Positions 1 to 64,000 of a stretch of 64,000 nucleotides of DNA are shown here, one piece after another. Positions within the stretch are counted from its first letter, which is position 1. Each line of letters begins with the position of its first letter. This DNA is from Tepidisphaeraceae bacterium (GTDB lineage: Bacteria; Planctomycetota; Phycisphaerae; Tepidisphaerales; Tepidisphaeraceae), in contig DASYHQ010000026.1 of NCBI GenBank assembly GCA_035998445.1, positions 62,001 through 126,000 on the forward strand, in the 5' to 3' direction. The notes beneath the pieces are model-generated. The model worked only from the letters and a program-made list of their open reading frames with translations. It did no database searches and was not told where the DNA came from. A program made the position numbers and the translations under genes.

Positions 1-85
1 CCCCCTGGTTGTTGTTCTGCTGACCCATCGCGGCGACGGCCATTGATGCCGCCACGATGAACGCGGACGATTTTACGAGACGCAT
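1..85 (-). CDS. Secreted protein, N-terminal fragment (cut by window edge)
   Basis: Only the first 28 codons are in the window, read leftwards from an ATG at 85. They begin MRLVKSSAFIVAASMAVAAMG, with a basic start, a hydrophobic core and a small-residue end, which is a classic Sec signal peptide. It is followed by a polar Gln/Asn-rich stretch (QQNNNQG). A GAGGAG ribosome site sits 4-5 bases before the ATG, so the start is well supported. The mature protein and its function lie outside the window. The spacer to the next gene (86-364) shows no other coding sequence. Confidence 0.6.
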   Translation of the reverse strand, partial: MRLVKSSAFIVAASMAVAAMGQQNNNQG

Positions 86-364
86 GGGTGCTCCTCTGTG
101 CTACGGGTACGCCAGCCGCTAGCCCCACCACTTGGTGAGGTATTTCACGCACGCCAGCGACCGCCGACCTCGCAAGGTTCGTTCCAAGGGGGTCAACATG
201 TGGGAAAAGACGATTTAGCTTAGATACGCAAGCGAGTTGAACGACATTGATGACGGCTCAGCGTTGTCCAGTTCGACAGCTGGCGATGAAGTGCGCGGCA
301 CACGTTGTCGGCCCTGCGACGTGAGGGTGTCGCGTGTGGCGTCGCGTGGGATGCCGGTCCTGTA

Positions 365-1480
365 CTACCCCGCTTGCGACAGCAGGTACAGCGCCAGCAG
401 GATCATTGCGGGCAGGATGATGTAGAAGAACACCTTCACCCAGCTGATCGGCCGATCGCCGGCGACGGCGCCGGTGTAGCCGTTTACCAACGTCTGGTAG
501 TTGCGCGTGCCGAACGTGTAGGTGACGAGCCAGACCGGCACCAGAACATGCTTGAACGTGCGGCCGGCATACGTCGCGTTCACCTGCAGACCGCGATGCG
601 TGTCGCCAGGCACCTGCGCCGCGCAGAGCGACCGCAGGGCGGCATCCATCTGCTGGCGACTGACGTCGGCGGCGCGGCGTAGGTCGAGCTGGTAGCGCTC
701 GACCGTCCAGCCACGCACGAACGCGGGGTCGTAGGCGGCCAAGTCATCGGTCGGGAACGGCTCGACCTGTCGCAGCAGGTCGATGCGCACGCCCTGCGTA
801 CCCGGGACGAGGTTGTCGTCGAACACGTGTGACAGCTGGCCGCTGCTGGGGTACCAGCGCACCCGGCGTTCCTGCGAGCGCACGCGCTGGCCCTGCGCAT
901 TCGTACGCGTGACGGTCTCGTAATAATAGTCACCGGACTCGGCCGTCCAGCGGGCGTGGGCGCGGGCGTCGAAGGTCCAGTACGGCAGGTAGACGCCGTG
1001 CAGCGTGTCGGTGAGGGCGGCGCCCTTCAGGCGATTCGGGGCAAACCATCGTGAGGCGTACCACCGCTTCAGCAAATCGCGCACCTGACCCTGATCGAGC
1101 TTCACCGGCAACAGGCTTTCGGGCGCGATCGCGTCGCGCGTCTCCTGGTAAGGCGCGATGGACGGCGAGCCACAGAAGTCGCACCGCTGTGCTACCCGGC
1201 CGGGCTCGAAGACGCTGATCGCCTGGCAGCTCTGGCACTTCACCTGGACGGTGGCGGTGCGGTAGCCGCGGCCATCGTCGGTGACGTTGGCGAGCGCCTG
1301 CTCGAGGTCGTGCTCGGCGATCGTGCCGCCACCGGTGCCGCGGGTGGGTTGATCTTTGGGGATGAAGCCGCAGTAGGGGCAGGCGAGCGCCTGCTTGCCG
1401 GCGTTCCACTCCATCTCGCCACCACATTCGGGGCAAGCGCGTTTGCCAAGGGCTTTAATTTCGGTGGGAGGGGTGGTCAT
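365..1480 (-). CDS. Double zinc-ribbon membrane protein, YdjG-like
   Basis: A 371-residue protein with two Cys4 zinc ribbons at the N-terminus (C16/C19/C34/C37 and C82/C85/C100/C103). A long soluble middle region follows, then one hydrophobic C-terminal helix (about residues 347-366) that should anchor it in the membrane. I use the ATG at 1480; an upstream TTG at 1498 would add six residues. It is the 3' neighbour of an SPFH-domain gene on the same strand. In Bacillus subtilis a TFIIB-type zinc-ribbon protein (YdjG) and an SPFH protein (YdjI) are likewise neighbours in a membrane-stress complex with PspA. A role in a membrane-associated scaffold is inferred from that pairing; no enzyme motif is visible. 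Confidence 0.75.
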   Translation of the reverse strand: MTTPPTEIKALGKRACPECGGEMEWNAGKQALACPYCGFIPKDQPTRGTGGGTIAEHDLEQALANVTDDGRGYRTATVQVKCQSCQAISVFEPGRVAQRCDFCGSPSIAPYQETRDAIAPESLLPVKLDQGQVRDLLKRWYASRWFAPNRLKGAALTDTLHGVYLPYWTFDARAHARWTAESGDYYYETVTRTNAQGQRVRSQERRVRWYPSSGQLSHVFDDNLVPGTQGVRIDLLRQVEPFPTDDLAAYDPAFVRGWTVERYQLDLRRAADVSRQQMDAALRSLCAAQVPGDTHRGLQVNATYAGRTFKHVLVPVWLVTYTFGTRNYQTLVNGYTGAVAGDRPISWVKVFFYIILPAMILLALYLLSQAG

Positions 1481-1512
1481 GGGACAGATGGCGTTCAAAC
1501 CATTGCGACGTC

Positions 1513-1636
1513 TGGTCCCCTCTTCCGGTACTCCGGGAGAGGGGCAGGGTGAGGGTGATTGGTTCTTACGAGCATCGCCAGCAGTTCGAAATCACCCTCA
1601 CCTAGCCTCTCCCGGCGTACCGGGAGAGGGACCGGA
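1513..1636. repeat. Family A paired-hairpin element, copy 1
   Basis: Two near-perfect hairpins in inverted orientation. Each has the stem CTCTCCCGG / CCGGGAGAG around a TACT or GTAC-type apex, and each carries an inward tail GGTGAGGGTGATT. About 40 unconserved bases separate them. The copy lies between the SPFH gene and the zinc-ribbon gene. The layout is REPIN-like (two REP hairpins facing each other), but no RAYT-type transposase is in the window. No T-tract follows the stems, so it is not a standard terminator. Confidence 0.85.
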
Positions 1637-1689
1637 TGGACCCGACCATGCTTCGCGGCTTCCTTCGCGCCTTCGCGTTCTCCGCTGCA

Positions 1690-2799
1690 TCAGCTGGCCA
1701 AAAACTCATCGATCGCCGTTCTGGTGATGCGGTACTGGCTGCCGATCTTCTTCGCCTTCAAATCACCGGCGGTGATGGCGGCCATCACGTCGGCCTCGGT
1801 TACACCGAGGTACTGCGCAACCTCCGGCAGGCCCATCAATCCCGCCGCCGTCGCCGATGCAGCGGCCGCGGTTCCACCGGAGGCGGTTGTGGATTGCGAG
1901 GTCGCGCCGGCGAACGCGCCACCACCCGGGGCCACGCCACCCACTGCGCCGCCTGTGCCGCGCATCATCTCCTGGGCAATGCCGAAGCCGATCGCCATCT
2001 CCGCCGCCGCCCCACCGCTGCCGGCACCACCGCCGGTGGCCATGCCCTTGCCCATCTGAAACTTCACGTAATCGTTCAGGTTGCCCACCACCGACATGCT
2101 CGACCGCTTGTCGATCGCCTCTTCCACCTCCGGCGGCACCGAGACGTTCTCAACGATGAAGCTCTCGATCGCGATGCCGTACTTGCTCGTCATGATCGGG
2201 TTGATCAGCGGCACCAAAGCATCACCCAGTTCGCCGTAGCGTGATGCGACGTCGAGCGCCGGCACCTTGGCCGTAGCCAGCGCATCGGAGAAGACGCTGA
2301 CGAGGCGCGAACGCATCGTGTCGGCGAACTCATCGAGGCGGAAGTTGTGGTCGGTGCCGACGATCTCCTTCAGGAACAGCCGCGGCTCGACGACGCGGAA
2401 GTCGTAGGTGCCGAACGCGCGCAGGCGCACCACGCCGAAGTCGGCGTCGCGCATCATCACGGGGTTGCTGGTGCCCCACTTGTTGCCGGTAAACAAGCGC
2501 GTGTTGACGAAGTAGACGTCGGCCTTGAACGGCGACTCGAAGCCGTACTTCCAGCCCTTCAGGGTGGTCAGCACGGGGATGTTGTCGGTGATCAGCTCGT
2601 GCTTGCCGGGCCCGAACGTGTCGCCGAACTGCCCGAGGTAGACGAACTGGGCCACCTGCGATTCGCGAACGATCAGCTGCGCGCCGCGCTTGATCTCGCG
2701 GTCGGAATCGGGAAAGCGCCAACTGATGGTGTCGCGCGAGTCGTCGTTGAACTCGATGATCTCGATCAGTTCGCCGCGGATGAAATCCATCAGTGCCAT
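1690..2799 (-). CDS. SPFH/band-7 domain protein with C-terminal excisionase-like HTH
   Basis: A 369-residue protein. Residues about 10-240 form an SPFH domain of the YdjI/virion-core type (begins MALMDFIRGELIEIIEF; conserved ESFIVENVSVPPEVEEAI near 210-230). A Gly/Ala-rich linker follows (about 255-315). The last 50 residues (GLPEVAQYLGVTEADV ... KKIGSQYRITRTAIDEFL) look like a MerR/excisionase-type winged helix-turn-helix. YdjI-type proteins commonly end in a zinc ribbon, so this C-terminus is unusual. The ATG at 2799 has an AAAGGA site; upstream in-frame codons are repeat-derived. With the downstream zinc-ribbon gene it probably forms a two-gene membrane-scaffold unit. Confidence 0.8.
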   Translation of the reverse strand: MALMDFIRGELIEIIEFNDDSRDTISWRFPDSDREIKRGAQLIVRESQVAQFVYLGQFGDTFGPGKHELITDNIPVLTTLKGWKYGFESPFKADVYFVNTRLFTGNKWGTSNPVMMRDADFGVVRLRAFGTYDFRVVEPRLFLKEIVGTDHNFRLDEFADTMRSRLVSVFSDALATAKVPALDVASRYGELGDALVPLINPIMTSKYGIAIESFIVENVSVPPEVEEAIDKRSSMSVVGNLNDYVKFQMGKGMATGGGAGSGGAAAEMAIGFGIAQEMMRGTGGAVGGVAPGGGAFAGATSQSTTASGGTAAAASATAAGLMGLPEVAQYLGVTEADVMAAITAGDLKAKKIGSQYRITRTAIDEFLAS

Positions 2800-3132
2800 G
2801 GGTCGCCGTCCTTTCAAGTGTTGCCGATCGGCGGACATGCTACGGCGGAGATGCGGCGACGGAAACAGCAAAAGCGGGATGGGAGGTGAAGGGAACGACG
2901 GGCGTGCCGACTGCCCGCCTTCACCTGTGGGCGGGTGTGAGGGAACATAGGACACGTGCGGGTGCAGCGCAGCGGGCGCCTTGCGCGTCTACGGCGGAGG
3001 AAGCGGCGTGCGTCCGCCGGCCCTCACCCCTGCCCTCCCCCGGTGGGAGAGGGAGGGCATCGCCGGGCGCACCATGCGTCTGTTCTTCTTCGCGGTCCTT
3101 CGCGTCCGCCGTTCGCGCCTTCGAGATCAATT
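2800..3132. other. Gene-free spacer between gyrA and the SPFH gene
   Basis: No convincing gene. It holds a degenerate half of a family A element (3019-3058) and, just after the gyrA stop, a short TTCGCG-rich tandem stretch (3083-3122). A related stretch lies beside the SPFH stop (1651-1683). The SPFH ribosome-binding site is at its left edge. Confidence 0.5.
3019..3058. repeat. Degenerate half of a family A element
   Basis: A single hairpin with a CCCTCACC-type tail followed by CCCTCCCCCGG / GGGAGAGGGAGGG arms. It matches one half of the paired family A elements seen elsewhere; the partner hairpin is missing or decayed. Confidence 0.5.
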
Positions 3133-5865
3133 CTACTCCGCCTCGTCCTCGGCGGCGCCATCGGTCGCTGCGGGCGGTTCGGGCGTGACGTCGGTGGCCT
3201 CGGGGGAGATGTCCGCGCCGGGCGTGGGGGTGCCGTCGATCGCCAGTGGCACGGCGTCGCCTTCGACGCCTTCCGTCGGTGGCGCGACTACGTCCTCGGC
3301 GTCGATCTTGGCCATCGCGACCAGCGTGTCCCCTTCATCGACACGGATCAGTCGCACGCCGGCGGCGTTGCGGCCGGTCTCGCGGATCTCGTTGATGCGC
3401 GTTCGCATCAGGATGCCCTTCTCGGTGATGAACATCACCTCGTCGGTGTCGTTCACCAGCTTCATGCCGACCACTTCACCGTTGCGATCGTTGGCGTCGA
3501 TGCTGATGACGCCGCGCGTGCCGCGACCCTTCACCGGGTAGTCGGTCAACGGCGTGCGCTTGCCGTAGCCGTTCAGGCAGGCGGTCAGCACGTGGCAGCA
3601 GCCGTTGTCCCCTTCGGGCACGACGAGCATCGCCACGACCTCGTCGTTCTCGCGCTTGAAGCGGGCGCCGGTCACACCACTTGCCGGGCGGCCGGTGGCG
3701 CGAACGTCGGCCTCTTCGAAGCGGATCGCAAGGCCGCTCTTGGTGCCGAGGATGACGTGGTCGGTGCCGCTCGTGCAGGCCACGTCGATCAGCGTGTCGC
3801 CTTCCTCGAGGCCGATGGCGATGATGCCGTTGGTGCGGATGTTCGAGTAGGCGCTCAGGGCCGTCTTCTTCACGGTACCCTTGGCGGTGGCGAACATGAG
3901 GAACTGCTCGGTCTTGTCGAAGTCCTCGATCGCCAGCACGCTGGCGATCTTCTCGCCGGGCTGGAAGCTCAACAGGTTGGCGACGCTGCGCCCCTGGCTG
4001 GTGCGCGACATTTCCGGAATGTCGTACACGCGGCGCTCGTACACGCGGCCCTGGTTGGTGAAGAACAGCAGGTAGTCGTGCGTGTTGGCGACGAACAGGT
4101 GCTCGACGAAGTCCCCTTCCTTGCTTTCGGTTCCCTTGATGCCGCGCCCGCCGCGCCCTTGGGCGCTGTAGACGTCGATCGGTTGGCGCTTCACGTAGCC
4201 GGCATGGCTGACGCTGACGACCACCTCTTCCTTGGCAATGAGCGATTCGCGGTTGAAGTCGCTCACGCTGCCGGTGATTTCCGTACGGCGGTCGTCGCCG
4301 TACTTTTCCTTCATCTCGAAGGTGTCCTCGCGAATGAGGTCCATCAGGTAGGCCTCGTCGCCCAGGATGCGTTCGTACTCGGTGATCTCCTCGGCCACTT
4401 CCTTGTACTCGTTGACGAGCTTCTCGATCTCCAAGCCGACCAGCTGAATCAACTGCAGGCGACCGATCGCCTCGGCCTGCGCGCGGCTGGCCCGCATGGG
4501 CGGCACAATGGCGCCCGGCTCGGCGGCGAAGATTTCCGGGTGCATCAGCGTCAGCCGTTCGGGCAGCTTCTCGACCAGCTGCGAGTTGGGGCTGATGCGG
4601 AAGCCCTGCGCGATCAACTTCTCGATCGCCTCCTCGCGCGTCTTGCTGCTGCGGATCAGGCGGATGACCTCGTCGATATCGAAGATCGCAAAGATCAACC
4701 CTTCCAGGATGTGCGCCCGCTGCTGCGCCTTGCGCAACAGGAAGCGCGTGCGCCGGATGATGACGTCCTTGCGGTGGGCGATGAAGTGCTGGATCAGCTC
4801 CTTCAGCCCCATCGTGCGCGGCTGGCGGTTGACCAGCGCGATGTTGATCATGCTGACCGTGATCTGGCACGGCGTGTACTGGTATAGCTGCGCCATCACC
4901 ACTTCGGGGTCGGCGTCGCGCTTCAGGTCGATCACGATGCGGACCGCGTGCTGGCGGCCGGACTCGTCGTTGATTGCGCTGATGTCGTGCAGCCGGTCGT
5001 TCTTCACGTTCTCGGCGACGCTCTCGACGATGCTCTTGCGGATGATGCCGTAGGGCAGTTCGCTGACGATCACGCTGCTGCGGCCCTTCTTGTCCGTCTC
5101 AACCTCAAGCTTGGCCCGCACCGTCATCTTGCCGCGGCCACTCGTGTAGCCGTCGATGATGCCGTCGCGGCCGCAGATGATGCCACCCGTGGGAAAGTCC
5201 GGGCCGGGCACGATCTGAAGCAGTTCGTCGAGGCCGACGTCGGGCTGGTCGATCACCTTCACGATGGCGTCGCAGATCTCGCGCAAATTGTGCGGCACAA
5301 GGTTGCACGCCATGCCGACGGCGATGCCCGTGCTGCCGTTCACCAGTAGGTTGGGGAACTTGCTCGGCAGGACGGTCGGCTCCATCAACCGTTCGTCGTA
5401 GTTGGGCTGGAAGCTGACGGTGTCGTATTCCAGGTCGGCCAGCAGTTCGGCCTCGACGGGGCTCGGTCGGGCCTCGGTGTAACGCATGGCGGCCGGTGGG
5501 TCACCGTCGGTGCTGCCGAAGTTGCCTTGGCCGTTGATCAGCGGGTAGCGCAGCGACCAGCTCTGCGCCAGGCGGACCAGCGTCGGGTAGACGATCGACT
5601 CGCCGTGCGGGTGGTAGTCACCGGACGTGTTACCCGCGATCTTCGCGCACTTCAGGTGCTTGCTGCGCGGCCCGAGGTTCAGGTCGCGCATCGCGACGAG
5701 GATGCGCCGCTGCGACGGCTTGAGGCCATCGCGGACGTCCGGTAACGCACGATCCATGATCGTGCTCATCGCGTACGTCATGTAGCTGTCCTGCAGTTCC
5801 TGTTCGATCTGCAGGTCTTCGATCCGGTCCATCGGAACGTCGGCGGGTGGAGTGGTTTCAGCCAT
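3133..5865 (-). CDS. gyrA: DNA gyrase subunit A
   Basis: A 910-residue type IIA topoisomerase subunit that breaks and rejoins DNA in the GyrA2GyrB2 supercoiling enzyme. Visible landmarks: winged-helix core start ([14 protein letters not shown], 47-60), quinolone region ([10 protein letters not shown], 85-94), catalytic tyrosine Y129 in AAMRYTEAR, and a GyrA-box QGRGGRG (569-575) opening the C-terminal beta-pinwheel. The box marks it as GyrA rather than ParC. The position matching E. coli D87 is a proline (P94), while the S83 equivalent is serine (S90). The tail is long and acidic, Pro/Ala-rich. gyrB is not in the window. A perfect TATAAT lies about 95 bases upstream (5961-5966). Confidence 0.97.
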
Positions 5866-6266
5866 AGCAATCTTATCTTTAACTTGCTCTACGGGACGTC
5901 TGACTTTGCAGAGAATGATCCCCTTGCAGGACGGGGAGCAGCCCGTCGAACGACCTTCAAATTATACGCCGAAGCCCATGAAAAATCGATGCAAAGCGCC
6001 CCGCTCAGCAGGCGTGTTTTCGTTTCCCCGTCCTCTCCGAATCCGCTTGACAATGACGTGATGCGAGCGGTCAGGTCCGGTAACCGAGAGCGCGAAGCGA
6101 AAACCCCGTAACGGGTATTGGCAGTTAGTGGGATAATGGTGATCACGCGGGCCGTGCCTAGCGCGGCACCTGTCACAAGTGCCGTGATTTCCATCGCGTA
6201 CGAATTTTCGACGTTGTGCTGCTGAGTCCGCGGAGTATCTTTGCCCTATCTTAACGGAAAGCCAAC
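5866..6266. other. Divergent spacer upstream of gyrA and a membrane-protein gene
   Basis: About 400 bases without a supported gene. It carries the candidate gyrA promoter and must also hold the promoter of the rightward gene at 6267. A TTGACA at 6047-6052 has no well-spaced -10 partner. No palindromic repeat of the common families is present. Confidence 0.5.
5961..5966 (-). promoter_or_regulatory. Candidate -10 box of gyrA
   Basis: On the minus strand this reads TATAAT exactly, about 95 bases before the gyrA start codon. The -35 side is weak (TCGATT at 17 bases). It would give a leader of roughly 88 bases. Confidence 0.45.
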
Positions 6267-7046
6267 GTGCAACACATCAACTCCACAGCTGTAACCTCGC
6301 CCCTCGATCAGACGCATCATGCTTCGCCTCGAGTGGCTTCGGCGGGATCGACCGCCTTCCCAATATCCGCCAGGAGCCTCCTTTTCACGTTGATGTCGGC
6401 GTACCTGGCGCTGCTCGCGCTGCACCTGATCGTCGTCGTCTGCTACCAGATGGGGCTCGACAGTGATCGGCTGCCTCGCCTGTACAGCCGCTTCTTCTTC
6501 GACCAGGAAGCGAACATTCCGACGTACTTCTCCAGCGTTATCCTGCTTATGGCCGGCGCGCTGCTGGCGTTGATCGCGTCCATGAAAAAGTTGATCGGCG
6601 ACCGCTGGACGATGCATTGGAAGATTCTGGCGGTCGGGTTCGTGTTGATGTCGGTCGACGAATCGGCCGTCCTGCACGAAATGTTCAACAAGCCGCTGGC
6701 CAAGCTTGGCAGCTTCAGTGGCTACCTGGCCTTCGGCTGGGTGCTGATGGGAATGGCGATCGCGTTGCTGCTGGCGGTGACTTACTCGCGATTTCTATGG
6801 GCCCTGCCCGCCGCCGTGCGCCGCGGGTTCGTCATGTCGGCCGTCATCTTCCTGGGTGGCGCACTGGGCACCGAAATGGTCGGCGCGCGATTGGCCATCG
6901 ATCCAGAGGTCGGCACTGCCAGCCTGGCCTACATGATGCTGGTGACGATCGAGGAATCGATGGAGATGCTCGGCATCATCCTGTTCATCTCGGTGTTGGT
7001 GAACTACCTCAAATCGCAGTCCACCAAACTAGCGCTCACCGATTAG
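6267..7046 (+). CDS. Conserved multi-pass membrane protein of unknown function
   Basis: A 259-residue protein with a polar N-terminal 40 residues and about six hydrophobic segments. Two acidic motifs within or beside membrane helices stand out: MSVDESAVLHEMF (around 128-140) and IEESMEMLGIILF (around 230-242). Such charged residues could bind metal or another ligand, but I do not recognise a named family. The start is a GTG with GGAAAG five bases upstream. It stands alone, divergent from gyrA and convergent with the DUF167 gene. Confidence 0.7.
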   Translation: MQHINSTAVTSPLDQTHHASPRVASAGSTAFPISARSLLFTLMSAYLALLALHLIVVVCYQMGLDSDRLPRLYSRFFFDQEANIPTYFSSVILLMAGALLALIASMKKLIGDRWTMHWKILAVGFVLMSVDESAVLHEMFNKPLAKLGSFSGYLAFGWVLMGMAIALLLAVTYSRFLWALPAAVRRGFVMSAVIFLGGALGTEMVGARLAIDPEVGTASLAYMMLVTIEESMEMLGIILFISVLVNYLKSQSTKLALTD

Positions 7047-7061
7047 CCCCCCGCCCCGCCG

Positions 7062-7379
7062 TCAACTGCCTTTCAGCAATCGCTGCCGGGCCGCGGTTGC
7101 TGAAAGGCCCCGAACGAGCACGTGCTTTCGCGCCGACGCCTTTCCACTGACGATCTCCAGCGACCGCGCCGGCATGTCCAGCGTCTCGGCCAAAAGCGCC
7201 AGCACCGCTGCGTTGGCCTGCCCGCCGCTCGGTGGTTTAGCGACCGCGACCTTCAGCGAGCCGTCGGCCATCGCACCCACGATGCGCGACCGCGACGCGC
7301 CGGGGACCACCTTCAACGCGATCTGACATCCCTGGGGATGCTCGCGCGCAAAGCCCTGTTCGGCCGCTCCAACATTCAT
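7062..7379 (-). CDS. DUF167 / YggU (UPF0235) family protein
   Basis: A 105-residue protein with the family core: KVVPGASRSRIVG, LKVAVAKPPSGGQANAAVLALLAE and the basic GKASARKHVLVRG segment. The family is small, widespread and without an established biochemical role. I start it at the ATG at 7379. An upstream in-frame ATG at 7427 would add 16 residues, but a TAAGCT hexamer lies seven bases before 7379, which suits a leaderless or near-leaderless mRNA. It ends 15 bases from the convergent membrane-protein gene. Confidence 0.8.
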   Translation of the reverse strand: MNVGAAEQGFAREHPQGCQIALKVVPGASRSRIVGAMADGSLKVAVAKPPSGGQANAAVLALLAETLDMPARSLEIVSGKASARKHVLVRGLSATAARQRLLKGS

Positions 7380-7503
7380 GCACGGCAGCTTACCTGAGTT
7401 GATCGAAAGGGTGCCCGCGCGTGGCATGATTCGTGCACCCGTCGACTTGCAGTGCCCGCGGGCCCGATTAGGATCGCGAACCTAAGCACCTTTGGAGGCA
7501 GAC

Positions 7504-8484
7504 ATGGCAGACCGTGTGGGCGTGGCGATCATCGGCGTCGGTGGCATCGTGCTCAACGAGCACATGAAGCACCTCAGCGCCATGTCAGACGTGACGTTCG
7601 TCGGCTACCTCCACAATAAGTCCGGCCGTGCCGCCCAAGCCGCCCAAGAGTATGGCGGGCGCGTGTTCGACACGATCGACGACCTGCTGGACGACCCCAA
7701 AGTGCAGGCCGTCTACCTGTCGGTGCCCCCCTACGCCCACGGTGAGATCGAATCCAAGGTAATCCGGGCCGGCAAAGCGCTGTTCATCGAGAAGCCCCTC
7801 GGCACGAAGCTCGAGACGGCGTTGGAGGTCGGCCAGCAGGTGGAAGAGGCCCGCGCGATCGTGGCGGTCGGGTACCACTGGCGCTACCAGTCGACCACTG
7901 CCGAGCTGCGCCGCCGGATGGCCGGCGTGCCGGTGGTGGGCGCCACCGGCTGGTGGTGCGGCGGGCGACCAGACGTCTGGTGGTGGCGCGACAAGGCCAC
8001 CAGTGGCGGGCAACCGACGGAACAGACCACGCACATCTTCGACCTGGCCAACTACCTGATCGACGCCGACCCCGTCTGCGTTCTGGCCACCGGCCGACAG
8101 CTGGGCGTGTTCGCCGACGATCCGAAGCACACGGTCGACGACGTTTCGCTCGCCCAGGTGCACTACGCCAACGGCGCCGCGATCAGCGTCTGGTCGAGCG
8201 ACGTGATGACCGGCCCCGCCGCCCGCATCAGCCTCGAGATCTACGGCATCGACCGCCGCTACGAGATCGGCCTGAAGACCATGAAGTGCTGGGAAAAGTC
8301 CGGCTGCAGCGAGATCCCCCACGAGGGCAGCGCCTACTTCCGCGAAAACGAAGCCTTCATCCAAGCCGTCCGCACCGGCGACCCCTCCGGCCTGCTCGCC
8401 ACCTACGAGACCTCGCTGGTCACGCATCGGGTGACGATGGCGGTGGAACGGTCTATTCGGTCGGGGAAGATGGAGACGGTGTAG
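7504..8484 (+). CDS. Gfo/Idh/MocA family NAD(P)-dependent oxidoreductase
   Basis: A 326-residue protein with an N-terminal Rossmann fold (VGVAIIGVGGIV, residues 5-16) and the family EKPL motif (FIEKPLGTKL, near 96-105) after the nucleotide-binding half. Next comes the substrate half with a conserved TTHIFDLANYLID segment near residue 180. Family members oxidise or reduce sugars, inositols and related polyols. The substrate cannot be read here. ATG 7504 has a strong GGAGG five bases upstream; the in-frame TTG at 7492 is not needed. No sugar kinase or transporter is adjacent, so it appears monocistronic. Confidence 0.9.
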   Translation: MADRVGVAIIGVGGIVLNEHMKHLSAMSDVTFVGYLHNKSGRAAQAAQEYGGRVFDTIDDLLDDPKVQAVYLSVPPYAHGEIESKVIRAGKALFIEKPLGTKLETALEVGQQVEEARAIVAVGYHWRYQSTTAELRRRMAGVPVVGATGWWCGGRPDVWWWRDKATSGGQPTEQTTHIFDLANYLIDADPVCVLATGRQLGVFADDPKHTVDDVSLAQVHYANGAAISVWSSDVMTGPAARISLEIYGIDRRYEIGLKTMKCWEKSGCSEIPHEGSAYFRENEAFIQAVRTGDPSGLLATYETSLVTHRVTMAVERSIRSGKMETV

Positions 8485-8509
8485 ACTCGCGCCCCAACCC
8501 CCGCGGGGT

Positions 8510-8995
8510 TCAACAGAACTTGATGTTGTACGGGTTCAGGTCGTACAAATAGATGCCTGCTAAATCGATCAAATCGTGGTGGATCGCCATTACCTCGTCG
8601 GTCCGCTCCCCGAACCGCTCGCGAACCAGATCCTCCAGCGAATTTCCCTCGTCGAAAACGCACCCCGGATCCACATCCAAGTGCGCCGAGGCAAAGTCGA
8701 CGATGAATGGCGGCGCCACGTAAGTCATCTCGAGGACCAGTTTCCTGTCGTCAAAATCTTCCAGATTCGGTATGCTGAAACCCGCGAGTTGGTGAATGCC
8801 TAGCGATCCGAGCCGCAGGTAGGCTCTCAGTTCCCGAGCGTACGAGTGCGAGAAATGATGAACTTTGGCGGCAGTCAGGTTCGATGTTAGAAAAACGTCG
8901 CCGTCCTTGCCGTCGCCGACGAGCAGGGGACTTAGGTCCATGCCCCGTTCGGCAACGTATGCAGACGCCAGTGTCCATGATTTAGAGGAAGCCAT
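8510..8995 (-). CDS. Minimal protein-kinase-like protein
   Basis: A 161-residue protein with kinase-like landmarks in order: a glycine-loop-like GDGKDGDVF (27-35), a beta3-like AAKVHHF lysine, an alphaC-like ARELRAYLRL glutamate, a hinge-like LVLEMTYVAPP, and at the very end AGIYLYDLNPYNIKF. The last resembles a catalytic loop (HxDLxPxN). It stops there, so the DFG segment and C-lobe are missing. It may be a pseudokinase or a reduced small-molecule kinase. The start is uncertain: ATG 8995 overlaps the divergent start at 8994, and ATG 8941 is an alternative. Sequence pattern only; no family name recognised. Confidence 0.55.
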   Translation of the reverse strand: MASSKSWTLASAYVAERGMDLSPLLVGDGKDGDVFLTSNLTAAKVHHFSHSYARELRAYLRLGSLGIHQLAGFSIPNLEDFDDRKLVLEMTYVAPPFIVDFASAHLDVDPGCVFDEGNSLEDLVRERFGERTDEVMAIHHDLIDLAGIYLYDLNPYNIKFC

Positions 8996-9281
8996 GAAAC
9001 CCCGTCAATTTGAACGCCCGTCGTCGGCGGGGTACTCGCCGAATACTGCGATCGATCTGCTGGTCGGTGACCTTGTGCTGCCGGCGGCCGAGGTCGGCGG
9101 CGGACGCATTAAGCTTCGCGATCCGATCTCCTTCGACGCAAGCGCCGGGATCATTCGCCTCCAGATCGGCGACGAGGAGATACTCACGAGAGTCAGACTG
9201 CCCGATAAGCTCACGGCTACAAGTTCGTACCAGCGAATCGAGATCGTGCGATCCCCGTCATCCACGACCGCCTCCGTCTAA
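8994..9281 (+). CDS. Small hypothetical protein
   Basis: A 95-residue ORF that starts MKPRQFERPSS after a GAGGA site. It has alternating hydrophobic/polar segments (IDLLVGDLVLPAAEVGGGRIKL and GIIRLQIGDEEILTRVRLP) that suggest a small beta-rich domain. Its ATG overlaps the divergent ATG of the kinase-like gene at the same CATG, so the two share one start region. I do not recognise it. The proper ribosome site and non-random composition favour a real gene. Confidence 0.45.
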   Translation: MKPRQFERPSSAGYSPNTAIDLLVGDLVLPAAEVGGGRIKLRDPISFDASAGIIRLQIGDEEILTRVRLPDKLTATSSYQRIEIVRSPSSTTASV

Positions 9282-9314
9282 CCGTGCTTGCGAAGGTTTG
9301 GCCCGCGGGATGGG

Positions 9315-10661
9315 TTACTGCCCAGACGCGTCGTGCTGGTCGCCGTTCCGGCTGGCGTTCAACTTCCGGTTCAACTGTTGAAACACCACCTGAGCATGTC
9401 GCACGGTGGCCCCCTGTTCGCGCAACACCACCGTTTGCGCCCGCCGCCCCATCTTCTGCGCTTCGCCAGGGGTGCCTAGCAGCACGGCGACGGTTTCGCT
9501 CAGCGCGTTTGCGTCGGAAACCTCCATGATCGCGTCGGCGGCTTTGAACTTGCGGACGGCGTCGGCGAAGTTGTGCGTGTAGGGGCCGACGATGATCGGA
9601 CGGCCCAGCGCCGCGGGTTCGATCATGTCGCTGCCGTGCTGGCTGGGGCCGAGGTTCACCAGCGACCGACCGACGAACACGACGTCGGCGATGCTGTAGA
9701 ACTGCCGCAGTTCGCCCATCGTGTCGCCGAGGACGACGGGTGGGATCACGGGGTCGCGCGGGACGATTGGGTCGCTGCGCATCACTAGCGTGAACTTCAT
9801 GTCCTCGATCAAATCGGCGACCTCGTCGAAGCGTTCGGGCTTACGCGGGACGATGACCAGGCGCAGGCGCGGCAGCTTGCGCAGCAGGCCGCGGTAGACG
9901 TTGAGGATCATCTCCTCCTCACCCGGCCCCGTGCTGCCGCAGACCCAGATCGGCTCGCGCCCGGGCGACAGGCCGACCGACTCGGCGATTTCCCGGGCGC
10001 CGGAGAGCACGTCAGCAATCTGGGCGGTGTCGAACTTCATCGTACCCAGCACTTTCACCCGGTCGGCGGGCACGCCGCAATCAAGGAAGCGTTGCGCGTA
10101 CTCCTCATCCTGCGCGCACGCGACGGCCAACCGTTGGAACATCGCCCGTGTGACCAAGCCGCCCCTGCGGTAGTTGCGATAGCTCTTGGTGGTTAACCGG
10201 CCATTGGCGAGCACCACGGGAATGCCGCGATGCTCGCACGAGCGCAGGAAATTGGGCCACAGTTCCAGTTCCATCAGCACGACCACGTCGGGCCGGATGG
10301 CGTCCAGCGCCCGCTCGACGGCGCCGCTGAAGTCGACCGGGTAGCGCACGACGGTGACGTTCGGCACGCTCTCGTACAGTTGAAAGCCGCGGTCTCGGCC
10401 GGTCTCGGTGGTGACGCTGACGACGACCTGCAGGTCGGGCCGGGCGTTGATCAGCAGCCGCACGAGCGCCGGCGTCGCGTTGATCTCGCCGACGCTGACG
10501 GAGTGGATCATCACCACCGGCCCCCCTTCCGGCGTCTCCGGCACGCGGCCGCCGCGCAGGCGCAGCGCGCCCAGCACCTTTCGGCGCGACTTCTCGCGCA
10601 ACAACCAAACCGGTGAGGACGCAGCCAGACCCAAGGCGTAAGCGAGATCGTAACCGTTCAT
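9315..10661 (-). CDS. waaA: 3-deoxy-D-manno-octulosonic acid (Kdo) transferase
   Basis: A 448-residue WaaA/KdtA. It transfers Kdo from CMP-Kdo to lipid A precursor at the inner membrane during lipopolysaccharide synthesis. Residues 1-20 form the N-terminal membrane helix. SVSVGE carries the expected catalytic-base glutamate (E59). TETGRDRG, MELELWPNF and the C-terminal GSTGPGEE, LGDTMGEL and HNFADAV blocks fit the GT30 family. There is no Shine-Dalgarno; instead TAAGAT lies nine bases before the ATG, suggesting a leaderless transcript. With lptB and pldA it indicates a true LPS-type outer membrane. Confidence 0.95.
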   Translation of the reverse strand: MNGYDLAYALGLAASSPVWLLREKSRRKVLGALRLRGGRVPETPEGGPVVMIHSVSVGEINATPALVRLLINARPDLQVVVSVTTETGRDRGFQLYESVPNVTVVRYPVDFSGAVERALDAIRPDVVVLMELELWPNFLRSCEHRGIPVVLANGRLTTKSYRNYRRGGLVTRAMFQRLAVACAQDEEYAQRFLDCGVPADRVKVLGTMKFDTAQIADVLSGAREIAESVGLSPGREPIWVCGSTGPGEEEMILNVYRGLLRKLPRLRLVIVPRKPERFDEVADLIEDMKFTLVMRSDPIVPRDPVIPPVVLGDTMGELRQFYSIADVVFVGRSLVNLGPSQHGSDMIEPAALGRPIIVGPYTHNFADAVRKFKAADAIMEVSDANALSETVAVLLGTPGEAQKMGRRAQTVVLREQGATVRHAQVVFQQLNRKLNASRNGDQHDASGQ

Positions 10662-10781
10662 CGGGCCGGCATCTTACCAGTTCACGCATCTCGGTGCGCA
10701 GCGGCACCGGCTCACCGCACAGGCTGCGGTTATCGGACACGCAGGCGAACGCTTCGCAACTGTGACGAACGGCGCGCCTTC

Positions 10782-10809
10782 TTGCGTTCCACGGTCGGCT
10801 GTTTACATT
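10782..10809 (+). promoter_or_regulatory. Candidate promoter of the LEPR-type secreted protein gene
   Basis: TTGCGT, 16 bases, TACATT, about 100 bases before the ATG at 10907. A GC-rich hairpin (GCCCCC/GGGGGC, 10868-10888) follows in the leader. The consensus match is moderate. Confidence 0.3.
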
Positions 10810-10906
10810 GGTCCGTTGCCGGGACCGCTGACCCACACAGCGATCCGACGGTCAAGTCAAAAGGGACGCCCCCCATTTGTTCGGGGGCTTAAGAGGGTAG
10901 TGCCAC

Positions 10907-13084
10907 ATGAAGTACCGTAACCCGCGCCGTACGCGCAACCGTTCTCTCGCAACGCGACCGATGTGCGAGCAGTTGGAAGAGCGGCGACTGCTCGCCGCCA
11001 CCACGCTGACCAACGGCACCGGCGATGGCGGCATCTCGGTGCGCGTCGACTCGTTCGGGCACTACGGCAGCGCGTCCGGCGTCGGTGGCAACCTCAACTT
11101 CGATCCCCCCGGCGCCGCCTCCTCGCGCGGCACGACCTATCACTCGGCCGTCTACTTCTCGCCGCTCGGCGAGTACCTCGGTGAATCGGGCCTCGGCAAC
11201 GAGGCCGGCGTCGCGTTCACCAGCACCTCGGCGACCACCGCGGTCAGCTCGTTCAGCGTCGCCAGCTACGACATCACGCTCACCCAGACCGTCAGCGCGC
11301 GTGGGCCGGCCAGCACGACGTTGAGGCAGACCTACGCGATCACGAACCGAACCGGATCCGGCCAGACGTTCAGCATGTCGCGCCACGTCGATGGTGACCT
11401 CACCTACGTCGGCTCGTTCGGCAACGACTTCGCCGGCGTGTCGGTCGATGGGCGCTTCGTCTACGAGTTCGACACCGCGTCGAACCCCAACGAGGCCAGC
11501 GCCTACTTCGGCATTAGCTCCGAGGGCGACGGGCAACACGTGGGGTACGCCATCCAGCCGTTCCCCTACTATGACGATATCGACCTGGCCAACGGCATCC
11601 CGGCCGACCAGTTGAACGTCATCTTCAGCGATGCGGATGGCAACCGGATCACCGACGTGGGCTCCGACATCACGGTCTCGCTGCAGGACCTGTTCACCGT
11701 CGCCAACAATGCCACGGTGACGTACACCACCGTCACCACCTTCGGCAGTGGCTCGCCGGCGGACCTGGTCAATCCCGGCATCTTCACGGTGGAGCAGCCG
11801 ACCTACACGGTGGCCGAAGGTGTGGGCACGTTCGCCGTCAACATCAGCCGCACGAGTGGCGCGGCCGGCGCTGTCACGGTGGACTACGTGTTGACCGGCG
11901 TCTCGGCAACGGCTGGCACCGACTTCACGGTGGCCACGGGCACGCTGAACTTCGCCGACCTCGAGCGCACCGGTACGTTCAACATCACGATAACCGACGA
12001 CGCGATCGTCGACCCCAACGAGTACTTCCGCATCGTACTGAGCAATGCGACCGGTGGCGCCCAGGTCAGCCCGACCGCCGGCACCGCCAACGTCTTCATC
12101 ACCGACAACGACGCGACGCTGCAACTGGCCGCGCCCACCTACGAGCTGCGCGAGGACGGCGGGGCCGTGTCGGTGATCGTGACGCGCCTCGGCGACACGT
12201 CGGGCCCTGCCACCGTGAACTACGCGACCGCTGACGGCACTGCCACGGCCGGCGCCGACTACACCGCCGCCAACGGCACGCTGACGTTCGCCGCCGGCGA
12301 GGCCAGCCAGACGATCTCGATCCCGGTGACGCTCGACACGCTGCCGCTCGAGAATACGGAGACGTTCACGCTCACCTTGTCGGGCGTCACCGGCACCAAC
12401 ACGCGTCCCGGCACCCCGATGGTGGCCACCGTCAGCCTGACGAACCTCGACACGATCGCTCCGACCGCCACGGTTGACGTGCAGAGCAGCCGGCGGCGCA
12501 TTACTTCGCTCACGGTCACCTTCAGTGAAACGATGGCCGCCGCCAGCCAGATCGATCCGCGCGGGTACACGATCTGGTACCGTGGCATCGACGGCCGGAA
12601 CGGCCGGGGCCCGGATGGCTCGTTCAAGATCAAGTCCGTCACCTACGACGCCGCCACCAACACCGCCACGATCGTGCCTGCCAGGCCGTTGGCGTTCAAC
12701 CGGGTTTACCAGCTGTCGAGCAACTCGCCGTTCCTGGCCGACCCCACCGGCAATCTGCTTGACGGCAACGCCGACGGCACCGGTGGCGACAACAGCAACT
12801 TCTTCTTCGGGCGCGGCACGCGCCTCAGCTACGTCGATCGCGATGGCGACCGAGTGACGGTTCAGGTGCGCAACGGCGGCGTCATCCAGTTGCTGCGCGA
12901 CTGGGATGGCGAGGCACAGTCCGTCTCGCTGGTGGAAGACTCGGGCACCAGTCAGGTTTCGGGCCTGGTGAAGAAGACGCGCATCAGCCGCGGCGTCTTC
13001 AGCGCCGGCACCACGAGCCTCGACTTCACCGGCCGGGCCAGCGCCAACGCGTTCAACACGACGACGTTCATCCAGCCCGCATAA
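10907..13084 (+). CDS. Secreted LEPR-motif protein with two Calx-beta domains and a Big_5-like domain
   Basis: A 725-residue cell-surface or secreted protein. Residues 20-31 read MCEQLEERRLLA, the LEPR-type motif near the N-terminus of many planctomycete exported proteins. It is preceded by a basic stretch (RNPRRTRNR). Order: a beta-rich unknown region (30-290); two Calx-beta domains (about 295-395 and 400-510), each ending near an acidic IxDND/ExTExF pattern that usually binds Ca2+; an SbsA-like Ig domain (about 515-635, VTFSETM ... ANTATIVPARPL); and a tail beginning SYVDRDGDRVTVQV. An AGAGGG site precedes ATG 10907. An intrinsic terminator follows. No catalytic motif; an adhesion or surface-layer role is inferred. 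Confidence 0.85.
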   Translation: MKYRNPRRTRNRSLATRPMCEQLEERRLLAATTLTNGTGDGGISVRVDSFGHYGSASGVGGNLNFDPPGAASSRGTTYHSAVYFSPLGEYLGESGLGNEAGVAFTSTSATTAVSSFSVASYDITLTQTVSARGPASTTLRQTYAITNRTGSGQTFSMSRHVDGDLTYVGSFGNDFAGVSVDGRFVYEFDTASNPNEASAYFGISSEGDGQHVGYAIQPFPYYDDIDLANGIPADQLNVIFSDADGNRITDVGSDITVSLQDLFTVANNATVTYTTVTTFGSGSPADLVNPGIFTVEQPTYTVAEGVGTFAVNISRTSGAAGAVTVDYVLTGVSATAGTDFTVATGTLNFADLERTGTFNITITDDAIVDPNEYFRIVLSNATGGAQVSPTAGTANVFITDNDATLQLAAPTYELREDGGAVSVIVTRLGDTSGPATVNYATADGTATAGADYTAANGTLTFAAGEASQTISIPVTLDTLPLENTETFTLTLSGVTGTNTRPGTPMVATVSLTNLDTIAPTATVDVQSSRRRITSLTVTFSETMAAASQIDPRGYTIWYRGIDGRNGRGPDGSFKIKSVTYDAATNTATIVPARPLAFNRVYQLSSNSPFLADPTGNLLDGNADGTGGDNSNFFFGRGTRLSYVDRDGDRVTVQVRNGGVIQLLRDWDGEAQSVSLVEDSGTSQVSGLVKKTRISRGVFSAGTTSLDFTGRASANAFNTTTFIQPA

Positions 13085-13132
13085 GGGCAGTTCGTCGCTC
13101 TTCTAAGCGTCGATATTTCCAGCGTGGCAAGC

Positions 13133-13162
13133 AGGGGCGACATCAACTGTCGCCCCTTTTTT
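13133..13162 (+). terminator. Rho-independent terminator after the LEPR-type gene
   Basis: Perfect stem AGGGGCGACA / TGTCGCCCCT with a TCAAC loop followed by six T residues, 50 bases after the stop codon at 13084. Confidence 0.9.
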
Positions 13163-13265
13163 GCGCGTCCCGAACTGCGAACGAGGCGACACAAGTGTCC
13201 CCCTGATCACCGAACCCCATTTGCTCCCCTTTCACGTAGGCGGGCTCATCGTTACCGTGGCGACG

Positions 13266-14195
13266 ATGTTGAACTTCCTCTGTGCCGTTCCAATTCTGCT
13301 GATTACCGCCCCGGCGCTGGCACAGGACGTCGGGACCGCCGCGATGACCCGCCCCACCTTCGAGCCGGCCCCGGCGACGACGCAACCCGCGGCGACCACA
13401 CCCACCTCGACCATGGCGGCCGACTCCACCTCGCCGGCAACGCACACCGGCTTCGTCGAGTTCCTCTCCAACCGGCTGGCGGCGTACGAGCCGATCTACT
13501 TCATCGGTGGGCCCGAACGCCCCAACGTCAAGTTCCAGTTCAGCCTGCGCTACCAGGTCATCAACGACGACGGCCCGCTCGCCAAGGCGTTCCCGCCCAT
13601 CAAGGGCCTGAACTTCGCCTACTCGCAGACGTCGTTCTGGGACCTGCAAGGCGAAAGCAGCCCGTTCCTCGACACCAGCTACCGCCCGGAGGTGCTGCTG
13701 CACTACGACGAGATCGTCGATCCCGACAAGCTCAAGCTCTTCTCCCGCATCGGCCTGCAGGCCGGCCTTCAGCACGAGTCGAACGGCCAGGAAGGTCTCG
13801 AGTCGCGCAGCGTCAACTACGCCTACATCCGCCCGATGTTCACGATCGGCGACCGCGAGGACGGCGGGTTCTTCATCACCCTCGCGCCGCGCGCCCAGAT
13901 CTACATCGGCGACCTCTCCGAGAACCCCGACATCCGCAAGTACCGCGGCTACGGTGACCTTCGCCTCATCGTCGGCCAAAGCGGTGGACTTCAGGCCGCG
14001 CTCATCGGCCGGCTCGGCAACGACTGGGAGAACGGCAGCATCCAGCTCGACCTGTCGTATCCGCTGCGCAAGCTGCTGTACGGCAACGTCGACCTCTACC
14101 TGCACCTGCAGGCCTTCAACGGCTACGGTGAATCGCTGATCGATTACGACGAGAGCGACACCGTCGTCCGCGCGGGCGTGTCGCTGGTGCGGTGA
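13266..14195 (+). CDS. pldA: Outer membrane phospholipase A (OMPLA)
   Basis: A 309-residue outer membrane beta-barrel that hydrolyses phospholipids from the outer leaflet. A signal peptide (MLNFLCAVPILLITAPALAQ) is followed by a Thr/Pro/Ala-rich linker (about 21-62) and then the barrel. The catalytic triad has the same spacing as E. coli PldA: H170-x-S172 in QHESNGQ and N184 in RSVNYAYIRP. The conserved GYGESLIDY motif lies near the C-terminus. Start chosen at ATG 13266 because it begins the signal peptide; no strong ribosome site is visible. Active OMPLA is a Ca2+-dependent dimer responding to membrane damage (family knowledge). The linker is longer than in E. coli. Confidence 0.93.
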   Translation: MLNFLCAVPILLITAPALAQDVGTAAMTRPTFEPAPATTQPAATTPTSTMAADSTSPATHTGFVEFLSNRLAAYEPIYFIGGPERPNVKFQFSLRYQVINDDGPLAKAFPPIKGLNFAYSQTSFWDLQGESSPFLDTSYRPEVLLHYDEIVDPDKLKLFSRIGLQAGLQHESNGQEGLESRSVNYAYIRPMFTIGDREDGGFFITLAPRAQIYIGDLSENPDIRKYRGYGDLRLIVGQSGGLQAALIGRLGNDWENGSIQLDLSYPLRKLLYGNVDLYLHLQAFNGYGESLIDYDESDTVVRAGVSLVR

Positions 14196-14251
14196 GCTGA
14201 TGTGTCGTGCGCCAGCAGGGTGTTGTGAACGTTCCAAGCCACGGTGGGCGA

Positions 14252-14292
14252 TTTGGGTGGCACGGGTGGTACTCCAACCGTGCCACCCAAAC
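14252..14292. repeat. Family C single hairpin
   Basis: TTTGGGTGGCACGG and CCGTGCCACCCAAA arms around GTGGTACTCCA. The apex again contains GG-TACT-CC, as in families A and B. Confidence 0.75.
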
Positions 14293-14326
14293 CCCGGTGG
14301 ACGACCAAAAGTCTAAAACACCCTCT

Positions 14327-14492
14327 AGCGCGGGTTATGCACTTTCGGGGTCAGAAACGCAGGCGTGACGGTGCTGGGTGCCACGGTTTGGTACGCCAAG
14401 CCGTGTTTTGCGTTTACCAGCACGGCTTGGCGTACCAAACCGTGGCACCCAAGCCAGTTTCTGAACGGGAACGTGCATAACACGCTTTTAGC
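14327..14492. repeat. Family B hairpin pair inside a larger inverted repeat
   Basis: The core at 14374-14453 is two inverted hairpins of GGTGCCACGGTTTGG-TACG-CCAAGCCGTG type. It is flanked by a second, unrelated pair of arms: GGGTTATGCAC ... GTCAGAAAC on the left and GTTTCTGAAC ... GTGCATAACAC on the right. The whole 165 bases can fold as one nested palindrome. Confidence 0.8.
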
Positions 14493-14645
14493 GTTGTCCC
14501 GCGCCCCCGCGACTCCTTCTGTCGCGCCGATTCGCGCCGCCTCAACCTATGCTCGCGCGCCCTGCCGATAATACCGCCGTTCTCGAACGGATAGCGCGGT
14601 TCCGCCCCGCCGCGATCCCCAATCGGGTCGATTTGAACCCCGTTT

Positions 14646-14834
14646 CATGCATGCGATTCCACTTTACATGCATGCAATTTCAAAATGCATGCATGCAATC
14701 GGCGTTTCATGCATGCAACTCCAAATCGCATGCATGCATTTTCGAGCCACATGCAGCAGACTCCCGATTGCATGCATGTTATCCGGACTTTGATGCATGC
14801 GTTTTCCGATCGCATGCATGCGATCGCCCCGTCG
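14646..14834. repeat. 21-bp tandem array of ATGCATGC palindromes (nine units)
   Basis: The octamer ATGCATGC, or a one- or two-base variant, starts at 14647, 14668, 14689, 14709, 14730, 14751 (degenerate), 14772, 14793 and 14814. That is a 21-base period with one 20-base step. The 12-13 bases between octamers vary freely. All three forward frames and some reverse frames read as seven-residue repeats as a trivial result of the period. Conservation is confined to a self-complementary core at two-helical-turn spacing, which suggests a protein-binding array rather than a coding repeat. It ends 110 bases before the serine hydrolase start. Confidence 0.9.
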
Positions 14835-14945
14835 ATTTGCTCGTCCCGCGTTTCCACGCATCCACTCGACGGCCAGCCCCGCCCGCCTTGCCCAACCCTT
14901 CCCTGTGGTGTACCGGGGACGGTGAGTCGGCCATAGAATGCGCCC

Positions 14946-16073
14946 GTGAACTTCCCAAAGACCATCAACCTGATCGAACAGGGCCTGTCCGACCGCCTGC
15001 ACGTCGGCGGGCAGCTGTTCATCTCGCGCGACAACGAAACCCTGATCGACCACGCCACCGGCATCGCGCGGGATGGCGTGCCGATGACGCCCGACCATCT
15101 GCATATCTGGATGAGCTGCACGAAGCCCGTCGCCGCCGTCGCGATTGGGCAGCTGTGGGAACGGGGCCAGCTTGGTCTCGACGACACGGTGGCTGCCCAC
15201 ATCCCTGAGTTTGGCGACAAGGGCAAGAAGACGGTCACCCTTCGCCATCTGCTGACGCACACCGGTGGCTTTCGGGCGGTGGCGAACAGTTGGAAGCCGG
15301 CGCCGGCCGAGCAGTTCCTATCCGACATCTACGCCGCCCGGCTCGAACCCGGTTGGACGCCGGGCAAGAAGGCCGGTTATCACGTCGCCAGCAGTTGGTA
15401 CGTGCTGGGCGAGATCGTGAGGCGGATCAGTGGCAGGCCGTTCGAACAATACGTGCGCGACGAGATTTTCGGTCCCTTGAACATGCCCGACTGCTGGATC
15501 GGCATGCCGCCGGACACCTACGACGCCTACGGCGACCGCATCGCGCTGATGTACACGACCGACACGAGCGACCCGATGCCCCACCCGCTCTGGAGCCTGA
15601 AGGACAACGCCACGATGTGCCGCCCGGCTGCCAACGGGTACGGGCCGGCGAGGCAGTTCGCGCGGTTCTATCAAGCGCTGCTGAACAAGGGCACGCTCGA
15701 CGGCACGCGCCTGCTGCAACCTCAGACGGTCGAGGCGCTAATCGCCCGCCATCGCACGGGCATGTATGACCACACGTTCCGCCACAACATCGACTGGTGC
15801 CTGGGCTTCATCCCCAACAACAACATCTACGGCTGGGAGACGCTGCCCTACGGTTATGGCCCCCACGCCGGCGCCCGCGCGTTCGGCCACGGTGGCCACC
15901 AGACCAGCGTCGGCATGGCCGACCCGGACAACGGCCTGGCGATCGTCCTGATCTTCAACGGCGCCCCCGGCGACGCCCGCCACAACGCCCGCATCCGCGC
16001 GACGATGGGCGCGATCTACGAAGACCTCGGCCTGGCGCCAGACGCGGTGACGGACGCACGATCACCGGCGTGA
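14946..16073 (+). CDS. Serine hydrolase of the class C beta-lactamase / esterase family
   Basis: A 375-residue penicillin-binding-protein-fold hydrolase without a signal peptide, so probably cytoplasmic. SxxK is S57-C-T-K60 (WMSCTKPVAAV). LLTHTGGF (102-109) and Y145 in GYHVASSWYVLGEIV fit the family, though the usual YxN Asn is not obvious. Near the C-terminus FGHGGHQTSVGMADP replaces the KTG-type triad with HGG. Such proteins are usually esterases or peptidases rather than antibiotic-resistance enzymes. The start is GTG 14946, with TAGAAT six bases upstream and no Shine-Dalgarno, so a leaderless mRNA is likely. The 21-bp array lies upstream. Confidence 0.85.
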   Translation: MNFPKTINLIEQGLSDRLHVGGQLFISRDNETLIDHATGIARDGVPMTPDHLHIWMSCTKPVAAVAIGQLWERGQLGLDDTVAAHIPEFGDKGKKTVTLRHLLTHTGGFRAVANSWKPAPAEQFLSDIYAARLEPGWTPGKKAGYHVASSWYVLGEIVRRISGRPFEQYVRDEIFGPLNMPDCWIGMPPDTYDAYGDRIALMYTTDTSDPMPHPLWSLKDNATMCRPAANGYGPARQFARFYQALLNKGTLDGTRLLQPQTVEALIARHRTGMYDHTFRHNIDWCLGFIPNNNIYGWETLPYGYGPHAGARAFGHGGHQTSVGMADPDNGLAIVLIFNGAPGDARHNARIRATMGAIYEDLGLAPDAVTDARSPA

Positions 16074-16093
16074 ACGACCTCCATGCGCCTCAA

Positions 16094-16346
16094 CGTCATC
16101 CTGAGAGGGTGTTTATTAAGTTTGGTCCCCTCTTCCGGTACTCCGGGAGAGGGTTAGGGTGAGGGTGATTTCGATCGACGGAAATCGTCAGCAGTTCGAA
16201 AGCACCCTCACCTAGCCTCTCCCGGAGTACCAGGAGAGGGACCGGAGCGAGCTCGCCGCGCGTAATAAACACCCTCTGAGGTACCCCGAAGGATCTCCCC
16301 CCCTATTACGTCTCGAAGAGATCCATCGGAGTACCTCAGGATGACG
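16094..16346. repeat. Composite nested palindrome: family D enclosing an AGGGTGTTTA element enclosing family A
   Basis: Outer arms CGTCATCCTGAG (16094-16105) and CTCAGGATGACG (16335-16346). Within the right side, a D hairpin pair GAGGTACCCCGAAGGATCTC / GAGATCCATCGGAGTACCTC (16278-16337). The left D arm is split from its continuation by AGGGTGTTTATTA ... TAATAAACACCCT arms (16106-16277). Those arms in turn enclose a complete family A pair (16124-16246). The GAG at the split is present on both sides. Confidence 0.8.
16124..16246. repeat. Family A paired-hairpin element, copy 2 (nested)
   Basis: Two facing CTCTCCCGG-type hairpins with GGTGAGGGTGATT tails, complete, enclosed by the AGGGTGTTTA arms of the composite element. 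Confidence 0.85.
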
Positions 16347-16507
16347 AGCTAGAGCAGTCCAGGCGCGTTGGACTTTCCGCGCAACGTTCCGCGCCGACGC
16401 GATCAACACGAAGAGAACGCTAAGGTCACGAACGGCAACGCGAAGGAGCGTGATAAAGTCAGCGAAGGTTTACCGCGGCGGTTTGGGTAAGGCGAAACAC
16501 GATTTCG

Positions 16508-16537
16508 TGCACCATTATGCACCATTTTGCACCATCC
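16508..16537. repeat. Three tandem copies of a 10-bp word TGCACCATTN
   Basis: TGCACCATTA, TGCACCATTT and TGCACCATCC follow each other without gaps, so the TGCACCAT core recurs once per helical turn. The position between two larger palindromes has no gene nearby. Confidence 0.7.
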
Positions 16538-16691
16538 GGTGTTAACGGGTACGGCCCGGTCCGTTCTCCGTTCGTCATGCGTTCAGTTGTCAAAGAACAT
16601 GCTATCCATCTCTACGCCCGCGCTGCGCGATTGACGCGCAAAGCGCGCAACGACCGTCGCGCCGCGGCGTGTGAAGTGGTGATACACGTTC

Positions 16692-16840
16692 CTAGAGCAA
16701 CGGGCGTACTCCTCGTAGCGGCTTGTCCTCTGGGTGCCACGGTTTGGTACTCCAAGCCGTGTCGGCTGCGTCTACCCAGCACGGCTTGGAGTACCAAACC
16801 GTGGCACCCAAACGCTACGGCAAGGTGCCCCCTGGGCTAG
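16692..16840. repeat. Full-length family B element, copy 2
   Basis: Bounded by CTAG at both ends. The core (16731-16811) is two inverted hairpins CACGGTTTGG-TACT-CCAAGCCGTG. Unique flanks (left GGCTTGTCCTCTGGG, right CCCAAACGCTACGGCAAGG) also occur, in reverse orientation, around the copy at 24957-25106. The right end overlaps the stop codon of the membrane-protein gene at 16837. Confidence 0.85.
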
Positions 16841-17781
16841 TAACCGTACGCGGGATAGCCACCTGGCGTGGGTCCCGTCGCTTGGCTGCGCACCAGTTCG
16901 ACCACCCCCATCACCGCTGGGCCCGCGACGATGCCGGCGGCGATGAAGAGGATCGCGAGCGTGGCCCCAATGCGCCATGCCGGTCGCCATTTGCGGATGA
17001 ACGGCGCGTAGAACGTCCAGCCCAACAGCGGCAGTGCCACGGCCGCGATGGCGCGTGGGGCGGTCACCACGCGGACGTCGGCATAGAAATGGCCCCATGC
17101 CAGAATGCCGCCCAGCAATGCCAGTGCCACGAATGCCCCGCCACGCGCAAGCGAAACATTGCCCCGCCCGATGATCGCGAAGACCGCCGCCGCCCCGGCG
17201 ACCGAGGCGATCGCGCCGGCGGTCTTGCCGAGCACCGGGGACGTGCCATGAATCAACATCATCGACGTCGCCACCGCGGCCACCCAAATCGTCACCGGCA
17301 CCACGACGTTCCGCAGCCGCATCGCCAGTGGTTCCAGCAATGCCCACACGCCCCACGTGATGCCGGCACACAGCACGGCGTCGCCCCACTCCAGCCGAGA
17401 TAGCAGCAACCGAAAAAAGCCCACCAACACCAACAGCGCCAGAGGCCCGCGCATCCACCAACGGCTGGGCCAAACGAGCGCGTCGATCAACCCCACCAAT
17501 CCCAGTGGCAGCGCCAGCAGCATCAGCCACAGCATCCGGTTCACCGGCGGCACGGGTGGGAACGCGATCGCGTCGCCCGCGTCCACGCCCGGCAGCAGCC
17601 AGTAGCGCTGAAGCCCCGCCATCACGATTGCGGCACTCAGGCCGAACGCGATCGGCGCCGCCCAATGACCACGCTGCACGGGGTCGTTGCGTCGCCACGG
17701 CCGCCAGGCGATCGCGAACAGCAACAGCGCGATCGCGCCGGGCAGCAGCATTGCCAGTATCTGATCGCGTGGCGTTTCCAT
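16837..17781 (-). CDS. Hypothetical polytopic membrane protein
   Basis: A 314-residue protein made almost entirely of hydrophobic segments, about nine predicted helices, with short polar loops and a Gly/Pro/Tyr tail (TPGGYPAYGY). No transporter or enzyme motif is recognised. The ATG at 17781 has a GGAG eight bases upstream, better than the in-frame codon at 17799. Its stop codon lies inside the terminal CTAG of a family B repeat, so the element's insertion may have set or trimmed its C-terminus. It is alone on the strand, with repeats on both sides. Confidence 0.7.
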   Translation of the reverse strand: METPRDQILAMLLPGAIALLLFAIAWRPWRRNDPVQRGHWAAPIAFGLSAAIVMAGLQRYWLLPGVDAGDAIAFPPVPPVNRMLWLMLLALPLGLVGLIDALVWPSRWWMRGPLALLVLVGFFRLLLSRLEWGDAVLCAGITWGVWALLEPLAMRLRNVVVPVTIWVAAVATSMMLIHGTSPVLGKTAGAIASVAGAAAVFAIIGRGNVSLARGGAFVALALLGGILAWGHFYADVRVVTAPRAIAAVALPLLGWTFYAPFIRKWRPAWRIGATLAILFIAAGIVAGPAVMGVVELVRSQATGPTPGGYPAYGY

Positions 17782-17832
17782 GGGAGTGCTCCAACTCAAA
17801 CAGCGTTGTGGACTATAGGTCGTCTACCGCAG

Positions 17833-17909
17833 GTTTGGGTGCCATGGGTGGTACGCCACCCGTGCCTGCCATCGGAGGGACACGGGTGGCGTACCACCCG
17901 TGGCACCCG
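17833..17909. repeat. Family C paired-hairpin element
   Basis: GGGTGCCATGGGTGG-TACG-CCACCCGTG, 14 spacer bases, then the inverse hairpin CACGGGTGG-CGTA-CCACCCGTGGCACCC. It lies upstream of the membrane-protein gene and beyond the 3' end of the RbsD/FucU gene. Confidence 0.8.
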
Positions 17910-17973
17910 GATCGCGTAGTACGGCGTAAGTCGTCCGCAACCCCCTCTCGGCGCGGCGGGCCTGTGCCCGATG

Positions 17974-18417
17974 CTACTGCACCACGCCGATCGTCAGCAG
18001 GAGGTTCGCGTAGATGCGCTGCTCGCCCGTGGCGATAGTCAGGCAGACGTCCGGCCCGCCGGCGGCCTCGTAGAACGCGAAGCGCTCGATCTGGGTCAGG
18101 TCGCCCTTGCAACCGGTCGGCGTCAGGATCTGCCGGAAATCGGCCCAGATTTCCGGGTCCTTGTCCTGCGCGTACGGTCCGCTCTTCAACGTCGCCATGA
18201 CGGCGGCGTGTTCGACGGGGATGGCGGTCGTCAGCACCTTCAGCACGTCGCCCACGCCCGGCACGCCGGGCGTGAGGTTCAGGTAGACGACGTCGGCGTT
18301 AGGCCCGCGCGCGGTCCAGTGCGGGTAGTTGCCATCGCTGATGAGCACCTTGCTGCCATGCCCCGCCCGAGCGAGCGCCGCGAGGATCTGGGGATGAATA
18401 AGCTTGCCTTGGATCAT
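17974..18417 (-). CDS. RbsD/FucU family sugar mutarotase or pyranase
   Basis: A 147-residue member of the RbsD/FucU family, which interconverts pyranose and furanose forms or anomers of ribose or fucose. The family catalytic histidine is H20 in LARAGHGSKVLISD. The NYPHWTARGPNADVVYLNLTPG and PGVGDVLKVL segments also fit. Family members form toroidal decamers in the cytoplasm. The longer C-terminal part resembles FucU more than RbsD, but the substrate is not decided. It lies downstream of a zinc dehydrogenase and an aldo/keto reductase on the same strand, suggesting a sugar oxidation route. A family A repeat separates it from the dehydrogenase. The start is ATG 18417 with only a weak ribosome site. 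Confidence 0.85.
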   Translation of the reverse strand: MIQGKLIHPQILAALARAGHGSKVLISDGNYPHWTARGPNADVVYLNLTPGVPGVGDVLKVLTTAIPVEHAAVMATLKSGPYAQDKDPEIWADFRQILTPTGCKGDLTQIERFAFYEAAGGPDVCLTIATGEQRIYANLLLTIGVVQ

Positions 18418-18493
18418 GTGATTTCGCTTTCAGTGAGTGGCGGCATTATGCGGAAAGATGGGATGAACCGCCAAGGAAGAGCAGAATGCTTCT

Positions 18494-18616
18494 GATCCCC
18501 TCTCCCGGTACTCCGGGAGAGGGTTAGGGTGAGGGTGATTTTGACCTGCTGACGTTGTTCGTAAGAACGAAATCACCCTCACCTGGCCTCTCCCGGAGTA
18601 CCGGGAGAGGGACCGA
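18494..18616. repeat. Family A paired-hairpin element, copy 3
   Basis: Two complete facing hairpins (CTCTCCCGG-TACT-CCGGGAGAG and the inverse with AGTA) with TTAGGGTGAGGGTGATT and AATCACCCTCACCTGG tails. It sits between the zinc dehydrogenase and the mutarotase gene. Confidence 0.9.
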
Positions 18617-18677
18617 AGAGTCCATCCTTCGTGCCTGGCGTTCCTTGCATCCGTGGCGGTCCAATCCCTTCGCCCCA

Positions 18678-19727
18678 TCAATCGAACACAATGCAGACCT
18701 TCCCCGTCTGTCCCTTGTCCGCCAAATCGTACGCCTTGGCGGCCTCGGTCAGCGGCAGGCGATCGGTGCAGGTGGCTTCGGGGTGCACGCCCCAGCGGTC
18801 GAGGTGTTCGACGAGGTCCTCCATGTGCTTCAGCGACGTCACCCACGAGCCGTACAGCGTGATCTGCTGGTGAATCAGCAGCTGCGACACGTCGAAGGTG
18901 ACCGTGTTTCCCTCGCCCACAAACCCGCAGCGGCCCCACTGGCGCGTGCCCTGCAAGGCCAGCAGGCGGGCCGACGGCGCGCCGCTGCAATCGATGCTGA
19001 CCTCGCACCCGCGGCCGGCGGTGGCGTCGAGGATCTGCCGCAAAGCCGCGTCGTCGGCGTTGAACGTGTAGTCGCACAGGCCCAAATCTTCGGCCAGCTT
19101 CCGCCTGGCGGGTGAGATGTCGATGCCGATGATCGGCCTGGCCCCCATCGCCTTTCCCAGCTGCGCCGCGGCCAGTCCCACGGGCCCAAGGCCGGTGATG
19201 AGCAGGCGGTCATTCCCACCGAGCTTCATGCGGGTTAACGCTTCGTACGCCGTGGCGGTGCCGCAGGCGCACAGGGCGCCGTCAACGTAGGACTGGCTGT
19301 CGGGCAGTTTCACGCAGACCACTTCCTCGGCCAGCAGGTAGGGCGCGTGTCCACCGTTGCGCTGCCAGCCGTAGGCGGCGCGTTGTTCGCTGTGACAGCT
19401 GATCATGTACCCGTGCCGGCAGTCCTCGCAGACGCCGCAACCGTTGATGTGATAGACCACGACGCGGTCGCCGGGCTTGAATCGCTTGCAACCGGGTCCG
19501 ACCTTCTCGATCTGCCCGCACGGTTCATGGCCGGCGATGGTGCCGGGCTGATAGCCTTCGGGGCCCTTGCCAAGGTGGGCACGGTAGATGGCGCGGATGT
19601 CGCTGCCACAGATGCTGCTCGCCTTGGTCTTAATCAGGACTTGGCCGTGACCGGGCTCGGGGATGTCGAAGTCTTTGAACCGCACCGTGCTGTTGCCCGG
19701 GAGGATGACGCCTTGCATGGTTGGCAT
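18678..19727 (-). CDS. Zinc-dependent alcohol/polyol dehydrogenase (MDR family)
   Basis: A 349-residue medium-chain dehydrogenase. The catalytic-zinc site is built from C in [12 protein letters not shown] and H-E in AGHEPCG. The structural-zinc lobe has four cysteines in [15 protein letters not shown]. The NAD(P) fold is [17 protein letters not shown] followed by an acidic residue pattern GIDISPARR that favours NAD. It oxidises a secondary alcohol, probably a sugar or polyol given the neighbouring mutarotase and aldo/keto reductase. ATG 19727 has AAAGGA upstream; the in-frame extension to 19778 is rejected. It is probably cotranscribed with the reductase upstream and regulated by the divergent AraC protein. 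Confidence 0.9.
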
Positions 19728-19854
19728 GGGAAATTCCTTTGAACGAAGCCTTCTACCGAGGTTGACTTTGATCGACACACAGTCGGCCCCCTGCGTCTTC
19801 CCTCCGGCTCACTAAAGTGAACCGGCCGTCGGAGGGCGGGGCAGGGTTCCCGCG

Positions 19855-20889
19855 CTACGCCGGCGTGATGACGCCGTTCAAGTCCCACAGGTCTTCCCAC
19901 GTCTGGTCTTCCTTCCACAGGAAGACCTGGCCTTTGATCAACCTGCAGTTGCGGTCAATCTTCGCGAGGTCCTGCATGTCCTGTTCCGTCAATGGCGCGG
20001 ACACGGTGGCCTGCAGGTTCGCATGATAATTCCTGCGGGTAACGGAGAACGGGATCGGCACCTGCCCGCGTTGCACGGCCCACTTGATGCAGACCACGGC
20101 GGGGTGGACACCGAGACGCTGCGCGATGCGGACGATCGTCGGGTCTTCCACGTCCACCGAATCGGCGGGCGTGCGATCGCGCTCGGGCCGGGCGGGGGAA
20201 CCGATCGGGGAATAGCCGATCGGCACGATGCCGTTCGATTGCACGTAGTCAAACAGTTCCGGCTGCTGGAAGTGCGGGTGCAGCTCCATCTCGTTCGCGG
20301 CGGGTTTGATGCGGCAATCGCGCAACAGCAAGGTTAGCTTCGGGATCGTCATGTTCGACGTGCCGATGTGCCGCACGAGGCCGCGGTCGATGAGTTGTTC
20401 CATCTGCCGCCAGGTCTTCATGTAGGCATCGTGGATGTACGGCTTGGCATCGGGGCTGCGGGCCGTGACGTCGCAGTGCGGCGGGTGGAAGTTGGGGAAC
20501 GGCCAGTGGATGAGGTACAGATCGAGGTAGTCCAACTGCAGGTCGCGCAGCGACTGCTGGCACGAGCCGATCACGTCGTGATGGCGGTCGTTCCAGACCT
20601 TCGATGTTACCCATAGTTCATCGCGCCGAATGCCGCGGTCGAGCATCGTGCGGATCGATTGACCGATCTGCGGTTCGTTGCCGTAGACGGACGCGCAGTC
20701 GAAGTGGCGGTATCCCAGCATCGCCGCGTCCAGCACCGCGGCCGCGACGGTGTCGGCGGTGATGTGGTCAGACCCAAAGGTGCCTAAACCAATTGCCGGA
20801 ATCTTCGCGCCCGTGTAGAGCGTTCGGCTCGGCACGAGCGCGGGGTCGATCGCGTCGGGTGGCGTTGACGGCAGTTGGGACGTGTTCAT
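19855..20889 (-). CDS. Aldo/keto reductase
   Basis: A 344-residue NADPH-dependent (alpha/beta)8 reductase. The family tetrad is visible: D and Y in HFDCASVYGNE, K in VTSKVWNDR, and H in YLIHWPFPN. The cofactor loop contains IPFSVTRRNYHANL near 275. It reduces aldehydes or ketoses, including sugars. ATG 20889 has AAAGAGGG eight bases upstream. First gene of a likely three-gene minus-strand unit (reductase, zinc dehydrogenase, mutarotase) and divergent from an AraC regulator 88 bases away. Confidence 0.92.
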   Translation of the reverse strand: MNTSQLPSTPPDAIDPALVPSRTLYTGAKIPAIGLGTFGSDHITADTVAAAVLDAAMLGYRHFDCASVYGNEPQIGQSIRTMLDRGIRRDELWVTSKVWNDRHHDVIGSCQQSLRDLQLDYLDLYLIHWPFPNFHPPHCDVTARSPDAKPYIHDAYMKTWRQMEQLIDRGLVRHIGTSNMTIPKLTLLLRDCRIKPAANEMELHPHFQQPELFDYVQSNGIVPIGYSPIGSPARPERDRTPADSVDVEDPTIVRIAQRLGVHPAVVCIKWAVQRGQVPIPFSVTRRNYHANLQATVSAPLTEQDMQDLAKIDRNCRLIKGQVFLWKEDQTWEDLWDLNGVITPA

Positions 20890-20911
20890 GGGCAAAACCC
20901 TCTTTCTCGCT

Positions 20912-20930
20912 GTGTCTGTACGGTCGACAC
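20912..20930. promoter_or_regulatory. Candidate operator between the AraC gene and the reductase
   Basis: GTGTC-N9-GACAC inverted repeat in the 88-base divergent spacer, 23 bases from the reductase start. It could be the AraC-type site, though these regulators usually bind direct repeats. Confidence 0.25.
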
Positions 20931-20977
20931 TATCCCAGATTGCGTCCCGCACCAGCCATAGCTAAAGTTGCCAACTC

Positions 20978-21877
20978 ATGCCCAAAACTGACTTTCCGCC
21001 AGCTATCGTGACGCATGCGGAGCCAGCGTTCTTCTCGTCGCAGATCGACGACGCCCGGCGGTTCTCGCTCAACCTCAAACCGTCGCGCACCGAGGCGTTG
21101 GCGGTGGTGTGCGGCGGTTACGAGCGGTGCGCGGCCGACTACCGTGTGGAGCGCGCCACCTTCCGCTACCACTCCATCGAGTTCGTCGCCGGCGGCCGCG
21201 GCGCGCTCGTGCTGGATGGCACGGAGCATCCGTTAAACGCCGGTGACATCTTCACGTACGGGCCGAACGTGCCGCACACGATCACAAGCGATCCGCGGGA
21301 CCGACTGGTCAAATACTTCGTCGACTTCACCGGCCGGCGGGCCGCGGCGCTGCTGCACGAGTGCGGCCTGTCGCCCGGCACGCTGGTTCAGACCGCGGCG
21401 CCGGAGGCGATCATGCGTTTGCTGGACGACCTGATTGCCACCGCCCAGCGGCGCGGGCCGCGCAGCCCCGCGATCTGCGGACTGATCCTGGAGCAACTGC
21501 TGCTGCGCACGTTCGAGACGCGCATTCCGGCGCGGTCGCTCGGCAGCAAGGCGTTCGGCACGTTCCAGGCGTGCCGCCGGTACATCAACGAGAACTACCT
21601 GAGCATTATTGACCTGGGGCAGGTGGCCGCAGCGTGTGATGTGGACGGCTCGTACCTGTGCCGCCTGTTTCAGCGATTCGAACGCCAAGGGCCCTACCAC
21701 TACCTGATGCAGCTGAAGATGACGGCCGCCGCCCAATTGCTGAGCGATCGAACACTGCTGGTGAAGCAGATCGGCGAGCGCATGGGGTTCGCGGACCAAT
21801 TTCACTTTTCCCGCGCTTTCAGGCGGGTGCACGGGCTGTCGCCGCGCGACTTTCAGCGACTACATGAAATGCGATGA
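20978..21877 (+). CDS. AraC-family transcription regulator
   Basis: A 299-residue regulator with an N-terminal cupin-like sugar-sensing domain (about 40-165, including EFVAGGRGALVLDG and GDIFTYGPNVPHTI). The C-terminal AraC DNA-binding domain (about 195-297) has two helix-turn-helix parts: LGQVAAACDVDGSYLCRLFQR and VKQIGERMGFADQFHFSRAFRR. Divergent from the reductase-dehydrogenase-mutarotase genes, which it most likely activates in response to a sugar ligand (inference from arrangement). ATG 20978; the ribosome site is weak. Confidence 0.92.
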   Translation: MPKTDFPPAIVTHAEPAFFSSQIDDARRFSLNLKPSRTEALAVVCGGYERCAADYRVERATFRYHSIEFVAGGRGALVLDGTEHPLNAGDIFTYGPNVPHTITSDPRDRLVKYFVDFTGRRAAALLHECGLSPGTLVQTAAPEAIMRLLDDLIATAQRRGPRSPAICGLILEQLLLRTFETRIPARSLGSKAFGTFQACRRYINENYLSIIDLGQVAAACDVDGSYLCRLFQRFERQGPYHYLMQLKMTAAAQLLSDRTLLVKQIGERMGFADQFHFSRAFRRVHGLSPRDFQRLHEMR

Positions 21878-21901
21878 GAGGACTGACGGGCCAGACGAGT
21901 T

Positions 21902-22120
21902 CTAGCGTGGCACGATGAGCGAATCCGTTGAAGGCACGGCGCCTTCGGGCCCGGCGCGCTCGACGTGGGAATGCGAGCGAACGGTCGTGAAGTAGGCCAC
22001 CCAGAGCACCGCCACCCATACGACAAAGACGCCAAGCAGACCAAACGCCAGGCCCTTCTGCGGCTTGAGCGGTGGACCGTAAACGGCGGCAGGATTCGGG
22101 GCGGGTTCGGCGGCGGGCAT
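21902..22120 (-). CDS. Small single-pass membrane protein
   Basis: A 72-residue protein: a Pro/Ala-rich N-terminus, one hydrophobic helix (about 24-43, GLAFGLLGVFVVWVAVLWVA) and a polar tail. Its ATG overlaps the stop of the upstream Minf_1886-type gene (TAATG), so translation is probably coupled and the two products may act together. No family is recognised. Confidence 0.6.
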   Translation of the reverse strand: MPAAEPAPNPAAVYGPPLKPQKGLAFGLLGVFVVWVAVLWVAYFTTVRSHSHVERAGPEGAVPSTDSLIVPR

Positions 22121-22521
22121 TACTTGCACTCGATCTTGTAGTGACCATCGAAGGCGCTGCGGAAGTCGAAGACGTTGCGGAAGTCCTCGATCGTGTCGTC
22201 GTCGGTCTTCTGCATAAAGCCGTTGTCCACCAGCGCGAATACGATCCGGCCGAAGTCGAGCGTGGAGGTGATGTTCCATCGCACCAGCACCGTGCGGGCC
22301 AGCATGCCCCACTGCGCCAGCGCGTAATCGCGCAGCCCTTCCGACAGCTCGCGCCCGCTAATGTGCCGGCAGGTGTTGGGGTCGGGGTCCTTCCCGTGGA
22401 TGCGATCGACGGTAAAGCCCAAACCCAGTTGCACGAAGCGGTAGGCGTCCTCCGGATAAAGGCCGATGGCCTCCACCACTTCAGCGATCGTTCTGGAGGG
22501 ACCCACTTCTTCGGGCGGCAT
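22120..22521 (-). CDS. Minf_1886-type conserved protein of planctomycetes/verrucomicrobia
   Basis: A 133-residue soluble protein with the pattern I associate with the Minf_1886 family: YRFVQLGLGFTVDR, HISGRELSEGLRDYALAQWG, DFGRIVFALVDNGFMQKT and DFRNVFDFRSAF. The family is restricted mainly to planctomycetes and verrucomicrobia, and its function is unknown. The name comes from memory of the conserved blocks. It is the first gene of a two-gene unit with the small membrane protein that overlaps its stop, and it is divergent from the phosphodiesterase gene. Confidence 0.75.
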   Translation of the reverse strand: MPPEEVGPSRTIAEVVEAIGLYPEDAYRFVQLGLGFTVDRIHGKDPDPNTCRHISGRELSEGLRDYALAQWGMLARTVLVRWNITSTLDFGRIVFALVDNGFMQKTDDDTIEDFRNVFDFRSAFDGHYKIECK

Positions 22522-22681
22522 GCGTTCATTCTACCCGCGCAGCCGCGGCGCAACAATTGCGGAAAAGACATGGCGGGACAGGTCGTTGCGCAGCCAGGCC
22601 CACCACGCGCAACACTGGCTTCCAATCGGATAAAACGCCCTTGCGCTTCCGAAAATAGGGGAGAATACGTAAAATAGTAAC

Positions 22682-23638
22682 ATGCCAACCAACCTCCTTG
22701 CGCTGCTGTTGCTGACCATTGCCCTGTTCGTCCCTACCGTTTACGCCGCCGAGAAGCCAGTACCGGCGGTGGAGCATGTGGTCATCGTCAGCATCGATGG
22801 CCTGCGGCCCGACGTCGCGCTGCGCGCTAACATGCCGGCGTTGCGGTCGTTGCTGGCGCGCGGCAGCTATAGCTTCTGGGCGCGCACGACCGAGATGTCG
22901 AACACGCTGCCGTCGCACGTCAGCATGCTCACCGGCGTCACGCCCGACCATCACGGCGTCAAGTGGAATGACGCCCGGTCCGGTCCGGAAGGATTGACCG
23001 TTCCGACGCTCTTCGAGAAGGCCAAGGAAGCCGGGTACAGCACCGCCCTGGTCGCCAGCAAGGTGAAGTTTGGCCTGCTGGCCAAGGCTGGCGCGGTCGA
23101 CTCGGCGCTGATCCCCACCGATGACAAGAACAACGATCAGGAATCGGCCGAGGCCGCTGCAGAGCTGATTCGCACCAAGCAGCCCGGCGTGCTGTTTGTT
23201 CACTTCGGCGAGGTGGATGGCGCCGGTCACGGGAACGGCTGGGGTACGCCCAAGCAGGTCGAGGTGATCGAGCGCGCCGACACGCGGCTCGCGCTCGTCA
23301 TCAAGGCGATCGAGGACGCGGGCCTGACCGACAGCACCGTGCTCATCCTGTCGGCCGACCACGGTGGCGCCGGTCGCAGTCACGGCGCCAACGACGCGCG
23401 CAGTCGGCACATCCCGTGGATCGCCGTCGGGCCGGGCATCGCGAAGAACATCGACCTGACGCACTTCCGCGATCGCAAGATCGACACGGAGGACACCTTC
23501 GCGACGGCCTGCTGGCTGCTAGGAATCGACCCCAGTGGCGCGAACGTGTCTGGCAAGCCGGTGACGGAGATTCTGGAGATCGACGAACTGCTCACGCCAG
23601 CGACGGCGCCGACGACTGCGCCATCTGCGGCGAAGTAG
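22682..23638 (+). CDS. Secreted alkaline-phosphatase-superfamily phosphodiesterase
   Basis: A 318-residue nucleotide pyrophosphatase/phosphodiesterase-type enzyme with a signal peptide (ends VPTVYAA). The two-metal site is readable: D in VSIDGLRPD, the nucleophile region NTLPSHVSMLTG, D and H in VDGAGHGNGWG, DH in LSADHGG and H in RSRHIPW. The C-terminal 20 residues are low-complexity Ala/Thr/Pro. It should act in the periplasm on phosphodiester or phosphonate-type substrates. No Shine-Dalgarno is present; TAAAAT lies six bases before ATG 22682, consistent with a leaderless transcript. ispD follows 68 bases downstream. Confidence 0.88.
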   Translation: MPTNLLALLLLTIALFVPTVYAAEKPVPAVEHVVIVSIDGLRPDVALRANMPALRSLLARGSYSFWARTTEMSNTLPSHVSMLTGVTPDHHGVKWNDARSGPEGLTVPTLFEKAKEAGYSTALVASKVKFGLLAKAGAVDSALIPTDDKNNDQESAEAAAELIRTKQPGVLFVHFGEVDGAGHGNGWGTPKQVEVIERADTRLALVIKAIEDAGLTDSTVLILSADHGGAGRSHGANDARSRHIPWIAVGPGIAKNIDLTHFRDRKIDTEDTFATACWLLGIDPSGANVSGKPVTEILEIDELLTPATAPTTAPSAAK

Positions 23639-23706
23639 CGTCGGAATCGTTCCCTTCGGCGTAGCGGGCGTCTGAACAGATCGCCGAACTCTGTGGGACC
23701 ACTCGC

Positions 23707-24390
23707 ATGTCCTCCCTCACCGTCATCCTTCCCGCTGCGGGAAAATCGACGCGGTTCGGCAGCGACAAGCTGCGGGCGACACTGCGCGGCACGCCGGTGA
23801 TCATCCACACGGTGCTGTCGTTCGTGCGGCACCCGAGCGTGGGCAGTGTGCTCGTGGCGCAAGGGGTGGATGGGCCGTTCGCGTCGCTGCCGGATGGGTC
23901 GTTCGAACCCGTGCATGCGAAGGTGCAGGTGGTGCCCGGCGGCGCGACGCGGGCGCACAGCGTGCTGAGCGCGCTGCGCCTGGTGCCGCCGGACGTGGAA
24001 TGGGTGGCGATTCACGACGCCGCCCGACCGTTGGTAAGCGCTGACTTGATCGACCGCGTCTTCACCGCCGCCCGCGAGCACGGGGCTGCGGCGCCGGCGT
24101 TGCCGGTGCATCTGACGATCAAGCAGGCCACCGGCCCGTTGCCGGCGCGGGTCGAACGCACGGTGCCCCGGCAGCAGTTGTGGGCGATGCAAACCCCGCA
24201 AATCTGCCGCCGGGCGGCCCTGCTGGCGGCGTTCGAACGCTGTCCGATTCCGCTGGAGCAGGTGACCGATGACGTCCAGTTGATCGAGCTGGCGGGTGGG
24301 ACGGTCTACCTCGTGCCCGGCGAAGACCGAAACCTGAAGATCACCACCGCGATGGATTTGAAGGTCGCGGAGATGCTGATGGACGAATGA
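23707..24390 (+). CDS. ispD: 2-C-methyl-D-erythritol 4-phosphate cytidylyltransferase
   Basis: A 227-residue IspD. It couples CTP to MEP in the non-mevalonate isoprenoid pathway. All key blocks are present: LPAAGKSTRFGSDK (CTP loop with R and K), GGATRAHSV, IHDAARPLVS, QTPQICRR, TDDVQ and the C-terminal GEDRNLKITTAMDL. Length is normal. ispF is not adjacent. It follows the phosphodiesterase gene on the same strand with a short gap. A family E palindrome starts 15 bases after its stop. Confidence 0.95.
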   Translation: MSSLTVILPAAGKSTRFGSDKLRATLRGTPVIIHTVLSFVRHPSVGSVLVAQGVDGPFASLPDGSFEPVHAKVQVVPGGATRAHSVLSALRLVPPDVEWVAIHDAARPLVSADLIDRVFTAAREHGAAAPALPVHLTIKQATGPLPARVERTVPRQQLWAMQTPQICRRAALLAAFERCPIPLEQVTDDVQLIELAGGTVYLVPGEDRNLKITTAMDLKVAEMLMDE

Positions 24391-24405
24391 ATCGTTGATG
24401 CTTTA

Positions 24406-24544
24406 CCGTGGCATGGGCGTCCCGCCCATGCATATAGTGAGAACAAACGATTCACTTGGTGGAGATTCGCTTCGCCAGCACTGCAACCAACTAATTCAGT
24501 TGATTGGCATCATGACGTGCATGGGCGAGACGCCTATGCCACGG
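24406..24544. repeat. Family E element, copy 1
   Basis: Terminal inverted repeats CCGTGGCATGGGCGT ... GCCTATGCCACGG, each itself a hairpin (CATGGGCG / CGCCCATG), about 139 bases apart end to end. The interior shares only short words (CACTGCAACCAA) with the two other copies, so this one is diverged. Confidence 0.75.
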
Positions 24545-24614
24545 TCGGACGCTATTCCGATCTTCCTTCCCGCTGGCCGCACAGCACGCCAATCGCTAAG
24601 ATGCCCCTGTTCAA

Positions 24615-24910
24615 CCGGGCGTGGCGGAATGGCAGACGCTACGGACTTAATTGGATTTGAGTGCCTCGGCGGCAACGCCGGGAGTAGAACGCCTCAAAGT
24701 CGGCGAACCCCCTGTCGGCTTTGGCCGACGCGGCAACGCCGAGCGAAGCCCCGTAAGGGGAACGTGTAGAGACTCGACGGGGCGCATCCCACGCGGATGA
24801 AGGCAGAGTCCAGACCACGAACTCGTCCTCGGGCGAGGCGGCGAAAGCCGAAGTGCGTAAGAAAATCCGTTGATCGCAAGGTCGTGCGGGTTCGAGTCCC
24901 GCCGCCCGGA
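24615..24910 (+). tRNA. tRNA-Leu(UAA) gene interrupted by a group I intron
   Basis: Acceptor stem CCGGGCG (24615-24621) pairs with CGCCCGG (24903-24909); discriminator A at 24910; no encoded CCA. D-arm GCGGAATGGCAGACGC. Anticodon stem ACGGA (24641-24645) pairs with TCCGT (24866-24870). The loop C-U-U|A-A-A-A is split after U34, giving anticodon UAA once spliced. A long variable arm (TGATCGCAAGGTCGT) and T-arm GCGGG-TTCGAGT-CCCGC follow. The architecture is that of cyanobacterial and plastid tRNA-Leu(UAA), with the intron between U34 and A35. Confidence 0.95.
24649..24861 (+). ncRNA. Group I intron in tRNA-Leu(UAA)
   Basis: 213 bases, inserted between anticodon positions 34 and 35. The 5' exon ends in U and the intron ends in G (omega-G), as group I introns require. 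It opens AATTGGATTTGAG, like the cyanobacterial tRNA-Leu intron. The R-type element GTGTAGAGACTC (24764-24775) and S-type element AAGGCAGAGTCC (24800-24811) can form P7 through GACTC/GAGTC. No homing endonuclease ORF is present. It is probably a small self-splicing ribozyme of the IC3 type (inferred). Confidence 0.93.
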
Positions 24911-24956
24911 ATTGCTGATTGCCACGAGAGTTCGGTCGCTGTCGGTCACGTGCTCA

Positions 24957-25106
24957 TTAGAGCAGGGTGCACCTTGCCGTAGCGTTTGGGTGCCACGGTT
25001 TGGTACTCCAAGCCGTGCTGGCTGCGTCTACACTACAGCACGGCTTGGAGTATCAAACCGTGGCACCCGGAGGACAAGCCGTTACAGGAATACGTCCGCT
25101 GTTCTA
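24957..25106. repeat. Full-length family B element, copy 3 (inverted relative to 16692-16840)
   Basis: The core (24987-25068) has the same two CACGGTTTGG-TACT-CCAAGCCGTG hairpins, one with a TATC change. Left flank CTTGCCGTAGCGTTTGGG and right flank GGAGGACAAGCCG are the reverse complement of the flanks at the 16.7 kb copy. Total length is within one or two bases of that copy. It lies 47 bases after the tRNA-Leu gene. Confidence 0.85.
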
Positions 25107-25265
25107 GCTGGCTAGGTCGCTGGTCCCACGCTTGTTCGGTTCGACCACACCCTCAGTTTCACTCCCAGCTATTTAAGCTCAATCTGACACGCTGCCATAT
25201 TTTACCGTTCGCGCGCACGGGGAAACGCGCATAAGCTGCCGCCCACAGACTTAGAGGGTGTCGCG

Positions 25266-25682
25266 GTGTCTACGATCCAAAGATTATACGAGAGCGATCA
25301 CATCGACATCTGTCACGATTCGCGTGGCTGGCTGTACGTAGATTGGAAAGGTCAGCAAACGACCGAATCGGTAAAGGCCGGTTGCGAGCGCATGCTGGAA
25401 CTGTTGAAGCAGACCGGGGTTAGCAAGGTGCTGAACGACAACACGCACGTCATCGGCACTTGGCAGGGCGCCGCCACCTGGGTCGGCACCGACTGGCTGC
25501 CCCGCATGCGGGCCGCGGGCCTGCGGCACTTTGCGTGGGTGCAGTCGTCATCCGAGCCCAGCCGGAAGTCGGCTAACCAAAGCCTCTTCGACGCCGAGGC
25601 GGACGGCGTTCTGCTGTTCAACGAAGTGCCATCGGCTGCGGTGTGGCTACGCGCGGTGGACCGGGTGAAACAGGACCGGTAG
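25266..25682 (+). CDS. STAS/SpoIIAA-like hypothetical protein
   Basis: A 138-residue soluble protein. The pattern RLYESDHIDICHDSRGWLYVDWKGQQTTESVKAGCERMLELLKQTG ends a first half rich in beta-alpha alternation; in the second half WVGTDWLPRMRAAGLRHFAWVQSS resembles STAS/SpoIIAA-like single-domain proteins found in many bacteria. No catalytic motif is seen. It starts at GTG 25266 with AGAGGG upstream and is convergent with the thioredoxin-like gene. The fold assignment is tentative. Confidence 0.6.
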   Translation: MSTIQRLYESDHIDICHDSRGWLYVDWKGQQTTESVKAGCERMLELLKQTGVSKVLNDNTHVIGTWQGAATWVGTDWLPRMRAAGLRHFAWVQSSSEPSRKSANQSLFDAEADGVLLFNEVPSAAVWLRAVDRVKQDR

Positions 25683-25710
25683 ACCGATGCGGCACCGCGA
25701 CTGCGATGCC

Positions 25711-27003
25711 CTACCGCAGCATTTCCGTGACGGCCTGCTCCAGCGCGTGATGGTTCTCCTGTCCCGCGCCGATCAGGACCTTCCGCACGACCCCCTCTTT
25801 GTCGACGATCATCTGCGTCGGGAACGCGTTCACGCCGAACGACTCCGCCACGGTCGAGTTCGTGTCCAACGCGACGGTGAACGCGTTCCACTTCTTGTCC
25901 TCCACGACCTTCGCGACCTGCTGCTTGGGTTCACCGACGTTCAGCGCGATCACCTTCACGGCCTTGCCGTTCGATTCATCCGCGTACGCGTTCAACTGAG
26001 GCAGCGAGATGATACAGGGGCCGCACCAGGTCGCCCAGAAGTCGAGCACGACGACGTTGCCCTTCAACTCGCTCATCTTCACCGTGCCACCATCCAAGGT
26101 GGGCAGCGTGAAGTCTGGCGCTGGCTTGCCGACCATCGCCTGGGCAGCGGCGCCAGGGGCGCCCATGCCGCCCTGCTCCTGCATGGCATTGGTGATGTCG
26201 CGGGCGCCGTCGGGGGCGGTCCAGGCGAACTGCTCAGGGTTGGCGTCATCGGGCGACCCGGCCACCTGCTTGTAGTCGACGGTGTAAAGCGCCTTCTTCA
26301 CCGCATCGGCGCCGCGCTTCTCCAGCATCGGCCGAAGGTCGGTCACCACACGACGGATCTGGTGCGTCTCGGGATCCACGTAGACCGACGCATGCTCGGT
26401 ATCGTTCTTCATCGATAGCACAGTGAACGGCCGACCCTCCAAGTCGGCATCGGGGGCGGTGTCGACGGTGGTGTACCCTTCCACGAGCGCCGTCACGGGC
26501 TCCTTCGAGACCGCCATCAGCAATGCGGGATTCTGCGGCGACAGGAGGTTGGTCATGGCCTCGGGCAACGCGTCGCGCGACTGCTTTCCGCCTTCGGTCG
26601 GTTTGGCGACGTACACGCTGCGCTTGGGCAGATAGACGAACGCCTCCTTCCCCGTGTTGCCCGCGACAACCTCCCCCTTCACCTCATGGCGGAACAGGCT
26701 GGGCGCGGCGAAGCTCGATTCGAAGTCGGACGAGTGCGCCTGCACCTGCCCGCTCACGTCGGCGTCGAGGGATACGGTCCCGCTGAACCGCGCCGCCTGA
26801 AGCTGCCCGTAACTGGTCGCCATCGCGTCCAACACCTTCTGAGCCTCAGGGCTGACGGTGGCCGAACTCGAGGCGGGAGCGGCTTCCTTGGCCTCCGCGT
26901 GGTCGTCCTGCGCAACGACGGTCAACGTGCTAAGGCCTGCGGTCATGAGGGTGACGAACGCGAGCAGTGCGATACGACGACGGTTGTATGGAGAGCGAGA
27001 CAT
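25711..27003 (-). CDS. Exported thioredoxin-like (TlpA/AhpC-TSA) protein with N-terminal DUF2092-like domain
   Basis: A 430-residue protein. A signal peptide (residues 1-31, ends TVVAQ) is followed by a lipoprotein-carrier-like DUF2092 region (about 50-270, GTVSLDADVSG ... VYVDPETHQIRRVV). A thioredoxin-fold domain (about 295-430) comes last, with the redox motif WCGPC in LDFWATWCGPCIIS and cis-proline FPTQMIVD. It probably acts in the periplasm in disulfide reduction. ATG 27003 has an AGGA site. A shorter lipoprotein paralogue of the thioredoxin part lies at 37286. The gene is 110 bases downstream of lptB on the same strand. Confidence 0.88.
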   Translation of the reverse strand: MSRSPYNRRRIALLAFVTLMTAGLSTLTVVAQDDHAEAKEAAPASSSATVSPEAQKVLDAMATSYGQLQAARFSGTVSLDADVSGQVQAHSSDFESSFAAPSLFRHEVKGEVVAGNTGKEAFVYLPKRSVYVAKPTEGGKQSRDALPEAMTNLLSPQNPALLMAVSKEPVTALVEGYTTVDTAPDADLEGRPFTVLSMKNDTEHASVYVDPETHQIRRVVTDLRPMLEKRGADAVKKALYTVDYKQVAGSPDDANPEQFAWTAPDGARDITNAMQEQGGMGAPGAAAQAMVGKPAPDFTLPTLDGGTVKMSELKGNVVVLDFWATWCGPCIISLPQLNAYADESNGKAVKVIALNVGEPKQQVAKVVEDKKWNAFTVALDTNSTVAESFGVNAFPTQMIVDKEGVVRKVLIGAGQENHHALEQAVTEMLR

Positions 27004-27113
27004 GATCGATCCTAGGCGCGTCTTGGTCCGAGTGCACGATGAACCGATCGGATTGAACGTGCGAGACCCATTGGCGTGCCCACTTGAAGTGGGCACGCCG
27101 GCGCTGATGAAGC

Positions 27114-27851
27114 TCAATCGAACTCGTCACCCCGGAAGATGTTCCCGAGGTAGGCAGCTCGGACGTCTTGATCGTTGATGATTTGTTTCGGGGTGCCTTC
27201 TTTAAACACGCGCCCGTCATTGATGATGAGGGCCCGATCGCAAACGCGCAGGGTCTGCGCGACGTTGTGGTCGGTGATGAGGACGCTCTTCCCGAACTCG
27301 ACCTTAAGGCGGACCACTTCCCGCTGAAGGTCTTCGACGGCGATCGGATCGACGCCCGCGAACGGTTCATCGAGCAGGATGAGCTTGGGCTGGGTGACCA
27401 GCGCCCGTGCGATCTCCATCTTGCGGCGTTCACCTCCGCTCAGCGTAGACGCCGCCTGGTTCCGTTGTTTTAGCAAGCCGTACTGTGACAACAACTGCTC
27501 AGCCCGGTTGTTTCGTTCCGTTTTGGAAATGCGAAGCGTCTCTAAGATCGCCTGTAAGTTTTGCCAAACCGTCAGTCTGCGGAAATCGCTTCGTTCTTGG
27601 GGCAGATAGCCGATCCCCTGCCGCGCCCGCTTGTACATGGGGAGCGTCGTTATGTCGTGGGCATCGAACGCGACCGCCCCACTGTCGGGGGTGACCATCC
27701 CGAGGATCATGCGGAATGTGGTGGTCTTACCGGCCCCATTGCGACCCAAGATGCCCACAATCTCTTGTTGATGCAGGACAAAGCTCACCTCATCAACGAC
27801 CCGCCGGCCGTTGAAGGACTTCACAAGTTTCGTCGTCTCAAGAAGGTTCAT
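27114..27851 (-). CDS. lptB: LPS export ABC transporter ATPase
   Basis: A 245-residue ATP-binding subunit of the LptB2FG machine that extracts LPS from the inner membrane. Walker A is GRNGAGKTTT, signature LSGGERRKMEIARAL, Walker B LILLDEPF with FAGVDPIA, and H-loop TDHN. The GYLPQERSDFRRLTVWQN stretch is characteristic of LptB. ATG 27851 starts at MNLLETTKLVKSF; in-frame codons at 27875 and 27902 are alternatives, and no strong ribosome site separates them. lptC/A/F/G are not adjacent. Confidence 0.93.
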   Translation of the reverse strand: MNLLETTKLVKSFNGRRVVDEVSFVLHQQEIVGILGRNGAGKTTTFRMILGMVTPDSGAVAFDAHDITTLPMYKRARQGIGYLPQERSDFRRLTVWQNLQAILETLRISKTERNNRAEQLLSQYGLLKQRNQAASTLSGGERRKMEIARALVTQPKLILLDEPFAGVDPIAVEDLQREVVRLKVEFGKSVLITDHNVAQTLRVCDRALIINDGRVFKEGTPKQIINDQDVRAAYLGNIFRGDEFD

Positions 27852-28404
27852 TCTGCGCCCAAATAGAACGGGCATCGTCAGGCCGATGACCGTCAGAATC
27901 AAGTACCTCCAACGATGTGGATAACTCGTGGAGAACCTGCCCTGATTGTTATCAACCTGTTTAGGTCACATTGGTTATTTGACCGCAAACGCGGTCACTG
28001 GATATGACGCCAAAGCTCTACGGCACCAAACCGACTCTAGGCAGATCCATAATTCATTTCCTTAAATACACTTACGACAGATCAATTTCAGACATTCCCG
28101 CGTCAAGTGGTTTTGTGGCAGAAGTCGTAGTGATAAAGCCTCCTTCACGGATTCGCAGGGACAGATGAAGGCCACGGTGGCACCTAATGTGGATAACCTG
28201 CGGAAAGAACCGCTGTTACTGACCTGACACTTGCGCAGGAAGTTGTGGGGTTTTGTCCTCAGCTGTGGTATGGTTGAGCTCGACGTAAGCTGTCGACCCT
28301 GGCGCGGGTGGCAGTTGTGCGAGGGTGTGCCCTCGCTCGGTTCGCGCCGCAAAGCACGCGCGGAGGGTTTCACTCCGTCGCAATCGTCCGAAAGGAGTGG
28401 CTGT
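27852..28404. other. AT-richer spacer between lptB and the cold-shock gene, with two DnaA boxes
   Basis: No supported gene in about 550 bases. It is visibly less GC-rich than the rest of the window. It has two perfect DnaA boxes (TGTGGATAA at 27916-27924 and 28188-28196, same orientation) and a weaker TTATCAACC near 27950. The right part is probably the long cold-shock leader. Confidence 0.55.
27916..28196. promoter_or_regulatory. Pair of DnaA boxes flanking an AT-rich stretch
   Basis: TGTGGATAA (complement TTATCCACA) occurs exactly at 27916-27924 and 28188-28196. Between them are T- and A-rich words (AATTCATTTCCTTAAATACACTT region, near 28052-28074). It could be an origin-like or DnaA-regulated site; dnaA/dnaN are not in the window. 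Confidence 0.35.
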
Positions 28405-28626
28405 ATGGCCACCGGTAAGGTCAAGTGGTTCAACGATCAAAAGGGCTTCGGGTTCATCGCCGCCAACGAGGATGGCAAGGACGTCTTCGTCCACCATTCG
28501 GTGATTGAGGGCGAAGGGTTTCGCACGCTCACGGAAAACGAATCGGTCGAATACGAATTCGAATCCGGCCCCAAGGGCATGAAGGCCACGAAGGTCCGCC
28601 GCATTGCCGTCGCCGTCGCGAGCTGA
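28405..28626 (+). CDS. Cold-shock domain protein
   Basis: A 73-residue single-stranded nucleic-acid-binding protein (OB fold). RNP1 is KGFGFIAA and RNP2 is VFVHHSVI, preceded by the conserved GKVKWFND. These proteins act as RNA chaperones or translation regulators. The last seven residues (VAVAS) are a short extra tail. A strong AAAGGAG seven bases upstream fixes ATG 28405. A strong terminator follows. The leader is probably long, as for other cold-shock genes. Confidence 0.96.
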
Positions 28627-28658
28627 TCCCCGCAACCTGACTCTCAAGTCTCTCGGCA

Positions 28659-28690
28659 CACCCACCTGGGCAATCAGGTGGGTGTTTTTT
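28659..28690 (+). terminator. Rho-independent terminator of the cold-shock gene
   Basis: Stem CACCCACCTG / CAGGTGGGTG, loop GGCAAT, then six T residues. Confidence 0.93.
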
Positions 28691-28739
28691 ATGCGCTGGG
28701 GGACGCGTGGGGCGTGTGGATTTGTGGGAAGTACTTGGG

Positions 28740-28765
28740 AAAACTGGCCGCTAGAGCGGCCAGTC
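28740..28765 (-). terminator. Terminator of the M20 peptidase gene
   Basis: Stem ACTGGCCGC / GCGGCCAGT with loop TCTA on the minus strand, followed there by TTTTCC. It lies 22 bases past the peptidase stop. The same stem sequence is used after dnaB. Confidence 0.65.
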
Positions 28766-28787
28766 CGGTGAAGTGCCTTGTGCTTGT

Positions 28788-30152
28788 CTACAGATTGGCC
28801 AATCGTTCGTATAACGCCGCTGCGGTGCGGGTGCCGTTGTGGAAGGCGTCGAGATCGAACTTCTCGTTTGGGGAATGCACGCGGTCGTCATCCAGGCCGA
28901 AGCCGATCAACAGCGTGTCGATGCCGAGCACCTGCTTGAAGAGCGCGACGACCGGGATGCTGCCGCCCTCGCGCATCAGGACGGGTTTAGCCCCGAAGCC
29001 GGCCTCGACCGCCTCAGCGGCCAGTGCCATCGCCTTACCCTCGCGCGGGGTGAGGAACGGGCCAGCCAGGCCATAGTTGGCGAACTCGATCTTCACGTTC
29101 TTCGGACAGCGGTCGCGCATCGCCTGCTCGAAGGCGGCCCGGATCTTGGCCGGGTCCTGGTTGGGGACGAGCCGCATCGATATCTTCGCGGATGCCTTGG
29201 CGCCGATGACGGTCTTGGCGCCGGCCCCCTGATAGCCGGCGGTAATGCCGTTCACGTCGCACGTCGGGCGGGCCCACTTGCGTTCAAGCGTGGTGTAACC
29301 GGTTTCGCCATAGAGCGATTCCAATTCCAACGCGTCCGCGAAGCGCTTTTCGTCGAACGGCAGTGATGCCCACTCGGCGCGCTCGGCGGGCGTCAGGTCG
29401 ACCACATCATCATAAAAGCCCGGGATGTTCACCCGCCCGTCGGCGTCGTGGAGCGATGCGATCAGCTCGCCCAGCACGTTGGCGGGGTTCGGCACCGCCC
29501 CACCGTACAGGCCGCTGTGCAGGTCGTGACTGGGACCGGTGAGGAAGACTTCTTCGTACACCAATCCGCGCAACCCGTAAGTTATGGCCGGCAAGCCGCG
29601 GGCGAACTGGTTCGTGTCGCTGATGACGACGACGTCGGCCTTCAGGTCGGCGGCGTAGTGCTTGACGAACGCCTCCAGGTGATCGGAACCGATCTCCTCT
29701 TCCCCCTCGATCAGCACCGTCAGGTTCACCGGCAGCCCCACGTGCGCCTGCCATGCCATGATCGCTTCCACATGGCACCAGACCTGCCCCTTATCGTCGG
29801 CGCTCCCGCGGGCGTAGATCGCGCCGTCGCGAACGGTCGGCTCGAACGGCGGCGTGGTCCACAGGTTCAGTGGCTCAGGCGGTTGAACGTCGTAGTGCCC
29901 GTATAGCAACACGGTTGGCCGCCCGGGGATGTGCTTGTTTTTTGCGACCACTGCGGGGTGCCCGCCGGTCTCCATCACCGAGACTTCCAAGCCCGCAAAC
30001 TTCAACTGGTCGGCCAGCCACGTGGCGCACCGCACCATGTCCGGCTTGTGCTGCGGCTGCGCGCTGACGCTCGGGATCGCCAGAAACTCCGACAACGCCG
30101 TCACGGCTTGATGCTTGCGCGATTCGATCGTTTCCAGGACGCGGTCGAGCAT
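28788..30152 (-). CDS. M20-family dipeptidase
   Basis: A 454-residue zinc peptidase of the M20/CNDP-like group. Metal ligands and catalytic residues appear in order: H in LYGHYDVQPPE, D in RGSADDKGQ, the EE pair in IEGEEEIGSDH, D in VISDTNQF, and a C-terminal H in DRVHSPNEKF. The dimerisation domain lies between about 190 and 350. It hydrolyses dipeptides in the cytoplasm; no signal peptide from ATG 30152, which has GGAG eight bases upstream. The longer in-frame reading to 30275 runs through a family A repeat and is rejected. Confidence 0.93.
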   Translation of the reverse strand: MLDRVLETIESRKHQAVTALSEFLAIPSVSAQPQHKPDMVRCATWLADQLKFAGLEVSVMETGGHPAVVAKNKHIPGRPTVLLYGHYDVQPPEPLNLWTTPPFEPTVRDGAIYARGSADDKGQVWCHVEAIMAWQAHVGLPVNLTVLIEGEEEIGSDHLEAFVKHYAADLKADVVVISDTNQFARGLPAITYGLRGLVYEEVFLTGPSHDLHSGLYGGAVPNPANVLGELIASLHDADGRVNIPGFYDDVVDLTPAERAEWASLPFDEKRFADALELESLYGETGYTTLERKWARPTCDVNGITAGYQGAGAKTVIGAKASAKISMRLVPNQDPAKIRAAFEQAMRDRCPKNVKIEFANYGLAGPFLTPREGKAMALAAEAVEAGFGAKPVLMREGGSIPVVALFKQVLGIDTLLIGFGLDDDRVHSPNEKFDLDAFHNGTRTAAALYERLANL

Positions 30153-30197
30153 GGCGGGGCTCCGTAGAGCAGGTGTGCGCGGGGCGAGGAGATTTCT

Positions 30198-30311
30198 CCG
30201 GCCCCTCTCCCATGTACGCATGGGAGAGGCGATATAGAACTGCCAACGATTCGGGACGATCGAAATCACCCTCACCTAGCCTCTCCCGGGGTACCGGGAG
30301 AGGGACCGGAG
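30198..30311. repeat. Family A paired-hairpin element, copy 4
   Basis: The left hairpin has CCCATG-TACG-CATGGG in place of CCCGG-TACT-CCGGG, a paired change that keeps the stem. The right one is standard (CCCGGGGTACCGGG). The GAAATCACCCTCACCTAGCC tail is present on the right half only. Confidence 0.8.
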
Positions 30312-30322
30312 CGGATTGACCG

Positions 30323-30811
30323 CTACGCCTTCAACCGCTGCGCCGCCCGCTCGGTCGCGGGGTCGGCGATCATGGTTTCGACGACGGCGCGGTGGCGTAC
30401 TTCCTCGAGCGGCACGTACTTGCCGGTGGCCTCGCAGAGCAGTTCACCGCTGGAGCTGAAGACCGTCGCGATCGTCTTGATCAGCTTGGTTCGACCGGTG
30501 GTGACGCTGGCCTCGACGTCGACGTGTTCACCGATGGCGATCTTGCGCCGAAAGCGGACTGTCATCTCGCCGCACAGGCAGAACCGCCGGCCTTCCCACG
30601 TCGCGGCCCAGACCATGGCTTCGTCGAGGACGGTCGCGATCACCCCGCCGTGCACGACACCGTCGAACCCGATGTGGTGCTTCTGCGGTGTAAAGCGGGT
30701 GCGGACGATGCCCGCGTTCTCGTCGACGTACAGGTGCAGCCGCAGCCCATGCGGGTTTTCCGGCCCGCACACAAGACATCCGGGCGTATGTGGAAGTTCG
30801 GTTAATGGCAT
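30323..30811 (-). CDS. PaaI-like hotdog thioesterase
   Basis: A 162-residue hotdog-fold acyl-CoA thioesterase. The family core is GFDGVVHGGVIATVLDEAMVWA, with the HGG and an acidic residue of the active site, followed by EMTVRFRRKIAIGEHVDVEA. Near the N-terminus CLVCGPENPHGLRL is typical of the PaaI-like subgroup. Substrate unknown. There is no ribosome site; TACCAT lies nine bases before ATG 30811, suggesting a leaderless mRNA. It is separated from the M20 peptidase by a family A repeat. Confidence 0.88.
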   Translation of the reverse strand: MPLTELPHTPGCLVCGPENPHGLRLHLYVDENAGIVRTRFTPQKHHIGFDGVVHGGVIATVLDEAMVWAATWEGRRFCLCGEMTVRFRRKIAIGEHVDVEASVTTGRTKLIKTIATVFSSSGELLCEATGKYVPLEEVRHRAVVETMIADPATERAAQRLKA

Positions 30812-30875
30812 GATGCGGGGATGGTAGCGAGGGAGCGCGGTTTTGGAAGTCGGTAACGTTTTATCAGCACTTCTT

Positions 30876-30933
30876 CATGTTTCATGTCGTCATGTTTCAC
30901 GGGTCTCAGTGAAGCATGACGACATGAAACATG
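30876..30933. repeat. Family F inverted repeat, copy 1
   Basis: Arms CATGTTTCATGTCGTCATG... and the complement ...CATGACGACATGAAACATG, seven bases apart. Each arm repeats the word CATGTTT/CATGTCGT. A second copy is at 34919-34993. Confidence 0.85.
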
Positions 30934-31218
30934 GAGAAAACTGGAGGGATGGACGCGCCACCGGCCCCTTCCCGGTTGACACTTTTCCCTCATTTCGTAC
31001 GATAAGCCCGTTCCCCATTGATGGGGCGTTTGTCGAGAGACCCGGCGCGTGGCCGGGTGGGTAGACATACCGGGTCGGAAGAAGCCAGCGTAACTGCTGG
31101 CTTCGACGCGGTTTAAACCGACTCGTGCCTCCGGGAATGTTCGTCGCCGCGAACGGTCACGCCTATAGTTGCGTATCCCTTCGCCTCGTGTCGCGAGCGT
31201 TTGAGCTGCTCGTGCGAT

Positions 31219-31289
31219 TACCCCGTAGTGTAACGGTAGCACAAGTGGTTTTGGTCCACTTTGTCATGGTTCGAATCCATGCGGGGTAG
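31219..31289 (+). tRNA. tRNA-Gln(UUG)
   Basis: Acceptor TACCCCG (31219-31225) pairs with CGGGGTA (31282-31288), discriminator G. Anticodon stem AGTGG / CCACT with loop TTTTGGT gives anticodon UUG. T-arm CATGG-TTCGAAT-CCATG. No encoded CCA. Confidence 0.95.
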
Positions 31290-31302
31290 CTGTACCGGAT
31301 AA

Positions 31303-31383
31303 GGTGGTCAGTGGGTCGTGGGCAGTTAAACGCCGTCGCTCCCCTTCTGATCTGCCCGCTATCGACTGACCACCGCCCACTGA
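31303..31383. repeat. Family G inverted repeat before glmU
   Basis: Arms GGTGGTCAGTGGGTCGTGGG and CCCGCTATCGACTGACCACC, with GTGG/GGTC words repeated within each arm. The right arm ends a few bases before the glmU ATG, so it forms the whole 5' leader. Confidence 0.75.
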
Positions 31384-31386
31384 ATC

Positions 31387-32367
31387 ATGAGCACCACAGC
31401 CATCATCCTCGCCGCGGGCAAGTCGACACGGATGAAGTCGGCCCGGCCGAAGCCGTTGCACGAGGTGTGCGGCAAGCCGATGCTGCACTACGTGCTGCAG
31501 GCCTGCTACGACGCCGGTTGCACGCGCGTCGTAGTGGTCGTGGGCCACGGTAAAGAAGAAGTCGTGGCGGCCTTCGGGCACGATTCGCGCATTACCTGGG
31601 TCGAACAGACCGAGCAGCTCGGCACCGGTCACGCCGCCCGCATGTGCAGCCGGGAACTGGAAAAGAGCCCCGGCGACGTCTTCATCCTCGCCGGTGATGG
31701 GCCGCTCATTCGCGGGCAGGTGCTGCAGACGTTGCTGAACGCCCACCAGGAAGAAAAGGCCGCCGCCAGCATGGCGACCGCGGTGTTGGACGACCCGACC
31801 GGCTATGGCCGGATCATTCGCGACGGCGACGGCGAGTTTGTCGAGATCGTCGAGCAAGGTGACGGCACGCCCGAGCAGCTGGCGATTCGCGAGGTCTTCC
31901 CGAGTTACTATTGCGTGAAGACGGCCGAACTCATGCACGCCCTGTCGCTGCTGAAGAACGAGAACTCGAAGCGCGAGTATTACCTGACCGACATCTACGC
32001 GATCCTGCGCAGCGAAGGCAAGCGCGTGACCGCGGTGCAGGCGGTGACGGCCGAGGACGTGCTGTCGGTCAACACGCGGTCGCAGCAGGCCGAGGTCGAC
32101 GCGATCATGCAGGAGCGCATCCAGCGCGGCCTGCGCGAAGCGGGCGTCACGATCGTCAGCCCGATCAACACGTACATTGAAGCCGACGTCACCATCGGCC
32201 AGGACACGGTCATTCAGCCGTTCTCCGTGATCGGCTCCGACACCAGCATTGGCCGCAACTGCATCATCGGCCCGTTCGCCTGCGTGCCCCGCAGCAGCGT
32301 GGTGCGCGAGGGAACGACGGTGGCAGGCAACGTGTCGAGCAGCGGGACGGGAGTGGCGGGAAGCTAG
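31387..32367 (+). CDS. glmU: GlmU-like N-acetylglucosamine-1-phosphate uridylyltransferase, C-terminally short
   Basis: A 326-residue protein. The N-terminal nucleotidyltransferase domain is complete: LAAGKSTRMKSARPKPLHEVCGKPML, QTEQLGTGHA, the ILAGDGPLI aspartate, and GYGRIIRDGDGEFVEIVEQGD. Only a few left-handed beta-helix coils follow (about 250-310). It ends about 130 residues before a normal bifunctional GlmU, without the acetyltransferase active site. It should therefore make UDP-GlcNAc from GlcNAc-1-P but not acetylate GlcN-1-P. Position before prs matches the glmU-prs order of other bacteria. No ribosome site is seen; a palindrome fills the leader. Confidence 0.85.
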   Translation: MSTTAIILAAGKSTRMKSARPKPLHEVCGKPMLHYVLQACYDAGCTRVVVVVGHGKEEVVAAFGHDSRITWVEQTEQLGTGHAARMCSRELEKSPGDVFILAGDGPLIRGQVLQTLLNAHQEEKAAASMATAVLDDPTGYGRIIRDGDGEFVEIVEQGDGTPEQLAIREVFPSYYCVKTAELMHALSLLKNENSKREYYLTDIYAILRSEGKRVTAVQAVTAEDVLSVNTRSQQAEVDAIMQERIQRGLREAGVTIVSPINTYIEADVTIGQDTVIQPFSVIGSDTSIGRNCIIGPFACVPRSSVVREGTTVAGNVSSSGTGVAGS

Positions 32368-32371
32368 AGGA

Positions 32372-32451
32372 ATTGCGGAGTTCGGAGTGCGGATTGGAAA
32401 ACCGAAAGCGTTTCCTTCCCATCCGCAATCCGAACTCCGTAATCCGCAATG
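32372..32451. repeat. Family H inverted repeat between glmU and prs
   Basis: Arms ATTGCGGAGTTCGGAGTGCGG and CCGCAATCCGAACTCCGTAA, with GCGGA/TCGGAGT words repeated within the arm. It begins shortly after the glmU stop and ends about five bases before the prs ATG. Confidence 0.8.
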
Positions 32452-32455
32452 GAAA

Positions 32456-33436
32456 ATGCCAAAGATCGACTCGGACCAACTTCGCATCTTCACCGGTCGC
32501 GCCAATCGCGATTTGGCGGAGAAGATCTGCGCGTACCTGTCGCTGCCGGTGGGTCGCGGGCAGACCGAGTTGTTCCCGGACGGTGAGTGCATCGTCAAGG
32601 TGAACGAGGACGTTCGCGGGCGCGATTGCTACATCATCCAGCCGACGTGTCAGCCGGTGAACGGCAACCTGATGGAGCTGTTCATCTGGATCGACACGCT
32701 GAAGCGCGCCAGCGCCCACCGTGTGACGGCCGTCATGCCCTACTTCGGGTATGCCCGCCAAGACCGCAAGGACGAAGGCCGCACGCCGATCACCGCCAAG
32801 CTGGTCGCAAACCTGATCGAGCGGGCCGGCGCCGATCGCGTGGTCAGCATCGATTTGCACGCCGCCCAGGTGCAGGGGTTCTTCGACATCCCGGTCGATC
32901 ACCTGAACGCCGGGCCGGTGCTGAGCAAGTGGTTCAAAAGCCTGAAGCTCGACAATTGGGTGTTCGTGTCGCCGGACGTGGGCAACGTAAAGCGGGCGCA
33001 GGTCTACGCCAACATGATGGGTGGCGAGATCTGCATCATCGACAAGCGTCGCAAGAGCGGCACGCAGACCGAGGCCAAGCACATCATCGGTGACGTGCGC
33101 GGCAAGAACTGCCTGATCGTCGACGACATGATCACCACCGCCGGCACGGTGACCAAGGCTGTCGAGATCCTGAAGGACAACGGCGCGCTCGACGTCTACA
33201 TCGCCGCGACGCACGGCGTGTTCGCCGGGCCGGCGCTGGAACGCTTGGAAAAGTGCGACTTCACGAAGATCGCCGTCACCAACACGATCCCGATCCTCGA
33301 CCGCTGCGACGGCATTAAGGACCGCATGGACGTGCTGGACGTATCCGGCCTGCTCGGCGAGGCGATCCACCGCATTCACCACAACGAATCGGTGAGCGCG
33401 CTGTTCAAGGGCGCCCACAAGGATGGGGCAAGGTAA
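32456..33436 (+). CDS. prs: Ribose-phosphate pyrophosphokinase (PRPP synthetase)
   Basis: A 326-residue class I PRPP synthetase, forming PRPP from ribose 5-phosphate and ATP for nucleotide, His and Trp synthesis. Landmarks: YFGYARQDRKD flexible loop, the Mg-binding VVSIDLHAAQVQGFF, and the PRPP loop CLIVDDMITTAGTV. Near the N-terminus TELFPDGECIVKVNEDVRG contacts ATP. ATG 32456 begins MPKIDSDQL; there is no clear Shine-Dalgarno because a palindrome ends just before it. Second gene of the glmU-prs-rplY-pth run. Confidence 0.96.
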   Translation: MPKIDSDQLRIFTGRANRDLAEKICAYLSLPVGRGQTELFPDGECIVKVNEDVRGRDCYIIQPTCQPVNGNLMELFIWIDTLKRASAHRVTAVMPYFGYARQDRKDEGRTPITAKLVANLIERAGADRVVSIDLHAAQVQGFFDIPVDHLNAGPVLSKWFKSLKLDNWVFVSPDVGNVKRAQVYANMMGGEICIIDKRRKSGTQTEAKHIIGDVRGKNCLIVDDMITTAGTVTKAVEILKDNGALDVYIAATHGVFAGPALERLEKCDFTKIAVTNTIPILDRCDGIKDRMDVLDVSGLLGEAIHRIHHNESVSALFKGAHKDGAR

Positions 33437-33442
33437 TGTTTT

Positions 33443-33567
33443 ATCCCCTCTCCCGGTACCCCGGGAGAGGGTTAGGGTGAGGGTGACGAGAACTGGCACA
33501 ACGCGTCAGCAGCCAGTTCGAAATCACCCTCACCTAGCCTCTCCCGGAGTACCGGGAGAGGGACCGT
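33443..33567. repeat. Family A paired-hairpin element, copy 5
   Basis: Complete facing pair; the left apex is GG-TACC-CC. It starts six bases after the prs stop and ends 20 bases before the rplY ATG, so it fills the spacer. Confidence 0.9.
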
Positions 33568-33587
33568 AAGGAACTTGGAGTAAAGAC

Positions 33588-34226
33588 ATGGCAAGCAAGA
33601 CCGCACAAGTATCGGCCGAAACCCGCACGGCCCTCGGTTCGCGGGCGAACAAGCGCCTGCGCGACGCCGGCAAGCTGCCGGGCGTCATCTACGGGCACAA
33701 GGAAGCGATCCTCCCCGTCACGCTGCCGAAGAAGGAGGTCGCCGGTCACATCAACCACGGCCAGCACCTGTTCGACATCGCGATCGACGGCAAGAGCGAG
33801 AAGGTCCTGATCAAGGAAGTGCAGTACGACCACCTCGGCATCGACCTGATCCACGTCGACTTCGCCCGCGTCTCGCTCGACGAGAAGGTCACGCTGACCG
33901 TCTCCATCGAGACCAAGGGCGAGCCCAAGAGCGACACCGGCGTGCTCCAGCAGATCATGAACGAGATCGAGATCGAGTGCCTCGTCACCGACATCCCCGA
34001 CGTGATCAAGGTCAGCGTCGGTGACATGCAACTCGACGACGTGATCCACGTGAAGGACCTGAAGCTTCCGCAGGGCGTCGTCGCCCTGGCCGACGAGGAC
34101 CAGATCGTCGTGCAGCTGAAGGAGATCACCGACTCCGAGGACGCCGCCGAGGCCGATGCCGCCGAGCCGGAAGTCATCGGCAAGGCCAAGGAAGATGGCG
34201 ACGCCGATGCGGAAGAGGCCAAGTAA
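33588..34226 (+). CDS. rplY: 50S ribosomal protein L25 (Ctc/TL5 type)
   Basis: A 212-residue L25 with two domains: the 5S rRNA-binding part (about 8-95, RTALGSRANKRLRDAGKLPGVIYG) and the Ctc/TL5 C-terminal beta domain (about 96-190, VTLTVSIETKGEPK ... LQQIMNEIEIECLVTDIPD). The tail is acidic (EDAAEADAAEPE). It binds 5S rRNA in the large subunit. GGAG site upstream of ATG 33588. Its place between prs and pth is the widely conserved glmU-prs-ctc-pth order. Confidence 0.95.
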   Translation: MASKTAQVSAETRTALGSRANKRLRDAGKLPGVIYGHKEAILPVTLPKKEVAGHINHGQHLFDIAIDGKSEKVLIKEVQYDHLGIDLIHVDFARVSLDEKVTLTVSIETKGEPKSDTGVLQQIMNEIEIECLVTDIPDVIKVSVGDMQLDDVIHVKDLKLPQGVVALADEDQIVVQLKEITDSEDAAEADAAEPEVIGKAKEDGDADAEEAK

Positions 34227-34230
34227 GGAT

Positions 34231-34320
34231 CGTAGATTGCCGATTTTCGATTGCCGATTTGCGGTTGGGTAACCATCGCTTCTCATCCAATCGCAAATTG
34301 GCAATCGAAAATCGGCAATC
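34231..34320. repeat. Family I inverted repeat, copy 1 (rplY-pth spacer)
   Basis: Arms are runs of GATTGCCGATT / TTTGCGATT words on the left, with their complements AATCGCAAAT and AATCGAAAATCGGCAAT on the right. The element begins five bases after the rplY stop and ends two bases before the pth ATG, leaving no room for a separate ribosome site. Confidence 0.85.
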
Positions 34321-34322
34321 CC

Positions 34323-34922
34323 ATGAAGCTAGTCGTCGGCCTAGGCAATCCCGGACGCGATTACGTCGGCACCCGGCACAACGTCGGGTTCGAACTGATC
34401 GATCGGCTGGCGACGAGCCTTGGCTGGACGAGCAAGGACGCCGACTTCGATCGGCAGGCCCGGTCGAAGTTCGAGGGCCTGGCGATTGACGGGCCGGCGG
34501 CCGGTGGCAAGGCGCTGCTGCTGAAGCCGGCGACGTACATGAACCTCAGCGGTCGCTCCGTACAGGCGGCCATGGCGTTCTACCAGTGCACGCCCGCCGA
34601 CGTGCTGGTGGTGCTGGACGACATCGCCTTGCCCGTCGGTCGCTTGCGGCTTCGCGGGTCTGGAAGTTCGGGTGGCCATAACGGCCTGAAGGACATCGAG
34701 CGGGCGCTGGGCACGAACGCCTACGCCCGGCTGCGGATCGGGATCGACCCCCGGCCGCCGCAGATCCCGCAGGTGGATTACGTGCTCGGCCGGTTCACCG
34801 ACGAGCAGCGAAAGACGTTAACCCCCACGATCGACCGCGCCGCCGAGGCCGCGATCGTGTGGATGGAAAAAGGAATTGAACCGGCGATGAACAGGTTCAA
34901 CGCCGGCAGTGAAGACAAGTGA
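34323..34922 (+). CDS. pth: Peptidyl-tRNA hydrolase
   Basis: A 199-residue Pth that releases tRNA from stalled peptidyl-tRNA. The active-site residues are present: N in GLGNPGRDYVGTRHNVGFE with catalytic H, N in PATYMNLSGRSV, D in VVLDDIALPVGRLRLR, and GSGGHNGLKDIE. Length is normal. Only CC separates the upstream palindrome from ATG 34323. A family F repeat begins inside its stop codon region (34919). Confidence 0.95.
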   Translation: MKLVVGLGNPGRDYVGTRHNVGFELIDRLATSLGWTSKDADFDRQARSKFEGLAIDGPAAGGKALLLKPATYMNLSGRSVQAAMAFYQCTPADVLVVLDDIALPVGRLRLRGSGSSGGHNGLKDIERALGTNAYARLRIGIDPRPPQIPQVDYVLGRFTDEQRKTLTPTIDRAAEAAIVWMEKGIEPAMNRFNAGSEDK

Positions 34923-34993
34923 AACATGACGACATGAATCATGAACCGATGAAGCGCCGCGTGGCCTTCATGTCTGATGTCTTCATGTTTCAC
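34919..34993. repeat. Family F inverted repeat, copy 2 (overlaps pth stop)
   Basis: GTGAAACATGACGACATGAA on the left pairs with TCATGTCTGATGTCTTCATG and TTTCAC on the right, 23 bases apart. The GTGA at its start includes the pth TGA stop codon. Confidence 0.85.
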
Positions 34994-35004
34994 GTTTCGG
35001 TTTA

Positions 35005-35045
35005 CTAGCGGTCGGCCCCAACCGACCAAAACCCATGCTAGGGAG
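35005..35045 (+). promoter_or_regulatory. Candidate structured rpsF leader next to the ribosome site
   Basis: CTAGC (35005-35009) can pair with GCTAG (35037-35041). It encloses GGTCGG/CCGACC (35010-35015 with 35022-35027) and an asymmetric AAAACCCAT bulge. The ribosome site GGGAG directly abuts the outer stem. Such a leader could let S6:S18 control its own translation, as known in other bacteria. The match to the published S6:S18 motif is not exact. Confidence 0.35.
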
Positions 35046-35053
35046 TTAGAATT

Positions 35054-35509
35054 ATGCCCAACAATGCACCCCGTCAGTACGAAGGTATGTTCCTGGTCGG
35101 TCCCGCCGCCAACAGCGAGAACGAGGGCGGCATCAAGCTCGTCCGCGCGGTCCTGGAGCGCAACGCGGCCAGCCCGATGGTCCTGAAGAAGTGGGACGAG
35201 CGCAAGCTGATGTACGAGATCAACCGCCAGAAGCGCGGCACGTACATCATCGCCTACTTCACCGCCGCCCCCAGCGCCATCACCGGCATCGAGCGCGACG
35301 TGAAGCTGAGCGAGGACATCCTCCGCGTGATGGTGACCGACGCCGACCACCTGAACCAGCAGGAAATGGAAGCCGTCGAGCCCCAGCCGATCCAGCCCCG
35401 CGAAGAGCGCCCCAGCTGGGACCGCCCCAGCTTCAACGACCGCCCGCCCCGTGGCGATCGCGGCCCGCGCCGTGAGGAAGCCGGCGTTGGCGCCGAAGGG
35501 AAAGAGTAA
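35054..35509 (+). CDS. rpsF: 30S ribosomal protein S6
   Basis: A 151-residue S6. The conserved core (residues 8-105) includes YEGMFLVGP, KKWDERKLMYEINRQKRGTY and IERDVKLSEDILRVMVT. A Pro/Arg/Asp-rich tail of about 45 residues follows, longer than in E. coli. S6 binds 16S rRNA together with S18. An AGGGAG site nine bases before ATG 35054 and a possible stem-loop leader precede it. ssb follows, but rpsR is not between ssb and rplI as it often is. Confidence 0.94.
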   Translation: MPNNAPRQYEGMFLVGPAANSENEGGIKLVRAVLERNAASPMVLKKWDERKLMYEINRQKRGTYIIAYFTAAPSAITGIERDVKLSEDILRVMVTDADHLNQQEMEAVEPQPIQPREERPSWDRPSFNDRPPRGDRGPRREEAGVGAEGKE

Positions 35510-35518
35510 GGACTTATT

Positions 35519-35611
35519 GCCGATTTGCGATCTGCGATTGCCGATTGAAGAGGTGATCGTCCAAAGGCGGCGCTTTCCAATCGCAAATGGGCAATCGAAA
35601 ATCGGCAATCC
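35519..35611. repeat. Family I inverted repeat, copy 2 (rpsF-ssb spacer)
   Basis: Same GATTGCCGATT/TTGCGAT words as copy 1 and the same right-arm sequence CAATCGAAAATCGGCAATC. It starts nine bases after the rpsF stop and ends just before the ssb ribosome site GGAGG. Confidence 0.85.
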
Positions 35612-35626
35612 GCCGGAGGCGAAAAC

Positions 35627-36169
35627 ATGGCCAGTTACAACAAAGTCCTCCTCATGGGCAACCTGACCCGCGATCCGCAGCTGCGCTACACGCCGTCGCA
35701 GATGGCGGTGGCGGACTTCGGCATTGCGGTGAACGAGAAGTTCACCACCAAGAGCGGCGAGAAGCGCGAGGATGTCGCGTTCATCGATATCACCGCCTGG
35801 GGCAAACAGGCCGAGCTGATCAACCAGTACTTCACCAAGGGCAAGCCGATCTTCATCGAAGGCCGCTTGAAGTATGAAACCTGGGACGACAAGCAAGGTG
35901 GCGGTAAGCGTCACAAGCTCACCGTTACCCTCGATGGCTTTCAATTCGTGGGTGGCCGTGACGGTGGAGGCGGTGGTGGTGGTGGTGGTGGCAGCTACGA
36001 TCAAGGCGCCGGTCCCGGCGACTTTGAAGACAGCGCCCCGCCGCAACGCTCGCAATCGCGCCCGGCCCCCAATCGCCCGCCGCAGCGCCCCGCGCCACGG
36101 CAGGCAGCGCCCGCCGAGCAACCGTACGGCGACGAACAGCAATTTAAGGACGACGATATTCCGTTCTGA
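35627..36169 (+). CDS. ssb: Single-stranded DNA-binding protein
   Basis: A 180-residue SSB. The OB fold (1-108) begins MASYNKVLLMGNLTRDPQLRY and includes DITAWGKQAELINQYF and FIEGRLKYETWDD. A linker of ten consecutive glycines (near 115-124) and a Pro/Gln/Arg-rich region lead to the acidic interaction tip DDDIPF (175-180), which recruits repair and replication partners. ATG 35627 has GGAGG eight bases upstream. Between rpsF and rplI. Confidence 0.96.
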   Translation: MASYNKVLLMGNLTRDPQLRYTPSQMAVADFGIAVNEKFTTKSGEKREDVAFIDITAWGKQAELINQYFTKGKPIFIEGRLKYETWDDKQGGGKRHKLTVTLDGFQFVGGRDGGGGGGGGGGSYDQGAGPGDFEDSAPPQRSQSRPAPNRPPQRPAPRQAAPAEQPYGDEQQFKDDDIPF

Positions 36170-36172
36170 TCC

Positions 36173-36240
36173 GTGATGAGTGGTGCCTGACCCGTACGGG
36201 CCAACATCACTCGCGCAACAGTCAATCACCACTCATCAAT
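36173..36240. repeat. Family J inverted repeat (ssb-rplI spacer)
   Basis: Arms GTGATGAGTGGTG and CACCACTCATCAATCAC. It starts three bases after the ssb stop and ends just before the rplI ribosome site. Confidence 0.75.
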
Positions 36241-36255
36241 CACAGAGGTATTCAA

Positions 36256-36792
36256 ATGGCAAACGTAAAACTTCTCCTTCAGGAAAGCGTCAAGCACGTC
36301 GGCAAGGTTGGCGACGTGGTCGAGGTGTCGCCGGGCTATGCCCGTAACTACCTGCTGCCCCAGCGCCTGGCCGTCGAGCCGACGCCGAATAACCTCAAGA
36401 AGATCGAGGTTCGTCGGCAGGAGATCGAAAAGCAGGAGCGCGAGCAGCGCGAGCAGCAGCAGACGCTGATCAAGAAGCTCGCCGGCGTCGAGGTGACGCT
36501 CGAGCGTCGCGCCAACGAGCAGGGCAACCTGTACGGCGCCGTCAGCGCGACCGACATCAGCCGTGCGCTGCAGGGCATGGGCTACAACGTCGAGCCGGAC
36601 GACGTCTACCTGCCGGGCAAGCTCGACCGCATCGAGACCTACATGGTCACGGTGCGCTTCGCCGAGGGCATCGAGACCGAGCTGAAGGTGTGGGTCGCCC
36701 CCGACGCCGACAGCCGCGAGTCCATCGAAGCCGCCCGCAAGGCCGCCGCCGCCGAGCCGGCCCCCGCGAGCAACTTTGAACGCAACGGATAA
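36256..36792 (+). CDS. rplI: 50S ribosomal protein L9
   Basis: A 178-residue L9. The N-terminal RNA-binding domain (1-50) has VKHVGKVGDVVEVSPGYARNYLLPQ. The long connecting helix (about 45-80) is Glu/Gln/Arg-rich (QEIEKQEREQREQQQ). The C-terminal domain (about 85-160) has GNLYGAVSATDISRAL. An Ala/Pro-rich tail of about 15 residues is extra. AGAGG site upstream. Followed by two hairpin terminator candidates. Confidence 0.96.
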   Translation: MANVKLLLQESVKHVGKVGDVVEVSPGYARNYLLPQRLAVEPTPNNLKKIEVRRQEIEKQEREQREQQQTLIKKLAGVEVTLERRANEQGNLYGAVSATDISRALQGMGYNVEPDDVYLPGKLDRIETYMVTVRFAEGIETELKVWVAPDADSRESIEAARKAAAAEPAPASNFERNG

Positions 36793-36808
36793 GGCTTCTT
36801 TGGACTTC

Positions 36809-36832
36809 GCCACTTCAGTGGCTGGTTCTTCT
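36809..36832 (+). terminator. Candidate terminator 1 after rplI
   Basis: Short stem GCCAC/GTGGC with TTCA loop followed by TGGTTCTTCT. The TTCA loop and TTCTTCT tail match the stronger dnaB terminator. Confidence 0.4.
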
Positions 36833-36854
36833 GGCATCATCGAAAACTGACACG

Positions 36855-36886
36855 GCCCGCACGGTTCTCCGTGCGGGCTGTTTCAT
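36855..36886 (+). terminator. Candidate terminator 2 after rplI
   Basis: Stem GCCCGCACGG / CCGTGCGGGC with TTCT loop followed by TGTTTCATT. Strong stem, imperfect T-tract. Confidence 0.65.
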
Positions 36887-37285
36887 TGGAGTATATGCAC
36901 CTGAAAAGGAAGTCCGTTGCCGAGCCGTTATTTTGAGACGGTGTAAAGAACAACGCCGCGTCCGCTCCGACCGTGGCATGGGCGTCTCGCCCATGCGTGT
37001 GTGAGGGTCGGAAGACAGAATTGGTTGCAGCGGCTCGGTCGGCGCAGCAGCCATCAAATCAATCTCTCATTCCACTCCACACGCATGGGCGAGACGCCCA
37101 TGCCACGGAAAGGCAGCCGCGACCGCGTTTTTTAACATACTCAGAGGCACTCACGATGACGGTTGCGTCGTGACGTCATAAGCCCGGTTTCATTTGCAAA
37201 TCGACAACCCTACTGCAACAAACCTACGATCGGGCGCGTCTTACTCAAACTCAGCCATTGCAGCAGTTCCCGACGAAGGACCGAC
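36887..37285. other. Spacer between rplI and tlpA-like gene
   Basis: Mostly a family E element (36936-37135). The remaining 37136-37285 shows no gene except the AAGGA ribosome site of the lipoprotein gene. Confidence 0.5.
36936..37135. repeat. Family E element, copy 2
   Basis: Hairpin termini CCGTGGCATGGGCGTCTCG and its inverse at 36971-37108. The interior (GGTTGCAGCGGCTCGGTCGG, 37022-37041) and flanks (GAACAACGCCGCGTCCGCTC) match, in reverse orientation, the copy at the right end of the window. Confidence 0.85.
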
Positions 37286-37843
37286 ATGACACGCTCGACT
37301 TTCTGGCGCCCGTTTGCACTTACCAGCATGTTGGTGCTGCCGCTGTTCGCATCGCTCGCTTGCTCTGATCAATCCGGGTCGGGCGGCAATGGGCACGGCG
37401 AGGCGCCGCACGTTCTGCTAGGCAAGCCCGCCCCGGCCATCAATGTCCCGTTACTCGATGGCGGCACGTTGAACCTGGCCGACCACAAGGGCAAGGACGT
37501 CGTCATCCTCGACTTCTGGGCCACCTGGTGCGGCCCGTGCATCGTCGGCATGCCGTTGGTCGATCAGGTCGCCGACCAGTACGCCGACCAGAACGTCGTC
37601 TTCTACGCGGTGAACGTCGGCGAGACCCCCGAAGAGATTAAGCCCTTTATGGCCAAGCAGAACTTCGACATGAAGGTCGCCCTCGACGCCAACGGCAAGG
37701 TCAGCATGGACTACGCCGCCGAGGCCATTCCGCAGACGCTCATCATCGATAAGAACGGCATCGTCCAGTCCGTTCATATCGGTGTCGGCGCGGATACCAA
37801 AGCGCAACTGGAAAGGGACGTGAAAGCCGCGCTGGCAAAGTAA
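37286..37843 (+). CDS. TlpA-like thioredoxin-fold lipoprotein
   Basis: A 185-residue protein with a lipobox (LFASLAC; lipidated Cys at about residue 26) and a thioredoxin fold with WCGPC in ILDFWATWCGPCIVG, then the VNVGETPEEIKPF and cis-Pro IPQTLIID blocks. It should be anchored in the periplasm as a thiol-disulfide reductant. It resembles the C-terminal half of the 25711-27003 protein. ATG 37286 with AAGGA six bases upstream. It interrupts the otherwise conserved rplI-dnaB pairing, with repeats on both sides. Confidence 0.88.
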   Translation: MTRSTFWRPFALTSMLVLPLFASLACSDQSGSGGNGHGEAPHVLLGKPAPAINVPLLDGGTLNLADHKGKDVVILDFWATWCGPCIVGMPLVDQVADQYADQNVVFYAVNVGETPEEIKPFMAKQNFDMKVALDANGKVSMDYAAEAIPQTLIIDKNGIVQSVHIGVGADTKAQLERDVKAALAK

Positions 37844-37881
37844 GCAAAACCGTCCCTCGTCAAAATGGAACGATTTCTCTC

Positions 37882-38090
37882 TGGTCCCTCTCCCGGTACG
37901 CCGGGAGAGGCTAGGTGAGGGTGAATTCGAACTGCAGACAGCCTACGAATGGGGGACGGATCAACACGAATAAAAAAGGCGCAACACGGCGCAGCTCTTA
38001 TTCGTATTGATTCGAGCCCATTCGTGGGCAACTCTTTGCTCACGGCGCGTGGGGCAGCTCGAATTCACCCTCACATCGCCTGTCGCCGAG
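37882..38090. repeat. Family A element, copy 6, interrupted by a family K palindrome
   Basis: The left half is a complete hairpin CTCTCCCGG-TACG-CCGGGAGAG with tail GGTGAGGGTGAATTCGA. The right half begins TCGAATTCACCCTCACATCGCC but its hairpin is decayed. Between the tails, 37944-38028 is a different palindrome. Confidence 0.75.
37944..38028. repeat. Family K inverted repeat (inside family A)
   Basis: Arms ACGAATGGG ... GGATCAACACGAATAA and TTATTCGTATTGATTC ... CCCATTCGT, built of repeated CGAAT words. Confidence 0.75.
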
Positions 38091-38271
38091 CGAATTCAAC
38101 ACCCCCTGTGGGTAGCCCGTGTACAACCCGTCGCCACCTCCCCGCGCGTTAGGCGGAACCCCGCTCTGACCCTACAAGATCCCTCAAGCCGATTTGTCTT
38201 GCGGCCCGATGAATGGATGAGTATGTTCGGGTTTCGTTAGCAAGCTAGTGCAACACGCGAGAGATGTACCG

Positions 38272-39636
38272 ATGAGCCAAGCCAGCCAGTTAGTCGACCC
38301 GTCGATCGCACGCCAGTTCGATCGGTTGCCGCCTCACTCGATCGAGTCGGAGATGTGCCTGCTGGCGTCGATGATGCTGGACAAGGAGATGGTCGGCGAG
38401 GTCGTGCAGATCGTCGACCGCGAGGCCTTCTATCAGGCCGACCACCAGATCATCTACGACGTGCTGGTGAAGCTGTACGAGCAGAACCGCCCGATCGACG
38501 CCGTCATCGTCCGCGAAGAGCTGATCAAGCGACAGTTGCTCGACGAAGTCGGCGGCATCGCGTATCTGGCCGCCATCCTCAACAGTGTGCCCTCGGCCGC
38601 CCACGGCGCACACTACGCCGGCATCGTGCGCGAGAAGGCGCTGCTGCGCCAGCTCATCAGCGCCAGCACCGACATCCTGCGCGACGCCTACGCCCCGCAC
38701 GAGGAAGCCAACATCGTCTTGGACAAGGCCGAGAAGCGCATCTTCGAAATCGCGCAGAACAAGGTCGGCAAGCAGATGGTGGCGATGGAGGAAGTGCTGC
38801 ACGAGGTCTTCGAGATGATCGAGACCCGCGGCCAGCGCGGCGTCGAAACGGGCTTCCTCGAGCTGGACGAAATGATGAACGGCCTGCAGCCGGGCGAGAT
38901 GATCATCATCGCCGCCAGACCGTCGATGGGTAAGACGGCGTTCGCGATGAACATGATCGAGCACATCAGCGCCACCAACCGCCTGCCGACCGCCGTCTTC
39001 AGCTTGGAAATGAGCAAGCAGCAGCTCGCCCAGCGCATGCTCTGCAGCCGTGGGCAGATCGACGCCCACAAGCTGCGCAAGGGCATGCTTCAGTCGCACG
39101 AGTACGCTCACCTGGCCAACGTGGTCGGCGAACTGGCAAAGGCGCCGATTTGGGTCGACGACACGCCGGGCCTGACCATTCTGGACCTGCGCGCCAAGGC
39201 CCGTCGGCTGAAGATGCAGCACGACATCAAGTGCATCATGATCGACTACATGCAGCTGATGGATAACCCCGGTGTCGAAAGCCGTCAGCAGCAGGTCAGC
39301 GAGATCAGCCGCGGCATTAAGGCGGTCGCCCGCGAGCTGTCCGTCCCCGTCATCTGCCTGTCGCAGCTGAACCGCGGCAGCGAAGGCCGCGACGGTCACC
39401 GCCCACGCATGAGCGACTTGCGCGAGTCGGGCAGCATCGAACAGGACGCCGACGTGATCGCGCTGCTGCACCGCGAGGACTACTACCGCATGGCCGAGCC
39501 GGACTTTCAGCCGGACAACATCGCCGAGGTCATCATCGCCAAGCAGCGTAACGGCCCGACGGGCACCGTGAAGCTGACGTTCATCAACAAAACGACGCGC
39601 TTCGAGAACCTGTCGGCGGCGGCCGACCCGTTCTAA
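38272..39636 (+). CDS. dnaB: Replicative DNA helicase
   Basis: A 454-residue DnaB. The N-terminal primase-interacting domain (about 18-120, PPHSIESEMCLLASMM) is followed by a linker and the RecA-type ATPase. Walker A is ARPSMGKT (215-222), Walker B is CIMIDYMQLM, and SQLNRGSEGRDGHRPRMSDLRESGSIEQDAD contains the DNA-binding and arginine-finger region. It unwinds DNA at the fork as a hexamer. Start at ATG 38272; an upstream GTG at 38248 would add eight residues. No intein. The terminator follows closely. Confidence 0.96.
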   Translation: MSQASQLVDPSIARQFDRLPPHSIESEMCLLASMMLDKEMVGEVVQIVDREAFYQADHQIIYDVLVKLYEQNRPIDAVIVREELIKRQLLDEVGGIAYLAAILNSVPSAAHGAHYAGIVREKALLRQLISASTDILRDAYAPHEEANIVLDKAEKRIFEIAQNKVGKQMVAMEEVLHEVFEMIETRGQRGVETGFLELDEMMNGLQPGEMIIIAARPSMGKTAFAMNMIEHISATNRLPTAVFSLEMSKQQLAQRMLCSRGQIDAHKLRKGMLQSHEYAHLANVVGELAKAPIWVDDTPGLTILDLRAKARRLKMQHDIKCIMIDYMQLMDNPGVESRQQQVSEISRGIKAVARELSVPVICLSQLNRGSEGRDGHRPRMSDLRESGSIEQDADVIALLHREDYYRMAEPDFQPDNIAEVIIAKQRNGPTGTVKLTFINKTTRFENLSAAADPF

Positions 39637-39675
39637 GCAAGCGCCCAACACCAACTCGCGTCATTCATCTGCCGG

Positions 39676-39705
39676 ACTGGCCGCTTCAGCGGCCAGTTCT
39701 TCTTT
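39676..39705 (+). terminator. Rho-independent terminator after dnaB
   Basis: Stem ACTGGCCGC / GCGGCCAGT with TTCA loop and tail TCTTCTTT. The same stem recurs at 28744-28765. Confidence 0.75.
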
Positions 39706-39786
39706 GCGGGTGAAGCGTCGAAGCGCCCGTCGATAGCGAAGCCATCCCTACATCAAACCTCTCCCGCACGCTATGATCTCCCCCAC

Positions 39787-40992
39787 ATGGCGCAGCGAAC
39801 ATCTACCCCCATCTGGATCGTCTGTTCCGCACTGCTCGTGCTCGCCTGTGGCGTGGCGGGCGCGGTGCATTATGGGAAAGTGGCCCAGCTTGCAGACAGC
39901 ACGCAGGCGAAGATGGAAGCCGCGGTGCCCGGCCTGATGTACCTGATGGCCGGCATCGCGCTGGCCGTGCTGATGGTAAAGCGACCATCCACCCCCACCG
40001 TCATTGCCCCACCCGCGGCGCCCGCAGCCGACCCGAACGAGGTCGCCGCCGATCCATGGTCGCAGATCAACCCGGTCTTCGAACAGTTGATCGAAGCTGT
40101 GGACGCGCTGAACCGCCGGATCGCCGAGCGACCCGTCGAACCCACCGCATCGCCCGCTGCGCCGGTGCCACCCGTACCGCCACGCCCCATCGGGTCCGCC
40201 GATCAATCCGCCCGAATGATCGAACTGCTCGACGACATTCGCGAGCTGTCGATGATGAGCGAGGCCCAGAAGCGGTCGCGCTTCCTGAACCACGCGAAGC
40301 GCCAGAAGTCCCTCATGCTACGGCAGGCGCGCAACCACCTTGGCGCCGGTCAGTTCGGCGAGGCCGAGCGCCTGATCGAACAATGCATCGCGGCCTACTC
40401 GAGCGACGACGACGTCGAGTTCGTCCGCCAGCAGCTGAACGACGCCCGCGACGCCGCGGCCACCACCGCGATCGACAACGCGCAGCACAAGGCGGAAGAC
40501 CTGATGGCGTTGTCCCGCTTCGACGAGGCGATCGCGATCGCCGACGGGCTCATCAACGACTATCCCACGAACCACGAAGCCCAGGCGCTGCGCGACCGCA
40601 TCGCCCGCGAGCGCGACTTGTTCCGCAACGCCGCCTGCCAACGACTGTTCGACGAAATTCGCACCGACATCGACCACCGCGACTGGCGCAAGGCCCTGGC
40701 CGGCACGCAAAAGCTGCTGGAAAGGTTTGGCGACCTGCCGCGCGCCGAAAAGGTGCGCAGCACGCTGCGCACCATTCAGGACAACGCGGAGATCCAGGAA
40801 CGCCAGGAACTGGAGGCCCGCATCCAGGAGCTGATCCGCAGCAAGCGCTTTACCGATGCCGTCGAACTGTCGGAAGAGCTGATCGCGCGCTTCCCCGGTT
40901 CGCCGCAGGCCGACAAACTCCGCGACCTGCTACCGCGTCTGCGCGAACATGCGGTCACCCATGAGGCGGGGGATTTGGTGGATCGGAGTTAA
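39787..40992 (+). CDS. Membrane-anchored TPR-like repeat protein
   Basis: A 401-residue protein. Two N-terminal hydrophobic helices (about 8-28 and 46-65) bracket a short loop. A Pro/Ala-rich linker (68-135) follows. Residues 150-395 are helical with TPR-like helix pairs (for example LGAGQFGEAERLIEQCIAAY, LSRFDEAIAIADGLINDYP and IRSKRFTDAVELSEELIARFPGS). The soluble part probably faces the cytoplasm and binds partners. Function unknown. TATGAT lies nine bases before ATG 39787 with no ribosome site, so it is likely leaderless. Monocistronic. Confidence 0.75.
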   Translation: MAQRTSTPIWIVCSALLVLACGVAGAVHYGKVAQLADSTQAKMEAAVPGLMYLMAGIALAVLMVKRPSTPTVIAPPAAPAADPNEVAADPWSQINPVFEQLIEAVDALNRRIAERPVEPTASPAAPVPPVPPRPIGSADQSARMIELLDDIRELSMMSEAQKRSRFLNHAKRQKSLMLRQARNHLGAGQFGEAERLIEQCIAAYSSDDDVEFVRQQLNDARDAAATTAIDNAQHKAEDLMALSRFDEAIAIADGLINDYPTNHEAQALRDRIARERDLFRNAACQRLFDEIRTDIDHRDWRKALAGTQKLLERFGDLPRAEKVRSTLRTIQDNAEIQERQELEARIQELIRSKRFTDAVELSEELIARFPGSPQADKLRDLLPRLREHAVTHEAGDLVDRS

Positions 40993-41009
40993 GGCGCTTC
41001 TCCTGCCCT

Positions 41010-41133
41010 CCGGCCCCGCTCTCGGTACTCCGGAAAAGGCTGGGTGAGGGTAATTTCGAACTGCTGACGGTTCCCGAAAGAACAAATCACCCTCACCCAG
41101 CCTCTCCCATGAGTACATGGGAGAGGAGCCGGA
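41010..41133. repeat. Family A paired-hairpin element, copy 7
   Basis: The left hairpin is decayed (CTCTCGGTACTCCGGAAAAGG). The right one has CCCATG-AGTA-CATGGG, again a paired stem change that keeps the AGTA loop. Tails GGTGAGGGTAATTT and AAATCACCCTCACCCAGCC are clear. Confidence 0.8.
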
Positions 41134-41158
41134 ACAATCACCCGTAATTACGACTCGC

Positions 41159-42238
41159 ATGTCCCACGACCTCCTCACCCAAGTCTGCTCCCTACCCACC
41201 GCGCCCTTCGTCGAGTCGCAGGTCGTAGCGTTCGTCGAACGGTTCGTGAAGGCGCATCGGTCGATGTCGCTGCAGCGCGATCGCTTCGGCAACCTGCTGA
41301 TCTCGTTGCCCGGCCGCTCGCGCGGGCCGCGGTGGGTGTTTACGGCCCACATGGATCACCCGGGGTTCGTCGCTGAGCGAATGATCGACAACCGCTCGCT
41401 GCATGCTCGCTTTCATGGTGGCGTGCTGAGCACGTACGTGCGCGGCTCGCGGGTGCGGTTTTTCAGTGGCAGCGATGAGATTCGCGGCACCGTGACCGAC
41501 GTCGTTGACGGCGACCGTGGCTACCCCGCCACCGCGACCGTACGCGTTGCCCAAGCGGTAATGGCGGGCTCCGTAGGCATGTTCGACGTGGGCGAGGGCC
41601 GCATCCGTGGCAAGCGATTCCACAGCCGCGTTTGCGATGATCTGGCCGGCGCCGCGGCGGCGCTGGCCATGCTGGATCAGCTGAGCCGTAAGCGGCCTAA
41701 GTCGCCGGTGGCGGTCCTGCTGACGCGGGCGGAGGAAGAAGGCTTCATCGGCGCCATCGCAGCCTCCACCGATTCCAAACTGCTGCGCAAGACCGACCGC
41801 CTGATCGCCATCGAGTGCTCCGCCGCCCAGCCATACGCGCCGATCGGCGGTGGCTGCATCGTGCGCATCGGCGACCGCACGAGCGTCTTCAACTCGGCCA
41901 TCAGCTACTTCATTACCCAACAGGCCGAAGCGCTCGCGAAGGCCGACAGAACCTTCAAGCACCAGCGCGCCCTGATGCCCGGCGGCACCTGCGAGGCCAC
42001 CGTCTACGACGTCTACGGCTACACCGCCGGCTCGATCTGCGTGCCGCTGGGCAACTACCACAACATGGATAAGGCCAAGGGCAAGATCGCGGCCGAGTTC
42101 ATTGATGTGAATGACTGGGACAGCATGGTCAAGCTGTTCATTGCGATCGCCCGGAACGGGCACACGTTCTCGCCGGATCACGCGATGCTCAAGCAACGGC
42201 TTGAGGCGCGGTTTGAGAAGTTCAAGAATTACTTTTAG
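41159..42238 (+). CDS. M42-like metallopeptidase
   Basis: A 359-residue di-zinc aminopeptidase-like protein of the M42/M20 superfamily. Metal and catalytic residues in order: H-x-D in FTAHMDHPGF, D in VCDDLAGAAA, E-E in LTRAEEEGFIGA, and E in IAIECSAAQ. A final H lies in PLGNYHNMDK. A PDZ-like insertion (about 90-150) carries GTVTDVVDGDRGYPATATV. It should trim peptides in the cytoplasm. No signal peptide. There is no ribosome site; TAATTA lies eight bases before ATG 41159. Convergent with the alpha/beta hydrolase gene. Confidence 0.85.
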   Translation: MSHDLLTQVCSLPTAPFVESQVVAFVERFVKAHRSMSLQRDRFGNLLISLPGRSRGPRWVFTAHMDHPGFVAERMIDNRSLHARFHGGVLSTYVRGSRVRFFSGSDEIRGTVTDVVDGDRGYPATATVRVAQAVMAGSVGMFDVGEGRIRGKRFHSRVCDDLAGAAAALAMLDQLSRKRPKSPVAVLLTRAEEEGFIGAIAASTDSKLLRKTDRLIAIECSAAQPYAPIGGGCIVRIGDRTSVFNSAISYFITQQAEALAKADRTFKHQRALMPGGTCEATVYDVYGYTAGSICVPLGNYHNMDKAKGKIAAEFIDVNDWDSMVKLFIAIARNGHTFSPDHAMLKQRLEARFEKFKNYF

Positions 42239-42283
42239 CCGTGGCCGTCAAAGCCTCGAGCGTACTTGTCGTGGCGACAGCCC

Positions 42284-43513
42284 TTATAGAATCCGCCTCG
42301 CGTTATCGAAGAAATCGATCACGGCCTGGGCTGCGCCGGCGTCGTCGGCGATGCTGTTGTGGGAGCCGCGTTGGATCCAGTGGAACTGCTTGGGCTGCAG
42401 GGCTTGCAGGTAGAGGCTTTGGCCGTGCTCGAAGCGGATGATCTCGTCGTCGGTGCCGTGGATGACCAGCAGTGGCCTGGGCCACAGTTGCTGCGCAAGC
42501 TCGGCCGGCGCGAAGTCGGTGAGGTCGCGGCCGGTATGCAGCGATGCGATCGGCACGCCGATGTTGCGCAACAGCCAGTTTAGCGGCGTGGGGAACGTGT
42601 CGTACATCACGCTGTCGGCGAGCTTGCCGAGGTCGTCGAACGTGCCGTAAACCGCGACGGCGTCGATGTGCTGCCCCTCGACCGAATCGTCGGCCGCCGC
42701 GGCGACAATGGCGGCGGCGCCCATGCTGGCACCAAGGCCGAAGATCTGCATCGACCGCTCTGGCTGGGCCGCCATCAGCCACTGCACCGCGCCCAGCACA
42801 TCGTGGCGTTCGCGGTCGCCGAAGGTCGACATCTGCCCACCGCTCTCACCGTGGGCGCGCAAATCGATCGCCAGCACGTTGTAACCCGCTGCGATTGGGC
42901 CGCGCGCCAGCAACAGGTGGTTGGACTTGTTGGCGCCCAATCCGTGGGCGACAAGCACTGTGGATGCCGCGCGATCGTTGTCGGCCGTTGATGGGATCCA
43001 CCACCCCACGATCGGCGTGCCGTCCGTCGCCTCGAACATCACCCGGCGGTACTCGACGCCCATCTGAACTGTGGGGCTGTCGAGCGGCGTCACCTTCGGG
43101 CGGTAGACCATCAAAGTCGACATGACGTACGGCAACCCGATCGCCGCCAGCAGCAACACGCGCCCCATCGAGAACACGACGGCTAACAGGTAGGCGCTCA
43201 CCATCGATCGCGGGCGAACGCTTCGCGAAAGCCGCGACAGCACGCCGTTGAAGCCGCGCAGGATCAGCAGCGCGCCCATGGCGAAGTAGGCGGTCAGCAG
43301 CATCTGCGAGATCGGCGCACGGGCGGTCGCCGCGTGCGCGAAGGCGAGCGTCAAACCGATGCCGATCAACAGCCCCCACAGCACCACGCCCCCCATCGAC
43401 CAGAGCGGCTTTCGACTACCGGTAAGCCACGTCTCGAAACATCGCCAGGCCAAGGCAAGGATGGGCAGCACTACGTACAGCCCGGTCAGCAGAAGACTGG
43501 CGACATAAAGCAT
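42284..43513 (-). CDS. Alpha/beta hydrolase with N-terminal membrane domain
   Basis: A 409-residue protein. Four hydrophobic helices (within about 1-135) precede an alpha/beta-hydrolase domain (about 160-405) with the nucleophile elbow GLGASMGAA, an acid in IHGTDDEII and a catalytic H in RGSHNSIAD. The oxyanion side is VAHGLGANKSNH. It is probably an inner-membrane-anchored esterase or peptidase of the YqkD/BAAT-like type, substrate unknown. ATG 43513 has AAAGG upstream; an earlier ATG at 43552 would add 13 residues. Confidence 0.8.
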   Translation of the reverse strand: MLYVASLLLTGLYVVLPILALAWRCFETWLTGSRKPLWSMGGVVLWGLLIGIGLTLAFAHAATARAPISQMLLTAYFAMGALLILRGFNGVLSRLSRSVRPRSMVSAYLLAVVFSMGRVLLLAAIGLPYVMSTLMVYRPKVTPLDSPTVQMGVEYRRVMFEATDGTPIVGWWIPSTADNDRAASTVLVAHGLGANKSNHLLLARGPIAAGYNVLAIDLRAHGESGGQMSTFGDRERHDVLGAVQWLMAAQPERSMQIFGLGASMGAAAIVAAAADDSVEGQHIDAVAVYGTFDDLGKLADSVMYDTFPTPLNWLLRNIGVPIASLHTGRDLTDFAPAELAQQLWPRPLLVIHGTDDEIIRFEHGQSLYLQALQPKQFHWIQRGSHNSIADDAGAAQAVIDFFDNARRIL

Positions 43514-43772
43514 ATCGGTCGGCACCTTTCCAATGCGCGGGCTGCACTTCATCTTAGCCGCACGGCCGAGGTCGCAACCACGGAACACATCGAGAATTTG
43601 AACAGCCGCCATTTTCAGACAAGGAATGGCTTGCCTGCCTCACCTGAACAGGTTAGAGTTTCGGCGTCGGGAGACCCCCGCGGAAGGTTCCCCCCCTCCT
43701 TTCGCACTCCCGATTTTTTTATGCGCTGATCTGGGCTGCGTCAGAAATCACTCTCCACGGCACCCCACCGAT

Positions 43773-44771
43773 TTACTGGGCCACCTTGCCGCGAACCAGC
43801 CGCAGGTACGTGTCGCGGAACAGGCCGTAGACGAGCACGTCGGACCGGTACGTCCTGCATTGGCCGATGATCGACGACTCGCCGTGCGGGCAGAATCGGC
43901 CCAAGCGCAGCAGGTCGGAATCGGGCTCGCCAAGCGGCAAGGCGCTCTTCTCGGGGCGCACCGTGAAGCCGACCTTCAGCCCCGCTTCCCTGCAAATCCG
44001 CACTACCTCCAGCGAATGTCCACCGTTTGGATAAGCGATGGAGATCGGCGTTTTTCCCGTCATCTCGGTCAGCATCGCCTGTGCGCCGGCAACCTGCTCG
44101 CGCACCTGGTCGGGCGGGTAGTTCGTTAGAATGCCGTGGTTGGCGGTGTGGTTGCCGATGTGCACGTACGGGTTGCTCGCGAAGTCGCGCAGTTCGCTCG
44201 GTGTGAACGGCCGATCTATATCGCTGCGCGGGCGGAAGGCGTCGGTGCCGAAGTGACGAGTCAGTTGGACCTCCATCGCCTCGGTCGTCATCGACTTCAT
44301 CGCCGCGCCCTCGCGGTAGATCTGCTGCGGCGACGCGCCACGCTGGCAGCGCTCGCGGTGCAGCACGTCCCACCAGAAGCACTTGTTGTCGCGCACGTGG
44401 TTGGCCGAGATGAAGAACGTCGCCGGCACGCGGAACTCGTTCAGGATCGGCAGCGCCAGTGCGTTGTTGAAGTAACCGTCATCGAACGTGATCAGCGCGT
44501 ACTTCCGGTCGGCCTTCAGGCCGTTCAGCACGTCCTGCGGGTCGATGAACGTGTAGCCGTGTTCCAGGTAGTACTCGATGAACTGCCGGAACTGCGCAAC
44601 GGTGGTGCGCTGCAGCGGGTCGACATGGTTCATCGCGATCTCGCGTTCGTCGCGGAACAGCGAGTGGAACAGGAACGACATGAGCGCCGGCCGCTCCGGG
44701 CGAACGCCGAGGTAGGCACGCGCGAAGACCGAGTCGGTGTTGCGGATGAGCGTTTGAGCGACGTTGATCAT
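43773..44771 (-). CDS. Polysaccharide deacetylase (NodB homology, CE4)
   Basis: A 332-residue deacetylase without an obvious signal peptide. Motif 1 TFDDGY (95-100), motif 2 HIGNHTANH and motif 3 AYPNGGH mark a CE4 metal-dependent active site that removes N-acetyl groups from polysaccharide. A central insertion (about 120-190) is rich in basic residues. Last gene of the EPS operon; its ATG overlaps the stop of the preceding glycosyltransferase (ATGA), so translation is coupled. It likely deacetylates the product before export or processing. Confidence 0.88.
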   Translation of the reverse strand: MINVAQTLIRNTDSVFARAYLGVRPERPALMSFLFHSLFRDEREIAMNHVDPLQRTTVAQFRQFIEYYLEHGYTFIDPQDVLNGLKADRKYALITFDDGYFNNALALPILNEFRVPATFFISANHVRDNKCFWWDVLHRERCQRGASPQQIYREGAAMKSMTTEAMEVQLTRHFGTDAFRPRSDIDRPFTPSELRDFASNPYVHIGNHTANHGILTNYPPDQVREQVAGAQAMLTEMTGKTPISIAYPNGGHSLEVVRICREAGLKVGFTVRPEKSALPLGEPDSDLLRLGRFCPHGESSIIGQCRTYRSDVLVYGLFRDTYLRLVRGKVAQ

Positions 44772-46060
44772 GCGGTCTGCTTTCGTCGTGGCACGTCGAT
44801 CTTCATCTCCGGCGCCGCCGCCGCCACCGGCACGGGCGCCTTGGGTTGTTGCACACGCGCAGCGCTGCGGCGAGCGTCTCCCACCACGTCGTGGAACGCG
44901 CCGAGCGTGTCGTTGACCATCGCGTCGGTCGTGAACCGCGCCGCCATACGGCGCGACTCTCGCCCGCTGCGCGCCAGCGAAGCCGGATTGGCGGCCAGTT
45001 CGGTTAACGCTGCGGCGAAGCCGTCGACATCGCCCGCTTCGACCATGGCGCCGTTACGGCCGGGCTCAATGAGGATCTCAACCCCTGCCGAGCGCGTCGC
45101 GACGATGGGGTGGCCCGCCGCCATCGCTTCGATGATCACGTAGGGCAGGCCCTCCTTGCGGCTGGACAGGGCAAAGATGTCGAACGCCGCCAGCAGCTCG
45201 CGCGCATCGCGCTCACCGAGCCAGATGACCTTGTCGGTTACACCCAACTTGGCCGCCAGTTCGCGCAGTGATGCATCCAACGGCCCGGCCCCCACCATCG
45301 CCAGCCGCGATTGCGGCACCTGTCGCACGGTGGCAGCGAACGCCTTCAGCAGCACGTCCGGCGCCTTCTGTTCGACCAGCCGACCGACGAAGCCGATCAC
45401 GACCGCGTCGGACGCCACGCCCAGCGCCTGCCTGGCCGCTGTGCGATCGGTTAGCTTCATCGGGCCGATGCCGTTGGGCACGGTGATGACGCGCGACTGG
45501 CCCAGGCCAATGCGAATGGCCGCCCGGGCCTCCTCCGGCGATACCGCGACGATGAGCGATGTGCCCCAGCTGAGGACGCGCTCGATCGCCTGGTAGAACG
45601 TGCGCTTCCACCACGCCAAGCCCGGGTCCATCATGATGAGGCCGTGCAGCGTGTAGACGACCTTCGCGCCGGTGCAGAAGCCAGCCAGCCGTGCCAGCGC
45701 GCCACCCTTGGAACTGTGACCATGCACGACGTCGAATGGCCCGTTCTGGCGCATGTACCGGCGTATCGCGCGCACGGCATGAAGATCACTAGGGTGAATG
45801 CCGGTGCGCATCGGCATCGCCACCGCACGCAGGTCGGGCAACTCGCCGAGCCGCTGCATGAACATGCGATCGGCGCGGGTGGGCGAGTAGACCATATGCA
45901 CCTCGCAGCCACGCGCGGTCAGGCCGTCGGCCAGGTCGCACACGTGCCGCCCGGTGCCGCCGCCGCTCGATTCGACGATCAGCAACACGCGCAGCGGCGC
46001 GGGCGTCGCAACTTCAATGCTCGCGGCCGACGTTTCACTCGTAAGACGATCGATGGGCAT
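44768..46060 (-). CDS. GT4-family glycosyltransferase
   Basis: A 430-residue retaining glycosyltransferase of the GT4/GT-B type. The N-terminal fold has VLLIVESSGGGTGRHVCDLADGL and VVHGHSSKGGALARLA. The donor-binding C-terminal fold has GFVGRLVEQKAPDVLLKA and the E-x7-E pattern in SSRKEGLPYVIIEAMAAGHPIVAT. It adds a sugar from a nucleotide donor on the cytoplasmic face. ATG 46060 has AGGAA. Its stop overlaps the start of the deacetylase gene. Low-complexity Pro/Ala tail. Confidence 0.88.
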   Translation of the reverse strand: MPIDRLTSETSAASIEVATPAPLRVLLIVESSGGGTGRHVCDLADGLTARGCEVHMVYSPTRADRMFMQRLGELPDLRAVAMPMRTGIHPSDLHAVRAIRRYMRQNGPFDVVHGHSSKGGALARLAGFCTGAKVVYTLHGLIMMDPGLAWWKRTFYQAIERVLSWGTSLIVAVSPEEARAAIRIGLGQSRVITVPNGIGPMKLTDRTAARQALGVASDAVVIGFVGRLVEQKAPDVLLKAFAATVRQVPQSRLAMVGAGPLDASLRELAAKLGVTDKVIWLGERDARELLAAFDIFALSSRKEGLPYVIIEAMAAGHPIVATRSAGVEILIEPGRNGAMVEAGDVDGFAAALTELAANPASLARSGRESRRMAARFTTDAMVNDTLGAFHDVVGDARRSAARVQQPKAPVPVAAAAPEMKIDVPRRKQTA

Positions 46061-46091
46061 GTGTCTGTTCCTATTCCTCGTCCACTTCCGC

Positions 46092-47336
46092 TCAAGCATT
46101 GCCCGTCAATGGCGCGGGGGCGCCACCGGCTGCGGTCGTTCGCCATTCCGAGACACTTGCGGGCTTCGGTGATGAGCCGCCGGTGGCCAACTTCAGATAA
46201 AGGTCCTCGTAGCGGCGGGTGACGGCGTCCAAGTCGAACAGTTCGCGCACCCGCTGGCGGCCCTGCTGACCGAGTTGTGCTCGGCCGGTGGCGCCCATCG
46301 CGATCATGTCGCCCCAGGCATCGGCCATCGCCTGGGGGTCGCGGCGCGGCACGATCCGGCCGAAGTCACCCACGATCAGCGACGCGTCACCGACGTCGGT
46401 CGACACGCACGGCACGCCGCACGACATCGCCTCGCCGAGCACCAGCGGGAAAGCCTCGCTGATCGACGACAGCACCGCCACGTCCATCGCCGCATGAACT
46501 CGCGCCACGTCGCGGCGCGGCCCAAGCAGCACGATTCGGTCCACGAGGCCGAGCGCGTCGATCTGTTCCATCAGTTCCGCGTTATCCCGATTCATGTTCG
46601 CGCCGTAGACGACAAACCGCGCGCTGGCATGCCGCTTCGCCAACAGGGCCGCGGCCTGAAGGAAGTTTCCGGGGTCCTTCATTGGGTCGTACCGCGCTGC
46701 CAGACCGAACACGACTTCGTCGTCACGCAGGCCCAGTTCCTGCCGAACGTTGCGCCGCGCATCGGCGTCGGGCCGGAACAGCGACGTGTCGAACCCGTTG
46801 GGGATGACGGTCAATTTCTCGGCCGCGAAGCCGCGCTCGGCGTAGTGGGTGCGGGAATAGTTGGAACAAAGCACGATCTGCGATGGCACGCGTCGCGATA
46901 GCTTTGCGCAGGCGGACACCGTGAGCAGCGTCGACCGCTTCGCCACGCCGCGCACGTGTTCGGAATGGTGCACGCCCCACACCACGTGGGCGTCGCACCC
47001 CATGCGCGACGCGATGCCACCGATAAGGTTCGAGTGGTCCATCCACGTCTGCACGACCGCCGGCCGCGCGGCCCGCAGGTGCCGGGCCAGCCGCCATACG
47101 CCGCGCGGGTCGGGCAGGCCGGGCTTCATGCCGATGACGGTGATCGGGATGCCCGCCTTGATGAGCGGGCCGGCGACCGTCATGTCGTCGATCAGCGCGA
47201 CGACCGACGGTTCGAATCGGTCGCGGTCGGTGCGCAGCACCAGGTTGCACAGCATCGCTTCAGCGCCGCCAAACTGGAAGCTGTTGATGACGTGCACGAT
47301 CCGGATCTTTGTCGCGTTGTGCTCGCGGCCGTTCAT
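46092..47336 (-). CDS. GT4-family glycosyltransferase
   Basis: A 414-residue GT-B glycosyltransferase. The N-terminal domain begins IVHVINSFQFGGAEAMLCNL, typical of EPS GT4 enzymes, and VVWGVHHSEH follows at about 120. The C-terminal domain has VIPNGFDTSLFRPD, GLAARYDPMKDPGNFLQAA and the donor-site SSISEAFPLVLGEAMSCGVPCV. Starts by an ATGA overlap with the ATP-grasp gene upstream. The acceptor is presumably the lipid-linked repeat unit. Confidence 0.9.
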   Translation of the reverse strand: MNGREHNATKIRIVHVINSFQFGGAEAMLCNLVLRTDRDRFEPSVVALIDDMTVAGPLIKAGIPITVIGMKPGLPDPRGVWRLARHLRAARPAVVQTWMDHSNLIGGIASRMGCDAHVVWGVHHSEHVRGVAKRSTLLTVSACAKLSRRVPSQIVLCSNYSRTHYAERGFAAEKLTVIPNGFDTSLFRPDADARRNVRQELGLRDDEVVFGLAARYDPMKDPGNFLQAAALLAKRHASARFVVYGANMNRDNAELMEQIDALGLVDRIVLLGPRRDVARVHAAMDVAVLSSISEAFPLVLGEAMSCGVPCVSTDVGDASLIVGDFGRIVPRRDPQAMADAWGDMIAMGATGRAQLGQQGRQRVRELFDLDAVTRRYEDLYLKLATGGSSPKPASVSEWRTTAAGGAPAPLTGNA

Positions 47337-48598
47337 ACGCTTTTCTCCAGAACGGCCACGTGCGGCCCATTGATCTCGACGCGCCGCAACGACCGGCCGA
47401 GCGACAGGAACAACTTCTTGACCGGCTTCATCGAGCGGACGACCGCCGGCATCGGGTCCGACCAGCTGAAGAACGCGAACGTCTGGCGGTACATGATGCT
47501 GAGCAGCCACGCGCCAAGCGTGATCTGGCCCAGTTCCCACAGTTCACCGAACGCCGCGAAGTCGCGGTACGGGTCCCAGAGGCGCATGCCGCGGGCGTAC
47601 GAGTCCATCGTCGGTAGCGGCTCACCGACGATGCGGTTGTAGACGAACAGCGCGATGCCGCAGCCGCTGGCCGACACCAGACAGTTAGACGCGGTGAAGC
47701 GCGCGTTGCACTCGATCACCTTGTATTCGCCATCACGTGGGTCGCGTTTGAACTCGATGTTGGCCAATCCGCGCAGGCCAGCCTGCTTGAAGAGGCGGTT
47801 GGAGTGATCGATGATCTCCGGCACCCAGTCGGTAATGTGATAGCACGCGGTGCCCATGCCGCTGGGGTACCGGCGGATGATGCGCTTCGTGAAGTCGAAC
47901 AGTGGCTTGCCGTCCTCGTCCAGGTACGTGTAGTAGCTGCACAGCTGGCTATCGGGGCCCGGCACCCATTCCATGATCAGCACGTCCAGCTTTGCCGCCG
48001 TGGACTTGTCGAACGTCTCCATGAGCTCGTCGAAATTTGCGACGATCACGTGCTTGCGCCCGAAGTGCGCCTCGAACAGGTGCGACAGGCGAGGCTTGAC
48101 CAGCACGGGAAACGCGAGCGACTCGCGCAGCTCCAGGATCTGCTCGCGCGTGGCGCTTTCCCAGAAGCGCGGCGTCGGCACGCCGGCGGCCTTGGCGTGG
48201 CGGTAGGTGGTGAACTTGTCCAGCATGTCCGCCTGCGCCGCCGGGTTGCACAGGTCAAGCTTGAAGCGCAGCGACAGTTCCTGGCGATAGCGCATCAGCA
48301 CCTGAATGCCGGTGTCGCTGCACGTTAGCAGGACCGCGCCGCGCAGATGATCGGCCTTCGGCGACAGCAGGAACTGGCCCCACGCGTCCTCGATCGGCCC
48401 TTTCACACGCACGTCGATCCAGCGGCAGTACCGCGAGTGGCGCACGACCGATTCGGCGCCGCAGATCGCGTACACCTTCACGCCGGCGCGGCCGAGATCG
48501 CGCGCCACCGATAGCGCGTTGGCCTCGCCCCCCAGCAGGATGACGGGCGGCCGCTTGCGAGCCACGCGCTCGCCGGTCGCCTCTGTTGTCGCAGTCAT
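47333..48598 (-). CDS. ATP-grasp ligase (COG3919-like)
   Basis: A 421-residue ATP-grasp protein. The N-terminal domain opens PVILLGGEANALSVARDLGRAGV and the central domain has FPVLVKPRLSHLF and IMEWVPGPDSQLCSYYTY. The metal-binding end is NIEFKRDPRDGEYKVIECNARF. Related proteins join a carboxylate to an amine using ATP; the D-aspartate ligase of enterococci is of this general type (family knowledge). In an EPS operon it may activate an amino acid or another carboxylate for attachment to the polysaccharide. C-terminal 100 residues are hydrophobic/basic and may touch the membrane. ATG 48598. Confidence 0.82.
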   Translation of the reverse strand: MTATTEATGERVARKRPPVILLGGEANALSVARDLGRAGVKVYAICGAESVVRHSRYCRWIDVRVKGPIEDAWGQFLLSPKADHLRGAVLLTCSDTGIQVLMRYRQELSLRFKLDLCNPAAQADMLDKFTTYRHAKAAGVPTPRFWESATREQILELRESLAFPVLVKPRLSHLFEAHFGRKHVIVANFDELMETFDKSTAAKLDVLIMEWVPGPDSQLCSYYTYLDEDGKPLFDFTKRIIRRYPSGMGTACYHITDWVPEIIDHSNRLFKQAGLRGLANIEFKRDPRDGEYKVIECNARFTASNCLVSASGCGIALFVYNRIVGEPLPTMDSYARGMRLWDPYRDFAAFGELWELGQITLGAWLLSIMYRQTFAFFSWSDPMPAVVRSMKPVKKLFLSLGRSLRRVEINGPHVAVLEKSV

Positions 48599-48600
48599 AT

Positions 48601-50463
48601 CTACGCTCCGTGAACAACCTCGGCGGCCGTTGCCGTCCGGCGCTTGCCTTGTTGTCGTACCACCGACGTTGCGAGCGACGGTGTCGCCGGTGCCGGTTCT
48701 TCTTGTGCATCGCTCGGCTCCACAGCCGGCACGCTGGATGGGATCGGGGTCGATAAACAGTTGTCCGCGTGCTGCGCCAACATAATGCTCCGCCGGCCCG
48801 TGTGACACGTTTGCGTGATCGACCGCTCGAGGATCATGCCGGGCACACGACAGACCGCCTCGGCAATACGGCCGCGGCTTGGCGAAACCACGATCACCGG
48901 CGCCCCGTTGGCGATGGTGACCGCGTGCCGCAACATATGTTCGATAAAGCTCGCCGGTCCACGGCGCGGCGACGTCGCGGTGCTGTAGAGGTCGAACAGG
49001 ACGACGCTGGTGGAAGGAACCGTTAGGCCTGGCATCACTTCCGCGAGCCCCTCGGGATCGGGCCCGTGCGCCAGCCACCCGCAGTGCAGCAGGCGTTGGC
49101 CGTCGATCACGCTGTACAGATGGTTGCCAGACTCGATACGCCGCAGCGCGCTCGACACGAACTGCCGCTGCGAGATGCCCAACTCGCTCAGGTCGCAGTC
49201 CAGCAACTGCTTCAGCGTATCGCGGCGGGCCAAGGGGTACTCATTCGGATTCGCCAGGGATGCCGGTGACCACCGGTATACGTTGGTGACCTGGCGCGAC
49301 GCGCTCCAGTCGGTGGCCCAGCGCGTCACGGCCTGGGCAGCCTTCAGCGGGCCCATCGAGCGCACCTCGCGCGAGGCGGCCTTGGCCTTGGCAGGCTGAA
49401 TGCCGACCTTCGTCAAACCGGATCGAATCGCGCCGTCCGCACGCAGCATGAAGGCAGCGCGTTGCCGAGCGGCGGAGGTGGGGAAGATCGAAACCTCGCG
49501 CACCTCGTCCCAGGCCGTTGCGAACCGCTCTTTGTACGCATCGCCGCCGGGCGTAAGGTCGAGCTGCCCGTAACCCTGCTTCATCAGCAGTTGCGCCAGC
49601 ATCAGCACGTGAATCTTGCCTGGCGAATGCGACCCAAGGGCGGCGTTGTGACAGATCAAGCTGACGATGCCGTCGCGCTTGCCCATCGCGTTCAGATGGG
49701 CCGACGCGACCTGATCGCCGACCTTCAACACGGTGACGTGCAGCAGGCCGGGCGTGCGCATCAGGCTCAGGTGAAACGGGCGCTTGCACGGATCGTGCTG
49801 AAACGGCGCCACGCCATCGATCGCCAGGCGGCGCAGGTCGTACGATTCGATGATCGTACCGAGCAGCCGTTCAAACTCGGCCGGATCCGTGATGTGCACG
49901 AGGGCAACGTTGCCGAACTTCTTCATCCGCCGAATGCGACTCTTGTTGCCCGACTTCTTCAGCGAGGCCTCGACCTCCTTGCCGTCGTCGAAGCGCATCA
50001 GGGGCCGGCGGTGCCACTTGGTGGTGACACGAGATTGAAGCGACGCATCATCAAGCCAAGCGGTGGGCGACGACGGCTGCATGTATCGCAGCGCAAGGCC
50101 GCTGGATGCCAGCAGTGGCTGCAGCGCCACCATCGCCAACCTCATGAACGTGTCGCCATGCTCGGGAGCGGAGACGCAGGATTGATACTCCGCCTGATGC
50201 GCGCCAGCCACCACCACTCGTCCACCGCGAATGGCCTTGCCCAAGGGCAACACGGCGAGCAGCGCGCCAGTATCGCTTCGGCCCAGCACCAACAGCGGCT
50301 CGTAATGCTCGCGATATGCGCCGTACCACGCGTCGGCGAAGCCGTGCGCCTGGCACGTGGTGGCCCACGGACACTGGTCCCACAGCTGGGCCCAGGCGCC
50401 GCGGAACGCCTCGTCGGCCATCAGCCGGTGCGCGTCGAAGTTGTGAACAATCTCGATCTTCAT
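48601..50463 (-). CDS. FemAB/GNAT-like EPS modification protein with two acyltransferase-like parts
   Basis: A 620-residue protein. Residues about 1-345 match the FemAB-like GNAT domain of EPS loci (GFADAWYGAYREHYEPLLVLG, KKSGNKSRIRRMKKFGNVAL, VASAHLNAMGKRDGIVSLI, YGQLDLTPGGDAYKERF). Residues about 395-570 look like a second GNAT-type fold (SALRRIESGNHLYSVIDGQRLLHCGWLAHG). The tail is Pro/Ala/Ser-rich. It probably transfers an acyl or aminoacyl group to the polysaccharide intermediate. ATG 50463 has AAGGG; only two bases separate its stop from the ATP-grasp gene downstream. Confidence 0.78.
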   Translation of the reverse strand: MKIEIVHNFDAHRLMADEAFRGAWAQLWDQCPWATTCQAHGFADAWYGAYREHYEPLLVLGRSDTGALLAVLPLGKAIRGGRVVVAGAHQAEYQSCVSAPEHGDTFMRLAMVALQPLLASSGLALRYMQPSSPTAWLDDASLQSRVTTKWHRRPLMRFDDGKEVEASLKKSGNKSRIRRMKKFGNVALVHITDPAEFERLLGTIIESYDLRRLAIDGVAPFQHDPCKRPFHLSLMRTPGLLHVTVLKVGDQVASAHLNAMGKRDGIVSLICHNAALGSHSPGKIHVLMLAQLLMKQGYGQLDLTPGGDAYKERFATAWDEVREVSIFPTSAARQRAAFMLRADGAIRSGLTKVGIQPAKAKAASREVRSMGPLKAAQAVTRWATDWSASRQVTNVYRWSPASLANPNEYPLARRDTLKQLLDCDLSELGISQRQFVSSALRRIESGNHLYSVIDGQRLLHCGWLAHGPDPEGLAEVMPGLTVPSTSVVLFDLYSTATSPRRGPASFIEHMLRHAVTIANGAPVIVVSPSRGRIAEAVCRVPGMILERSITQTCHTGRRSIMLAQHADNCLSTPIPSSVPAVEPSDAQEEPAPATPSLATSVVRQQGKRRTATAAEVVHGA

Positions 50464-50471
50464 GTGTGCCC

Positions 50472-51587
50472 TTATGCATCCTGCGCGGCAGCGGCCATCT
50501 CGTTCGCCATCGACGCCGACCGTTCGAACAACATTCGACGAAGCAGATGCGTCGCCACCGGGAAGCATCCGTCGCGCTTCTTGTAGTGGTAGTAGAGGTT
50601 CGGCGTGCCGTTCACCTCCAAAATCACGCCGCCCGAATCCGCCAACGGCACGGTCGGGTCGGCGGTAACGATGTCGATGCCGGCGAAGCGGACGCGCAGC
50701 GATCGCGCGGCCCGCGCACCGTCGTTGATGATCGACTGGCACAGCAACGGCGTCGCCGTCGTGTTGTCGGCGCCGCTGTTCTCGTTCACGACCGTCTTCA
50801 GCGTCACCTGCGTGCCCGCCGCCGGAACCGATCGCAGCGAGAGGCCCTGCTTGGCCAGCGTGCGGCGCATGTCGAGGTCGACCGACAACAGCACCTGCGA
50901 GATGTCCGAACCGTTCCGCAGTCGTTCATCGTTCGCCCGGCGAACCAGGCCGGCGACGTTCGTCCGCCCATCGCCCACCACCGAAGGCAGCCGGCGGACG
51001 AACGAGTCGATCAGCACGCCGTCGAGGTACAGCAGGCGGTAGTTGTCGCCATGGATCTGCTCTTCGATCATCAGCTCGTCGTTGTACACCGCCGCCCACG
51101 CCGCGGCGCGAGCCAGATGCGATGGTCTGCGGATGCCGGTCGTCACCCCGCGCCCCCCACCGGTGCCACCGGCCGGTTTCACGACGCAGTCGCCAAGGCA
51201 CGTGCTTATGAACGCCTTGGCCGGCCCAAGCTCGCCGATCGAGAACGCGGCGTGGCGCGGTACGCTCAGCCCTTCCTCGCGCAGAAGGCGATGCGTGAGC
51301 ACCTTGTCGTGTAGCACCGCCAGCGTGACCGGATCGTCGATCGCCGTCACGTTGTCCGTGACGTACGTGCGTTGGCCGTCGAGGTCGATCTCGCCGATGC
51401 CCGATCCCAGCGCCGTGTACGTCGCGCCAATCTCGCTAGCCGCCTCGCGCCAGGTGCGCTGGTAGAACGCCGTGTGAGATCGGCCCGACGTCCTGCGGCG
51501 CGGGTCGCGAAATCGCAGGAACGCGCGGCCCATGGCCAGCGCGTACAGGCCGCGGAGCGTGAGGGGTTGTGTCCAGACGTCAATCAT
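50472..51587 (-). CDS. ATP-grasp ligase, cyanophycin-synthetase/D-Ala-D-Ala-ligase-like
   Basis: A 371-residue ATP-grasp enzyme. The glycine loop is VVKPAGGTGGGRGVTTGI, the central strand MIEEQIHGDNYRLLYLDGVLI, and the metal site GIDIVTADPTVP ... GGVILEVNGTPNLYYH. The last resembles the C-terminal half of cyanophycin synthetase. It should form an acyl phosphate on a carboxylate and couple it to an amine. It is the second ATP-grasp enzyme of this operon and lies eight bases upstream of the FemAB-like gene. The substrate is unknown. ATG 51587; weak ribosome site. Confidence 0.8.
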   Translation of the reverse strand: MIDVWTQPLTLRGLYALAMGRAFLRFRDPRRRTSGRSHTAFYQRTWREAASEIGATYTALGSGIGEIDLDGQRTYVTDNVTAIDDPVTLAVLHDKVLTHRLLREEGLSVPRHAAFSIGELGPAKAFISTCLGDCVVKPAGGTGGGRGVTTGIRRPSHLARAAAWAAVYNDELMIEEQIHGDNYRLLYLDGVLIDSFVRRLPSVVGDGRTNVAGLVRRANDERLRNGSDISQVLLSVDLDMRRTLAKQGLSLRSVPAAGTQVTLKTVVNENSGADNTTATPLLCQSIINDGARAARSLRVRFAGIDIVTADPTVPLADSGGVILEVNGTPNLYYHYKKRDGCFPVATHLLRRMLFERSASMANEMAAAAQDA

Positions 51588-51620
51588 GTTCGTCTCGCGT
51601 CGGTAGCGATCGCTGCGCGG

Positions 51621-52385
51621 CTAGTGGGCCACGTTCTCCAACACGGGTTGGGGTTGCCCGCTGACCGGCCCGCCGCGCTCGACCGGGCAATCCATGGTCG
51701 TCAGGAGTTGATCGACCCAGGCATTGGAGAAGTTGCCCTGCTTCACCGATTCCAGGTACGTCGCATTGGTGGCGGCGTGCGACTGAAGGCGGAACAGAAG
51801 CTCCTCGGCGATGCCCTGCGGCACCACCACCACTCCGGCGGCGTCGCCGACGATCAGGTCGCCGGGGTTCACCACGATGCCGCCACAGGTAATCGGGTAG
51901 TTGATCTCGCCCGGCCCGCGGTGCAGCGGGCCAATCGGCGTCGTGCCACGCGCGAAGACCGGAAAGTCCAGTTCCTGAATGCTCGGCAGATCGCGCACGA
52001 GCCCGTCGATGACGAAGCCCGCAGCGCCGCGGTGCTTGGCCTTCGTGGAGATCAGGTCGCCGAGCACGGCGTTCATGCGCGAGCCGCCTGCATCCACCAT
52101 GACGATGTCGCCGGGTTCCAGCACGTCGAGGGCCTTATGCACCATGAGGTTGTCGCCGGGGAACACCTTAACCGTGCATGCGGGCCCGCAGATCTGGTGG
52201 CTGGGGCTGGTCAGGCAGCGGATCTCAGGGTTCACCGCGTACAGGCGGTTCAGCAGGTCGGAAATGTCGGGCGTGGCAAACGCGCGGAACTGGCGCATGA
52301 GGTCGGCCGACAGCCGCTCGAAGTTCATCTTCACGCGGAAGCCGGGGCCCGGGTGCAGGTGAGCCGATCGTGGTTTATTGGCCAT
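51621..52385 (-). CDS. RraA-fold HMG/CHA-type aldolase-like protein
   Basis: A 254-residue protein of the RraA/dimethylmenaquinone-methyltransferase-like fold. GDIVMVDAGGS and GDLISTKAKHRGAAGFVIDG are followed by LVRD, a D-x20-R-D spacing described for class II pyruvate aldolases of the HMG/CHA type rather than RNase E regulators. It probably cleaves or forms a 4-hydroxy-2-oxoacid. Overlaps the upstream dehydrogenase-like gene by 11 bases. Its place within an EPS operon is unusual. Confidence 0.82.
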   Translation of the reverse strand: MANKPRSAHLHPGPGFRVKMNFERLSADLMRQFRAFATPDISDLLNRLYAVNPEIRCLTSPSHQICGPACTVKVFPGDNLMVHKALDVLEPGDIVMVDAGGSRMNAVLGDLISTKAKHRGAAGFVIDGLVRDLPSIQELDFPVFARGTTPIGPLHRGPGEINYPITCGGIVVNPGDLIVGDAAGVVVVPQGIAEELLFRLQSHAATNATYLESVKQGNFSNAWVDQLLTTMDCPVERGGPVSGQPQPVLENVAH

Positions 52386-53328
52386 AATTGTCTCCCGCGG
52401 TCACGGTCGGACCGCCAGCGGTTGCGGTGGCGTTGTCACGCGCGGCGCTACTCAGCTGTCGGACGAACGATTCGACCGTCCAGCCTTTGGCGTGCGCCGT
52501 ATCGAACGACACGTTTGCGATGTCCTGATGCATCTGTCGGACGGCCGTGATGACGCAGGGCTCAAGCCCTGCGGCTACGGCGGTCGATTCGAGTTCGGCA
52601 ACTTCCGTCGTGCGACGAGCCGCGTGCGTGGCATACGTTGGGAGCATGCGCTCGACCAACGCGTGAATGCCCGGGTAGATCGTTGCCGTCTCGCTCAACA
52701 TCGCGTCGAGCATGCCACGCTGATCGGCGAGCATGGCGAGCTCGGCGTAAAGTGCGCACACGCCTTTCGACAGCCCGCTCAGCAGCATCTTCATCGACGA
52801 TGCCGCGCCGACCTCGCGGCCGAGCACGCGCGTCTTCACGGCGTCACCAAATAGCCCCGCAACGCGCTGCGCGTGTAGCCCACTGAGGAACATCGTCGCG
52901 CTGCTGGTCAGGTTCTTCGCCAAGCCGTTGATCGCGCCGTCGACGTACTGAATGCGCTGCCGCTTCAACCGATCGCCGATCGCAATGGCCAGTTCGGGCG
53001 AGACGGAGTTGAGGTCGACGTAGAGCGCGGGGCTGCGCACGCCGCGTGCGGCATCGCAGTAGTCGGTCGCCGCCTGTTCGGCCACCGCGGGGACGACGAG
53101 CGAGAAGACGACGTCCGCCTCGTGGGCAACCGCCGCGAGCGAGTCGAGCACCTCTACGCCAGCGGCGTTGGCGCGGTCGGTCGTCTCACGGCTACGCCCA
53201 CCCGATGTGGTGACGACGCGGCAACCGCGGGCCTTCAGGACCGCCGCGATCGCGGCGCCCATCTCGCCCATCTGCAGGACGCCGGCCGTCACCGAGTGTG
53301 CGAAGTTGTCGGAAGGTTGGTGGATCAT
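52375..53328 (-). CDS. Beta-hydroxyacid-dehydrogenase-like protein with DUF1932-type C-terminus
   Basis: A 317-residue two-domain protein. An N-terminal NAD(P)-binding Rossmann fold (VLQMGEMGAAIAAVLKARGCRVV) is joined to an all-helical 6-phosphogluconate-dehydrogenase-like C-terminal domain (GREVGAASSMKMLLSGLSKG ... LPTYATHAARR), the DUF1932 pattern. It likely oxidises a hydroxyacid. Together with the overlapping aldolase-like gene it may make or remove a small oxoacid. ATG 53328 overlaps the stop of the polymerase gene (ATGA), with GGAGGG just upstream. Confidence 0.8.
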   Translation of the reverse strand: MIHQPSDNFAHSVTAGVLQMGEMGAAIAAVLKARGCRVVTTSGGRSRETTDRANAAGVEVLDSLAAVAHEADVVFSLVVPAVAEQAATDYCDAARGVRSPALYVDLNSVSPELAIAIGDRLKRQRIQYVDGAINGLAKNLTSSATMFLSGLHAQRVAGLFGDAVKTRVLGREVGAASSMKMLLSGLSKGVCALYAELAMLADQRGMLDAMLSETATIYPGIHALVERMLPTYATHAARRTTEVAELESTAVAAGLEPCVITAVRQMHQDIANVSFDTAHAKGWTVESFVRQLSSAARDNATATAGGPTVTAGDNYGQ

Positions 53329-54788
53329 TCGCCCTCCGACCATCTGCGTCGCGCGTTGCCGCTGTTTGCAGTTGTTGCTGGCGCGGGTCGAGCCGCGTCA
53401 TCTGCGCGCCACGCCGAACGGCGCACGCGTGGTTGATGCGCAACTACCCGCTCGGCGACCGCCACCGGCAGGCTGCCGGGGGCCCGGCAGACCTCGGGCC
53501 AGATGCTCAGCCAGCCCAGCGTCATCCAGAGCGATAGCAGTTGCAGGTAGCTGGTAGTGATGGTGACGCCAACCAGCCACACCATGGTGATGGCCGCGAA
53601 CGCGGCGCTGTAGCCCGATTTCCTCCAGCAGCGCACCAGGTGCATCGCGACGCAGCCCACCGCGACTACGCCGATCAATCCTGTCTCATAAACGTACGTC
53701 AACAGCACGCTCCACACGGCTTCCAGCTGATACTCGCGGCTCAAGACCGGCGATGTCAGCCCCAGCCCGAAGCCACAGATCGCGTTGGCGACTCCGGTGT
53801 CCAGCCACAGGTTCAACCCGATCAATAGCGACTGGGATCGGTCCTCCCACGAACTGTTGCCCATCTCCGACCCGCCGACGCGGTTCGCCAGTGACGTTAT
53901 GGCCATCCACAGCATGAACGGCGTGATCACGCCGAACATCAACAGGATGGTGGCGTACGTGCCGGAGGTGGCCTTGGACCGCACGAACCACGTGGCGATG
54001 AACACCGCAGCGGCCAGCAGCGTGATGGCGGCGTGGCCCGATTGCGAGAAGATGATCAGCGACAGCCCGCCCGCAGCGGCGCACGCGAACAGAATGCGCT
54101 GCCAGCGCTCCGGTGTTAGCCGGAATCGCACGAGGCCCAGCAGGTTCGCCATCCACAGCAGCACCCAAGGTGCCAGGGAGCTCGACATGGCCGACGGCTC
54201 GGGGAAGATGCCGAACGGTCGGCGCTGGTAGCGGGCGATGGTGACGGCGTTGTCCTGCACGCTCAGGAACGACGGGTTGTAGTACAGCCACAGCAGCGGG
54301 AACTCGCCGGATGCGAAGACCATCAGCTGCCACAGCCCCACCGCAAAGTGCAATAGCGTTGCGCAGGCAGCGCCAGTCAGGAACGCCAGCAGGTACCGTG
54401 GCGCGCACAGCTGCACCGCCAGCAGCGGCACGAGCGACGTCATCCAGACCAGCAGGGATTTCAGCCCCAACGACGCGTCGCCGTTGCCCTCGACCGACAC
54501 GCGCAGCACCGACAGGCACAGCGGCGCGATCATCAGCGGGTAGATCCAGAACGGCCGGTTGCGCCACGAGACGAACAGCAGCCCGGCGCAAATGAGCGCA
54601 GCCAGGAAGTGGCCGACCTGGAGCGCGGTCTGATCGCCGACCGGAATCCCCATGTAGGGAATCAGGCTGAAGAAACCGAGCGAGCCGACCAGCAGCGCAA
54701 AGCGACCACTGTCATCGAGCGATGACGGGATCGTGCGGTACTCGAGCGGCAGTTCAGTGCGCGGGAGATGTGCGGATGGTGCAAACAT
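53325..54788 (-). CDS. O-antigen polymerase/ligase-like membrane protein (Wzy/WaaL type)
   Basis: A 487-residue protein with about 11 hydrophobic helices and the large periplasmic loop of Wzy_C/O-antigen-ligase proteins (SSWEDRSQSLLIGLNLWLDTG, with arginines and FGLGLTSP). SQSGHAAI lies near 270. It should polymerise undecaprenyl-linked repeat units on the periplasmic side. ATG 54788 has GGGAGGAGG directly upstream and overlaps the preceding glycosyltransferase gene by 35 bases. A long Ala/Arg-rich polar tail follows the last helix. Confidence 0.85.
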   Translation of the reverse strand: MFAPSAHLPRTELPLEYRTIPSSLDDSGRFALLVGSLGFFSLIPYMGIPVGDQTALQVGHFLAALICAGLLFVSWRNRPFWIYPLMIAPLCLSVLRVSVEGNGDASLGLKSLLVWMTSLVPLLAVQLCAPRYLLAFLTGAACATLLHFAVGLWQLMVFASGEFPLLWLYYNPSFLSVQDNAVTIARYQRRPFGIFPEPSAMSSSLAPWVLLWMANLLGLVRFRLTPERWQRILFACAAAGGLSLIIFSQSGHAAITLLAAAVFIATWFVRSKATSGTYATILLMFGVITPFMLWMAITSLANRVGGSEMGNSSWEDRSQSLLIGLNLWLDTGVANAICGFGLGLTSPVLSREYQLEAVWSVLLTYVYETGLIGVVAVGCVAMHLVRCWRKSGYSAAFAAITMVWLVGVTITTSYLQLLSLWMTLGWLSIWPEVCRAPGSLPVAVAERVVAHQPRVRRSAWRADDAARPAPATTANSGNARRRWSEGE

Positions 54789-55992
54789 CCTCCTCCCTTC
54801 GTCCCTCGGTGGAGATGGCGACGTACGCCGTCGCGGTGGCGCGGGCGGCGGCCTTCCACGAGTAGCGTTGCTTGGCCGCCTGCATCGCCTGCAGCAGCCC
54901 CTGCCGCGCCTCGGCCGATTCCAAAGACCGAACGGCCGTCGCCAGCGCCTCGGGCGTGGGCTCGTTGAACGTCGCGCCGATCTGCGCCTCGCGCAGCAGA
55001 TCGCGCAGCCCACCCTCTTCGCTGGCCACCACGGGCAGGCCGTACGCCAGCGCCATGTAGACCACGCCGCTCTGGGCGACGAACTGCTTCGTGTACGGCA
55101 GCACGATCGCGCTGTGCGATTTAAACAGCGGCCCGACCTCCTCATCCTTGATGAAGCGGTCGACCAGCGTCACCTCAACGCCCATCTCTCGCAGGCGTTT
55201 GATCTGCGGCACGATCTGCGCGGCGAAGTAATCGCGGTCCCACACGTCGCCGGCAATGGTGATGCTGTAGCCCGGCAACGATTCGGCGGCCTTCAGCAGC
55301 AGGTGCAGGCCCTTGTTCATGCGGATCGCGCCGAAGAACAGCAGCCGCTTCCAGGTCATGCGCTCATCGATGCTGGCGGACGGTTCCGCATCGGGCACGG
55401 TCCACACGCCGTGCGGCGTAACGTGGATCGGCGGGTGCGCCGGGCCCAGGAACGCCTTCAGTTCTTCAGCCAAGCGATCGGTCAGCACGAACAGGCCGTC
55501 GCACTGCATAAACGCGCGACGGCACAGCCGATCGACGAATGCCTTTGGCAGGTACGTCGGATACCGGTGCGGGTAGACGTTGTGAACGGTGTGGTAGACG
55601 CGCTTGCCCTGACGCTGAAGGCCGCGGATAAGCGGCATCGCCAGCCAGTACTTCCACTCCTGCAGGTGGACGCCTGCAATGTCAGGGCGCGTCTTCAGCC
55701 ACGTCAGGAACGCGCGCTCGCGGCGCGGGTAGTGCGTCACCCGGCTCAGCACCCAGGCCAGCCGGTTCGCGTACGACCGCTTGTGATGCAACGCCGGCAA
55801 GATCGGGTGGACCGGGTAGGGCTTGTCGCGAAACTGCGGTTGCAGGTCGACGCTGCTCAGCAGTTCGTAGCGGTAGCCACCGTGCGACTGGGCAGCCAGC
55901 GCCGTCATCAGCTCAGCGGTGTACAACGGGTGCCCACCGCTGGCCGACGGGGTAAACATGCAGATCGTTTGCGGTTCGGTCGACTGTTTCAT
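54754..55992 (-). CDS. Glycosyltransferase (GT4-like)
   Basis: A 412-residue GT-B enzyme. The N-terminal fold has ICMFTPSASGGHPLYTAELMTAL and RVYHTVHNVYPHRYPT. The C-terminal fold has KRLLFFGAIRMNKGLHLLLKA, IVLPYTKQFVAQSGVVYMALAYGLPVVAS and a donor-site glutamate in SEEGGLRDLL. Gap of five bases from the flippase gene and overlap with the polymerase gene, so it is inside the EPS operon. Confidence 0.88.
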   Translation of the reverse strand: MKQSTEPQTICMFTPSASGGHPLYTAELMTALAAQSHGGYRYELLSSVDLQPQFRDKPYPVHPILPALHHKRSYANRLAWVLSRVTHYPRRERAFLTWLKTRPDIAGVHLQEWKYWLAMPLIRGLQRQGKRVYHTVHNVYPHRYPTYLPKAFVDRLCRRAFMQCDGLFVLTDRLAEELKAFLGPAHPPIHVTPHGVWTVPDAEPSASIDERMTWKRLLFFGAIRMNKGLHLLLKAAESLPGYSITIAGDVWDRDYFAAQIVPQIKRLREMGVEVTLVDRFIKDEEVGPLFKSHSAIVLPYTKQFVAQSGVVYMALAYGLPVVASEEGGLRDLLREAQIGATFNEPTPEALATAVRSLESAEARQGLLQAMQAAKQRYSWKAAARATATAYVAISTEGRREEDVCTIRTSPAH

Positions 55993-55997
55993 AACGC

Positions 55998-57506
55998 TTA
56001 CGCCTGCCTCGTCTCGACCAGATGCACCGCAACGTCACCATCGCAATGACCGCTCGACTTCAGATCGACCTCAACGCCCAGGTACTTTTGCGCGATCGCG
56101 TCGCGAAGCCCGAGGAAGTTGCTGCCGATCAAGACCACTCCGTACACCCCAATGCCCACCGCGATCTGGGTGGCCACCATGGCCGGGGTGATCGCATCGC
56201 GGAACGGCCACAGCACCATTGCCATAACCCCGCACGCCAGCACGACCTGCGCACACGCCTTCAGCGGGAACGGCAATGCGAAATGCCGCCGGCCGAAGTA
56301 CGCCGTCAGCCCGATCGACACGACGTAGGCCAGCAGCGTTGCGCCGGCGGCACCTTTGATGCCCCACGTGGGGATCGCGATGACGTTTAAGACGATGTTG
56401 ACGATCGCAACGAAAAGGACGATCCATACCTGATAGATCGTGCGGTGGGCGAACTGAAACGCAGCGTCGAAGTGGTACGCCTTCAGGCCGCCCAGGAACG
56501 CCGCAATCGCGATCAGCGGCATAACGCCAACCGCCGACTCGCGGAAGCGTTCACCGAAAAAGCACGTGGCAATGCCCGGCGTCAGCACGCCGATGCCCAC
56601 CACGGCCGGCAGCCCCACTGCCATCAGCAGCGAGGCGTTGCTGCGCATCTGGTCCTGCGCGGCGTCGCGCCCCTGCTCTTCCCAGGCACGCACGGCCAGG
56701 GGATACATCGCAAGGTTCACCACCATCATGAGCATCGTGAGCGACTGCTCCGTGAAATCGTTCGCGACCGCGTACAGCCCGGCGGCCGACTCGCCGAGGT
56801 ACCAGCTGATGAGGAAGCGGTCGGAAACGCTGATGACCACCGCCAGAGCGACGGTTAGCGACAAGGGCACGCCGTAGACCGCCAGCCGTTTGAGCATGAC
56901 GGGGTCGATGGAAAGCCGCACGCCCCGCCAGTCCTGCCTGAAGCCGTAGACGATCGCCAGCAGCATGCCGACCGTTGCGCCTGCCAATGGCCCCCACCAG
57001 GTCCAACCGCCCCACACGAACGCCGCGCCGACGAGAACAAAGGCACCGACCCGCATCAGCTGGAACACCATGTTGCGCCACGGCTGGATGACGGCGCGCG
57101 AGTACTCGCTGAACAGCTCGAACATCGCCTGCACCGCCAGCACCACCCAGCACGGCAGGATCAGCGATCGCCATTCGCTGCCGATCGGCAGCAGGCAAAT
57201 GCCGGCCGCAAGCACACCGAGCGCCGCGATCATCAGCAGCGCCACCGAGAGCAGCGTCGACTTCAATCGATGCGGGTCGCCCTTGTACGCCGGCATGTAG
57301 CGCATGAGGGACAGGCGCAGCCACTGGAACAACAATGCGTTCAGCAGCCCCACCGTCGCCACGACCAGCGCGTAGCGCCCGTAGTCGGCGGGCTCGAGCA
57401 GGCGGGAGAACAGGGGAATCGCGACGAACGCCACGATGCCCGGCAGCCCGCGTGCAATGAGGTAGATGCCCGTATGCGAGAGGAAATGTCGACTGTGCTG
57501 CTGCAT
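55998..57506 (-). CDS. Polysaccharide flippase (Wzx/RfbX, MOP superfamily)
   Basis: A 502-residue protein with about 12-14 hydrophobic helices. It begins with TGIYLIARGLPGIVAFVAIPLFSRLLEPADYGRYALV, the hallmark opening of Wzx-type flippases. The C-terminal part has VLNVIAIPTWGIKGAAGATLLAY. It moves undecaprenyl-linked oligosaccharide across the inner membrane. ATG 57506; a TTG at 57521 would add five residues. An 86-base gap separates it from the priming transferase. Confidence 0.9.
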   Translation of the reverse strand: MQQHSRHFLSHTGIYLIARGLPGIVAFVAIPLFSRLLEPADYGRYALVVATVGLLNALLFQWLRLSLMRYMPAYKGDPHRLKSTLLSVALLMIAALGVLAAGICLLPIGSEWRSLILPCWVVLAVQAMFELFSEYSRAVIQPWRNMVFQLMRVGAFVLVGAAFVWGGWTWWGPLAGATVGMLLAIVYGFRQDWRGVRLSIDPVMLKRLAVYGVPLSLTVALAVVISVSDRFLISWYLGESAAGLYAVANDFTEQSLTMLMMVVNLAMYPLAVRAWEEQGRDAAQDQMRSNASLLMAVGLPAVVGIGVLTPGIATCFFGERFRESAVGVMPLIAIAAFLGGLKAYHFDAAFQFAHRTIYQVWIVLFVAIVNIVLNVIAIPTWGIKGAAGATLLAYVVSIGLTAYFGRRHFALPFPLKACAQVVLACGVMAMVLWPFRDAITPAMVATQIAVGIGVYGVVLIGSNFLGLRDAIAQKYLGVEVDLKSSGHCDGDVAVHLVETRQA

Positions 57507-57592
57507 GGGAGTGTTGACCAACCGAACTCGTCCAAACGATTCGCCGGACCGATTGCGCTAACGACCGGTTGCCCGCCCCCCACCTCTTGCGA

Positions 57593-59158
57593 TCAACAAG
57601 CTCCATCACGCTTGGCCAGCGCCACAAACGTCTTGGCGATGATGTAGACGTCCAGCCAGGGCGACCAATGGCGGATGTAGAACTCGTCCAGCCGCACCCG
57701 GTCCTCGTACCCAATGCCCGTGCGGCCCGACACTTGCCACAGACCGGTGATGCCCGGCTTCACGGCCGTGTAAAGCCGGAACAGGTCGCCGTACCGATGC
57801 ACCTCGGCGGTCACGATCGGGCGCGGGCCGACCAAGCTCATGTCGCCCTTCAGCACGTTCCAGATCTGAGGGAGTTCATCCAAGCTGCTGATGCGCAGGA
57901 ACCGGCCAATGCGGGTAACGCGGGGGTCGTTCACGAGCTTGTGATCGCGCTCCCACTCCGCCTTGGCCGCCGGGTTGCGCGCCAGGTGGTCGCGCAGGAT
58001 CTGGTCGCCGTTGACCTGCATCGTGCGGAACTTCCAGGCCTTGAACGGCTTGCCGTGGCGCCCGATGCGCGTGTGGCCGAAGAACAGCGGGCCTGCGTCG
58101 GTCGACTTCATGACGATAGCGATGAAGACCATGATCGGCAGCGCCATCACCAGCGCGGTCCAGGCGATCACGACGTCCAGCACGCGCTTGGCGCCCTGCA
58201 GCGTCGCCAGCAGCAGCGAGTTGCGCACTTCCAGGCCGCTCAACCGGCCACTGTTGCGCGACGCGCCCCAGAGCGCGGGCAGCGTGGACGCGTCGGACCA
58301 CACGAGCATGTGCGGAATCTGGTCGCCGTAGCGGTCGATCATCTTGCTCATGCGCGAGTTAGAGAACTCCGGCAGCGACACCACCGCATGGCGAATGCCC
58401 TGGGCGCGAAGCATCGACTCGAGCGTGGCCGGGTCGTTCACGACGGGCATGATCGACGTGCGGCACTTGCCCTTCGGGTCGGTCAACAGCACCGGACGCA
58501 GGCCCGAATACTTCGCCCGCAGCAGCGCGCTCGTGATCGCGGCGACGCTGTCGCCCGTGGCGATGATGAGCGTCGGGAAGCCCCACCACCCCGCGTTGCC
58601 CAGCAGCCGGCGGACGAGTACGCGGAACAGCGGCACCAACACCAGCGCGGCGACCCAAGCCACGGCGCACCATAGCGGGAACGGCCAGATCAGCAGGCCG
58701 ACGGCTGCGCCGGCGAACATGGTCATCGTGGTCACGTACGACAGCTGACGCAGCTCGATCACCGGGTGCACCCAGATCTCCGAGTACAGCCCGCTGATCC
58801 AGTACGACACCAGCATCGGCAACAGCGCCAGCGGCGCCGCCAGCCCCACGTACGCTGCCGCCTCGGGCGCAAGCCATGACATCATGGCCTGCGCGATCGA
58901 CCCGCACGTCGCCAGCGCCAGCGCGTCGGCGCCGATGAACGGCCCGGTGGTGCGAAGGCACCGGCGGAACGTCACCCGCAGCGCCTGCGCGTCGGTGCTG
59001 CTCCAGGCCTCGCTCTGCAGCGCGATGCCCGTTGGGTTGCGCGACGCGTCCGAGCTCTCGCGGGCGCGTGCGACGTCGTCCTTGTCGAGGATGCCGTCAT
59101 CCAGCAGGTCGTCGAAGTCGAGCTCAAGCTCGCTGGCGGTTTCGTATGCGGTGGTCAT
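57593..59158 (-). CDS. Polyprenyl glycosylphosphotransferase (WbaP/WcaJ type), priming enzyme
   Basis: A 521-residue priming sugar transferase. An acidic N-terminal 40 residues, about four membrane helices (70-180) and a soluble Rossmann-like region (200-310) precede the catalytic bacterial-sugar-transferase domain (about 320-521). The last contains GPLFFGHTRIGRHGKPFKAWKFRTM, RIGRFLRISSLDELPQIWNVLKGDMSLVGPRP and PGITGLWQVSGR. It loads the first sugar phosphate onto undecaprenyl phosphate. It ends KRDGAC. Second gene of the operon after the Wzc-like kinase. Confidence 0.93.
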   Translation of the reverse strand: MTTAYETASELELDFDDLLDDGILDKDDVARARESSDASRNPTGIALQSEAWSSTDAQALRVTFRRCLRTTGPFIGADALALATCGSIAQAMMSWLAPEAAAYVGLAAPLALLPMLVSYWISGLYSEIWVHPVIELRQLSYVTTMTMFAGAAVGLLIWPFPLWCAVAWVAALVLVPLFRVLVRRLLGNAGWWGFPTLIIATGDSVAAITSALLRAKYSGLRPVLLTDPKGKCRTSIMPVVNDPATLESMLRAQGIRHAVVSLPEFSNSRMSKMIDRYGDQIPHMLVWSDASTLPALWGASRNSGRLSGLEVRNSLLLATLQGAKRVLDVVIAWTALVMALPIMVFIAIVMKSTDAGPLFFGHTRIGRHGKPFKAWKFRTMQVNGDQILRDHLARNPAAKAEWERDHKLVNDPRVTRIGRFLRISSLDELPQIWNVLKGDMSLVGPRPIVTAEVHRYGDLFRLYTAVKPGITGLWQVSGRTGIGYEDRVRLDEFYIRHWSPWLDVYIIAKTFVALAKRDGAC

Positions 59159-59221
59159 GTTCGGCTCGGGGTCTCAAGGCAACATCGGTCACGGCCATCC
59201 GGCGATTCACGTGGGCGCGGG

Positions 59222-61510
59222 TCACTGCTGCTGCGAATCGCGCGACCAGTCGGGCTCGTTGATCGTCAGCGCCTGCACCGCGAAGTTCGGTGGCGTCACG
59301 TTCGGCGACATCCGGCGGTTCGGGTCGCCGCCGCCGGCCTGTGCCAGCGTCAGCATGCGCTTCGTGTCGCGCTCGTACTGCAGCACGCTGCCGTAGTACT
59401 GGCGCGAGTCGCGGTCGCTCGGCACGTCGTTGGCGATCGCGCCCAGCACGTTGGCGCCGACCTTGTCCAGGCCGTCCAGCGCCAGCACGCCCAAGCGGCG
59501 CATCGAACGGTTCATGCGCAGCACGACGATCGTCGCGTCGGCCGACGCCGCCAGGATGCGGGCGTCGGTCACGTTCATCAGCGGGGGCGAATCGATGATG
59601 ATGCGGTCGAACGACTTCGTCAGCGACTGCATCAGCCGGGCAAACTTCTTGCCCGTCAGCAGTTCCGACGGGTTCTCCGGCACCGGGCCGCAGGGCAGCA
59701 CGTACAGCCCTGGGATCTCGGTCGGGCTGATCGCGTCGCGCAGCTTCGCCTCACCCGCCAGCACGCTCGACACGCCGACCTCGCCGCTGATCTCGAAGAT
59801 CATGTGCTGCACGGGCTGGCGCAAATCGCAGTCGACGATCAGCGTGCGGTCGCCGGCCTGCGCCAGCGCGATCGCGAGGTTGCTGGCGGTGGTCGACTTG
59901 CCGTCACCGGACGCCGGCGAGGCCATCAGGATCGTCTTGGCGCCGCTGGAGCTGCCCAGCTGCAGCAGCGTCCGCACGCCGCGGTACGCCTCGGCCGCGG
60001 GGGACCGCATGTCCAGCCGCACGAGCTGGCCACGCGTGACCGGCGAGAACTGCGGGTTGATGCGCGGGATCATCGCGATCACCGGCGTGCCGAGCACGGC
60101 CCGGATTTCCTCGGGCGTACGCAACCGGGCGTCCTGCCACTCACGCAGCAGCGCGATGCCGATGCCGATCACCCAGCCGGCCAGTAGCGCGGCGATCAGC
60201 GTCATCGTCTTCTTCGGCTTGATCGGACGTGCCGCGGCGCGGGCAGGCTCGATCACCTGCACGCTCAGCGGGCCCACCTCAACGTTATTCACGCGGATCT
60301 CGGCGATGCGGCTGTCCAGTAGGTCCAGCTGACGCTGAATGCGGTCGGCCGTAGCCTCCAAGTTACGATGCTCGGTCGCCTCGGGGCTCTGGTCCATTGC
60401 CAGGTCCTGCTGCGCCTTCAGCGCCGCGCGGATCTGGCGTTCCTTCTGCTCGGCCGCCGCGAGCTGCGCGGTGACGACCGCCAGGTGACCGTTGGCAATC
60501 GAGACCTCCTTGGCGGCCACCAGCTGCTTCAGCGAGTCGACCGTCACCTGCAGCGCCTGCACGCGCTTGTTGTTCTCCCCCTGCAGCGCCATCGCGTTCG
60601 ACAGGGCCAGCGAGTACTGCACCAGCTGCGAGCGCAGCTCGTTGTACTCGCGGTCGCCGGAGTCGTTGCCCTTTGACTGTTGCGCCTGCACGTGCCCCGA
60701 CAGCGACGCCGGGCTCGCCATCATCGCCTCGATCGATTCGCGCTGCGTGCGCAGCTCGATCGCGGCCAGTTCGGCTTCGGTCAGCGAGCGGGCGAGCGAC
60801 GTGATGCGGTCGACGACGGTGTTGCCCCGGTCGGCCTGGAACGACACCACGCCGTTGCGCCGGGTGCTGGTCAACATCTGCTGCAGGATCGCGTCGCGCT
60901 TCTGGTGAAGGTCCTCTCGCTCGCGCTGCAGCACGCCCACCATCTCGGTTCCGGTCGAGCGGCGCTGCAGGGCCTGTTCGACGATGTAGGTCTCGACGAT
61001 GCTGTTGACGATGGCCGCCGCCTCATCGGGGTGGGCCGATTCCATGGTGACGGCGATCACGTCCGCCTTGCGCGCCACCTCGACCGACATCGCGCCCGAC
61101 GAGCGCAGCCAATCGACCGGGTCGCCCGTGACGTGCGCGAAGGTCTTCAGCTCGGCATACTGCACCTTCTCCAGCGCCCGCGCCAGCACCTGGATGGACT
61201 GGAACACGTTCACCTGCGTCTGCAGGTAGTTCTCCGACCGCAACGCCGGGTCGCGGCTCTCGTTGAGCACGCGGGGCGCGTTCTCCTCGACCTGCACGCG
61301 GGCCGTGGCGACGTAGACCGGCGTGGCGATCAGCAGGTAGATCGCCGCGAACGCCAGGCAGGCCGCCGTCGTCACCACCAGCACCCAGCGGCGGCGCCAC
61401 AGCACGTCGATCAACGGTGACGACGTCGCGGCCGCGTCCGCGGCTGCACCGCCACCACCGGCGGTGCCGCGGGCCAGATCCGTGTTCTCGCTGCGAATGG
61501 ATTGAAGCAT
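59222..61510 (-). CDS. Wzc-like polysaccharide co-polymerase and tyrosine autokinase
   Basis: A 762-residue fusion of a chain-length regulator and BY-kinase. TM1 (about 41-61), a Wzz domain and a long periplasmic coiled coil (about 175-430), TM2 (about 462-482, following the PIKPKKT proline motif), then the kinase: Walker A ASPASGDGKSTTASNLA, Walker A' TLIVDCDLRQP and Walker B RIIIDSPPLM. The C-terminus has a few tyrosines (RQYYGSVLQYERD) rather than a full Y-cluster. It controls polymer length and export. ATG 61510 with AGGAG. First gene of the operon; no Wza-type exporter is adjacent. Confidence 0.93.
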   Translation of the reverse strand: MLQSIRSENTDLARGTAGGGGAAADAAATSSPLIDVLWRRRWVLVVTTAACLAFAAIYLLIATPVYVATARVQVEENAPRVLNESRDPALRSENYLQTQVNVFQSIQVLARALEKVQYAELKTFAHVTGDPVDWLRSSGAMSVEVARKADVIAVTMESAHPDEAAAIVNSIVETYIVEQALQRRSTGTEMVGVLQREREDLHQKRDAILQQMLTSTRRNGVVSFQADRGNTVVDRITSLARSLTEAELAAIELRTQRESIEAMMASPASLSGHVQAQQSKGNDSGDREYNELRSQLVQYSLALSNAMALQGENNKRVQALQVTVDSLKQLVAAKEVSIANGHLAVVTAQLAAAEQKERQIRAALKAQQDLAMDQSPEATEHRNLEATADRIQRQLDLLDSRIAEIRVNNVEVGPLSVQVIEPARAAARPIKPKKTMTLIAALLAGWVIGIGIALLREWQDARLRTPEEIRAVLGTPVIAMIPRINPQFSPVTRGQLVRLDMRSPAAEAYRGVRTLLQLGSSSGAKTILMASPASGDGKSTTASNLAIALAQAGDRTLIVDCDLRQPVQHMIFEISGEVGVSSVLAGEAKLRDAISPTEIPGLYVLPCGPVPENPSELLTGKKFARLMQSLTKSFDRIIIDSPPLMNVTDARILAASADATIVVLRMNRSMRRLGVLALDGLDKVGANVLGAIANDVPSDRDSRQYYGSVLQYERDTKRMLTLAQAGGGDPNRRMSPNVTPPNFAVQALTINEPDWSRDSQQQ

Positions 61511-61932
61511 CTTCGTTGCGCTCCTAAAGCCCGGTCGCGCCAAATGGCGCGGCCATCCTCGTGCGGGTAGTGCTCGGTTGGTCGTCCCACCCCTGAAGTA
61601 GACGCTCACCCTGTGCCCGGAAACCGCCATCACCTATAAGCGCACCTCCCACGCACGAAGCCGTTCGGCTCCAGAACGTAAGACGTCAACCGGTGAAGAT
61701 GGCGATGCCCGTCCGGCCCCTAGCCCACAGCTTCATACTGTGAGGTAACGGCAGCATCGTCAACAAGATTTGGCCGTGCGCAAGCCGATTCGGCACCAAA
61801 CCAGGCGGATGGCGTATACAACAAATGACCTAGGGGTCACAGACGGCAAAAGTCCGCGATCTTAACATCGGCAGGCGGCTTATTATCGGGTCGAAGCTGG
61901 CGAGCATATGCCTGTAGATCAGTTCGCTCCGC
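61511..61932. other. Spacer upstream of the EPS operon
   Basis: About 420 bases, no supported gene. It should carry the EPS operon promoter on the minus strand. A TTGACG (minus strand, near 61760) is followed by TATGAA at a long 20-base spacing, so no promoter can be called firmly. No palindromic repeat of the common families is present, in contrast to most other large spacers. Confidence 0.4.
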
Positions 61933-63678
61933 CTACGACTTTGCAGTCGCTAACTCGGCCATCAGCCACATCGTGTAGGCGACCATCGGCGTCCAGTACT
62001 CGCTCGTGTTGTAGCTGCCCGACTCCAGCACGACCTCGTCCCGTTTCGAGCCGGCCAGCCCGTTCATCACGCCACCGGGGATGTTCGGCGTTACCGGTTT
62101 GAACTCGCTGGTGACGAACAGTTCGGGCTGGCTCCTGCCCACACCGCTGATCGTGCTGGCGCCGAACGGGTTGGTTCCGATAATCCAGTCGAGCTGCCGC
62201 TGCGCCAGCGCGATCAATCGCGGCTCTCGCATCAGCCGACCGGCACGGCACAGGCCCACGCCGTTGGAAGCCAGATGCGCGTTGATGCCCACCCACCAGT
62301 CGGACGCCGGGTTGCGCTCATCGTGGTCCTGCATGAACCAGCGGTACCAGTACGCGCCCAATCGCCGGTCGCCACCGGGATCGCTACCGCTGTACAGCCC
62401 GAACGGGATCGTGCCAAACGCCGACCGGCCGCTCATCGTTTGCAAGTATTCGATGTGCCGCTCGAGCGCGCCGCGCCACAGCGCGGCGTCGCGGTGGTCG
62501 GCAAATTCACCGATCGCTTCACAGATCGCCAGCAACGGCAGGTTGCCGTGCATGATCTCGCGCGATGGCTCCGGTTCGTCCGGATGATGCCGGAAGAACC
62601 CACGCACCGGCGCAGCGGCGTCATTCACCTGAAGCGCCAGTAGTTGCCGGGTATAACCCGCCGCCAGCGTCTTCAGTCGCGCGCGGGCACTGCGGTCGCC
62701 ACCGCCGATGTTGATGGCGCGATGAAGTTCGACGCAGGCGATCACCCCCGCCGCCAGCGATACCGCAGTGCGCGGCGTGCGGCGTTCGACGCACCAGTCC
62801 AGGCAGCGCATGGCCGAGGCCTCTGCGGCACGCGCGTAGGCGATGTCGGCCTCGCGCAGGTGGCGCACCATCGCCGCCTGCGCCGCGATGAAGTGAAACT
62901 GCGCCGGCACCTCGCACGGTTCGACGTGAATAACCCGGTCGTCGGCCGAGCCTTGAAGGTTGTCGGTGAAGTTGTTGCCATCATCCCCACCGCAGTAGTT
63001 CATCACGTAGCCCCCCGGCTCCTGCATCTTGCGGAAGTACTGGTTGCCCCAGAGCAGCTCGTCGACGATGGCGGCTCGGTCGACAACTTTGGGGCCGAGG
63101 GTGTCCAACACGCGCGACAGGCCGGTCATGCCGTAGATCGTCGCCGTCACCCACTTGCGCACGTCGCAGGCGTCGTGCCAGCCACCGGAGACGTCCTGCC
63201 GCTTGCCGTTGTCGCTGCGGCGCCCGTCGTCCAGATGGCATGGCTGGTTGTAGCCCGATCGACTGTCGCCACAACGCTGCACGGCGAAGTAGGCGATGCT
63301 CTTGTTGATCGCATCCTGGTACACGTCCGGCCGAACGTCGAACGCGCCCGACGTCACACCACCGGCCTCGATCTCGTAAGTCCCCTGTTGCGCGATTGCG
63401 CTGAAATCACCGACAACGTAATCGCCATGATCGCCCTTGAACGGGATCATCTCGCCATTGTGTACCACGTCGCGCAACTCGGAACGGCGCACGGTAAACG
63501 GCACCGCGGCACCGCCGGTCATCAGCACGTGTTTTGCGCCGATGGGTGTGAAACCGACATGGTTCAAGAGCAGTTTCCGACGCCGATCATCCACCCCCGC
63601 GTACGCCGGTGAACCGGCCAAGGCGAGCGTGGCGAGCCCCAGTCCCTGCTGCAGAAGTCGGCGGCGCGTGGGTGACAT
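61933..63678 (-). CDS. Glycoside hydrolase family 9 enzyme
   Basis: A 581-residue exported enzyme. A Tat-like signal (TRRRLLQQGLGLATLALAG) precedes a cellulase N-terminal Ig-like domain (about 33-115, LLLNHVGFTPIGAKHVLMT), then the (alpha/alpha)6 catalytic barrel. The GH9 aspartates are in GGWHDACD (165-172), and the general acid is the glutamate of YNTSEYWTPMVAYTMWLM near 563. It should cut beta-1,4 or related glucans. Placed upstream of the EPS operon on the same strand, it could trim the cell's own polymer or degrade plant material. GVGRSQPELFVTSEFKP is a usual substrate-loop region. Confidence 0.9.
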   Translation of the reverse strand: MSPTRRRLLQQGLGLATLALAGSPAYAGVDDRRRKLLLNHVGFTPIGAKHVLMTGGAAVPFTVRRSELRDVVHNGEMIPFKGDHGDYVVGDFSAIAQQGTYEIEAGGVTSGAFDVRPDVYQDAINKSIAYFAVQRCGDSRSGYNQPCHLDDGRRSDNGKRQDVSGGWHDACDVRKWVTATIYGMTGLSRVLDTLGPKVVDRAAIVDELLWGNQYFRKMQEPGGYVMNYCGGDDGNNFTDNLQGSADDRVIHVEPCEVPAQFHFIAAQAAMVRHLREADIAYARAAEASAMRCLDWCVERRTPRTAVSLAAGVIACVELHRAINIGGGDRSARARLKTLAAGYTRQLLALQVNDAAAPVRGFFRHHPDEPEPSREIMHGNLPLLAICEAIGEFADHRDAALWRGALERHIEYLQTMSGRSAFGTIPFGLYSGSDPGGDRRLGAYWYRWFMQDHDERNPASDWWVGINAHLASNGVGLCRAGRLMREPRLIALAQRQLDWIIGTNPFGASTISGVGRSQPELFVTSEFKPVTPNIPGGVMNGLAGSKRDEVVLESGSYNTSEYWTPMVAYTMWLMAELATAKS

Positions 63679-63723
63679 GACGCGGCATCATAACCGCCAG
63701 ACAGGTACTTCATGCAGATCCAT

Positions 63724-64000
63724 CATCGTGAGAGGGTGTTAAAAACACGGCTGCGGTTGCATTGGCCGTGGCATGGGCGTCTCGCCCATGCTTGTGGACT
63801 GGAATGAGAAGCTTCATTTGTTGGCTGCTGCGCCGACCGAGCCGCTGCAACCAATCCTGTCTTCCGGCCTCACTACAAGCATGGGCGGGACGCCCATGCC
63901 ACGGTCGGAGCGGACGCGGCGTTGCGCTTTAACATCCTCTGAGGCACTCCGAAGGATCTCTTCCTGCCGGGATACGGGGAGATCCTTCGAAGTACCTCAG
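63724..64000. repeat. Composite nested palindrome at window end: family D enclosing AGGGTGTTAA arms enclosing family E
   Basis: Left arm ATCATCGTGAGAGGGTGTTAA (63724 on). A complete family E element follows at 63766-63904 with its flanks. Then TTTAACATCCTCTGAGGCACTCCGAAGGATCTC and the inverse GAGATCCTTCGAAGTACCTCAG to the edge. The junction after the left D arm is at the same place as in the 16.1 kb composite. The window cuts the last bases. Confidence 0.8.
63766..63904. repeat. Family E element, copy 3 (nested)
   Basis: Hairpin termini CCGTGGCATGGGCGTCTCG and CGGGACGCCCATGCCACGG. The interior matches copy 2 (36936-37135) in reverse orientation, including CCGACCGAGCCGCTGCAACC. Confidence 0.85.

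Follow-up and report, generated by a model that had tools for sequence, protein, structure and literature searches.

What does an array of short palindromes, repeated every two helical turns in non-coding DNA, do in a bacterial genome? The question is raised by a locus in a 64,000-nucleotide stretch of DNA (the window) from a Tepidisphaeraceae bacterium. Inspection of the window sequence reveals nine non-coding units in register (Table 1), and both the register positions and TRF (score 67) agree with the preliminary description of this DNA, which had given a period of 21 with a single 20-base step. The same description held that the cores are conserved while the bases between them diverge, and this is borne out by a column identity of 0.92 in the core against 0.44 in the spacers (random-column permutation, 0/20000). 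Its self-complementary octamer was correct only in part: CATGCATG is palindromic and is the self-complementary octamer of the array, whereas ATGCATGC is not self-complementary, and exact copies of ATGCATGC occur in just seven of the nine units, the variants being CATGCAGC at 14750 and CATGCATGT at 14771. Some 122 bp separate the end of the array from the GTG start of the downstream serine hydrolase gene, slightly more than the 110 bases first given, and the array has no Rfam match.

Table 1. Positions of the array, its cores and its surroundings in the window.
Feature	Position	Strand	Remarks
Nine-unit array, period 21	14646..14823	.	Unit starts 14646, 14667, 14688, 14708, 14729, 14750, 14771, 14792, 14813; inverted symmetry of whole array p=0.04, one uncorrected test
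CATGCATG core of the array	14646, 14667, 14688, 14708, 14729, 14771, 14813	.	Exact copies
CATGCATG core variants in the array	14750 (CATGCAGC), 14792 (GATGCATG)	.	By sequence
Flank similar to that on the gene side of certain gene-linked arrays, lead only	14540..14575	-	GGTATTATCGGC...GTTGAGGCGG, reverse strand
Beta-lactamase-family serine hydrolase (PF00144), downstream neighbour, judged incidental	14946..16073	+	GTG start
Phospholipase A1 family gene (PF02253), upstream neighbour, judged incidental	13161..14195	+	Domain match

The window array is probably a solo member of a large, apparently undescribed class of palindromic arrays phased at two helical turns. A scan for the core at about 21-base spacing, as had been suggested, returned 48 strand-matches in the 5.84-Mb host genome against none for a reversed control; nearly all are at 21 bp, the paired core occupies about eight loci, and an origin of the pattern by chance is excluded. 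The companion suggestion, that these loci might share neighbours, fared less well, as the neighbours of the CATGCATG core at the other loci, about seven in number, are unrelated genes (polA, dnaX and gyrB, for example), and no gene common to all of the listed CATGCAT-array loci across phyla was found. A broader scan scored self-matches at each lag over 1.664 Mb of the host genome, with genes called by a simple codon-usage script rather than a standard annotator. Non-coding tandem arrays in this sample fell mainly at period 21 (n=19) and period 20 (n=4); periods 19 and 22 were empty, period 23 had a single array, a few occurred at 12, 14, 18, 24, 25 and 32, and the arrays at remaining multiples of three lay mostly inside genes. 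Shuffled sequence contained no 21-bp arrays. The preliminary description had made helical phasing the key to this locus, and the genome's non-coding arrays indeed keep to periods of 20 or 21, with the adjoining values of 19, 22 and 23 all but absent.

The units themselves are diverse, with sequences such as CATTGTCCCCGGGGACAATG, AAACGGTCGACCGTTT and CGGAAGTTCCG, and CATGCATG is one core among many. Most arrays are homogenised over the whole unit, whereas the window array combines diverged spacers with 8-bp cores. Dyad symmetry was detected in 21 of the 25 non-coding arrays of period 20-21 by a column-shuffle test. These arrays therefore have repeat spacing at whole helical turns and, within the unit, a dyad-symmetric or conserved candidate site, both of which characterise protein-binding arrays. 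Considering that 20-21 bp corresponds to two turns of B-DNA and that dyad-symmetric units fit a dimer, protein binding would be favoured, and a predicted protein-binding array fits the period, the dyad symmetry and the non-coding frames better than the decayed duplication against which it was originally set.

The arrays are linked to one family of genes in the host genome. Genes flanking several arrays proved to be diverged copies of a single protein, and the sampled DNA contains eight such copies, every one adjoining an array. A genome-wide profile search gave 26 family matches, two of them truncated at contig ends; an array lies upstream of 21 of the 24 complete genes, the main array is downstream of none (0/24), and three members have no array. 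The gene-linked arrays contain 7-23 units and lie mostly 100-400 bp from the gene start, with a unit sequence particular to each array. The 20-bp period, carried by four members, behaves as one change on the protein tree (1/500 shuffles), although the branch of the 20-bp clade is poorly supported (57/64). An uncharacterised family of 26 copies thereby gains its first functional clue, in a constant upstream array with a period that tracks a protein clade. Similar paralogues, however, do not have similar units, and recognition of the unit by the family protein is therefore no more than putative.

The family protein has about 230 amino acids; its N-terminal half is helical and includes a TR...KNxAR motif, and its C-terminal part is a beta sandwich. 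A weak model (mean pLDDT 59) and Foldseek hint that the sandwich could be Fn3-like. The protein has no recognised DNA-binding domain, 19 members gave no Pfam match and the family no PADLOC family match, and searches of NCBIfam and PHROG returned weak scattered matches, under the curated cut-off wherever one exists. For two representative linked proteins an origin in plasmids or phages was also considered and rejected, as neither had a match in a plasmid collection and one had none in a phage collection. Similar unnamed proteins are presumably present in planctomycetes and other phyla.

If arrays accompany family genes, where do the solo arrays come from? In a comparison of unit profiles, the best matches each joined a single gene-linked array to a single solo array with an equal period, and five separate pairs exceeded the null maximum. 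In one case (L382 and L245), a 360-bp block that includes flanking DNA is 83% identical, and the solo array there was therefore made by copying. Solo arrays are also organised differently: 8 of 16, including that of the window, are inverted about their centre against 1 of 21 gene-linked arrays (p = 0.002 for greater inversion by a second measure), and of the 20 for which the genes on both sides are known, 10 are flanked by a divergent pair, compared to 152 of 630 intergenic gaps. A parent gene was matched for few solo arrays, and within the host genome for none in the case of the window array, since no gene-linked array there has its exact spacer or full unit; the window's contig (C26) carries no family gene. 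The window array is an orphan copy, not specific to the neighbouring hydrolase.

How might array and gene work together? With about even confidence, we propose a gene-plus-cognate-array system, in which the array would be bound in its two-turn phase by the protein or a partner and would give rise to solo copies elsewhere. Each palindromic unit would be contacted from the same side of the DNA, once every two turns, by the family protein or by a dimeric partner, and the bound protein would then assemble along the array. Such an assembly could control its own family gene, and possibly also the genes beside solo arrays. In the window array, binding would occur through CATGCATG, which would be why its cores are kept while the spacers drift. 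Spread through the genome would be non-autonomous and REPIN-like, with some of the copies arranged as head-to-head pairs, and Y1 transposases may act as the mobilising agent. Should the proteins bind the arrays, the two would form a fast-evolving system of protein-DNA recognition; should the proteins spread the arrays, they would provide a new route to bacterial repeats. With some twenty natural protein-array pairs in a single genome, binding specificity, autoregulation and repeat spread are directly testable. The nuclear extracts suggested earlier for a pull-down or DAP-seq are inapplicable to a bacterial host (Planctomycetota, Phycisphaerae).

Perhaps the arrays are instead selfish REP-like repeats moved by Y1 (HUH) transposases, with the family genes serving as a favoured neighbourhood or as passengers. 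The solo copies, inverted pairs and block copying that we observe are what such elements would produce, and the host genome has eight Y1_Tnp matches, three of which (G000 C9:3231, C28:408 and C56:27353) have a family member no more than about 3.3 kb away. Considering that arrays accompany 21 of 24 family genes, however, it is difficult to see why a Y1 gene lies near so few of them, why two of the three members that are near one have no array, and why the array invariably occurs upstream of the family gene with units that vary from gene to gene. We regard this explanation as unlikely, and a Y1 transposase in the role of general partner is partial and not explanatory. A structural role, which we rate lower still, would have transcribed arrays form long mRNA hairpins or cruciforms, so that pairing is kept while the sequence is free to change, with the 5' region of the family gene as main client. 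Long hairpins are indeed predicted, with a z of -8 for the window array against base shuffles, but this signal falls to p=0.02 when only the spacers are shuffled and is absent on permuting spacer order. Likewise, double changes in the cores of two Odoribacteraceae arrays are all compensatory (6/6 and 7/7), while the overall comparison of compensatory with other double changes gives 0.45 against 0.45; with no general excess, base pairing is apparently not what is kept. Centre symmetry, commoner in solo arrays, is not a property of the gene-linked arrays, and a period of 21 rather than 22 favours B-DNA.

The remaining explanations concern the locus itself. The preliminary description had named an operator among the possible protein-binding arrays, and an operator of the adjoining serine hydrolase gene, bound by an ordinary transcription factor, would fit the position of the array upstream of that gene, its conserved palindromic core and its helical spacing. 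Such a role is highly improbable, as 18 homologues of the hydrolase from the same family as the host (at most 53% identity) have no 20- or 21-bp array and the same core stands beside unrelated genes elsewhere. We give even less credence to a neutral minisatellite or a coding repeat. Some CATGCAT arrays in other genomes do look coding, with MHxFxxV heptads seen by eye in palsa_967, and the preliminary description had named translation as a seven-residue repeat protein as an outcome to be checked by codon statistics. In the window array, however, the coding score is negative in every frame, compared to +95 for the real gene, and a reading frame would be interrupted at the 20-bp step. A minisatellite, for its part, would not be expected to keep its cores as the spacers drift, to hold a strict period or to be linked to genes on the upstream side only. 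The period, the gene link and the coding scores thus largely refute both.

Among known systems, the gene-plus-cognate-array system would work most like REP and REPIN elements with their RAYT genes, although by our analysis it appears to belong to none of the families tested. Iterons and parS-type centromere arrays consist of sites in tandem, spaced at close to two helical turns, an arrangement that suits cooperative binding and that the present arrays share. Both had been put forward for the window array, but the arrays occupy many dispersed chromosomal loci with many differing unit sequences, and the linked protein is unlike any Rep or ParB family, so neither assignment could be sustained. 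The closest known systems are REP, BIME and REPIN sequences with RAYT (TnpA-REP) genes (PMC3733652, PMC3116915, PMC2817692). In both cases short palindromic intergenic repeats occur with a gene that has its own repeat type, and dispersed copies of the gene-linked repeat are found, partly as inverted pairs. The differences are equally clear: the linked protein here is not a Y1/HUH transposase (PF01797), the Y1_Tnp genes of this genome being separate from the linked family, and the arrays have a regular 20-21-bp tandem phase, lie upstream only, and accompany tens of paralogues with their own units. TIGR-Tas systems (PMC12045711) also have a tandem array adjoining a gene with long helices, but the present arrays repeat the whole unit, without a constant repeat and variable spacers within the array, and in the libraries searched the linked protein matched neither a nuclease nor a Tas-like family. 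The resemblance to CRISPR extends to palindromic repeats in regular arrays; the period of 20-21, the lack of unique spacers in homogenised arrays and the absence of adjoining Cas genes set them apart. No description of the array-gene system was found in the open-licence literature searched, and an earlier description is possible. Somewhat short of an even chance, in our estimate, the system represents a new class of bacterial element, in which a fast-diverging helical and Fn3-like family is combined with paralogue-specific phased palindromic arrays and satellite arrays, in Planctomycetota and possibly in Bacteroidota and Cyanobacteria.

The family extends well beyond the host genome: of 248 Phycisphaerae genomes, 52 have it, frequently with many copies each. 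In four other Phycisphaerae genomes, at loci found via the CATGCATG core and so not a random sample, a CATGCATG-type array lies upstream of an adjoining family gene in 4/4. Among the matches listed, the family was found in 6 of 30 genomes reached through CATGCAT arrays, including an Odoribacteraceae MAG, a Tannerella MAG and Oscillatoria PCC 10802, and in none of 30 further genomes reached via other matches listed in the CATGCAT scan; the contrast is suggestive of a link between the family and CATGCAT arrays, with the caveat that the two sets differ taxonomically. The loci fetched from outside Planctomycetota contained no confident family gene. The CATGCAT matches listed are mixed, with arrays from Nostoc, Paenibacillus and Tannerella and some that look coding among them, and membership of the class therefore cannot be read from the core by itself. 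Scanning for arrays outside the host genome covered samples of G013, G010 and G017; in 400 kb of G013, which belongs to the same family as the host and is without the genes, lag 21 shows only 7-bp-based repeats.

Several observations from these genomes stand apart. Two loci of the Bacteroidetes MAG palsa_967 (L151 and L171) carry 21-bp CATGCAT arrays in which the spacers, by eye, make up the heptad MHxFxxV, apparently as coding sequence. Symmetric double changes swap core palindromes within one array (CATGCATG/CACGCGTG, GATGCATC/GATCGATC and CATGCATG/CATCGATG) at L082 and L193 of an Odoribacteraceae MAG, L122 of a Myxococcales MAG, and L116 and L141 of Phycisphaerae MAG24. At Nostoc loci such as L085, L109 and L160, GATGCATC arrays with a period of 21 are numerous and have a spacer in common, and the one Nostoc genome searched, Nostoc sp. 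WHI, is without the linked protein family.

The DNA around the arrays has features of its own. A TTATCGG motif occurs in the flanks of 6 of 37 arrays, always on one side only, and GTTGAGG in the flanks of a few; CCTCAAC was rejected as a common boundary motif, as only few arrays have it. Of the 37 arrays, 17 have the 8-mer GGGTGCCA in their flanks, compared to 2.2 expected. A dispersed hairpin repeat of about 165 bp (GGTGCCACGGTTTGGTAC...), at 14324-14486 in the window, lies close to many arrays, with related copies near those of L375, L379, L392, L308 and L072. Elsewhere in the window, a MITE-looking inverted repeat (AGAGGGTGTTTATTA ... TAATAAACACCCTCT) was seen by eye at 16100-16280, and a 14-bp tandem repeat (CAATCGAAAATCGG, 2.4 copies) occurs twice, at 34288-34320 and 35578-35610, 1.3 kb apart.
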